Assembly: GCA_945865675.1 (NCBI GenBank)
Contig: CAMBFO010000014.1
Span: forward strand, 1 to 40,703
Reading direction: 5' to 3'
Length of the DNA stretch: 40,703 nucleotides
From: Comamonas sp. lk
GTDB lineage: Bacteria > Pseudomonadota > Gammaproteobacteria > Burkholderiales > Burkholderiaceae_C
A program made the translations under genes and the position numbers. The notes beneath the pieces are model-generated. The model saw only the letters and a program-made list of their open reading frames with translations. It searched no databases and was not told the DNA's origin. Of the stretch, positions 1 through 40,703 are shown piece after piece. Position 1 is the stretch's first letter. Each line of letters opens with the position of its first letter.

Positions 1-15
1 CCATGAGGAAATCCC

Positions 16-717
16 ATGCCAGATAAACATCTCTCCACCCAATTTGATGCTGAATTGACTTCGGTGTCATCCCAGGTCATGGAAATGGGCGGACTGGTTG
101 AATCCCAGATTCTTGGCGCCATCAAGGCACTTGCCCACTTCAGTTTGGAATCGGCCGAGGAAGTCGCAGTGGCGGAGGCCCGCGTGAACGCGATGGAAAT
201 CGAGATTGATCGGGATTTGTCTTCGATCATTGCGCGGCGCCAACCTACAGCGCGCGACTTGCGATTGCTGATTGCCATCTCCAAGACCACCGCCAACTTG
301 GAGCGGGTGGGTGATGAGGCCGCCAAAATCGCGCGCATGGTTCGTTCGATCATCGAGGCTGGCGCACCGCGCTCCTTGCCCACACTCGAACTACGTTACG
401 CAGGAGAGTTAGCCTCTGGTTTGCTTAACAAGGCGCTCGATGCATTTGCGCGCTTGGATGTCAATGCCGCGTTAAGTATCTTGAAAGAAGACGATGAGAT
501 TGACCGGGAGTTTGATGGCTTTGTGCGCATACTCATCACCTATATGATGGAAGACCCGCGCACTATTTCAGCCAGTTTGGACCTTTTGTTTTTGGCCAAA
601 GCGATCGAGCGCATTGGTGACCATGCCAAAAACATCGCCGAGTTCATCATTTATGTGGTCAAAGGCGAAGACGTGCGCCACAGCAGCTTGGCCCATGTGG
701 AGCAGGCGATTCAATGA
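16..717 (+). CDS. phoU: PhoU, phosphate signalling regulator
   Basis: A 233-residue all-helical protein with two PhoU repeats. Conserved stretches are LERVGDEAAKIARMV in the first repeat and AIERIGDHAKNIAEFIIY near the C-terminus, the metal-binding E/D-x3-D signatures of PhoU. The length is normal for the family. PhoU links the PstSCAB phosphate transporter to the PhoR kinase and keeps the Pho response off when phosphate is plentiful; it acts in the cytoplasm at the membrane. The ATG at 16 has an AGGAAA ribosome site about 5 nt upstream. Its TGA overlaps the phoB start in an ATGA junction, so the two are very probably translationally coupled. A pst operon is expected to the left but lies outside the window. 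Confidence 0.96.
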   Translation: MPDKHLSTQFDAELTSVSSQVMEMGGLVESQILGAIKALAHFSLESAEEVAVAEARVNAMEIEIDRDLSSIIARRQPTARDLRLLIAISKTTANLERVGDEAAKIARMVRSIIEAGAPRSLPTLELRYAGELASGLLNKALDAFARLDVNAALSILKEDDEIDREFDGFVRILITYMMEDPRTISASLDLLFLAKAIERIGDHAKNIAEFIIYVVKGEDVRHSSLAHVEQAIQ

Positions 718-1445
718 GAAACACGCCTACGGTGCTGCTGGTCGAGGATGAGCCATCGATTGCGGAACTGATCGCGGTGAACCTGCGGCATAACGGTTTT
801 CGCCCGATTTGGGCCATGGACAGTATCAGTGCGCAGCGCGAAATCGACGCGGCACTGCCCGATCTGATTTTGCTGGACTGGATGTTGCCCGGGGAAAGCG
901 GCCTGTCGATAGCCAAGCGCTGGCGCGGCAATGAGCGGACCCGGGCGGTGCCGCTGATTATGCTGACTGCCCGTGGCGACGAGGCAGACCGTGTTGCAGG
1001 CCTGGATGCGGGTGCGGACGATTACATCGCCAAGCCTTTCTCCACCAAAGAATTGCTTGCACGGGTGCGTGCGGTGTTGCGCCGCCGGGCCCCGCAAATG
1101 AAAGATGAAGCTATTTTGATATCGGGCTTGCGCCTTGATTCGGCCACCCACCGGGTATCCTTCAATGACCAGGCGATCAAACTAGGCCCTACAGAATTTA
1201 AGCTTTTGCAATACCTCATGGGGCATGCCGAGCGTGTGCACAGCCGAGGGCAGTTGCTCGATAAGGTCTGGGGTGACCATGTCTACATTGAGGAGCGAAC
1301 GGTGGATGTGCATGTCAAGCGCCTGCGAGAAGCCTTGGGTGAGGCCGCCGCTATGGTGGAGACCGTGCGCGGCGCTGGCTACCGCCTGACAGCCAAACCC
1401 CAGCTTCAAGCGCAGCCTAGCGATTTGGCGGGCCAGGCAAGCTAA
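714..1445 (+). CDS. phoB: PhoB, phosphate regulon response regulator
   Basis: A 243-residue OmpR/PhoB-type regulator. The receiver domain (about 5-125) carries the acidic pair E11/D12, the phosphoacceptor D55 in LLDWMLP, T85 and K107 in the IAKPF motif. A winged-helix DNA-binding domain follows (about 135-232), with LGPTEFKLLQYLM and the recognition-helix region ERTVDVHVKRLREAL. Family role: phosphorylated PhoB activates Pho-box promoters under phosphate limitation. The ATG at 714 overlaps the phoU stop, and phoR follows after 15 nt, so regulator and kinase share one transcript. The next-best homologues are other OmpR-family regulators, but context with phoU and phoR makes PhoB the clear call. 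Confidence 0.96.
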   Translation: MRNTPTVLLVEDEPSIAELIAVNLRHNGFRPIWAMDSISAQREIDAALPDLILLDWMLPGESGLSIAKRWRGNERTRAVPLIMLTARGDEADRVAGLDAGADDYIAKPFSTKELLARVRAVLRRRAPQMKDEAILISGLRLDSATHRVSFNDQAIKLGPTEFKLLQYLMGHAERVHSRGQLLDKVWGDHVYIEERTVDVHVKRLREALGEAAAMVETVRGAGYRLTAKPQLQAQPSDLAGQAS

Positions 1446-1460
1446 GTCCCACCCGCTTAC

Positions 1461-2831
1461 ATGCTATTTCGCCTGCTTAGTTTTGCCTTGTTCCAGGGCG
1501 TGGGCGCATTGCTGGCTGCGATTTTCATGCGCGTTTTTGCGCCAGCCCAAGGCGCTATGGTGGTCGCCACCTTGGTGGGCGCCTTAGTCGCCACCTATTT
1601 TTGGCTCCTGTGGGATTTATCGCGGGGTTTGCGCGTTATGCGTTGGTTGCGCGGCGATGAAACGCGCGAAGTGGCTGTGCAATCGGGCTTGTGGGGCGAG
1701 TTTTCGCATCGCATCCGCCGTTTACTGCGCAATAACGAACGTGCCGTGCAGCAGCGTGATGAGCGCTTGCAGGAATTTCTAGCTGCTATGCAGGCTTCGC
1801 CCAACGGCGTGGTGCTGTTGGATAAGGATTTCCGAATTGAATGGTTTAACGATTCAGCGGGACTGCATTTTGGTTTGGACGCGCGGCGCGATTTGGAGCA
1901 GCATTTTGCGAATTTGGTGCGTGACCCGAGTTTTGCCGCCTATTTTTCTGCCAAAGACTTTGAAAAAGATGTGCTGATGCCGGGCCGCGCTAGCACCGCT
2001 TCCTTGCCGGTGCGCCTGTCGGTGCATGTGCATCCCTATGGGGAAGGGCGCAGTCTGCTGCTGTCGCGTGATGTCACTGCAGTGGAGCAGGCCGAGGCCA
2101 TGCGCCGCGATTTTGTGGCCAATGTGTCGCACGAAATCCGCACCCCGCTGACCGTGCTCGGTGGCTTTGTGGAAACACTGCAAACCCTGTCTCTGAATGC
2201 GACTGAACGCGCACGTTATCTGGATTTAATGGCGCAGCAGGCCGCGCGTATGCAGTCTTTGGTGAGCGATCTGCTGATGCTTTCGCGGTTAGAGGGTAGT
2301 CCGCTGCCTTCAACCCAGGAGTGGGTAGATGTCAGTTTGCTGGTCGATCAATGCCGCCAGGAAGCGGGCGAGTTAGCCCGCGTCTTGTGGGGACAAACCC
2401 ATAGTTTGAGCTTTGAAATTCAGGCGGGTTTGTCTCTGGCCGGTTCCGCTTCGGAGCTACACAGCGCATTTTTTAACCTTATTGGTAATGCGGTGCGCTA
2501 CACCCCCGCTGGAAAGTCCATCCGCGTAATTGCCAGTATCACGCAAGATGGGGGTGCCCAATTTGCAGTCTATGACCAGGGTATGGGCATTGCACAAGAG
2601 CATATTGGGCGCCTGACCGAACGCTTTTACCGGGTCGATCGCAGCCGCTCGCGGGATACGGGTGGTACCGGGCTGGGTTTGGCTATCGTCAAACACGTGG
2701 TGCAGCGCCATGGTGCCGAATTGTTAATTTCCAGCATTCCGGGGGAGGGTTCGCGTTTTCAGATCGTTTTTCCTCCTCACAGGGTGCAATCCCAAGCAGC
2801 GCAGGCGCCCGTCCAAGCATTGGCTGCCTGA
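1461..2831 (+). CDS. phoR: PhoR, phosphate regulon sensor histidine kinase
   Basis: A 456-residue membrane kinase. Two hydrophobic segments (about 7-27 and 33-51) form a short hairpin with almost no periplasmic loop, as in PhoR. A PAS-like segment follows (about 105-205). The HisKA domain has the phospho-accepting H224 in NVSHEIRTPL, and the ATPase domain shows the N-box FFNLIGNAVRYTP, DQGMGI and GGTGLGLAIVKH. Family role: autophosphorylates and controls PhoB in response to PstSCAB-PhoU status. The small extracytoplasmic part fits a kinase that reads the transporter rather than phosphate directly. The start is 15 nt after the phoB stop. Confidence 0.95.
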   Translation: MLFRLLSFALFQGVGALLAAIFMRVFAPAQGAMVVATLVGALVATYFWLLWDLSRGLRVMRWLRGDETREVAVQSGLWGEFSHRIRRLLRNNERAVQQRDERLQEFLAAMQASPNGVVLLDKDFRIEWFNDSAGLHFGLDARRDLEQHFANLVRDPSFAAYFSAKDFEKDVLMPGRASTASLPVRLSVHVHPYGEGRSLLLSRDVTAVEQAEAMRRDFVANVSHEIRTPLTVLGGFVETLQTLSLNATERARYLDLMAQQAARMQSLVSDLLMLSRLEGSPLPSTQEWVDVSLLVDQCRQEAGELARVLWGQTHSLSFEIQAGLSLAGSASELHSAFFNLIGNAVRYTPAGKSIRVIASITQDGGAQFAVYDQGMGIAQEHIGRLTERFYRVDRSRSRDTGGTGLGLAIVKHVVQRHGAELLISSIPGEGSRFQIVFPPHRVQSQAAQAPVQALAA

Positions 2832-2911
2832 TCCGCTCGCTCCATATTTGCCGGCCCCTGGCTTTGGCGTGTCATTTGCGAATAGTGCGCTAGCAGCGCT
2901 GGCCTGCAAGG

Positions 2912-2917
2912 CACAAT
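2912..2917 (+). promoter_or_regulatory. Possible -10 element for zapE
   Basis: CACAAT lies 11 nt before the zapE ATG in the 96-nt phoR-zapE gap, one base from the TACAAT form seen elsewhere in this window. No convincing -35 hexamer stands 16-18 nt upstream, so this is a weak call. If used, the message would have a very short leader. Confidence 0.25.
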
Positions 2918-2927
2918 AGGCGCCGCC

Positions 2928-4025
2928 ATGTCTGTGCTTGCTTTCTACCAAAAAGAGTTGTTAAACCGCGGATTCATCAGCGATCCGGCGCAATTGCGTG
3001 CGGTGCAAGCCTTGGAGGTATGTGCCCAGCAATGGGCTATTTACAAGGAAAAGCGTGGCAACTCTTTCAAAAAACTGATTCACCATCCCCCAATCCCTAG
3101 TGGCGTCTATTTGTATGGTGGTGTTGGGCGCGGCAAAAGTTTTTTGATGGATTGCTTTTTCGAGGCGGTACCACTCAAGCGCAAAGCGCGCTTACATTTT
3201 CATGAGTTCATGCGCGAAGTGCACCGCGAACTCCATGACTTGCAGGGTACCGCCAACCCACTTGACGTGCTGGGCGAACGCATGGCGCATCGTTATAAGC
3301 TGATTTGTTTTGACGAATTTCATGTGGCCGACATCACCGACGCACTCATATTGCATCGCTTGCTCGAAGCTTTGCATACCCATGAAGTGGGCTTTGTCAC
3401 TACCTCGAATTTCAAGCCCGATGATTTATACCCCGGGGGTATGCATCGGGACCGAGTCCTGGGCGCGATTGCATTTTTGAACCAGCACATGCAGGTAATT
3501 AATGTGGACAACGGCACGGACTATCGCCGTTTGGCCATGGGCGCTTTGGATATGTACCATCTTCCTAACGGGCCTGTTGCGGACGCGGCCATGGCCCAGG
3601 CTTTTGCCAGCTTGGCCGAAGCCCAGGACGGCGACCGTGTGTTACGTATCGAGCAGCGCAGCATCTATGCCCGCAAGCGCGCCGGTGGTGTGGTCTGGTT
3701 CGATTTCAAAGAGCTCTGCGGCGGGCCCCGCTCGCAAAATGACTATTTGGAAATTGCCAGCCAGTTCCACACGGTGCTGCTGAGCGATGTGCCCCATATG
3801 CCAGTCAACCGCAACGCCGAGGCAAGGCGTTTTACCTGGTTGGTCGATGTGCTCTATGACCGGCACATCAAGTTGATTGTCTCAGCCCAGGTGCGGCCCG
3901 AGGAACTGTACACCGAGGGTCCGCTGGCGCATGAGTTCCCACGCACGGTGTCTCGCCTCAATGAAATGCAAACCCCGCAGTTTCTGGACCTTGAGCGCCG
4001 CAAAGTGGATACAGGCCTGACGTGA
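2928..4025 (+). CDS. zapE: ZapE (AFG1-like) cell-division ATPase
   Basis: A 365-residue AFG1/ZapE-type P-loop ATPase. Walker A is GGVGRGKS at 64-71 and Walker B is LICFDEFHV with D129/E130. The typical downstream stretch TTSNFKPDDLYPGGMHRDR and a C-terminal arginine-rich region with DVLYDRHIKLIVSAQ are present. Family role: an ATPase that associates with the Z-ring during constriction in gammaproteobacteria; mitochondrial relatives act in protein quality control. It is separated from phoR by 96 nt and is probably an independent transcription unit with the helicase gene that follows 40 nt later. In many relatives zapE follows the 2-oxoglutarate dehydrogenase genes, so this neighbourhood differs. 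Confidence 0.93.
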   Translation: MSVLAFYQKELLNRGFISDPAQLRAVQALEVCAQQWAIYKEKRGNSFKKLIHHPPIPSGVYLYGGVGRGKSFLMDCFFEAVPLKRKARLHFHEFMREVHRELHDLQGTANPLDVLGERMAHRYKLICFDEFHVADITDALILHRLLEALHTHEVGFVTTSNFKPDDLYPGGMHRDRVLGAIAFLNQHMQVINVDNGTDYRRLAMGALDMYHLPNGPVADAAMAQAFASLAEAQDGDRVLRIEQRSIYARKRAGGVVWFDFKELCGGPRSQNDYLEIASQFHTVLLSDVPHMPVNRNAEARRFTWLVDVLYDRHIKLIVSAQVRPEELYTEGPLAHEFPRTVSRLNEMQTPQFLDLERRKVDTGLT

Positions 4026-4065
4026 AGGCCTCGATGCTTGGCTTTGCCCGACGGGTTGGGCGCGC

Positions 4066-6138
4066 GTGACATCCTTGGTTCAGGCCGTCGAGTCGGCGTT
4101 TTGCGCTGACGGTGTCTTGGCCCGCAAACTCGAAGGATTTCGTCTCCGCCCGGGCCAGCAAACCATGGCCCATGCGGTGGCAAAGGTGATGCAAGACGGG
4201 GGTGTACTGGCGGTGGAAGCCGGTACCGGCGTGGGCAAGACCTTGGCCTACCTGGTGCCCGCACTGCTCAGCGGAGAGCGAGTCATTATCTCCACCGCCA
4301 CCAAGACCTTGCAGGAGCAGCTTTTTTTGCGCGATCTGCCCAGGGTAATTCGTGCCTTAGGCTTTCCCGTTCGCATGGCGCTGCTCAAAGGACGCAGTAG
4401 TTACTTGTGTGCGCAGCGCCTGTCCACAGCACACCAGGCGGCCTATGATTTTTCGTCGCAAGATTTGCAATTGCTGGAATCCGCGCGGGCCTGGGCCCAC
4501 AGCACCACAGAGGGTGACATCGCCGAACTAGGCGCGCTGCAAGACCATTCGGTGCTGGCCGGTTTGGTGACTTCCACCCGCGAAAACTGCCTGGGAGCGG
4601 GTTGCCCGCAAATTGCCAATTGCCATACCTTGCAGGCACGCCAGCGTGCCATGCAAGCGGAGCTGGTGGTAGTGAATCACCATTTGTTTTTTGCCGATGC
4701 GGGGGTGCGCGCATCGGGCGTGGCCGAACTGCTGCCCAGTGTACGCACGGTGATACTGGACGAGGCGCATCAACTTAGCGATATCGGAGTGCAATTTTTG
4801 GGGCAGCGTTGGAGCACTGCACAGGCGCGTTCTTTGGCCCAGCTTCTGGCCTCGCAAAACAGCGGGCCTGCGCGCGGCATGGCCGATTGGCTGGGACTGG
4901 CGGCGGACCTGGCGCAAGCGACAAAGGCTTTGTATGCTTTGCCAGCGGCGGTCGGCCAAGAGCCTCGCCGTTCATGGGCGGATGCCAGCCCCGACATGCT
5001 GCCGCCAGCACATTGGGATAAGGCAATCAACAAAATTTTGAGTAGCCTGGACAGGGCTTTACAGACATGCAGTTCACTGGGCCTTGCCTGGCCCGATGTG
5101 GCCACGCTGGCGCAGCGCTGTCAGGCTATGCATGACAGCCTAATCCTTTTTGCACAAACGCGGCCGGCTGATCAACTGCGCTGGCTGGAATATGGTGCTG
5201 AGCTGGGCTTGCACCAAGCGCCGTTGACCATTGCAGCGCATATGCAGGCGCTGCTGCCAAGTAGCGCCGAGCAGGTTCTAGGGCGCGGCAGGTCCTGGAT
5301 TTTTACCTCCGCCACGCTGGGCACCGATGCCCAACTCAGTTGGTTTGTGAACAGCTGCGGTTTAGCGGGGCACACGGTTTTGCAAGTGCCCAGCCCCTTT
5401 GATTACGCCGAGCAAGCTGCGCTGTATGTGCCAGAGGGTGTTCCCGCGGCTTCTGCCCAGGATCACAGCGCCGGGGTTGCCGCACTGGTTGCCAAAGGGG
5501 CCCGCATTTTGGGGGGCCGCACCATGGTGCTCACTACCACGCTGCGCGCTATGCGCGCGATTGCGCAAGCCCTGGCTAATGACCTGGCCGGCACCGGCAT
5601 CCAGGTGCTGGTACAGGGCCAGTATGCCAAGCGCTTATTGATTGAAAACTTTTTGCTCTCGCATGTTGCCAGCACCACTGGGACAGCCCCAGTCGATGGC
5701 TCTGGTGGCGTGCTGGTTGCCACCGCCTCTTTTTGGGAGGGCGTGGATATTGCAGGCGATGCGCTGCAAATGCTGGTGATTGATAAGTTGCCTTTTGCCC
5801 CGCCCGATGACCCCTTGGTGCAGGCCCGCGCTTTGGCAATAGAGCAGGCCGGCGCAAGCCCATTCAAAGCGCTACACCTTCCTCAAGCAGCACTGGCCCT
5901 GAAGCAAGGTGCCGGCCGTTTGATACGCAGCGAAAGCGATCGGGGAGTCTTGGTCGTGTGTGACCCGCGTTTAGTGAAAAAGGGCTATGGCAAGAAGTTA
6001 TTGGCGGGCATACCCGCTATGCGTCGATTGGACAATGAGGGGCAGTGGCTGGACGCGTTAGAAGGCTTGCGCAAGGAGCGACAAGCCGATGCTGGCGATG
6101 GACTTGTGGCCGTGTCAAGCCCGACTAATTCGACTTAA
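4066..6138 (+). CDS. DinG/YoaA-family Fe-S ATP-dependent helicase
   Basis: A 690-residue superfamily 2 helicase of the XPD/DinG type. Walker A is EAGTGVGKT at 51-59. The four-cysteine Fe-S ligand set is C115, C175, C180 and C186. The DEAH box is at 232-235. Late helicase motifs include ATASFWEGVDI and QGAGRLIRSESDRG. Known relatives unwind 5'-to-3' and act in replication-associated DNA repair. Length and Fe-S spacing resemble YoaA as much as DinG, so I give no symbol. The start is a GTG at 4066; no ATG fits, because the upstream ATG at 4034 is in another frame and stops at once. The 3' end overlaps bamD on the other strand by 14 nt. Confidence 0.9.
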   Translation: MTSLVQAVESAFCADGVLARKLEGFRLRPGQQTMAHAVAKVMQDGGVLAVEAGTGVGKTLAYLVPALLSGERVIISTATKTLQEQLFLRDLPRVIRALGFPVRMALLKGRSSYLCAQRLSTAHQAAYDFSSQDLQLLESARAWAHSTTEGDIAELGALQDHSVLAGLVTSTRENCLGAGCPQIANCHTLQARQRAMQAELVVVNHHLFFADAGVRASGVAELLPSVRTVILDEAHQLSDIGVQFLGQRWSTAQARSLAQLLASQNSGPARGMADWLGLAADLAQATKALYALPAAVGQEPRRSWADASPDMLPPAHWDKAINKILSSLDRALQTCSSLGLAWPDVATLAQRCQAMHDSLILFAQTRPADQLRWLEYGAELGLHQAPLTIAAHMQALLPSSAEQVLGRGRSWIFTSATLGTDAQLSWFVNSCGLAGHTVLQVPSPFDYAEQAALYVPEGVPAASAQDHSAGVAALVAKGARILGGRTMVLTTTLRAMRAIAQALANDLAGTGIQVLVQGQYAKRLLIENFLLSHVASTTGTAPVDGSGGVLVATASFWEGVDIAGDALQMLVIDKLPFAPPDDPLVQARALAIEQAGASPFKALHLPQAALALKQGAGRLIRSESDRGVLVVCDPRLVKKGYGKKLLAGIPAMRRLDNEGQWLDALEGLRKERQADAGDGLVAVSSPTNST

Positions 6139-6991
6139 ACCAATTGAAATTAGGGAAACTCCAATCGAGCTTTGTGGGATTGAGTTTATTGAGGTCCAGC
6201 CAACTCTGCGCATCTGCTTTTCCGTTTGGACTGAGAAATTCGCTGCCGGGGTAGGTCGCTTCCAAAACACGTTTTGCGTCCTGGCTTAGCTGCGCCATGC
6301 CCAGCGCCTCGTAAGATTTGTAAATGAGGTATAGCGCTTCTTCTACTGCAGGTACATCGCGGTAATCGGCAACCGCAGTTTGTGCCCGGTTCAAGGCAGC
6401 AACATAGGCGGCGCGTTTAAAGTAATACTTAGCTACATAGACTTCGTTTTTGGCGAGCATCTGCACGATGTAGCGCATGCGCAAAAGTCCATCCGGGGCA
6501 TAGCGCGATTGCGGGAAGCGCGTGCTTAATTCCTTGAAGGATTCAAAAGACTCTTTGGCTGCTTTTTGATCGCGTTCAGCCAAGTCCTGCCCGGTGTAGG
6601 CGCCAAAAATACCCAGGTTTTCATTGAAATTGGACAAACCTTTGAGGTAGAGCGCATAGTCCAGCGCGGAGCTGGCCGGGTGCAGCCGCACAAAACGGTC
6701 CAGTGTCGCAATGGCTTGGGCCTTGTCGCCGGCCTTGAATTGCGCGTAGGCTTTGTCTAACTGGGCTTGCTGGGCTAAGGGCGTTCCTGCGGCCCTGGAT
6801 TCAAGTTTTTCCAGAAAGGGAACTGCTTTGTCCCATTGGCCTGAGTCCATAAGTTCCCGGGCCTCGCTGTACAGCTTGTCCGGGCTTAAGCCCGCTGTTT
6901 TGTCTTCAGGGGTGGTCGAGCAAGCGCCCAAAAAGCCCACTGCCAGAGCCAAAAGCACCGAGTAAACCACCGATAATTTGACGCTCAACAT
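6125..6991 (-). CDS. bamD: BamD, outer-membrane assembly lipoprotein
   Basis: A 288-residue lipoprotein. A basic, hydrophobic signal sequence ends in the lipobox LGAC with lipidated C24, followed by TPR-like helices; YSEARELMDSGQWDKAVPFLEKLE is a clear first repeat. The length is close to known BamD. BamD sits on the inner face of the outer membrane and, with BamA, folds and inserts beta-barrel proteins. I start at the ATG at 6991, which has an AAGAAAG site upstream; the frame is open 15 codons further, but that extension would put charged residues before the signal peptide. The gene is divergent from rluD (start codons overlap as CATG) and convergent with the helicase gene. bamB is also in this window. 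Confidence 0.95.
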   Translation of the reverse strand: MLSVKLSVVYSVLLALAVGFLGACSTTPEDKTAGLSPDKLYSEARELMDSGQWDKAVPFLEKLESRAAGTPLAQQAQLDKAYAQFKAGDKAQAIATLDRFVRLHPASSALDYALYLKGLSNFNENLGIFGAYTGQDLAERDQKAAKESFESFKELSTRFPQSRYAPDGLLRMRYIVQMLAKNEVYVAKYYFKRAAYVAALNRAQTAVADYRDVPAVEEALYLIYKSYEALGMAQLSQDAKRVLEATYPGSEFLSPNGKADAQSWLDLNKLNPTKLDWSFPNFNWFKSN

Positions 6992-8027
6992 GGTAAAAAC
7001 TTTCTTGGAACACACTGATCCCATTATATCTAGCACCCTTGTAGAGGCGGCTGACCAAGATGAGGGTGAAGACTTGTTAGGTGCTGGTGTGGAGCTGCGC
7101 CAACTCCGCGTCGATCTTCACCTGCACGGCCAGCGACTGGACAAAGTGCTGGTGCAGGTGGCCCCGGAGTTTTCTCGCAATTACTTGCAGCAGCTGATAG
7201 ACGCAGGTGGCGTTTGTGTCAACGGCGTGCAGTTGCGCAAGCAGGCGACCAAGCTCAAAGCAGGCGATGCATTGCATTTGGAATTGCGCCCCACAGCGCA
7301 AAGCCAGGCCTTTGCGCCACAGGCCATGGACTTGCAGGTGGTCTACCAGGATGCGCAGGTTTACGTGCTGGACAAGGCGGCGGGACTGGTGGTGCATCCG
7401 GCGCCTGGCAATTGGAGCGGCACTTTACTCAACGGCTTGCTGGCTATGGACCCCGGCTTGGCTGCTGTGCCGCGAGCCGGCATTGTGCATCGGCTGGATA
7501 AAGATACCAGCGGCCTGATGGTGGTGGCGCGGACCCGCCAGGCCATGGATGCCTTGGTCCAGGCGATCGCGGCGCGCAGCATGCACCGCCAGTATCTGGC
7601 CTTGGCCAAAGGCACTTGGCGCGGTACAGCCCAGCAAAGCGTCAAAGCAGCTATAGGCCGCGATCCGCGCAACCGCTTGCGCATGGCGGTCGTCGATCTG
7701 GCCACCACGCCAGGAAAAACCGCGCAAACCGATATCTACTTGCTGGGGCAGGCACCGCAAGGCTGCCTGGTCCAATGCGTGCTGCATACCGGGCGCACCC
7801 ATCAAATCCGGGTGCATATGGCTTCCCTGGGCCACCCTTTGCTGGGAGATAGCGTCTACGGTGGGCCCGCCGTGCCGGGGCTGGCACGGCAAGCGCTCCA
7901 TGCTTTCAGGCTGGCTTTCGAGCACCCCATTACCGGTGTGCCGCTGGCCTTTGAAAGCCCCTTGCCCCCGGATTTGGCCGCGCTGATGTCCCATTGGGGC
8001 CTTCGTTACAATGCGGCTACGAGCTAG
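6990..8027 (+). CDS. rluD: RluD, 23S rRNA pseudouridine synthase
   Basis: An RluA-family pseudouridine synthase: an S4 RNA-binding domain near the N-terminus (RLDKVLVQVAPEFSRNYLQQ), then a catalytic domain with the signature GIVHRLDKDTSGL, whose first Asp (about residue 170 here) is the nucleophile. RluD modifies helix 69 of 23S rRNA (positions 1911, 1915 and 1917 in E. coli). The start is uncertain: the ATG at 6990 overlaps the bamD start codon on the opposite strand, TTG at 7074 has a GAGGGTGAA-like site upstream, and GTG at 7089 would leave the N-terminus closest to E. coli RluD. Everything from about 7095 on is secure. Position next to bamD is usual in proteobacteria. Confidence 0.9.
   Translation: MVKTFLEHTDPIISSTLVEAADQDEGEDLLGAGVELRQLRVDLHLHGQRLDKVLVQVAPEFSRNYLQQLIDAGGVCVNGVQLRKQATKLKAGDALHLELRPTAQSQAFAPQAMDLQVVYQDAQVYVLDKAAGLVVHPAPGNWSGTLLNGLLAMDPGLAAVPRAGIVHRLDKDTSGLMVVARTRQAMDALVQAIAARSMHRQYLALAKGTWRGTAQQSVKAAIGRDPRNRLRMAVVDLATTPGKTAQTDIYLLGQAPQGCLVQCVLHTGRTHQIRVHMASLGHPLLGDSVYGGPAVPGLARQALHAFRLAFEHPITGVPLAFESPLPPDLAALMSHWGLRYNAATS
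7023..7028 (-). promoter_or_regulatory. Candidate bamD -10 element
   Basis: The minus strand reads a perfect TATAAT, placing a start site roughly 25 nt before the bamD ATG at 6991. The -35 region is poor, with no TTGACA-like hexamer at 16-18 nt. The element lies inside the longest version of the rluD reading frame, which bears on where rluD really starts. Confidence 0.45.
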
Positions 8028-8041
8028 GCGCCCCGGCGCCT
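8026..8041 (+). repeat. Inverted repeat just after the rluD stop
   Basis: Two perfect 7-bp arms, AGGCGCC and GGCGCCT, are separated by two bases and begin inside the rluD TAG. No U-run follows, so it is not a classical terminator. In RNA it would form a short GC hairpin at the rluD 3' end, 100 nt before scpB. Confidence 0.6.
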
Positions 8042-8140
8042 GAACCCGCGATGCCTTTTGGAGCAGCCGCTTTGGGGTTCCAGAACACGCTTCTTTTTAC
8101 GCTTTGAGCGCAAGCTCCATCCGCTCCCACTACTTGCATC

Positions 8141-8833
8141 ATGAATTTGGCACACGCTTTGCGAATCCTAGAAGCCGCACTCTTGTGCGGGCAACAAGCC
8201 TTGAGCATGCGCGATATGGTCACCTTGTTTCAGGATGCCTTGGGTGAAGAGGACATCCTGGCGCTTTTGGAACAGCTGCAAACGCAGTGGGAGGCCAAAG
8301 GCATTGAGTTGGTCCAAGTGGCCAGCGGCTGGCGTTTCCAAAGCCGTCCCCAAATGCGTGAATACCTGGAACGCCTGCATCCGGAAAAGCCGCCCCGCTA
8401 TACCCGCGCCACGCTGGAAACGCTGGCCATCATCGCCTACCGCCAACCGGTGACCCGCGGCGATATGGAGGATATACGCGGCGTCACCATCAATTCATTG
8501 TTGCTTAAACAACTCGAAGACCGGGGCTGGGTCGAGGTCATTGGCCACCGCGAGGCGCCAGGACGTCCGGCTTTGTTTGCTACGACCAGGCAATTTTTGG
8601 ATGATCTAGGGCTGTCCAGCTTGGGGGATTTACCGCCCTTGGAAGCGATGGGCCAGGCCAATGTCCAGATGCTGGCCGATGCAGTGTCAGGCGCAAGTCC
8701 GAATGCGGAGCTGCTGCTAGCCGCGCCGGATACTGCAAGCGGCGATGCCGACCCGGCCACTGCGGAGCTGGCATTGAGCGCGGTTCAAGATACGCCACAG
8801 CCGGACTCGGCCGACCCTGCAAGCCCTGTCTGA
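8141..8833 (+). CDS. scpB: ScpB, segregation and condensation protein B
   Basis: A 230-residue protein with two winged-helix domains typical of ScpB. Recognisable stretches are [15 protein letters not shown] at the start, [23 protein letters not shown] in the middle and the second wing ending [17 protein letters not shown] poorly conserved Ala/Asp-rich tail follows from about residue 170. ScpB is a kleisin-associated (kite) subunit that acts with ScpA and SMC in chromosome condensation and segregation. scpA is not adjacent here. It precedes rluB by 24 nt, a pairing seen in many bacteria. Confidence 0.94.
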
Positions 8834-8857
8834 TCATTCCTCAGGAAAGCCCACCAC

Positions 8858-10111
8858 GTGACAAAACCCACGGCCCAAGACGCATTGCCCGTCGATGCAG
8901 TCGCGTTAGCTAAGCCGCTTGCCAACGCGGCCATTGCATCGGACGGTGCGCCGCCGCAGTCCGACAGCCTGTTTGATGCGGTGGTGTCAGGCGCCTTTGA
9001 TTTGGAGGATACCGACGCCAGCGCAGCAGAGCCTCGGCGGATTTTGCAAGCCCAAGCCGAGACGCCCAAGTTGCATAAAATTTTGGCGCAATCGGGCATG
9101 GGTTCGCGCTTGGAGATGGAGCGTCTGATTTTGGAAGGGCGCATTTCGGTCAACAACGAACCAGCGCATATCGGTCAGCGGATTCAATTTGGCGACCATA
9201 TTAAGGTCAATGGCAAGCCGGTGCGTTTTCGCATTGACCCTCCGCCCGCGCGGGTGATCGCTTACCACAAGCCGGTGGGTGAAGTGGTAACGCACGATGA
9301 CCCGCAAAACCGGCCCACCGTGTTTCGACGACTGCCCAAGCTGCAACAAGGCAAATGGCAATCCGTAGGGCGCTTGGACCTCAATACCGAAGGCTTGTTG
9401 CTGTTTACCAGTTCTGGCGATCTGGCTAACCAGCTGATGCATCCGCGTTTCGGCCTGGAGCGCGAATACGCGGTGCGGGTTTTGGGTTCCCTTAGCCGCG
9501 ACGAGAAGCATCTGTTGCTGGACGGTGTGCGCCTGGACGATGGCGTGGCGCAATTTGGCAGCATCCAGGATGGCGGCGGCGAGGGCAGTAATTGCTGGTA
9601 CCGCGTGACGATCTCCGAGGGGCGTAACCGCGAGGTGCGCCGGATGATCGAGGCCGTGGGCCATGCGGTCAGCCGCCTCATTCGCATCCGCTACGGCGCT
9701 ATGCTCTTGCCACGTGGCCTTAAGCGCGGCGCTTGGATGGAGTTGGAAGAATCCGACATCCGCGCCTTGACCCAGGCGGCCGGCGGCCCCGCAGGCGCTC
9801 CTGGGCAAGCCGCGCCTGGCCGGCCCGAGCGCGTGGGCTCAGGCAAATCGGCCTACGGCAAAGCACGCGGGTCGGGTCCAGCAAGCGGGCCGCGGGCAGG
9901 TCGCGGACCCATGCCTGGGAAGAATAAATTTGGCGGCCCGATGGGTGAAACGCGGGCAGCGCCTGCCAAAGCGTCGGCGGGCCAGCCCGATCCCTTGAAA
10001 ACCTCGGTCGGCTATATCGGCGCCGATAGTTTGACGCGCCAGCGAAAACAGCAGGGCGGCAAGTCCGGTGCTATGCCCTTTGGGCCTAGGGGAAAAGGCC
10101 GCTCCCGCTAG
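8858..10111 (+). CDS. rluB: RluB-type 23S rRNA pseudouridine synthase
   Basis: A 417-residue RsuA-family synthase. A non-conserved N-terminus of about 65 residues precedes an S4 domain (about 70-125) and the catalytic domain, with the nucleophile D174 in [13 protein letters not shown] and the late motif [16 protein letters not shown]. From about 310 the chain is low-complexity, rich in Gly, Ala, Pro, Lys and Arg, a basic tail common in betaproteobacterial RluB. In E. coli RluB makes pseudouridine 2605 of 23S rRNA. The start is GTG at 8858 with a TCAGGAAAG site at 8841-8849. RluE or RluF are alternatives, but the scpB neighbour and length favour RluB. Confidence 0.9.
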
Positions 10112-10119
10112 GGGTGGGG

Positions 10120-10128
10120 TGCTAAAAT
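10120..10128 (+). promoter_or_regulatory. Extended -10 promoter candidate for ndk
   Basis: TGCTAAAAT in the rluB-ndk gap matches an extended -10 (TGn plus TAAAAT). No clear -35 is present. A start near 10135 would give ndk a leader of about 50 nt. Confidence 0.4.
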
Positions 10129-10186
10129 CTGGCGCTTTGCCACGCCGGGTGGCGATACTAATTAATACGAAGGTTTACTCAAGACT

Positions 10187-10612
10187 ATGGCAATCGAACG
10201 CACGCTCTCTATCATCAAACCCGACGCTGTGGCGAAAAACGTCATCGGACAAATTTACGCCCGCTTCGAAGGCGCTGGACTGCAGGTGATTGCGGCCCGT
10301 ATGGCCCACCTCTCGCGCGGCGAGGCGCAAGCTTTTTACGCAGTGCATAAAGAGCGCCCCTTCTTCAAAGATTTGGTCGATTTCATGATCTCCGGCCCGG
10401 TGATGATCCAGGTGCTGGAAGGCCCCCATGCCATCATTACCAACCGCGACCTGATGGGCGCTACCGATCCCAAGAAAGCCAACCCCGGCACCATTCGTGC
10501 TGACTTTGCAGCCAGCATTGACGCCAATGCGGTGCATGGTTCGGACGCGCCGGAAACAGCGGCAGTAGAAATTGCCTTTTTCTTCCCTGGCATGCAAATT
10601 TACTCACGTTAA
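10187..10612 (+). CDS. ndk: Nucleoside diphosphate kinase
   Basis: A 141-residue NDK of the usual length. It starts [12 protein letters not shown], with the catalytic His at 117 in NAVHGSD and the family pattern around it. It transfers the gamma-phosphate between nucleoside triphosphates and diphosphates through phospho-His117, balancing NTP and dNTP pools in the cytoplasm. The ATG at 10187 has GAAGG at 10169-10173, a rather long 13-nt spacing. rlmN follows after 8 nt, an order common in betaproteobacteria (ndk-rlmN-pilW-rodZ-ispG-hisS). Confidence 0.97.
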
Positions 10613-10620
10613 ACCCGACT

Positions 10621-11778
10621 ATGCGGGCCAATCTACTCGACTACGACCTCGAGGGTTTGGCCCGTTTTTGCGAGCGCCTGGGCGAAAAGCGATTCCGGGC
10701 GGTGCAGTTATTCCGCTGGATACACCAAAAAGGCGCTAGCGACTTCGAAGCGATGAGCGATCTGGCCAAGTCCTTGCGCGAAAAGCTCAAGACCGGCGCC
10801 ATGGTGCAAGCGATGCCGGTGGTATCGCAGCAAGTCTCTGCAGATGGCACGATCAAGTGGTTGTTCGATGTCGGCGCTGGAGACGCCATCGAAGCAGTTT
10901 ATATCCCCGAAGCCGACCGTGGCACTTTGTGTGTTTCCTCCCAGGCCGGTTGCGCGGTAGCCTGCCGCTTTTGTTCTACGGGTCACCAGGGCTTTAGTCG
11001 TAACCTCACGGCCGGCGAAATCATTGCCCAGCTTTGGTTTGCGGAGCATTTTTTGCGCAAGCACCTGGGGCGCGATGAACGCATCATCTCCAATGTAGTC
11101 ATGATGGGTATGGGTGAGCCACTGCAAAATTATGCCGAGCTGCTACCGGCTTTGCGCACCATGCTCGATGACCACGCCTATGGCTTGTCGCGCCGCCGCG
11201 TCACGGTGTCAACCTCTGGTATGGTGCCCATGATGGACCGCTTGGGCCAGGACTGCCCGGTGGCGCTGGCGGTTTCTTTGCATGCCCCACAGAACGCACT
11301 GCGTGATGAATTGGTTCCCTTAAATAAAAAGTATCCGCTTGATGAACTCATGCGCGCTTGCGAACGCTATCTGTCAGTGGCGCCGCGCGACTTCATCACC
11401 TTTGAATACTGCATGCTCAATGGTGTGAATGACACGCCGGCCATGGCGCAGGAATTGATCGCGCTGCTGCGCCGCTATGGCCAGGGCCGCGCTGGGTGGT
11501 GCAAGCTCAATCTGATTCCCTTCAATCCCTTTCCGGCGTCCGGCTTGCAGCGCTCTACGCAGGCTGCTGTGGCAGCGTTTGCCCGCATCTTGAACGACGC
11601 GGGAATCATTACCACGGTCCGTAAAACCCGCGGCGATGATATTGATGCCGCTTGTGGTCAGCTGGCAGGCGAAGTGCGCGACCGTACCAGCGTTATGCTG
11701 CGCATGGACATGCGTAAAGCGCGCGAAACCGCGACGCCTGGACTTGCAGCTGCGGTTGAGGTGCTGCATGCGGTTTGA
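10621..11778 (+). CDS. rlmN: RlmN, dual-specificity 23S rRNA/tRNA m2A methyltransferase
   Basis: A 385-residue radical-SAM methyltransferase. The Fe-S cluster ligands are C111, C115 and C118 in [15 protein letters not shown] is at 162-167, and the second catalytic cysteine, the one methylated during turnover, is C345 in DIDAACGQL. It makes 2-methyladenosine at position 2503 of 23S rRNA and at position 37 of some tRNAs. It follows ndk by 8 nt, and its last 11 nt overlap the pilW start. Confidence 0.96.
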
Positions 11779-12604
11779 TGCGCAGGCTTGTCTGGCGCTA
11801 GCGCCTGGCAGGGTCTATGCCCCCTGGATAGCCCGCAGCCGTGTGTTTGCTGTCCTTTACTTGCTAGTCTTGCTGGCAGCGTGCGCAGGTGCTGGTAAGA
11901 CTGAGCTGAGTACCGGCTCCGTCGATTCTGAGGCACGCAAGCGCGCCCGCGTATATTTGGAGTTGGCTGCCACCTATTTTGCAGACGGAATGAACGGCTA
12001 TGCGCTGGACGCCATGCAGCAAAGCCTGGCCGCAGACAATGGTTTGTACGAAGCGCATAACCTGCGTGGCCTGATTTATATGCGTTTGAACGAGCCGACA
12101 CTCGCCGAGGACGGGTTTCGCAAAGCCCTGGCGGTACAGGCACAAGCGGCTTCGGTGCAACACAATTACGGGTGGTTTTTGTGCCAGCAAGGCCGTATGG
12201 GCGAGGCAATGGTCATGTTTAGCGCTGCCTTGGCCAATCCGACCTACGAAGCACGCGCTAAAACCTGGATGACCCAGGGCTTGTGCCAGGCTAAGGCCGG
12301 GCAGGCGGCCAATGCGGAAAATAGCCTATTGACTGCCTTTAGGTTGGAACCTGCCAACCCGGTGGTCAGCTACAACCTGGCCTCGCATTTATTTAAGCAG
12401 GCCGATTACGCGCGTGCGCAGGCATTTATTGCTCCTATCAATACTTCACAATGGGCCAATGCCCAGACCTTGTGGCTGGGAATCAAGCTGGCCCGTAAGA
12501 GCGCTGACGGTGTGCAAGTTACAGCTCTGAGCGCGAGCTTGCGTAGCCGTTTTGCGCAATCACCTGAGCTGAGTTTGCTCGACAAAGGGGTGTTCGATGA
12601 CTAA
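11768..12604 (+). CDS. pilW: PilW/PilF type IV pilus biogenesis lipoprotein
   Basis: A 278-residue TPR lipoprotein. A hydrophobic segment ends in the lipobox LLAAC with lipidated C39. TPR repeats follow: [20 protein letters not shown], ... [20 protein letters not shown], ... [19 protein letters not shown]. The family is the pilotin that brings the PilQ secretin to the outer membrane. I start at the ATG at 11768, inside the end of rlmN; the frame is open upstream but only as a shadow of rlmN. The signal peptide would then have an unusually long leading segment, so an internal GTG at codon 26 is possible. The stop overlaps the next gene by 8 nt. The slot between rlmN and rodZ is the usual one for pilF/pilW. 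Confidence 0.9.
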
Positions 12605-13490
12605 TGCAGACGAAGAGACGATCGGGCTGCGTGTGCCCTCTGAATTTGCCGACGCTACGCTTACGCAGAAAGCGCCTAGCGTGGGGCAGCAGTTGCAGCG
12701 TGCGCGCCTGGACTTGGGGATGTCTTTGGAGAGTTTGTCGGCCCGCCTGAAGGTATCGGTACCACGCTTGCAGGCTTTTGAGAATGATGAGTTTGACAAA
12801 GGTCCCAATCTGCATAGCGGCCGCGCCATGGTCGCCAGCGTGGCGCGTTTTCTCGGCCTGGATGCACAGCCCCTGTTGGCGCAAATGCCCCAGCCGACGT
12901 CCCGGGGCCCGGCCCCCGGCATGCACGAAGCGGTGGGCACTTTCACCAAGGAGACCCGGCTGGCCTTGCTGCGCGAGCAACCGGGGCCAGTGTCTCCGGT
13001 CTGGTGGATTGCATTGTTTTTGTTGCTGTTGGCCGCTTTGGTTTATTTCTATCCGCAGATCGCACACATGGGCCGAACTGCGCTCACAGCGGCCGCACCG
13101 CAACCCAGCGCGTCCGCAGCAGCGGCACCCCAAGCGGAGCCGCAAGACGCTACCGTACAAGGCGTGCCCGCTCCATTGCCTTCGACATCCATGCCCGAGG
13201 CGCCCGCGCTAGCCACAGCGGCAGATCGTGGCGTATCGGCGCCCAAGCTGGCGCAGCCGGTGCTAGTTTTCAAGGCGCGCGGTAGTACCTGGATTGAAGT
13301 CACCGATGCCAAAGGAACGGTTTTGTTGCGACGCACATTGGCGGCGTCTGAAGCTGCCGAAGTGCTTGGCGACTTACCACTTGCGGTGGTGGTCGGACGG
13401 GCCGACCATACCGATGTTTTGGTCCGGGGTGTGCTTTTCTCGTTAGAGGCGCATACCCAGGACAACGTTGCCAGATTCAAGGTGCCATGA
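12597..13490 (+). CDS. rodZ: RodZ-like cytoskeletal/morphogenesis protein
   Basis: A 297-residue bitopic protein. Residues about 28-95 form a cytoplasmic helix-turn-helix of RodZ type ([21 protein letters not shown] ahead of a VASVARFLG segment). A single membrane segment lies at about 134-154, followed by an Ala/Pro/Gln-rich periplasmic linker and a C-terminal DUF4115-type beta domain starting [14 protein letters not shown]. RodZ binds MreB and controls cell shape. Sequence divergence from enteric RodZ is large, so the name rests on architecture plus context ahead of ispG, which is conserved in proteobacteria. The stop overlaps the ispG start by 4 nt. Confidence 0.85.
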
Positions 13491-14755
13491 TGACAAGTCA
13501 GACTTTTTTGAACGCCAATGGAGTCGCTGCGCGCCAAGGCCTTCAGGCCCGTGTGCGATGGGACAGCAATGTGATAACCGTTGGTGGCGGTGCGCCCGTG
13601 CGTATCCAGTCTATGACCAATACCGACACGGTTGACGTCATCGGCACGGCGATCCAGGTGAAGGAGTTGGCGCTGGCCGGTTCGGAGTTGGTGCGCATCA
13701 CCGTCAATACGCCTGAAGCGGCGCAGGCGGTTCCGCATATCCGTGAACAATTAGACCGCATGGGCATCGCCGTGCCCTTGATTGGTGATTTTCATTACAA
13801 CGGCCACAGATTGCTGACAGATTTTCCCGATTGCGCGCAGGCGCTCTCCAAATACCGTATCAACCCGGGCAATGTCGGTAAGGGCGATAAGAAAGACCGT
13901 CAGTTCGGGCAGATGATTGACGCGGCCATGCGCTGGGACAAGCCGGTGCGCATCGGTGTGAACTGGGGCAGTCTGGACCAGGAGTTACTCGCTGATTTGA
14001 TGGATGCCAACAGCAAACTGCCTGAGCCGCGCAATTACAAACAGGTGATGTACCAGGCTTTGATCAACTCGGCGGTGGGTTCCGCGCAACTGGCGCAATC
14101 CATGGGCATGGCGGCCCATCAAATCATTATTTCTTGCAAAGTCAGTGGCGTGCAGGACTTGATTGCCGTCTATCGCGAACTGGGCCGCAGCACTTCTTAT
14201 CCCTTGCATCTGGGTCTGACGGAGGCGGGTATGGGTACCAAAGGCACGGTGGCTTCCAGCGCAGCTTTGTCGGTTTTGCTTCAAGAGGGCATTGGCGACA
14301 CCATCCGCGTGTCGCTGACCCCTGCGCCTGGCGAGTCGCGTAACCAGGAGGTGGTGATTGCGGCTGAAATTTTGCAGGCATTGGGCTTGCGCGCCTTTGT
14401 TCCGAGTGTTACCGCCTGCCCCGGCTGTGGACGTACCACCAGCACCACGTTTCAAGAACTCACGCAGCAGATTGACAATTTTTTGCGCGACAAAATGCCG
14501 GTGTGGCGCAAAGAGTTTCCGGGTGTGGAAGGCCTTAAGGTCGCGGTGATGGGCTGCATCGTCAACGGACCAGGCGAAAGCAAGCATGCCGATATCGGCA
14601 TCAGCCTGCCTGGTACCGGCGAGGCCCCTGCGGCTCCGGTATTTATAGACGGCGAAAAACGCATGACTTTACGTGGTGACTCGATAGCCACCGAATTCCA
14701 AGCGGTGGTGGAAAACTATATCCGTGAGCGCTTTGGCGCGCCGGCTCTCAAATAA
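13487..14755 (+). CDS. ispG: IspG, HMBPP synthase of the MEP pathway
   Basis: A 422-residue 4Fe-4S enzyme. The TIM-barrel part starts [11 protein letters not shown], with [10 protein letters not shown]. The cluster ligands are C311 and C314 in ACPGCGRTT and C357 in GCIVNGPGE, with E364 completing the site. The length and the extra central residues are those of the long betaproteobacterial form. It converts MEcPP to HMBPP, the penultimate step of isoprenoid precursor synthesis. The ATG at 13487 overlaps the rodZ stop. hisS follows after 10 nt. Confidence 0.97.
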
Positions 14756-14765
14756 AACACATTTT

Positions 14766-16079
14766 ATGAATCAAGCACCATCGCCACGCAAGGCGGAACG
14801 TCTGGTGGCCGTCAAAGGCATGAACGACATCCTGCCGCCGGAATCGGCGCGCTGGGAAGACTTGGAGGCGCGCGTGCGCGCCTTGATGCGACGTTATGCG
14901 TACGAGAGTATCCGCACGCCGATCGTCGAACCTACCGCACTATTTGTACGCGGCCTGGGGGAGGTGACGGATATTGTTGAAAAGGAGATGTACTCCTTTG
15001 AAGACCGACTCAATGGCGAGCAGCTCACCCTGCGCCCGGAGAACACTGCAGGCTTGGTGCGCGCCGTCGTGGAGCACAACCTTCTGTATAACGGTGGCAA
15101 ACGCCTGTTCTACATCGGCCCCATGTTCCGTCATGAGCGACCACAGCGCGGGCGTTACCGCCAGTTTTACCAAATTGGCGCCGAAGCCCTGGGCTTTGCC
15201 GGCCCCGAACTCGACGCCGAACTCATTTTGATGGCGCATGCGCTGTGGAAAGAATTGGGTATTCAAGGCGTGCAGTTGCACATCAATAACCTGGGCCAGC
15301 CGGATGAGCGTAAATTGCACCGAGCCGCCTTGATTGCCTACTTTGAACAGCACGAAGAAGACTTGGACGCTGAGTCGCGCCGCCGTCTGCACCTGAACCC
15401 ATTGCGCTTACTCGATAGCAAAAACCCGGCTATGCAGTCCGTGATTGAGGCAGCGCCACGGCTCATGGACTTCCAGGGAGAGGCATCACGCGCGCATTTG
15501 GATGCGGTACTGGCCATATTGAAGGCCAATGCAGTCGACTATGTGATCAACCCCCGCTTGGTCCGCGGTATGGACTATTACAACCTGACGGTGTTTGAGT
15601 TTGTGACTACCGAACTAGGGTCCCAGGGAACGATATGCGGTGGTGGACGCTATGACTATCTGGTGGAAGAGGTAGGTGGTAAAGCTGCGCCGGCGGTGGG
15701 CTGGGCGCTGGGCATGGAGCGATTACTGGAGTTGCTCAAAACACAGGGCGTGCACGCTGCGCCGACGGCACCGCTTGCGTTCGCGGTAGTTACCGATAAG
15801 CATTTTTTACCTGATGCGCTGCGTACCTTGGAGCAATTGCGTGGTGCCGGCCTGGCGGTGCAGTTGCATGCCAGCGCCGATGGCGCCATGGCCAGCATGA
15901 AATCCCAGTTCAAAAAGGCCGACGCCAGCGGAGCCCGCTATGCCCTGGTGTTTGGCGCTGACGAAATGGCCGGCGGCAAGCTGAGCATCAAAGACCTGCG
16001 CAATGCATCGACCCCGCAACGCGCGGTAGCCATGGCCGATTGGCCGCAATGGGCGCAAAGCCTACAATCCGATGCTTAA
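14766..16079 (+). CDS. hisS: Histidyl-tRNA synthetase
   Basis: A 437-residue class II synthetase. It begins near [12 protein letters not shown], with TLRPENTAG and [14 protein letters not shown] in the catalytic core, the histidine-binding signature [16 protein letters not shown], the [14 protein letters not shown] loop, and an anticodon-binding domain from about residue 335. The ATG at 14766 is chosen: the frame extends back to 14724, but those codons lie inside ispG and the family starts just before KGMNDILP. A catalytically dead paralogue, hisZ, is also in this window; this copy keeps the class II motifs hisZ lacks. Confidence 0.96.
16040..16068 (+). promoter_or_regulatory. Candidate promoter for yfgM-bamB
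   Basis: TTGGCC at 16040-16045 and TACAAT at 16063-16068 are 17 nt apart, the best-spaced hexamer pair I found in the window. They lie within the last codons of hisS and would start a message about 15-20 nt before the yfgM ATG at 16092. Confidence 0.4.
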
Positions 16080-16091
16080 TTACGTAATGCC

Positions 16092-16772
16092 ATGGCCAAC
16101 CAATTAGACCTTGAAGAACAAGAGCAGCTTGACCAGCTCAAGCATTTCTGGAGCCGATACGGCAACTTAATCACCGGGCTGCTCGTCGTCGTGCTCCTGG
16201 CGGTCGCCGCATGGAACGGCTACCACTATTGGCAGCGCAGCCAGGCAAGCCAGTCTGCCGCCTTGTTCGATGAAATGAGCAAAGCGGTAGCCACAGGTGA
16301 TACGTCCTTGGCGCAGCGAAGCTTTTCGGATATGAAAGAGCGTTACCCATCGGCCGCCTATACCCAGCAGGCAGCCTTAGCTTTGGCGCGCCAAGCCAGC
16401 GATAAAGGCGATACCGACGCAGCTAAATCGGCGTTGCAATGGGTGGTGGATAAATCGGGTGACCAGGGCTATACCGCCATCGCCCGCCTGCGCTTGGCCA
16501 ATATGTACTTCGATGCCAAAGACTATGCGCAGGCCTTGGCGCAGCTAGACGGCGTGACGGACGAAGCATTTGCGGCCCTGGTGGCCGACCGCAAAGGCGA
16601 TATTTTTGCGGCGCAGGATAAGCGTTCCGAGGCCAAAGCGGCTTATTTACTGGCCTACCAAAAATTAGAAGAGCGCGCGCAATACCGGCGCGTGGTGCAG
16701 GTCAAACTCAACGCGCTAGGTGTGGACCCGGAGGCGGTCGCTGCTCCCAAACTGGCTGAGGGACTGAAATAA
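16092..16772 (+). CDS. yfgM: YfgM-like TPR membrane protein
   Basis: A 226-residue protein with an acidic, Gln-rich cytoplasmic start, one membrane segment at about 25-43 (NLITGLLVVVLLAVAAW), and a periplasmic TPR-like domain (FDEMSKAVATGD, QAALALARQASDKGDTDAA, LRLANMYFDAKDYAQALAQL). In E. coli YfgM associates with the SecYEG translocon and the chaperone PpiD. The order hisS-yfgM-bamB-der is conserved across beta- and gammaproteobacteria and supports the name. The TAA shares its last base with the bamB ATG, so translation is probably coupled. Confidence 0.88.
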   Translation: MANQLDLEEQEQLDQLKHFWSRYGNLITGLLVVVLLAVAAWNGYHYWQRSQASQSAALFDEMSKAVATGDTSLAQRSFSDMKERYPSAAYTQQAALALARQASDKGDTDAAKSALQWVVDKSGDQGYTAIARLRLANMYFDAKDYAQALAQLDGVTDEAFAALVADRKGDIFAAQDKRSEAKAAYLLAYQKLEERAQYRRVVQVKLNALGVDPEAVAAPKLAEGLK

Positions 16773-17908
16773 TGGCCCAAAGCGGATTTTTTTTGCGCAG
16801 CCTGTTCGCAAGCAGTGTCTACAGCGTGGCGCTGTTGCTTGGCGGCTGTGCCGGTTTTGATAAACCAAAACCCGAGTCCCTGGAGGCCAATCCCGCCAGT
16901 CTGGCCGTCAAGGAGGTATGGCGCGTCAATGTGGGCGCTACGGCGTCCCCCCTGGAGTTGCGCGCGGTCGGCCCCTTGTTATGGGCTGCTTCCAGCCAAG
17001 GCGAACTAAGCCTGATTGACGCTGCCAGCGGTCAAATAGGTGGGCGGGCCAGCGCCGGGCAGTCACTGAGCGCCGGTGTAGGTGCTGACAAGCAGTTTGT
17101 CGCAGTGACCAGCCTGGATAACCAGTTGATTGTCCACAGCGAGCAAAAAGAGCTATGGCGTCAAAAGATTCCTTCGCTGGTCGTCACCGCGCCTTTGGTC
17201 GCAGGCGAGCGGGTATTCGTTTTGGCTGCGGACCGCACGGTCTATGCCTTTGACGCAGCAAACGGTCGCAAGCTCTGGACGCAGCAACGTTCCGGTGAAA
17301 CCTTGTTATTGGGGCAGGCCGGCTTATTGACGGCCGTAGGCGATACCTTGCTGGCGGCGCAGGGCGGCCGCTTGCTCGGTTTGAATCCGCAAAATGGATC
17401 GCTGCGCTGGGATGTACAAGTAGCCAGCGGGCGCGGGGTGAACGAGGTGGAACGCCTGGCTGATTTGGTCTCGGGTGTGAGCCGGGTTGCCGATTCCGTG
17501 TGTCTGCGGGCCTTTCAGTACGCTGTCGCTTGCGTGGACACGCGTACCGGTCGCAGTCTGTGGAATAAATCCGCTTCTGGCGCCACAGGTATTGGCGGTG
17601 ATGCCCAAAGCGTGTTCGGTACCGAAAGCGATGGCAAAGTGATCGCCTGGCGCCGCGCCGATGGTGAAAAATTGTGGACCAACGAAAAATTGCGCTTTCG
17701 CAGTGTGACGGGGCCAACGCTGGCCGGTGGCGCTTTGCTGCTGGGCGATGGCGACGGTAATCTGCACTTTCTCTCTCCTGTGGACGGCAAGCTCTTAAAC
17801 CGCCTTAGCACCGATGGTTCACCGATTGTTTCTGCGCCTTTGTGGCTTGCTTCGACCTGGGTGGTGATCACCCAGCGCGGTAACGTCATCGGGTTCCGGC
17901 TGCAATAG
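16772..17908 (+). CDS. bamB: BamB, outer-membrane assembly lipoprotein
   Basis: A 378-residue lipoprotein. The signal peptide ends in LLGGC with lipidated C26. The rest consists of PQQ/WD-like beta-propeller repeats, for example VYAFDAANGRKLWTQQRSG, LLGLNPQNGSLRWDVQV and CVDTRTGRSLWNKSASG, each a blade with the Gly-x-x-x-Trp signature. BamB assists BamA in beta-barrel insertion. It pairs functionally with bamD at 6125-6991. A 12-bp palindrome starts on the last base of the stop codon. Confidence 0.95.
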   Translation: MAQSGFFLRSLFASSVYSVALLLGGCAGFDKPKPESLEANPASLAVKEVWRVNVGATASPLELRAVGPLLWAASSQGELSLIDAASGQIGGRASAGQSLSAGVGADKQFVAVTSLDNQLIVHSEQKELWRQKIPSLVVTAPLVAGERVFVLAADRTVYAFDAANGRKLWTQQRSGETLLLGQAGLLTAVGDTLLAAQGGRLLGLNPQNGSLRWDVQVASGRGVNEVERLADLVSGVSRVADSVCLRAFQYAVACVDTRTGRSLWNKSASGATGIGGDAQSVFGTESDGKVIAWRRADGEKLWTNEKLRFRSVTGPTLAGGALLLGDGDGNLHFLSPVDGKLLNRLSTDGSPIVSAPLWLASTWVVITQRGNVIGFRLQ

Positions 17909-17919
17909 GCCCTAGGGCC
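17908..17919 (+). repeat. Perfect 12-bp palindrome between bamB and der
   Basis: GGCCCTAGGGCC starts at the last base of the bamB TAG and ends 7 nt before the der ATG. It occupies the place of the der ribosome-binding site, and no purine-rich site is otherwise visible there. Confidence 0.6.
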
Positions 17920-17926
17920 ACGCTGT

Positions 17927-19264
17927 ATGAAACCGGTCATCGCTCTGGTCGGCAGGCCTAATGTAGGCAAGTCGACCCTGTTTAATCGGCTAACCAAAAG
18001 CCGCGACGCCATCGTTGCCGACTTTGCAGGATTGACGCGCGATCGCCACTATGGCAATGCCAAGCACGGTAAGCAGGAAATCATCGTCGTGGATACCGGC
18101 GGGTTTGAGCCTGATGCGACCAGCGGTATCTTCAAAGAAATGGCCAAGCAGACCCGCCAAGCGGTGGCCGAAGCCGATGCCGTGCTTTTTATTGTGGATG
18201 CCCGTGGCGGCGTGTCGGCGCAAGACTACGAAATTGCCAAATACCTGCGCCGCCTGGGCAAAACCAGCTATGTGGTGGCCAATAAAGCCGAAGGTATGAC
18301 CGAAACCACGCAGTTTGGCGAGTTTTATGAGCTTGGCCTCGGTGCAGTGATCGCCGTGTCCGCAGCCCACGGACAAGGCATCCGCACGCTGTTGGATCAG
18401 GTGATGGCGCCTTTCGCACCCGACCCGGATGCGGCCGAGCCCGAAGAAAGCCAGCCCGGGACGATCAAATTGGCGGTAGCAGGGCGGCCCAACGTAGGCA
18501 AATCCACCCTGATAAACACCTGGCTGGGCGAAGAGCGCCTGGTGGCCTTTGATTTACCGGGCACCACGCGCGACACGATTTCCATTCCCTTTGAGCGCAG
18601 CGGGCAAAAATTTGAGCTGATGGATACCGCAGGTCTGCGTCGCAAAGGTAAAGTATTTGAAGCGATTGAAAAGTTTTCAGTGGTCAAAACTTTGCAGGCG
18701 ATTGAGTCGGCCAGCGTGGTCTTGCTATTGATCGACGCGATTGAAGGCGTCACCGACCAGGACGCCCATATTGCAGGCTACATCCTGGAGTCGGGGCGCG
18801 CGGTGGTGGTGGCGGTGAATAAATGGGATGCGGTGGACGAGTACCAGCGTGAACTGGTGAAACGCTCGCTCGAAACCCGTTTGGGGTTTTTAAAGTTTGC
18901 CGCCTTGCATTTGATTTCTGCGCGCAAACGCCAGGGCTTGGGGCCGGTATGGGATTCGATTGCCCAGGCGCACCGTGCAGCCAATTGCAAAATGCCTACG
19001 CCGGTGTTGACCCGTTTGCTGCTGGAGGCAGTGCAGTTTCAGACGCCTAAGAAAACCGGCATGTACCGCCCGAAGTTGCGCTATGCCCACCAAGGCGGCA
19101 TGAATCCGCCGATTATTGTGATCCATGGCAATTCGCTCGAACATGTGACAGAAGCCTACAAACGTTTTTTAGAAGGGCGTTTTCGCAAAGAATTTAACCT
19201 GGTGGGCACACCGCTGCGTATCCAAATGAAGTCGGCCGCCAACCCCTATGCCGACAAGGAGTGA
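17927..19264 (+). CDS. der: Der (EngA), double-domain ribosome assembly GTPase
   Basis: A 445-residue protein with two tandem GTPase domains and a C-terminal KH-like domain. P-loops GRPNVGKST are at 9-17 and 186-194; DTGG and DTAG follow as G3. G4 is NKAE (119-122) in the first domain, not the canonical NKxD, and NKWD in the second. The KH-like end has [17 protein letters not shown]. Der is essential for 50S subunit maturation. It lies 18 nt downstream of bamB. Confidence 0.97.
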
Positions 19265-19278
19265 CCCCCATGCCGCAT

Positions 19279-19288
19279 GCCTTAAGGC
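19279..19288 (+). repeat. 10-bp palindrome in the der-hfq gap
   Basis: GCCTTAAGGC, 14 nt after the der stop. No U-run follows. The 107-nt der-hfq gap otherwise holds no convincing promoter by eye, although hfq is usually transcribed from its own promoter. Confidence 0.4.
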
Positions 19289-19371
19289 CCCATTGTGACT
19301 TCGGGCACTGAGAATCCATTGCCAATGTGGTATCTTCAACCGTTCTTACTACTTTCAACACGGAAAATATC

Positions 19372-19620
19372 GTGAACAACAAAAGTCAACTTCTCCAAGA
19401 CCCCTTTCTTAATGCATTGCGCCGGGAGCATGTGCCGGTTTCGGTGTACCTGGTCAACGGTATCAAACTGCAGGGACAGATTGAGTCCTTTGATCAATAC
19501 GTGGTTTTGCTGCGAAACACCGTGACCCAGATGGTGTACAAGCATGCGATTTCCACTATCGTGCCCGGGCGTGCAGTCAATTTCGCACTGCCCCCCGCCG
19601 ACGGCGCTGAAGCGTCCTGA
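19372..19620 (+). CDS. hfq: Hfq RNA chaperone
   Basis: An 82-residue Sm-like protein. The start is a GTG at 19372, giving [16 protein letters not shown] as in other Hfq proteins; the frame runs open to 19327 but adds nothing Hfq-like. The lateral-rim basic patch is R17/R18. The Sm1 region reads [17 protein letters not shown] and the Sm2 motif YKH is at 56-58. The C-terminal tail is short, about 12 residues past the Sm fold. Hfq hexamers pair small RNAs with mRNAs and affect message stability. A GGAAAA-type site sits about 7 nt before the GTG. hflX follows in the same reading frame. Confidence 0.97.
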
Positions 19621-19649
19621 TATCGCTACAGGGCGGCCCCATCGGGCTG

Positions 19650-19661
19650 CTGCGTACGCAG
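19650..19661 (+). repeat. 12-bp palindrome in the hfq-hflX gap
   Basis: CTGCGTACGCAG is a perfect palindrome ending 7 nt before the TTG start of hflX, where a ribosome-binding site would be expected. As RNA it could fold as a 4-bp stem with a GUAC loop. Confidence 0.55.
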
Positions 19662-19668
19662 ACCTGAT

Positions 19669-20841
19669 TTGACCTCGCGACCAGCCGATTTCAGCGTGCG
19701 TACCATTTTGGTGGGCGTCGATTTAGGTCTTGCGAATTTCGATTCGGAGCTAGATGAATTGGGCCAACTTGCGCTAACTGCGGGTATGGATCCGGTGGCC
19801 CGAGTCGTTTGTAAGCGCCGAGCCCCGGATGCCGCCTTGTTCATAGGAACCGGCAAAGCCGACGAAATCAAACTCTTGGCCCAAAGCCTGGGCGCGCAAG
19901 AGCTATTGTTCGACCAAAGCCTCAGCCCGGGCCAGCAACGTAACTTGGAGCGCCGCTTGGAAATGCCGGTGAACGACCGGACCTTCTTGATCCTGGAGAT
20001 CTTTGCCCAAAGAGCCCGCAGCCATGAAGGCAAGTTACAAGTGGAACTGGCGCGCTTGCAATATTTGAGTACCCGTTTGGTGCGCCGCTGGTCGCATCTG
20101 GAGCGTCAGCGCGGTGGGATCGGTAATCGCGGCGGTCCCGGTGAAACCCAGATCGAACTGGACCGGCGCATGATCGCCGCCAACATCAAGCGCACCAAAG
20201 AGCAGTTGGACAAGGTCAAGCGCCAGCGCCAGACGCAGCGCAAACAACGCGACCGGCGCGGCGCCTTCAATATCTCGCTCATCGGATACACCAATGCGGG
20301 TAAATCCACACTGTTTAATGCCTTGGTCAAAGCCCGTGCCTATGCGGCCGACCAGTTGTTTGCCACGCTCGATACCACCACCCGCCAACTGTATTTGGGG
20401 CAAGCTGAGCGCTCGGTATCGCTGTCCGATACGGTGGGCTTTATCCGCGACCTACCCCATGGGCTGGTGGACGCATTCCAGGCCACCTTGCAAGAGGCCG
20501 TGGATGCTGATTTGTTGCTGCATGTGGTGGACGCATCCAACCCGGATTACATGCTGCAAATTGAGCAAGTGCAGCGCGTATTAAGCGAAATCGGAGCCGA
20601 CAACGTGCCGCAGATATTGGTATTTAACAAGATCGACGCGATGCCCGAGGCCCGTCTTCCCTTACAAAGCAGTGATTTTTTTGAACTCGACGGCCAGCAA
20701 ACAGCCCGGGTTTTTCTCAGCGCACAAACGGGAACCGGACTGGCGCAGCTGCGCAGCTTGCTTGCGCGAGCTGCTGCTGGCACCCCGGTTTTTTCGCCCG
20801 CGCATCCCCAATCCCCCGTGGTCTATGAGGCCGACTCGTAA
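19669..20841 (+). CDS. hflX: HflX ribosome-rescue/ribosome-splitting GTPase
   Basis: A 390-residue HflX-type GTPase. The N-terminal HflX domain has LFIGTGKADEI and the glycine-rich GGIGNRGGPGETQIELDRR ahead of a coiled-coil linker (about 165-195). The G domain has a P-loop at 206-213 (GYTNAGKS), DTVGFIRDLPHGLV as G3 and NKID as G4. HflX binds and can split stalled or stressed 70S ribosomes. The best start is TTG at 19669, the only start-type codon between the hfq stop and the conserved region apart from GTG at 19696. It has no clear ribosome site and lies in frame with hfq, with 16 codons between the hfq TGA and the TTG. Confidence 0.93.
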   Translation: MTSRPADFSVRTILVGVDLGLANFDSELDELGQLALTAGMDPVARVVCKRRAPDAALFIGTGKADEIKLLAQSLGAQELLFDQSLSPGQQRNLERRLEMPVNDRTFLILEIFAQRARSHEGKLQVELARLQYLSTRLVRRWSHLERQRGGIGNRGGPGETQIELDRRMIAANIKRTKEQLDKVKRQRQTQRKQRDRRGAFNISLIGYTNAGKSTLFNALVKARAYAADQLFATLDTTTRQLYLGQAERSVSLSDTVGFIRDLPHGLVDAFQATLQEAVDADLLLHVVDASNPDYMLQIEQVQRVLSEIGADNVPQILVFNKIDAMPEARLPLQSSDFFELDGQQTARVFLSAQTGTGLAQLRSLLARAAAGTPVFSPAHPQSPVVYEADS

Positions 20842-20880
20842 TTGTGGACAATCGGGGTGTGCACATCGCAAGGTATAACA

Positions 20881-22314
20881 ATGAAATTTTTAACGCCAAC
20901 GCTTAGTTTTGTCGCAATTGTGGGGCGATTGCGCGGTATGTTCAATCTCAATGACAGCCGTTGGGGCCGCGCAGATGAAGGTAAATCCCCTTCGGGTAGC
21001 GCGCCCGATGCGTCCGCCAATCCCCAGGAACCTTCGCCTGGGGGCCGGCCCGAAGCCAAACCCGATACCCGGCCCGATGTGCCGCCCCCTAACAACCCGG
21101 CCAATGACCGCCCGAGCGCCGGCCAACGCCCAGGCGCGAATGCCGGCCCACCGGATTTAGATGAACTGTGGCGCGATTTCAACCGCAAATTGAACGGCTG
21201 GATGGGCGGCGGCAAGCGTGGCGCAGGCGCGCGGGGAACCGGCGGCCTCTTGCCTCCCGATTTTAAAAACATCCAAATTGGTGGCGGAGTGATTGCGGCG
21301 GTGCTGGTTTTGATTTGGCTGGCGACCGGCTTTTTCATTGTGCAGGAAGGTCAGCAGGCGGTGATTACGCAATTTGGTCGATACAAATCGACTGTCAATG
21401 CGGGTTTCAACTGGCGCCTGCCTTACCCATTTCAGCGCCATGAATTGGTTTTCGTCACCCAAATCCGCTCGGTGGATGTGGGTCGTGACAACGTGCTCAA
21501 GGCCACTGGCTTAAGGGAGTCGGCCATGCTGACCCAAGATGAGAATATTTTAGATATTAAGTTTGCAGTGCAATACCGCTTAAGTGATGCGCGAGCCTTT
21601 TTGTTTGAGAGCAAAAACCCCACCGACGCTGTGGTGCAGGCGGCAGAGACATCCGTGCGTGAAGTCCTGGGCAAGATGAAAATGGATGCCGCGCTGTCCG
21701 AAGAGCGCGACCAAATCGCCCCGCGTGTGCGGGCCATGATGCAGGACATTTTGGACCGCTACAAAGTCGGTATCGAGGTGGTCGCCATCAACTTGCAGCA
21801 AGGTGGGGTGCGCCCGCCCGAGCAAGTACAGGCTTCGTTTGACGATGTGCTCAAAGCGGGACAGGAGCGTGAACGTGCGAAGAACGAGGCGCAAGCCTAT
21901 GCCAACGACGTGGTACCGCGCGCCGTGGGTTCGGCGGCCCGCTTGAAGGAAGAAGCCGACGCCTACAAGGCCCGGGTCGTAGCCCAGGCGCAGGGTGATG
22001 CGCAGCGTTTCCGCTCGGTATTTAATGAGTACCAGAAGGCACCCCAGGTCACGCGCGACCGCATGTACCTAGACGCTATGCAGCAAATCTACACCAATGT
22101 CACCAAAGTGCTGGTCGATACCCGGCAGGGTGCGACCTTATTAAACCTGCCGCTTGAAAAGATATTACAAATGAATGCCGCAGCGGATCCCTTGGCATTG
22201 CCCGCAGCGGCTGGCAACCCAGCGGCTGTGCCCCCGACCCCCTTGCCCGCAGCCAACGCGGTGGACCCACGCAGCCGCGAAGCGGCGCGTACCCGTGAGC
22301 GCGATGTGCGCTAG
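20881..22314 (+). CDS. hflK: HflK, SPFH-domain subunit of the FtsH regulator
   Basis: About 477 residues. A Pro/Gly/Asp-rich cytoplasmic N-terminus (including DLDELWRDFNRKLNGWMGGG) precedes one membrane segment (GGGVIAAVLVLIWLATGFFIV), an SPFH/band-7 domain starting EGQQAVITQFGRYKST, and a helical coiled-coil region; the C-terminus is Ala/Pro-rich. HflK and HflC form a large membrane cage around FtsH and modulate its proteolysis. The ATG at 20881 has AAGG 8 nt upstream; ATG at 20938, giving FNLNDSRWGR, is a plausible later start closer to other HflK proteins. hflC follows after 9 nt. Confidence 0.94.
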   Translation: MKFLTPTLSFVAIVGRLRGMFNLNDSRWGRADEGKSPSGSAPDASANPQEPSPGGRPEAKPDTRPDVPPPNNPANDRPSAGQRPGANAGPPDLDELWRDFNRKLNGWMGGGKRGAGARGTGGLLPPDFKNIQIGGGVIAAVLVLIWLATGFFIVQEGQQAVITQFGRYKSTVNAGFNWRLPYPFQRHELVFVTQIRSVDVGRDNVLKATGLRESAMLTQDENILDIKFAVQYRLSDARAFLFESKNPTDAVVQAAETSVREVLGKMKMDAALSEERDQIAPRVRAMMQDILDRYKVGIEVVAINLQQGGVRPPEQVQASFDDVLKAGQERERAKNEAQAYANDVVPRAVGSAARLKEEADAYKARVVAQAQGDAQRFRSVFNEYQKAPQVTRDRMYLDAMQQIYTNVTKVLVDTRQGATLLNLPLEKILQMNAAADPLALPAAAGNPAAVPPTPLPAANAVDPRSREAARTRERDVR

Positions 22315-22323
22315 GAGAACAGC

Positions 22324-23226
22324 ATGAACCGTATTGGATTTATTGTTTCTAGTTTGTTGGTGCTGTTAGCACTGGCCAGTTCGACCCTGTTTGTTGTGGA
22401 CCAACGCCAGTTTGGCGTGGTCTATGCACTGGGCCAAATTAAGGAAGTCATCACCGAGCCGGGATTGAACTGGAAGCTGCCGCCGCCATTTCAAAACGTC
22501 TCCTATATCGACAAGCGTTTACTGACGCTGGACAGTAGCGATACCGAGCCTATGCTGACGGCAGAGAAGCAACGCGTGGTGATCGACTGGTATGTGCGCT
22601 GGCGCATTTCCGAGCCCAGCGAATACATTCGAAATGTGGGCCTGAATGAAGCGGCCGGCGCCAATCAACTCAACCGCGTAGTGCGCAATGCGTTTCAGGA
22701 AGAGATCAATAAGCGCACCGTGAAAGAATTGCTCTCGCTCAAGCGGGAGGCCTTGATGTCCGACGTTAAGCGTGAAGTACTCGAAAAGGTCAGAGGCGCC
22801 AAGCCCTGGGGCGTGGATGTGGTCGATGTACGTATCACCCGCGTGGACTATGTGGAGGCTATCACCGAGTCGGTTTATCGCCGTATGGAAGCCGAACGCA
22901 AACGCGTCGCCAATGAATTGCGCTCCACCGGTGCGGCCGAGGGTGAAAAAATCCGCGCCGATGCCGACCGCCAGCGCGAGGTGACGATTGCCAACGCCTA
23001 CCGCGACGCCCAGAAAATCAAAGGCGAGGGCGATGCGGAGGCAGCCCGTATTTATGCCGAAGCCTTTAACCGCGATCCCCAGTTCGCCCAGTTTTACCGT
23101 AGCCTGGAGGCTTATAAAACCAGTTTCGCCAACAAGAGCGACGTCATGGTGCTGGACCCTTCCTCTAGCGAGTTCTTCAAAGTCTTCCGCAACGGCGGCT
23201 CGGGTTCGGCCGCGGTCAAAAAATAA
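22324..23226 (+). CDS. hflC: HflC, SPFH-domain subunit of the FtsH regulator
   Basis: A 300-residue protein. An N-terminal membrane anchor (IGFIVSSLLVLLALASSTLF) precedes the SPFH domain starting VDQRQFGVVYALGQIKEV, and a helical tail rich in Ala/Glu/Arg (RVANELRSTGAAEGEKIRAD). It partners HflK at the cytoplasmic membrane with FtsH. It starts at ATG 22324 after an AGGAGAA site, one of the strongest ribosome sites in the window. The last two residues are a Lys-Lys pair. Confidence 0.96.
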   Translation: MNRIGFIVSSLLVLLALASSTLFVVDQRQFGVVYALGQIKEVITEPGLNWKLPPPFQNVSYIDKRLLTLDSSDTEPMLTAEKQRVVIDWYVRWRISEPSEYIRNVGLNEAAGANQLNRVVRNAFQEEINKRTVKELLSLKREALMSDVKREVLEKVRGAKPWGVDVVDVRITRVDYVEAITESVYRRMEAERKRVANELRSTGAAEGEKIRADADRQREVTIANAYRDAQKIKGEGDAEAARIYAEAFNRDPQFAQFYRSLEAYKTSFANKSDVMVLDPSSSEFFKVFRNGGSGSAAVKK

Positions 23227-23246
23227 GCTGCAGCGCGCTCGCGATT

Positions 23247-23277
23247 CCCGCTTCCCGCCCGGGCGGGGCTCGGGTTT
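23247..23277 (+). terminator. GC-rich hairpin after hflC, possible terminator
   Basis: A perfect 14-bp palindrome CCCGCCCGGGCGGG (23254-23267) is flanked by outer arms CCCG (23247-23250) and CGGG (23271-23274), then TTT. The stem is strong but the U-tract is only three bases, so termination efficiency is doubtful. It ends 7 nt before the putative hisZ -10 and could equally overlap a regulatory site. Confidence 0.4.
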
Positions 23278-23283
23278 GGCCGG

Positions 23284-23289
23284 TAAAAT
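23284..23289 (+). promoter_or_regulatory. Possible hisZ-purA -10 element
   Basis: TAAAAT, 30 nt before the hisZ ATG. The -35 position is occupied by the GC palindrome and does not resemble TTGACA. Confidence 0.3.
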
Positions 23290-23318
23290 CGCGTTTTTAA
23301 CAGCATCCCCATTTATCC

Positions 23319-25855
<2,537 letters not shown>

Positions 25856-25934
25856 TGCTGGCAAGCGTTCAGTCTTCTCTTGGTGTGGCAGTAGCGGTGC
25901 AAACTGCGCAATCGTATTGACTAAGGAGTTGGGT

Positions 25935-26459
25935 ATGTTGACGGAAGACGGAAAGCATTTGTACGTTAGCTATGACGAGTACCACAACCTGATCGAAAAG
26001 CTCGCGATCAAGGTGTTTCAGTCGGGCTGGGAGTTCGATACTATTTTGTGCCTGGCACGCGGCGGCATGCGTCCGGGCGACATACTGTCCAGGGTGTTTG
26101 ACAAGCCGCTGGCCATCATGTCCACCAGTTCTTATCGCTCAGATGCCGGTACGGTACAAGGCCACTTGGACATTGCCCGCTTCATCACCACGCCCAAGGG
26201 AGAGATTGCCGGTAAGGTCTTGCTGGTTGATGATCTTGCGGACTCGGGCCACACGCTGAACGCGGTGATCCACCAGTTAAAAAATAATTACGCACCGATT
26301 ACCGAGATGCGCAGCGCGGTGATTTGGACCAAAGCCTTGTCGACTTTTGCGCCAGACTATTCGGTGGAATTTTTGCCGACCAACCCCTGGATTCATCAGC
26401 CTTTTGAGAGCTATGACGCGTTGCGCCCTGCGCAGCTCATCCAAAAATGGAGCGTTTAG
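25935..26459 (+). CDS. Purine-type phosphoribosyltransferase (Xpt/Gpt/HPRT-like)
   Basis: A 174-residue type I phosphoribosyltransferase. The PRPP loop is VLLVDDLADSGHTL at about 95-108, and CLARGGMRPGD (about 39-49) forms the PPi loop. The family interconverts free purine bases and nucleotides. The substrate cannot be fixed by eye; xanthine, guanine and hypoxanthine are all possible. I start at ATG 25935, which has AAGGAG at 25923-25928, rather than the open frame reaching back into purA. The position 79 nt after purA fits purine salvage next to AMP synthesis. Confidence 0.88.
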   Translation: MLTEDGKHLYVSYDEYHNLIEKLAIKVFQSGWEFDTILCLARGGMRPGDILSRVFDKPLAIMSTSSYRSDAGTVQGHLDIARFITTPKGEIAGKVLLVDDLADSGHTLNAVIHQLKNNYAPITEMRSAVIWTKALSTFAPDYSVEFLPTNPWIHQPFESYDALRPAQLIQKWSV

Positions 26460-26466
26460 GCGGGCC

Positions 26467-27681
26467 ATGCCGATGAAGCACCTCAGCACCGCGCTGAATC
26501 ACCATCCCTATGAACCGCCGGGCGGTTTTGAGTCGCCCGCAGTAGGCGTCTTTAAAGCTTCCACGGTGTTTTTCCCTTCGGTGGCGGCTATGCGTAGCCG
26601 CCAGTGGAAAGACAAAACGGCCTATACCTATGGCCTGCATGGCACGCCCACCACCTACACCCTTGAAGAGCGCCTTTGTAGCTTGGAAGGGGGTCTCCAA
26701 TGTGTGCTCACGCCCAGCGGCCTTTCGGCCATTGCCTTGGTAGCCTTGGCCTTGCTGCAATCGGGTGACGAGGTATTGCTGCCAGACAATTGCTATGAGC
26801 CCAACAAAACCCTGGTGGAAGGGGAGTTTGTGGGCTGGGGCGTGCGCCACCGTTTTTACAACCCCATGGACCCGCAGGACTTGCAGTCCAAGCTCTGTAG
26901 CGCCACGCGTCTGGTGTGGCTGGAAGCGCCGGGCTCGGTCACCCTGGAGTTTCCCGACCTTGCGGCATTGACCCGCATTTGTAAGCAACATGGGGCGCTG
27001 GTGGCCCTGGACAACACCTGGGGCGCCGGTATCGCATTTGCGCCCTTTGAACTGACGCCAGGCACACCTTGTGCCGTGGATATTTCTATCCAGGCGCTTA
27101 CCAAATACCCCAGTGGTGGCGGTGATGTGTTGATGGGCAGTGTGATCACGCGCGATGCGGATTTGCATATGCGCATCAAGCTGTGCCATATGCGCCTGGG
27201 TTTGAACGTGAGCGCCAATGATGCCGAGTTGGTCCTGCGCGGCCTGCCGTCTATTGCCATGCGTTACCACGCCCAAGACCAAAGCACCCGTGCTTTGGCC
27301 GCCTGGTGCCAAACGCAAGCGGCTTTTGTGCAGGTGTTGCATCCGGCGCTCAGCGCTTCACCGGGTCATGCCCATTGGCAGCGCTTGTGTGCGCCGGAGG
27401 GTCTTGGTGCGGCCGCCTGCCTGTTCAGCGTAGTGATTGATCCTTCTTATACCCAAGATCAGGTTGATGCCTTTTGCGATAGTTTGCAGCTGTTTAGGTT
27501 GGGTTACAGCTGGGCCGGGCCGGTCAGTCTGGTGGTGCCATATAACTTGGAACGCATGCGCGGCGCCTGGCCGGCCGGCATCGCCCGCGGGACATTGGTA
27601 CGCTTTGCAGTAGGGTTCGAAGCGCCCGAGGATTTGCAGGCCGATATCACGCAGGCATTGCGCGTTTTAGCGTCCCCATAG
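26467..27681 (+). CDS. metC: Cystathionine beta-lyase (MetC-like PLP enzyme)
   Basis: A 404-residue enzyme of the Cys/Met-metabolism PLP family. It shows YTYGLHGTPTTYTLEERLC, the PLP-ring aspartate D182 in ALDNTWG, and the Schiff-base lysine K213 in QALTKYPSGGGDVLMGS. Family role: cleavage of cystathionine to homocysteine, pyruvate and ammonia. The segment after the lysine reads PSGGGD where many relatives have a His. Cystathionine gamma-synthase or another lyase is possible, since paralogues are hard to separate by eye. The start is ATG 26467, 8 nt after the phosphoribosyltransferase stop; ATG 26473 is the alternative. The 3' end overlaps the next gene on the opposite strand by 15 nt. Confidence 0.83.
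   Translation: MPMKHLSTALNHHPYEPPGGFESPAVGVFKASTVFFPSVAAMRSRQWKDKTAYTYGLHGTPTTYTLEERLCSLEGGLQCVLTPSGLSAIALVALALLQSGDEVLLPDNCYEPNKTLVEGEFVGWGVRHRFYNPMDPQDLQSKLCSATRLVWLEAPGSVTLEFPDLAALTRICKQHGALVALDNTWGAGIAFAPFELTPGTPCAVDISIQALTKYPSGGGDVLMGSVITRDADLHMRIKLCHMRLGLNVSANDAELVLRGLPSIAMRYHAQDQSTRALAAWCQTQAAFVQVLHPALSASPGHAHWQRLCAPEGLGAAACLFSVVIDPSYTQDQVDAFCDSLQLFRLGYSWAGPVSLVVPYNLERMRGAWPAGIARGTLVRFAVGFEAPEDLQADITQALRVLASP
26582..26603 (+). repeat. Strong hairpin inside the metC-like gene
   Basis: Perfect 9-bp arms TGGCGGCTA and TAGCCGCCA flank the 4-base loop TGCG. It lies about 40 codons into the reading frame, coding roughly Val-Ala-Ala-Met-Arg-Ser-Arg. Confidence 0.65.
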
Positions 27682-28200
27682 GCTGCTGCCGCCTGCATCC
27701 AGGTAGGTCAGGTACACACGTAGCTCAAATTCCAGTTGGTGGTAGCGTGGCTCCATGTGTTCGCACAGTTGGTAGAAACTTTTGTCGTGGTCTTTCTCGC
27801 GCAAATGGGCCAGCTCATGGACCACGATCATGCGCAAAAAGTCTTCAGGTGCCGCCTTAAAAATGCTGGCAATGCGCAACTCGTGCTTGGTCTTGAGCTT
27901 GGTGCCCTGTACCCGTGAAATGCGGGTATGCGTCCCTAGCGCATGGGCAATCACTTGCAATTTGCTGTCGTACGCCACTTTGCTTATCGCGGCAGCACTG
28001 CGCATGCTAGTTTGTCGTATCTCCTGGGCATAGGCGTACAGAGCCCCGTCGGTGCGCACTGCATGCGCTTGCGGGTATTTGCCCAGTAACCAATCGCCCA
28101 CGCTTGCGCTCTCGAGCATGGCCAGTACCCGAGCTACCGTGTCTGGTGGATAAGCCCGCAAATAGGGCGGTGCCGCCCAGCCCCTTGCAGCGGTGTTCAA
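27667..28200 (-). CDS. YgjP-type (M48-like) metallopeptidase
   Basis: A 177-residue zincin of the YgjP/WLM-like family. The metal-binding motif VVHELAHLREKDHDKSFYQL supplies HELAH with a downstream His and a helical C-terminal part (HMEPRYHQLEFELRVYL). No signal peptide or membrane segment is visible, so it is probably cytoplasmic; the physiological substrate is not known. The start is TTG at 28200 with GGTGG 5 nt upstream; the frame is closed by a stop at 28219-28221 and no ATG occurs before codon 28. It is 22 nt downstream of lysS and probably on the same transcript. Confidence 0.82.
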   Translation of the reverse strand: MNTAARGWAAPPYLRAYPPDTVARVLAMLESASVGDWLLGKYPQAHAVRTDGALYAYAQEIRQTSMRSAAAISKVAYDSKLQVIAHALGTHTRISRVQGTKLKTKHELRIASIFKAAPEDFLRMIVVHELAHLREKDHDKSFYQLCEHMEPRYHQLEFELRVYLTYLDAGGSSLWGR

Positions 28201-28222
28201 AGTGCCACCAGCTAGGACCTAC

Positions 28223-29770
28223 TCAGCTTTCCCGGCGCAGGGCGGGGAACAAGATCACATCACGGATGCTCGGGCTGTCAGTGAGCAGCATCATGAGTCG
28301 GTCTATGCCGATACCACAACCACCAGTAGGCGGCATGCCGTACTCCAAGGCGCGCACAAAGTCGTGGTCAAAAAACATGGCCTCGTCGTCGCCACTGTCT
28401 TTGGCGCTGACTTGGGCAGCGAAACGTGCGGCCTGGTCTTGTGCATCGTTGAGCTCGCTAAAGCCGTTGCCCAATTCCCGACCGGTGACATACAGCTCAA
28501 AGCGCTCCGTCACGTCGGGCCGTGCATCACTGGCACGCGCGAGTGGCGAAATTTCGACGGGGTGTTCGCATATGAATGTAGGTTGCCAAAGCTTGTCTTC
28601 GACATGCTCTTCAAAATACATCACTTGCAAACCCGCCAGGCTGCGCTTGGACAATTTGTTTTTCGCGTCGCTCAGGCCAGTTTTGCGCAAGGCAGATCGC
28701 AGCCAATCGGCATCGTTCACATTCGCGCCGGCGTCGGTGTATTTTTCGATGGCCTCCAATATCGTCAAACGCTCAAAGGGTGCGGCCAAGTCCACCGGTT
28801 TTCCGCCATAGCTAAGGGCCAGTGAGCCCACTGCTTTGAGTGCTGCATCGCGCACCAAGTTCTCGGTGAACTCCATCAGGTCTCGGTAATTCCAATAGGC
28901 CGCGTAAAACTCCATCATGGTGAATTCGGGGTTATGGCGTACCGAAATACCTTCGTTGCGAAAGTTGCGGTTGATTTCAAACACCCGGTCAAAACCGCCG
29001 ACGATCAAGCGCTTGAGGTAAAGCTCGGGTGCGATACGCAAAAACATTTGCTGGTCCAGCGCATTGTGGTGCGTGGTAAAGGGTTTGGCGTTGGCACCAC
29101 CGGGGATGGGGTGCAGCATTGGCGTCTCCACTTCGAGAAAACCGTGTTGCACCATATAGGCGCGGATGCTGCTCACCGCAGTGCTACGCGCCACAAAGCG
29201 TTTGCGGGCCGCTTCGTCGGTCATCAGATCGATGTAGCGCTGGCGGTATTTCACTTCCTGGTCATGGATGCCGTGGAATTTATCCGGCATGGGGCGCAAG
29301 CTTTTCGTCAACAGCCGCACCTCCTTGGCATGCACCGACAGTTCGCCAGTTTTGGTTTTAAACAGGTACCCGGTGGCCGCGACGATATCGCCCAAATCCC
29401 AGTGCTTGAAGTCCTCGTAACGCTCAGCCCCGACCTCTTCGCCCTTGACATAGATCTGAATGCGCCCGTTGCTCGGCCCGAAGGACGCGTCTTGCAAAGT
29501 GCAAAAACTGGCCTTGCCCATCACGCGCTTGAGCATCATCCGGCCAGCGACCTTGACTTGCACCTGCAGGCCCTGTAGTTCTTCGGCTGTTATTTCGTCG
29601 TACAAAGCAAATACATTGGCTGCCACCTGGTCGGGCGCAAAGTCATTGGGGAAGGCCGGACCCAGGCCTTGGGCTTGGCGCTCGCGCAGGGTTTTGAGCT
29701 TTTCGCGCCGTTCCAAAATAAGTTGGTTTTCGTCGATGGGGGTTGCTGGCGGCGTAGTGGCTTCGGACAT
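28223..29770 (-). CDS. lysS: Lysyl-tRNA synthetase (class II)
   Basis: A 515-residue class II LysRS. An N-terminal OB-fold anticodon domain (about 60-165, with [18 protein letters not shown]) precedes the catalytic core with motif 2 [20 protein letters not shown] and motif 3 [12 protein letters not shown] near the C-terminus. It charges tRNA-Lys in the cytoplasm. The ATG at 29770 is supported by the usual N-terminal length. Divergent from the YggT gene across 147 nt. Confidence 0.97.
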
Positions 29771-29917
29771 GGATGTGCGCTATGGAGAGAAAAATGCGGG
29801 CCCTTGGGTGCTGTAGTTCCGCTGCGGGGCGAGCCTGCAATTCTAAGAGCCTGCCGCTGGCGATTATCATCGCGCCTAATTTCTGCAGATGGCTCGCTGC
29901 GCGCGCTGCTTATTGTC

Positions 29918-30487
29918 ATGCCTTACCAAATTGTTTCGATGGTGTTGGACCTTGTCGTCGGCGTGATCGGCGGGGCGTGTTTGCTGCGTTTGTATATGCA
30001 GCAGCAGCGTATCCCCATGTCGGCGCGGGCCGGCAACCCGATTGGCCCTTTTTTATTTGCCATTAGCGATTGGATTGTGTTGCCGCTGCGGCGCGTGTTG
30101 CCGGGCTTGGCGTTTCTAGACCTGGCCAGTTTGCTTGCCGCGTATGCCTTGGAATTGGCGCAGTATTCGCTTCTTTGGTTGATTCAGGGCATGCCCTATG
30201 GCTATGGCGCTGTAGCCGGTTTGGCGGGGGTAGGGCTGCTGCGTTTGGCCCTTTCGGGTATGACGGCCATGGTCTTTATCTACGCGCTTTTGTCCTGGGT
30301 GCAGTCCGCATCACCCGTGTCAGATTTGCTGGACCGCCTGGTCGCGCCCTTGCTGGCGCCCATTCGCCGCTACCTGCCCTTGGTCGGCGGGGTGGATTTA
30401 TCTCCCTTGGCTTTGCTGCTGGCGTTGCAAATCGCCGGCTTGCTGATCCATCCGCTCGATAGCGCGGTCTTGATGCTTTTGGCTTAA
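29918..30487 (+). CDS. YggT-family membrane protein
   Basis: A 189-residue membrane protein with two YggT repeats: an N-terminal hydrophobic segment (MVLDLVVGVIGGACLLRLYM), then about three more (FLDLASLLAAYALELAQYSLL, VAGLAGVGLLRLAL, MVFIYALLSWV), and the family pattern PLLAPIRRYLP before a final hydrophobic stretch. YggT proteins are inner-membrane proteins tied loosely to osmotic stress and, in some bacteria, to cell division; the function here is not known. The ATG at 29918 gives the expected start; ATG 29939 is possible. Confidence 0.85.
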   Translation: MPYQIVSMVLDLVVGVIGGACLLRLYMQQQRIPMSARAGNPIGPFLFAISDWIVLPLRRVLPGLAFLDLASLLAAYALELAQYSLLWLIQGMPYGYGAVAGLAGVGLLRLALSGMTAMVFIYALLSWVQSASPVSDLLDRLVAPLLAPIRRYLPLVGGVDLSPLALLLALQIAGLLIHPLDSAVLMLLA

Positions 30488-30513
30488 AGCGGCGTGCCGC
30501 CGCAATCGCAAAG

Positions 30514-31386
30514 TTAAATCACCGCATCCGTCGGATGGCGCTGCAACATGGCCAAGGCTTCGGCCACGGTTTTGCGCATTTCGCGGCGGTCGCAAATCAG
30601 ATCAATCGCGCCCTTGGTTTGCAAAAACTCGGAGCGCTGAAAACCCTCGGGCAGGGTGACCCGTACCGTGGACTCAATCACCCGCGGACCAGCAAAACCG
30701 ATCAAGGCCTTAGGCTCGGCAATGACGATGTCACCCAAGAAGGCAAAGCCGGCGCTCACGCCGCCCATGGTCGGGTCGGTGAGCACGCTGATATAGGGAA
30801 GGCCTTTTTTGGCCAGGCGCGTGAGAGAGGCATTGGTTTTGGCCATTTGCATCAGACTCAGTAGGCCTTCCTGCATGCGGGCGCCACCGGTGGCAGTAAA
30901 GCACAAAAAGGCGGATTTTTGCTCCATCGCCGCTTCCACACCGCGCACAAAGCGTTCGCCCACCACCGAGCCCATGCTGCCGCCCATAAACTCAAATTCA
31001 AAGCAGGCCGCCACCACGCCAATGCCATGCACCGAACCGCCAATGACGATCAGCGCATCGGTCTCGTTGGTGTTTTCCAGGGCCTCTTTCAGGCGTTCGG
31101 GGTATTTGCGGCTGTCCTTGAATTTGAGTGCGTCCACCGGCAGCACTTCCTGACCAATTTCAAAGCGGCCTTCGTTGTCCAAAAAAGCATCCAGTCGCGC
31201 GCGCGCACCAATGCGGTGGTGGTGGCTGCAGGTGGGGCAGACGTTGAGGTTTTGCTCTAAATCCGACTTGTAGAGCACGGTTTCACAGCCCGGGCACTTA
31301 ACCCAAAGCCCTTCGGGCACGGTGCGGCGATCCGCCGGGTCGGTTTGCTCAATCTTGGAAGGAAGCAGTTTTTCAAGCCAACTCAT
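30514..31386 (-). CDS. accD: Acetyl-CoA carboxylase carboxyltransferase beta subunit
   Basis: A 290-residue subunit with the Zn ribbon C31, C34, C50, C53 at the N-terminus, followed by the crotonase-like carboxyltransferase domain ([52 protein letters not shown]). With AccA it transfers carboxyl from biotin to acetyl-CoA, the first step of fatty-acid synthesis. It is the last gene of the fimV-truA-trpFBA run and follows trpA by 45 nt, with a GGAG site before the ATG at 31386. folC, often next in related genomes, is absent; a convergent yggT-type gene lies there instead. Confidence 0.97.
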
Positions 31387-31431
31387 AGTCTTACTCCGTG
31401 TTTCGCATGCCCAGGGCTTACAAGTCCTGCA

Positions 31432-32253
31432 TCAAGCGTCCATAGCCTCGCGCACCTCGCGCAAAAAAGCCTGGGCCGTGGGCGCCACTGTATCGCGCGC
31501 TGCATTTTCAATCAATTGAATCATTTTGCTGCCAATCACCACCGCATCGGCCACTTGGGCAATGGTTGCAGCAGTAGCGCCGTCGCGTATGCCAAAACCC
31601 ACGCCCACTGGAATCTGGATATGGCGGCGTATGCGCGGCAACATGGCACCCACGGCATCGGTGTCCAGCGTGCCCGCGCCAGTAACGCCCTTGAGCGAGA
31701 CGTAATAGACATAACCGCTGGCGACTGCTGCCACCTGGGCCATGCGTTCGTCGGTGCTGGTCGGGGCCAGTAAAAATATCAAGTCCATATGGCTGGCACG
31801 CAATTGGGCAGCAAAATCTATGCATTCTTCGGGCGGGTAATCCACCACCAGTACCCCGTCCACCCCGGCGCGCGCTGCATCTTGGACAAAGGCGCTGTCC
31901 ACGCCTGCGGCGGCATGGCGCTGGTCGTAGCGCTCTATGGGGTTGGCATAGCCCATCAGCACCACCGGCGTGTTGCTGTTACTTAGCCGAAATTGGCGCA
32001 CCATCTCAAGCACCTGCACCATGCCGATACCCATGGACAATGCTTTGTCCCCCGAGCGCTGGATCACGGGGCCGTCGGCGCTGGGGTCGGAGAAGGGGAC
32101 GCCTAGTTCGATGACATCGGCCCCGGCGGACACCATGGCATGCATGAGTTCCGGCGTCACATCTGCGTAGGGGAAACCTGCGGTGACATAGGGGATCAGG
32201 GCTTTACGGCCTTGGCTGGCCAAGTTGGCAAAAGTGTGCTGGATGCGGCTCAT
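31432..32253 (-). CDS. trpA: Tryptophan synthase alpha subunit
   Basis: A 273-residue TIM barrel. The catalytic pair E49 and D60 lies in [14 protein letters not shown], at the same numbering as the well-studied Salmonella enzyme. It cleaves indole-3-glycerol phosphate to indole and passes it to TrpB. I start at ATG 32253, giving [14 protein letters not shown] as in the family; upstream codons lie in trpB. The ATG overlaps the trpB TGA (ATGA), the classic coupling that keeps alpha and beta equimolar. Confidence 0.97.
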
Positions 32254-33551
32254 GCTTTGACTCCCAAGCCATGCAGACTGACGGGGTGCTCGTTTGCGCC
32301 TTTGACGCTTTGGCCTTTGCAGCTGGGACGGCAATAAAAGTCCCCATCGCTCAGGTCTGCCACGGTGCCGATGTCTTTGTCACCCCGGCCAGAGAGGTTT
32401 ACCAGTATCGACTGATCGGTGCGCATGGTCTTGGCCAACTGCATAGCGTAGGCCACCGCATGGCTCGATTCCAGCGCCGGGATGATGCCCTCGGTGCGGC
32501 ACAGGTAGTGAAAGGCCTCCAGCGCCTGCTTGTCGCTAATGCCCACGTACTGCGCCCGGCCTATGTCGCTCAAGAATGCATGCTCAGGGCCCACGCCGGG
32601 GTAGTCCAGGCCGGCGCTGATACTGTGGGTCTCGGTGACTTGGCCGTTATCGTCCTGCAAGACATAAGTTCGGTTGCCATGCAAAACGCCCGCACTCCCG
32701 CGCTGAATCGAGGCCGAATGTTTGCCGCTGTCCAGGCCTTCACCCGCCGCTTCCACGCCGATCAGCTGCGTGTTTTCAAAAGGAATGTAGGGGTAGAAAA
32801 TTCCCATAGCATTGCTACCGCCGCCCACGCAGGCAATTACCGCGTCTGGCTGGGTGTTTGCCGCATGTTGCGCCGCCAGCATCTCTGGCATTTGGGCAAT
32901 GCATTCGGTGCCAATGATGCTTTGGAAATCGCGCACCATCATGGGGTAGGGGTGCGGGCCTGCCACCGTGCCGATGATGTAGAAGGTGTTGTCCACATTG
33001 GCAACCCAATCGCGCATGGCTTCGTTGAGCGCGTCTTTGAGGGTGCGGCTGCCCGACTCGACCGGCACCACAGTGGCGCCCAGCAATTTCATGCGATAAA
33101 CGTTGGGGCTTTGGCGCTTGACGTCTTCGCTACCCATATAGACCACGCATTCCAAACCGTAGCGGGCGCAGATGGTGGCAGTTGCTACGCCGTGCTGTCC
33201 GGCGCCGGTCTCGGCGATGATGCGCGGCTTGCCCATGCGCTTGGCGAGCATGGCCTGACCTATGGTGTTGTTGATTTTGTGCGCGCCGGTGTGGTTGAGG
33301 TCTTCGCGCTTGAGGTAAATCTGCGCCCCACCCATTTCGCGGCTCATGCGTGCAGCATGGTAAACCGGCGAAGGTCGCCCTACAAAATGGGCTAACTCAG
33401 ACTTGAACTCCGCCACAAACTGCGGGTCATACTGGTAGTGCGCATAGGCGGCTTTGAGTTCGTTGATGGCGTGGGTCAGCGTCTCGGAGACAAAGCTTCC
33501 GCCGTATTTGCCGAAATGGCCACGACCATCGGGTTGTTGGTAGTCAAGCAT
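32250..33551 (-). CDS. trpB: Tryptophan synthase beta subunit
   Basis: A 433-residue PLP enzyme. The Schiff-base lysine is K92 in [15 protein letters not shown], and the phosphate-binding loop is [10 protein letters not shown]. It condenses indole and serine to tryptophan. The chain is longer than most TrpB, with about 15 extra C-terminal residues ([17 protein letters not shown]) past the usual end. The start is ATG 33551, 2 nt after the trpF stop; an in-frame TTG at 33557 overlaps that stop and could be used by coupled ribosomes. Confidence 0.97.
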
Positions 33552-33553
33552 GC

Positions 33554-34273
33554 TCAATTTAATCCTGTAAGGCGTTGGTCGGCGGCACGAACGGCGGCGA
33601 CGAACTGATTCATTTTTTCGGAGTCCTTGATGCCCTTGAGGGTCCCGCCCCCAGGCGCATCGGCTTCCACTGCGGAACTGACGTCCACGGCCAGCGATTT
33701 ACAGCGCGGCCGTAGCAGGGCGATGCCGTCGCCCACGTTTGCAGCAGTGAGTCCACCACTCAAGACGAGGTGAGCGTTGACGCTTGGAGGAAGCAGTGAC
33801 CAATTGAATGCCTTACCGCTGCCGCCAAATCCTTCGACATGGGCGTCGAGCAGGATGGCTTGGGCGTGGGAGTAATCGAGCGCATATTTTACGAGGTCAA
33901 AGCCCGCCCCTGCTGGGCCGGTGGGAATGCGTGCCGCACGCAAAAAAGGGCGCTTATCGGCACCGGCCAGCAGCGTGCAGGTTTGGGGGCTTTCGTCGCC
34001 ATGCAATTGCAGCAGCGCAGTGGGTATCAAGGAACAAGCCGTGGCAACATCGCCAGGTTCAGCATTGACAAACAGCAGCACCGGCGTAATAAACGGCGGC
34101 AGCAACTGCGCCAGTTGGGCAGCACGCTCTACGCTGACAGCACGCTCGCTTTTGGCGTACAGCACAAAGCCTATCGCGTCGACGCCGGCTGCGACCGCGG
34201 CCCGTACATCTTGCTCGCGGGTCAGGCCACAAACCTTAATCCGGGTGCGTAGGGCGGGTAAGTGGGTGTTCAT
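33554..34273 (-). CDS. trpF: Phosphoribosylanthranilate isomerase
   Basis: A 239-residue TIM barrel. It starts [17 protein letters not shown], carrying the catalytic cysteine of the family, with [12 protein letters not shown] and [12 protein letters not shown] later. It isomerises phosphoribosylanthranilate in the tryptophan pathway. The ATG at 34273 overlaps the truA stop by 4 nt. trpF is here a separate gene in a truA-trpF-trpB-trpA-accD run, not fused to trpC as in enterics. Confidence 0.95.
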
Positions 34274-35052
34274 GGCAGCCAATCATACGCAGGCGTGTGT
34301 TCGGGCATCGCGAAGTGGGGCGCATACCGGGGCCCTAAAAAATACAGCCCTGCCGGGGAAAAAGTGGGTGCGGCTTGCTTGCGGTCGCGCGCCTGCAAGA
34401 CGGCATCCATCCACGCTGGTGCCTCCAGGCCCTGGCCCACGCGCACCAGAGAGCCCATGATGTTACGGATCATGTGGTGCAAAAAGGCGCTGGCCTCGAA
34501 GTCAAAACGCCAATAGGCGCCGCGTTGCACCATGTCGATGCGTAGCAGGTTTTTGACCGGCGAGATCGCCTGGCATTGCGAGGCGCGAAAGGAACTGAAA
34601 TCGTGTTCCCCCAAAAGGTAATCAGCCGCCCGGCGCATGGCGGCGCCATCGAGCTGGCGAAAACTCCAGCCCACACGGCCTGCTTCTAGCGTCGGTCGCA
34701 CTTCGGACTGGCGCAGCACATAGGCATAGCGCCGGCTCTGCGCGCTGGCGCGGCAGTGGAAATCAGGCGGCGCGGGCAGAGCCCATTCAACGGCGATATC
34801 GCTGGGCAATTTGCTGTTGGTGCCGCGCACCCAGGCGTGGTTGCTGCGATCAACCGGGCTTTCAAAATGCACCACCTGCATCAGGGCGTGCACCCCTGCG
34901 TCGGTGCGTCCGGCGCACAGCGTGGAAATGCGCGCGCCAGTGAATGCCGCTAGCGCGGCTTCCAGTCGGTCCTGCACGGTACGCCCGCAGGACTGACTTT
35001 GCCACCCTTGATAGGGCAAACCGTTATAGCTAAGGCCCAAAACCATGCGCAT
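34270..35052 (-). CDS. truA: TruA, tRNA pseudouridine synthase I
   Basis: A 260-residue synthase for positions 38-40 of tRNA anticodon stems. The nucleophile is D51 in CAGRTDAGVHA. HMIRNIMGSLVRVG marks the C-terminal half. I start at ATG 35052, with CAGGG 8 nt upstream; ATG 35046 is possible, and the frame's TTG at 35073 has no site. It follows fimV by 34 nt and is coupled to trpF through a 4-nt overlap. Confidence 0.95.
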   Translation of the reverse strand: MRMVLGLSYNGLPYQGWQSQSCGRTVQDRLEAALAAFTGARISTLCAGRTDAGVHALMQVVHFESPVDRSNHAWVRGTNSKLPSDIAVEWALPAPPDFHCRASAQSRRYAYVLRQSEVRPTLEAGRVGWSFRQLDGAAMRRAADYLLGEHDFSSFRASQCQAISPVKNLLRIDMVQRGAYWRFDFEASAFLHHMIRNIMGSLVRVGQGLEAPAWMDAVLQARDRKQAAPTFSPAGLYFLGPRYAPHFAMPEHTPAYDWLP

Positions 35053-35086
35053 CGTCAGGCCCTGATGCAGCAAGCCCAGAGGCGCA

Positions 35087-36751
35087 TCACTTGAGTGTTG
35101 CCATCATGGTGAGAGCTTTTTTACGCTGCTGGTCAGAACCCTTGGTAATGACTTCGTCCAAGAGGCTGCGCGCGCCTTGAAGCTCGCCGATTTCGATAAA
35201 TTGTTTTGCCAATTCCATGGAGGTGTCCAACTGCTCTGAAAAGCTTTTCGTCTGTGGAGAAGGTAAAGCTGCCCAATCCAGTGACGGCGCGTCTAAGTCA
35301 AACGCCATAGGCTCGGATACTTGGGCTTTTGCGCCTGTGGCGACGCCTTCTCCACCCTCGGTGAAGGATAGCACGGGGTCAATGCCGGGCGCGGCGCTGG
35401 CATTCTTGGTTAGCGGGCCCACCGCGGCCGTATTGGGGTAGCTTGGAGTGTCCGGCTCCATGGATTGCCTTAGCGCCTGAATCTGAGCCCAAGCCGTACT
35501 CTCGGTGCCTGCCAGCGCTTGTACTTGGTTGGCGCATAGGGCGAATTTGGTGGTGTCTTGGCGAGCGGCATAAATTTCCGCCAACTTCAGATGGATCGCC
35601 ATGCGCCTGGGGTCTTGGGCCAAGCCCTCGCGCAGTATTTCTTCCGCTGGCTCGTCTTTGCCGTAGGCTAAATAGACGTCTGCCTCCGCTAAGGGATCCA
35701 ACTCGGTGGCCAAGATGGTGGTCTGCGCCTGCACTTGCCCGTTTGAAACGCTGCTTGCCACTGGGCCGCCGCCATAGGCCGCATTATTGGCCTCTGTGTT
35801 CGTAGTCCAATGGGCCAGGTGGTTCTCTGCGGCAGCAGGCGCTGGTGCTGGTGCTTGGTGTGACTTGCGCTTGCGGGCCCAAAAAATCGCGCCGACTCCC
35901 GCGCCCAAGGCACCAAGGCCAATCAGGAGCATTCCTCGTGAATCTGAACGCGTTTCAGGTACCGGCCCCAGTAACTGGGTCTCCGCTTCCATGGAGGCAG
36001 GGCTGGACACTACTTTTTCTGAGGCCTTGGCGCCTGGCGTTAGCCCTGCTTGCGAGGTGTTTGGAAGGGGTGCGGTAACTGGCGCTACAGCGGCTATAGC
36101 CGTACTGTGGGTAACCGTCGGGCTCGGTGCATCGAGTTCCTGGGTGCGGTTGGCCGCACTAGGCGGTTTTTCTCGGTTTTCAGTAGGGCGCTTTTGGGTC
36201 TGTGCGCCTGCTAATTCGTTTGTGCTGACGGGCAGCAGGGTTGTGGCTTCTAAGGGTGGCACTGCGCCAAGCGCAGCGGTGCTAGCGGGCGCAATGCGCT
36301 CTGCTACATCGGGTGCGGCGACTAGGCCATCATCCAGCGGTGGCAGATCCAATAGCAGACGGTAGGGGCGGATCAGATGGGTGGCGCTGGAAGACACTTC
36401 AATGACCAGATCGACAAAGGGCTCGGCAATGGGGCGTTCGCTGCGCAGCTTTATCAAGCGCGTTCCATTGGGGCGGCGCAGTAATTCGATCTGTGCGTCG
36501 CCGATGGACGGGTGGTAGTCCATGTTCAGATGAAGAAATGTTTTTGGATCCGCGACGCGCGCTTTAAGGCTCAGCGCTTCCTGCGGCATGAGGTTGATCA
36601 CCTCGATCTCCGCCACCAGGTTTTGTCCAAAGTAGGACCGCACGTCGATAGGCGCCAGCGCAAGTGCATTGGCAATGCCTGCATACAGCACGCAGCTGAC
36701 CCAGAAAATGGCCAGTGGCAGATTCACAGCCAAAGCGCGCGTCCAGCCCAT
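35087..36751 (-). CDS. fimV: FimV, polar/type IV pilus assembly protein
   Basis: A 554-residue protein. Signal peptide about 1-31 (cut near ANALA), then the FimV N-terminal domain (IDVRSYFGQNLVAEIEVINL ... IRPYRLLLDLP, about 33-137), a Pro/Ala/Thr-rich periplasmic stretch, one membrane segment at about 274-291, and a cytoplasmic part with a TPR-like helix set (DVYLAYGKDEPAEEILREGL) and a FimV C-terminal cap (LAKQFIEIGELQGARSLLDEVI). I see no LysM repeat, unlike the longer Pseudomonas protein. FimV organises the pole and type IV pili. The start is ATG 36751 after a GGGGGC site; an open GTG at 36778 would lengthen the signal peptide. Confidence 0.88.
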   Translation of the reverse strand: MGWTRALAVNLPLAIFWVSCVLYAGIANALALAPIDVRSYFGQNLVAEIEVINLMPQEALSLKARVADPKTFLHLNMDYHPSIGDAQIELLRRPNGTRLIKLRSERPIAEPFVDLVIEVSSSATHLIRPYRLLLDLPPLDDGLVAAPDVAERIAPASTAALGAVPPLEATTLLPVSTNELAGAQTQKRPTENREKPPSAANRTQELDAPSPTVTHSTAIAAVAPVTAPLPNTSQAGLTPGAKASEKVVSSPASMEAETQLLGPVPETRSDSRGMLLIGLGALGAGVGAIFWARKRKSHQAPAPAPAAAENHLAHWTTNTEANNAAYGGGPVASSVSNGQVQAQTTILATELDPLAEADVYLAYGKDEPAEEILREGLAQDPRRMAIHLKLAEIYAARQDTTKFALCANQVQALAGTESTAWAQIQALRQSMEPDTPSYPNTAAVGPLTKNASAAPGIDPVLSFTEGGEGVATGAKAQVSEPMAFDLDAPSLDWAALPSPQTKSFSEQLDTSMELAKQFIEIGELQGARSLLDEVITKGSDQQRKKALTMMATLK

Positions 36752-36781
36752 GATTAGCCCCCAATTTTCGATTGCCACTAG

Positions 36782-36813
36782 ATAATGATCAAAAATATAT
36801 CCATGTTCATTAT
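36782..36813 (-). promoter_or_regulatory. AT-rich fimV upstream region with inverted repeat
   Basis: The 148-nt asd-fimV gap is far more AT-rich than its surroundings. It contains 7-bp inverted repeats ATAATGA (36782-36788) and TCATTAT (36807-36813), 18 nt apart, about 30-60 nt before the fimV ATG. A run of seven U (minus strand, 36821-36827) lies nearer asd without a strong stem, so any asd terminator there is weak. This is the probable fimV promoter region, though I cannot assign hexamers confidently. Confidence 0.35.
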
Positions 36814-36899
36814 GTATGGAAAAAAATAGGTGGAATCAGCTACTGGCAGCCTCTCTAGTTTGTGTTAACAGATGAAATGCTGCTCGCACAGATGGCAAA

Positions 36900-38018
36900 T
36901 TAGGCTTCGAGCAGGATGCGCAACATGCGTCGTAACGGTTCGGCAGCGCCCCATAGCAGTTGGTCGCCGATCGTGAAGGCGCCCAGATACTGCGGTCCCA
37001 TGGCCAGTTTGCGTACCCGGCCGACCGCTATATCCATGGTGCCAGTGACGGCCACAGGCGTTAACTGGTGCACGCTGTCCATACGGTTGTTGGCCACAAA
37101 ACGCACCCAGGCATTGTCATTTTTTAACATCTCTTCAATATCTGCCAGGGGCACATCGCGCTTCATTTTGATGGTTAGGCTCTGGCTATGGCAGCGCATG
37201 GCACCGACGCGAACACAGATGCTGTCGATCGGCACCGGCTGGTGCTGGAGTCCCAAGATCTTATTGGTCTCGGCACCGCCTTTCCACTCTTCCAGGCTCG
37301 TTCCATCGCCCCGGTCGCTGTCGATCCACGGGATCAGGCTGCCGGCCAGCGGTGCCATGAAGTTTTTGGTTTCCTCAGCACTCAGTCCGCGTTGGGTAGC
37401 GGCGATTTGGCGGTCGATATCCAAAATCGCGCTGGAAGGGTTGTCCAATTGGGCGCGCACCGCGCTGTTGAGCGTTCCCATTTGGGTCAGCAGTTCGCGC
37501 ATATGCTGCGCGCCGCCGCCGCTGGCTGCCTGGTAGGTGGTGGCAGTCATCCATTCCACCAAATCGGCCTTGAACAGGGCGCCAAGGCCCATCAACATGC
37601 AGCTCACCGTGCAATTGCCGCCGATATAGTTTTTCACGCCGCGCGCCAATGCGGCGTCGATCACCGGGCGGTTGACCGGGTCCAAAATGATCACAGCATC
37701 GTCTTGCATGCGCAGGGTTTTGGCAGCATCGATCCAATAGCCTTGCCAGCCGCGGGCGCGCAGTTGGGGGTAAATCTTGGTGGTGTAATCGCCGCCCTGG
37801 GCGGTGATGATGATGTCGCAACGTTGGAGGCCGTCTAGATTGAAGGCGTCCTGCAAGGTGGTTTCGTTCTTGGCAACGACGGGTGCTGCGCCGCCGCTGT
37901 TGGAGGTGGAGAAAAACAGGGGTTCGATAAGGTCAAAGTCGCCTTCTGTGTGCATCCGGTCCATCAATACCGAGCCGACCATGCCACGCCAGCCGACCAA
38001 TCCTACTAACTTACGCAT
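36900..38018 (-). CDS. asd: Aspartate-semialdehyde dehydrogenase
   Basis: A 372-residue enzyme. The NADP fold begins [20 protein letters not shown], the active-site cysteine is C136 in [12 protein letters not shown], and the catalytic His is H277 in [11 protein letters not shown]. It reduces aspartyl phosphate to the semialdehyde, the branch point to lysine/diaminopimelate, methionine, threonine and isoleucine. The ATG at 38018 has AAAGGG 7 nt upstream. A candidate leader peptide and alternative hairpins occupy its 5' leader, and a candidate -10 element lies at 38205-38210. Confidence 0.97.
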
Positions 38019-38032
38019 TGCTTTACCCTTTC

Positions 38033-38114
38033 AAAAACAGTATGGGACCTGACTGTTTTCCCGGCTCGTCTGGCCGGGGGGCGCACGACGAACCGGGCTG
38101 TCTTAGCCGGTCGT
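38033..38114 (-). promoter_or_regulatory. Alternative RNA hairpins in the asd leader
   Basis: Reading toward asd. Hairpin A: ACGACCGGCT (38105-38114) pairs with AGCCCGGTTCGT (38088-38099), 10 bp with two single-base bulges and a 5-nt loop; the leader-ORF stop is at its top. Hairpin B: CCCGGTTCGTC (38087-38097) pairs with GACGAGCCGGG (38060-38070), 11 bp including one G-U. Hairpin C: CCCGGC (38073-38078) with GCCGGG (38060-38065), loop of 7. A and B share one strand, B and C share the other, so they exclude one another. Hairpin D: AAAACAGT (38052-38059) with ACTGTTTT (38034-38041), just before the asd ribosome site. C has no U-run after it, so it is not a canonical terminator. Confidence 0.5.
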
Positions 38115-38198
38115 GGTTTTGGTGATGATTGCGCGCGCACCTACCCGGGCCGCAGGGGCTAGGGTGGGGTTCAAGGTGAACAGGTGGGCGAAAAACAT
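38103..38198 (-). CDS. Candidate 31-residue leader peptide for asd (Thr-rich end)
   Basis: An ATG-initiated short ORF: MFFAHLFTLNPTLAP, then AARVGARAIITKTTTG and a TAA. The last eight sense codons are ATC ATC ACC AAA ACC ACG ACC GGC, that is Ile-Ile-Thr-Lys-Thr-Thr-Thr-Gly. Threonine, isoleucine and lysine are all end products downstream of asd, as in the Thr/Ile-rich ThrL leader of enteric bacteria. The TAA lies at the top of hairpin A. A TACAAT -10 ends six bases before the ATG, so the message would begin at or next to the AUG and need no ribosome site. No database support is available to me, and 31 codons can arise by chance. Confidence 0.45.
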   Translation of the reverse strand: MFFAHLFTLNPTLAPAARVGARAIITKTTTG

Positions 38199-38204
38199 GA
38201 CGAG

Positions 38205-38210
38205 ATTGTA
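38205..38210 (-). promoter_or_regulatory. Candidate asd -10 element (TACAAT)
   Basis: TACAAT on the minus strand, 6 nt before the ATG of the short leader ORF. No good -35 stands at 16-18 nt. If used, it makes a roughly 180-nt asd leader and an mRNA starting essentially at the leader AUG. Confidence 0.45.
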
Positions 38211-38319
38211 ACTTCCTTGGCTGAGGGCTGGCTTACAGTTCTATAGGATCGCTTGTTGGGATGGAGCGGCAAAGCACGCAATCCGTTTTAAGGGCCTCGT
38301 GGCGGACATGCTATTTGCT
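38211..38319. other. Gap with no recognised feature
   Basis: The middle of the asd to flavin-barrel intergenic region, part of a 406-nt gap between assigned genes (38019-38424). Neither strand holds a coding frame I can support. It presumably contains the upstream promoter parts of the two divergent units. I see no tRNA, repeat array or recognisable protein-binding site. Confidence 0.5.
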
Positions 38320-38328
38320 TGTTAATAT
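38320..38328 (+). promoter_or_regulatory. Extended -10 candidate upstream of flavin-barrel gene
   Basis: TGTTAATAT matches TGn plus a 4-of-6 -10 hexamer. A start near 38335 would transcribe through the hairpin at 38376-38400 before reaching the ATG at 38425. Confidence 0.3.
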
Positions 38329-38375
38329 GGAAATGAACTGCGTAAAAATTCTCGAACAGTAAGGTGTTGTGGCTA

Positions 38376-38411
38376 TGCCGCCTTAGCCCGAATGGCGGCA
38401 AATTTATTTTT
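38376..38411 (+). terminator. Terminator-like hairpin ahead of the flavin-barrel gene
   Basis: TGCCGCC (38376-38382) and GGCGGCA (38394-38400) form a perfect 7-bp GC-rich stem with an 11-nt loop, followed by AATTTATTTTTG. This has the layout of a Rho-independent terminator for plus-strand transcription. It lies only 14 nt before the chosen ATG, and the gene to its left is on the other strand, so it would end a short leader or small RNA rather than a gene. Confidence 0.6.
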
Positions 38412-38424
38412 GAACTGGACCACT

Positions 38425-38898
38425 ATGCTTAGCCCTGAAACGCTAGCTTGCGCCCGAAAGAGCATGCTTTGTTGGCTTGCAACGGTTGATGCCCAAGGCC
38501 AGCCCAGTGTGTCGCCTAAAGAAATATTTACTTTCTCTGCCAGTGAACATCTGCTCATCGCCAATATCGCCTCGCCAAGCAGTGTGCGAAATATTTTGGC
38601 CAACCCACGTGTTTGCGTGAGTTTTGTAGACGTCTTCGTTCAGAAGGGGTTTAAGGTCTCGGGAACAGCCCGAAATGTTCGCCCGCAGGACTTGGATTAT
38701 GAAAAATGGGTCACGCCTTTGACCGCCATGGCAGGCCCGCGTTTTCCCATTCGCAGTGTCATAGGTATCCGCGTCACGCAGTGTGAGCCAATTCTTGCGC
38801 CAAGTTACCAACTCTATGCAGAGGAAACCACGGAGCAAGCGCAAGTGGCTTCAGCCATGCGGGCCTATGGAGTGCGGCCCCTAGTGGACCGCTCTTAG
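38425..38898 (+). CDS. Pyridoxamine 5'-phosphate oxidase-like FMN-binding protein
   Basis: A 157-residue single-domain split-barrel protein of the PNPOx-like family. It shows [21 protein letters not shown], the typical strand pair at the N-terminus, then [41 protein letters not shown]. Family members bind FMN or another flavin/haem-type cofactor and mostly have unknown substrates; it is not true PdxH, which is longer. I start at ATG 38425; an in-frame ATG at 38392 would fall inside the hairpin loop and has no ribosome site. It sits alone between asd and leuB in the opposite direction, and its stop overlaps the leuB stop in a shared TTAG. Confidence 0.8.
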
Positions 38899-39980
38899 CC
38901 CAAAGCTTTCACAACCGCATCGCCCATCTCGCGCGTACCGACCTTGGATGTTCCGGGGCTGTAGATATCGGGGGTACGCAGACCTTGCGTCAACACGGCG
39001 TCCACGGCTTTTTCGATGCGGGCAGCGGCCTCAGGCTGCTTGAGACTAAAGCGCAGCATCATGGCGGCGCTCAGGATGGTGGCCAGCGGGTTGGCTACGC
39101 CCTGGCCGGCGATATCGGGCGCGCTGCCGTGGCTGGGTTCGTACAGACCCTGGTTGCGGCTGTTCAGGCTGGCCGAGGGCAGCATGCCGATGGAGCCAGT
39201 CAGCATGGAAGCTTCGTCGCTCAGGATGTCGCCGAACATATTGCCGGTCACCACCACGTCAAAGCGCTTGGGCTGCTTGACCAATTGCATGGCGGCGTTG
39301 TCCACATACATATGGTCCAACGCAACGTCAGGGTACTCTTTGCCGACTTCGGTGACCACATCTTTCCAAAACTGGAAGGTCTCCAGCACATTGGCTTTGT
39401 CCACGCTGGTGACGCGGCCTTCGCTGCCCGCGGCTTTGCGGGTGCGGGCTGCTTGAAACGCCGCGTGGGCGATGCGCTCAATTTCGGGTTTGGAGTAGCG
39501 CATGGTGTCGAAGGCTTCTTCGGCGCCGGGAAAGTGGCCATCCATGGCGGTACGCCGGCCGCGCGGTTGGCCAAAATATATGTCGCCAGTCAGTTCGCGG
39601 ATGATCAGGATGTTCAGGCCCGAGATCAATTCAGGCTTAAGGCTAGATGCATTGACCAGTTGCTCATAGCAAATAGCGGGGCGGAAATTGGCGAACAAGC
39701 CCAGGTGTTTGCGCAGGCCCAAAATGGCTTGCTCGGGCCGCAGGGCGCGCTCGAGCGTGTCGTATTTCCAGTCGCCGACCGCGCCGAACAAAATCGCATC
39801 GGCGTCTTTGGCCAATTGCAAAGTCGAATCGGGCAGCGGGTGTCCGTGCGACTCATAGGCGGCGCCACCGACAGGCGCGCTTTCCATGGTGAAGGACAGG
39901 TCCAGGGCTTTGAGCACCTTGATGGCCTCGGCCACAATTTCGGTCCCTATGCCGTCGCCCGGCAGGATTGCAATTTTCAT
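38895..39980 (-). CDS. leuB: 3-isopropylmalate dehydrogenase
   Basis: A 361-residue enzyme. It starts [18 protein letters not shown], with substrate-binding arginines in the [22 protein letters not shown] region, [30 protein letters not shown] and the metal-binding aspartates in [34 protein letters not shown] is near the C-terminus. It oxidises and decarboxylates 3-isopropylmalate in leucine synthesis. It follows leuD by 24 nt with a GAGAG-type site. Confidence 0.98.
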
Positions 39981-40004
39981 GGAGGTGCTCTCTTCTACGT
40001 GTTT

Positions 40005-40649
40005 TTACATGGTGTGTGCCAGCCAAGGCTTAGTGGCCAGGCGCTGCGCTTCAAAGGCGCGGATTTTGTCGGCGTTGCGCAGCGTCAGGCCGATATCGTC
40101 CAAACCATTGAGCAGGCAAAACTTACGGAAGGCCTGCACTTCAAATGCGATTTCCTCGCCTTGCGGACGGATGACGCACTGGCGCTCCAAATCGATGGTC
40201 AGCGTGAAGCCAGGAAATGCCAGCGCCTCGCTAAATAGCTTGTCCACTACGGAATCGGGCAGCACGATGGGCAAGAGCCCGTTCTTGAAGCAATTGTTGA
40301 AAAAGATGTCGGCAAAGCTGGGCGCAATGATGGCCCTAAAGCCATACTGATCCAGCGCCCAGGGCGCATGCTCGCGCGACGAGCCGCAGCCGAAATTTTT
40401 GCGCGCCAGCAGTACCGATGCGCCAGCGTAGCGCGGCTGGTTGAGCACAAAGTCGGGATTGGGTTTGCGCGTGGCCGGGTCCTGTCCGGGCTCACCATGG
40501 TCTAGGTAGCGCCATTGGTCAAATAAATTAGGGCCGAAGCCAGTTTTTTTGATGGACTTGAGGAACTGCTTAGGAATGATGGCATCGGTGTCCACGTTTT
40601 CGCGGTCCATGGGCGCCACCAAGCCTTGGTGTACGGTAAATTGTTGCAT
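40005..40649 (-). CDS. leuD: 3-isopropylmalate dehydratase small subunit
   Basis: A 214-residue subunit of normal length. It starts [29 protein letters not shown], with [15 protein letters not shown] as the family signature. With LeuC it isomerises 2-isopropylmalate to 3-isopropylmalate. I start at ATG 40649; the frame is open to 40697, but that extension overlaps the end of leuC. It lies 13 nt after leuC and ahead of leuB. Confidence 0.97.
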
Positions 40650-40662
40650 CGCCTGGCTTTCT

Positions 40663-40703
40663 TCAAAGGTATTTACGCACGTCCACAAAGTGGCCATGGA
40701 TGG
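40663..40703 (-). CDS. leuC: LeuC C-terminal end (partial, runs off the window)
   Basis: The last 41 nt on the minus strand read, in one frame, [12 protein letters not shown] and a TGA at 40663-40665. GHFVD-I/V-R is the usual C-terminus of the 3-isopropylmalate dehydratase large subunit. The stop is 13 nt before leuD, as expected for a leuC-leuD-leuB operon. Identity rests on 12 residues plus position. Confidence 0.8.

Follow-up and report, generated by a model that had tools for sequence, protein, structure and literature searches.

What controls the expression of asd in Comamonas sp. lk? Aspartate-semialdehyde dehydrogenase (Asd) is the branch enzyme for lysine, threonine, methionine, isoleucine and cell-wall diaminopimelate, and threonine, lysine and isoleucine are all products made beyond it. 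We analysed a stretch of 40,703 nucleotides (contig CAMBFO010000014.1, here called the window), for which an initial annotation had proposed a peptide-leader attenuator in front of asd. In the window, asd lies on the minus strand at 36900..38018 (TIGR01745 asd_gamma, E 2.7e-177), with the gene of a FimV-like protein downstream (35090-36778, minus strand; FimV_N and TPR matches) and leuB upstream of the asd leader (38895..39980, minus strand; TIGR00169, E 8.7e-145). A PNPOx_N-like gene encoding 168 amino acids (38392-38898, plus strand; Pfam E 2e-16) is found between leuB and the leader, and its 3' end overlaps the end of leuB. Based on sequence comparison and folding models, we consider it likely that asd is governed by a ribosome-dependent leader switch that would monitor the threonine, lysine and isoleucine made beyond Asd, and asd is probably turned on when these three run low.

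The leader ORF consists of 31 codons and a TAA stop (38103..38198, minus strand). Its peptide, read from 38198 to 38103, is MFFAHLFTLNPTLAPAARVGARAIITKTTTG, then TAA, and the tail IITKTTTG is conserved in relatives. The putative control codons, Ile-Ile-Thr-Lys-Thr-Thr-Thr, are read from the sequence at 38109..38129 (minus strand); both the 31-codon ORF and the tail ending in Gly are present as initially annotated. Eight open codons precede 1656 stop codons in the window (both strands), and only at the leader stop do at least five of the eight encode Thr, Lys or Ile.

To define the distribution of the element, 46 leaders were aligned and used for a covariance model, R1, built on helix B (see below). 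At E<=0.01, R1 has hits in 309 of the 399 genomes sampled from the window's family, representing 117 of 141 genera, a count that is partly not independent, as R1 was trained in part on members of the window's own genus and on named contigs of unchecked family code; the matches in 21 of 23 genomes of the window's genus are circular, given this own-genus training set. An order-wide sample of 399 genomes gave 12 own-family genomes with matches at E 1.8e-10 or better, and 10 genomes outside the family that match only at 2.7e-4 to 6.4e-3. R1 was also used to fetch 101 own-family stretches, the window included, and in every one of them the core of the element is located 30-122 nt before asd. The ten weak matches outside the family were rejected, as asd adjoins none of them, and the second R1 copies in eight family genomes (E 0.0015-0.006) appear chance-like, with no asd in the fetched stretch; hence none of these 18 weak matches has asd alongside. 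Of the 90 R1-negative family genomes, 13 were read by eye, of which 10 seem to be without the element and three (G077, G105 and G150) carry diverged forms of the LeuB-tail type described below.

A usable asd match was obtained for 209 loci, many of them from Pseudomonas, and 129 were classified, namely those that combined at least 69% asd identity with a CGAGC[CT] core and a strand of the TCG type, a selection by which the invariance of CGAGC is partly a matter of construction. The classification leaves out L170, L171 and L218, in which the element is present but its core is altered, and another 17 asd loci obtained via R1; no core was seen in L015, L018 and L108. This resulted in 124 unique sequences, 79 with a separate upstream ORF (uORF class) and 45 in which the ORF is the end of leuB (LeuB-tail class), and 29 of the 124 come from the window's closest relatives (L001-L004 and L081-L119). 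Neither the window nor the loci of six relatives have a match in Rfam 15 at gathering score, and a permissive Rfam search of 521 bases returned one sub-threshold hit, which lies inside asd. A riboswitch or known Rfam leader was rejected on the lack of an Rfam match. The initial annotation knew of no described leader of this type for a stand-alone asd, and we likewise found no description of this leader in a search of an open-access library.

Among the 79 unique uORF sequences, the final eight residues contain on average 6.84 Thr, Lys or Ile (minimum 5), compared with fractions of 0.08 (T), 0.01 (K) and 0.04 (I) in the peptide body, and frequent endings are TKTTTIKG and TKTTTG. Within the final ten residues Thr occurs together with Lys in 79/79 tails, all three residues are present in 77/79, and Met is found in 4/79. 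The initial annotation took Thr, or else Ile or Lys, as the sensed amino acid; given the 77 tails with all three, we revise this and favour a sensor for the combination of Thr, Lys and Ile. Two findings that the initial annotation would have counted as refuting did not emerge: relatives conserve the ORF as well as its Thr codons, and no frame-breaking indels occur in the eight closest genomes read (L001-L004 and L082-L085), in all of which the ORF is open. A tail with at least 6/8 Thr/Lys/Ile precedes 44 of the 52 asd loci with >=70% identity. As controls, none of 56 asd loci below 70% identity, mostly from Pseudomonas, reaches 5/8, and one of 19 other families of the window's order does (L112).

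How the tail is conserved also bears on two other explanations. One is that the leader is a conserved structured RNA, bound by a ligand or protein and independent of translation of the ORF, with the codons incidental. The better conservation of the RNA core relative to most of the ORF would fit this, even though the core letters CGAGC are partly imposed by selection. However, the tail is kept as amino acids with synonymous codons (Thr is encoded by ACC 175, ACG 98, ACA 19 and ACT 8 times in the uORF class), a like tail is found at the end of LeuB, and there is no Rfam match. The spacing between stop codon and core also argues against an RNA that is indifferent to translation: counted from the first stop-codon base, it is most commonly 14 nt in both classes and falls within 13-16 nt in 78/79 uORF sequences (and in 40/45 LeuB-tail sequences). 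We therefore regard a translation-independent RNA as very improbable. We give still less credence to the idea that the ORF encodes a small functional protein and that the hairpins are unrelated mRNA structure. By eye, many uORF peptides (L136, L142, L144, L152, L153 and others) share a start like MFAARPF.LN, which lies outside the control codons; against a protein function, the middle of the peptide is variable (by eye), the leader ORF has no Pfam or NCBIfam match, and in 45 of the 124 unique sequences the tail is part of LeuB.

Upstream of the leader ORF is a conserved -10-like box, which in the window is TACAAT (38205..38210, minus strand), 6 nt before the leader ATG, and TAnnnT in relatives. 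A TAnnnT motif is present in each of the 79 unique uORF loci, 3-10 nt ahead of an in-frame ATG or GTG, in a scan that took every in-frame start and so favours finding a box. The exact TACAAT in 63/79 is far beyond the bias from scanning every in-frame start, and the gap from box to start is 6-8 nt in 73/79. The ORF is 33 codons long in 39/79 leaders. A consensus scan of the window gave no passing -35/-10 pair and no full sigma-70 consensus. Given the conserved box just before the start codon, the leader ORF is probably leaderless: the transcript would start at or near the leader ATG.

Downstream of the control codons, the minus strand can form several hairpins. Hairpin A (38096..38108; GGCT at 38108-38105 with AGCC at 38099-38096) holds the stop codon. 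Hairpin B (38060..38097), the proposed ON fold, joins strand 2 to strand 4 by 11 pairs (38097-38087 with 38070-38060), and hairpin C (38060..38078), the proposed OFF fold, joins strand 3 to strand 4 by 6 pairs (38078-38073 with 38065-38060). A and B share 38097-38096, and B and C share 38065-38060. These three hairpins and the position of the stop codon within A were already in the initial annotation and were recovered here unchanged, as was the lack of a U-run after hairpin C in the window. Besides the TACAAT box, two elements are absent from the initial annotation: an A/U-rich hairpin D (38034..38059; 38059-38052 with 38041-38034), located just before the asd Shine-Dalgarno region, and a possible anti-Shine-Dalgarno pairing, helix E, whose anti-Shine-Dalgarno strand (38079..38085, minus strand) would pair with 38028-38019 when strand 2 is covered. 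The asd Shine-Dalgarno region AAGGG and the 3' strand of helix E are at 38019..38030 (minus strand). The 40-nt B region of the window folds with z = -4.79, and 0/200 shuffles are as good. In two Rubrivivax MAGs (L007 and L009), the hairpin C region and the asd Shine-Dalgarno region each contain the 8-mer GGCGAAAC, which gives the hairpin the look of a decoy for the target site of the CGCC strand.

Pairing was compared in alignments of the uORF class (A3, 76 distinct rows) and the LeuB-tail class (A4), from both of which L166, L199, L215 and L239 were excluded. In A3, the fraction of paired cells is 98.0% for A, 95.7% for B, 97.4-100% for C and 83.3-91.9% for D, with no pair of hairpin A and one pair of hairpin B changed on both sides; the number of hairpin B pair types in A3 is not above shuffles. 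In A4, 87.0% of the cells are paired for B and 83.0% for A+C, and the covariation of B and of A+C is not above shuffles. By eye, hairpin A is out of register in A4, and so is helix F, which extends around C in the LeuB-tail leaders as a longer helix in which the sequences differ and complementarity is kept. Hence, partner-swap tests were used as well, in which swaps were scored against the real pairs of each sequence (300 each, relatedness ignored). Across all sequences, 0/300 swaps are as good as the real pairs for both the outer part of B and C; the same holds for D in the uORF class and for A, C and F in the LeuB-tail class (each 0/300), where the outer part of B gives 7/300. For hairpin A in the uORF class, where A hardly varies, the number is 116/300.

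Competition between B and C is backed by one position of strand 4, where A replaces G in nine rows of A3. All nine have U on strands 2 and 3, whereas rows with G have U on strand 2 in 20/67 and on strand 3 in 7/67 (Fisher p 7e-5 and 8e-8; position picked after looking, relatedness uncorrected). An A on strand 4 with U on both partners is what two competing helices B and C predict. The nine sequences correspond to 6 changes on the poorly resolved Asd tree, which we do not claim as six events. L218 retains all 11 pairs of B despite a change from C-G to U-A. In the LeuB-tail class the three-way change fails: strand 3 has U and strand 2 has C in both of its sequences with A on strand 4 (L010 and L221). 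Comparison of the leaders shows two pairing partners for strand 4, namely strand 2 in B and strand 3 in C. The mutual exclusivity of B and C in the initial annotation is borne out in the uORF class by the three-way change in 9/9 rows and by folding, but the evidence is weak or contrary in the LeuB-tail class. Overall, an attenuator-type reading of the asd leader is well supported by sequence comparison, although its output step has to be revised (see below).

Folding was computed downstream of the ribosome edge. For the uORF class (n = 79), a ribosome on the stop codon gives a mean P(B) of 0.05 and P(C) of 0.87, with helix E at 0.545 per base. P(B) is 0.35 when the A-site is one codon before the stop and 0.81-0.86 when it is 2-5 codons earlier, with P(C) at 0.11-0.16 and E at 0.09-0.12. 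Stalls 6-8 codons upstream give a P(B) of 0.76-0.81, and B dominates also without a ribosome (mean P 0.81). For the window leader, P(B) is 0.002 when the ribosome is at the stop, compared with 0.98-1.0 for A-site positions one to eight codons before it. As B dominates with stalls 6-8 codons upstream and with no ribosome, the control codons do not stand out in the folding model, and its dominance with no ribosome also means that the OFF state depends either on a ribosome occupying the stop codon or on slow refolding. In every state of the LeuB-tail class C dominates, P(B) increases from 0.00 only to 0.11-0.21, and B is favoured in 7/44 sequences when the ribosome is stalled. The ON/OFF fold sequence is hence predicted for the separate-ORF class; for the LeuB-tail class we infer a switch from anatomy alone, and folding does not predict it. 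In the initial annotation, stalling was to open A, raise B and lower C. The outcome agrees with the uORF folding, but A is too weak to decide between B and C at equilibrium.

The mechanism that we propose is as follows. Scarce Thr-, Lys- or Ile-tRNA would stall the ribosome in the Thr/Lys/Ile run, strand 2 would be freed, and B would form and take up a CGCCC segment, leaving asd ON. Unhindered translation to the stop codon would cover strand 2, C would form, and CGCCC would pair with the Shine-Dalgarno region (helix E), turning asd OFF. The output would be translation initiation, possibly with Rho-dependent polarity, and would involve no intrinsic terminator.

The proposed output depends on the conserved CGCCC-type segment between strands 2 and 3, the complement of which, GGGCG or a similar sequence, is the asd Shine-Dalgarno region. 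This complementarity is above letter shuffles (own value 14.63 versus a shuffle maximum of 12.41), and 0/300 swaps reach the real value across all sequences. Within the classes, two runs gave 58 and 63/300 swaps as good for the uORF class and 2 and 3/300 for the LeuB-tail class, and the covariation of helix E is weak. In folds of the free RNA (7/124 sequences skipped), at least three E pairs form in the C state in 70/73 uORF and 30/44 LeuB-tail sequences, and E is found in the B state in 0/73 and 0/44, respectively, which follows from nested folding, given that the 5' strand of E is inside B. The predicted effect on the Shine-Dalgarno region itself is small. Of 10 Shine-Dalgarno bases in the uORF class, 6.2 are paired in the OFF fold versus 5.5 in the ON fold (free RNA), or 6.2 versus 5.0 (stalled), and the mean unpaired probability is slightly higher when stalled (0.47-0.51) than at the stop (0.44). 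The LeuB-tail class has the reverse trend, with 0.47 at the stop versus 0.43-0.45 otherwise. A complement of the GGGCGA type is located 19-46 nt upstream of the ATG in 7/45 LeuB-tail leaders, separate from a nearer A/G-rich ribosome-binding site, which suggests retention for a role other than ribosome binding. At locus L239, an extra hairpin-like sequence separates the asd ribosome-binding site from the GGGCGA element, which is thus 46 nt from the ATG.

An intrinsic terminator at C was rejected, as a TTTT run within 10 nt after C is found in 0/124 unique sequences and a consensus scan of the window region gave no terminator-like site on the minus strand. A broader alternative keeps the sensing ORF and the B/C switch as proposed and assigns them a transcriptional output, by Rho-dependent termination or weak termination at hairpin D. 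We consider this unlikely, though worth weighing: in 40/79 uORF and 14/45 LeuB-tail leaders a TTTT run does occur in the stretch that extends from C to 10 nt ahead of the start codon, and hairpin D of the window ends in UUUUU. However, 39/79 uORF and 31/45 LeuB-tail leaders lack TTTT in the whole stretch, none has it directly after C, and hairpin D is A/U-rich with a folding energy of -6.3 kcal/mol, without being picked up in the terminator scan. Furthermore, in the stalled-ribosome folds of the window, D forms alongside both B and C. The lack of a terminator after C, together with a CGCCC segment able to pair with the Shine-Dalgarno region, suggests translational control, and the output is most simply read as Shine-Dalgarno sequestration and not as an intrinsic terminator.

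The most novel element of the asd leader is the form in which LeuB would act as the leader peptide. In 45 of the 124 unique sequences, hairpin A holds the stop codon of leuB and the control codons form the LeuB C-terminus, as in the example ending MGDAVVAAITKTITKG; L009 and L010 were assigned to this class by reading their tails. The window's own leuB C-terminus is without control codons, which other members carry in their LeuB tail. Hence, asd is stand-alone in the window, as the initial annotation described it, but not in the LeuB-tail relatives. After the MGDA-type motif of LeuB, 11-27 residues follow in 45/45 LeuB-tail sequences, compared with 5-8 in the 50/50 uORF sequences that have leuB in reach. 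The LeuB tails contain on average 6.33 Thr, Lys or Ile in 8 residues (minimum 3), and 41/45 have all three within ten residues. Both forms occur within one genus (L098 versus its relatives). On a tree of the Asd N-terminal part, at least 10 changes between the uORF and LeuB-tail forms are counted, but the starred branches force only 1. On balance, we lean slightly towards the view that LeuB doubles as a leader peptide, the Thr/Lys/Ile-rich C-terminal tail of which would pause ribosomes over the asd switch whenever one of the aspartate-pathway products runs short. If true, a single family would house the same sensor in two ways, in a leaderless mini-ORF or at the tail of an enzyme. It would place attenuator sensor codons at the end of a working enzyme, which is rarely searched for leader peptides, and the two forms would offer a natural experiment on the origin or fusion of a leader ORF.

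Several known systems resemble the asd leader in part. The enterobacterial thrL leader is a short ORF with Thr and Ile codons, followed by the classic hairpin choice of 2:3 versus 3:4. As in thrL, a leader ORF with Thr/Ile codons precedes a gene of the aspartate-family pathway, and translation would pick between alternative hairpins. Unlike thrL, the asd leader has Lys codons and no intrinsic terminator, B and C compete for strand 4 (2:4 versus 3:4), and its ORF is either apparently leaderless or formed by the end of LeuB. Measured against thr/trp-type attenuators in general, the asd leader has a leader ORF with codons for the products (although the LeuB-tail ORF is not short) and, in the uORF class, mutually exclusive hairpins at or after the leader stop. 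It would thus act in the manner of a ribosome-mediated attenuator, without the terminator by which the classic thr/trp type is defined. In the translational attenuators of erm and cat genes, which respond to antibiotics, stalling in the leader ORF frees a sequestered Shine-Dalgarno region. The asd leader resembles these in its proposed output and differs from them in that the sequestering strand itself would be hidden or freed by the B/C switch.

Escherichia coli thrABC is described as repressed by Thr and Ile via ribosome-mediated attenuation (PMC12925634), and the same source describes the lysine riboswitch (L box) as RNA control of Lys-pathway genes. The latter is aptamer-based, in contrast to the asd leader with its lack of an Rfam match. 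According to PMC7298713, the trpL leader ORF of Sinorhizobium meliloti begins at the 5' end of the transcript, as proposed here for the asd leader, and its attenuator regulates trpE(G) through a transcription terminator; target and terminator are both different from asd. Leader peptides without obvious terminators are described for Actinobacteria (PMC1262725), where they precede cys operons in Mycobacterium and others, and the abstract of that paper does not name asd. A widespread leader reading Thr, Lys and Ile would explain how the Asd branch point is set without a terminator across much of one family.

Another family of the same order (f14) provides a separate case. In 3/3 genomes read from it (L271, L273 and L274), asd is preceded by ORFs ending in KRTTTIITKTVMKG, SITTIITKKTKTIILV and STTIITKKTKTTVLV. 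An R1 search of the f14 member G049 gave no match, and by eye the tails are rich in Thr, Ile and Lys, with complementary strands that differ from those of the window's family. Leaders of this kind before asd may therefore have arisen more than once, or diverged beyond recognition.
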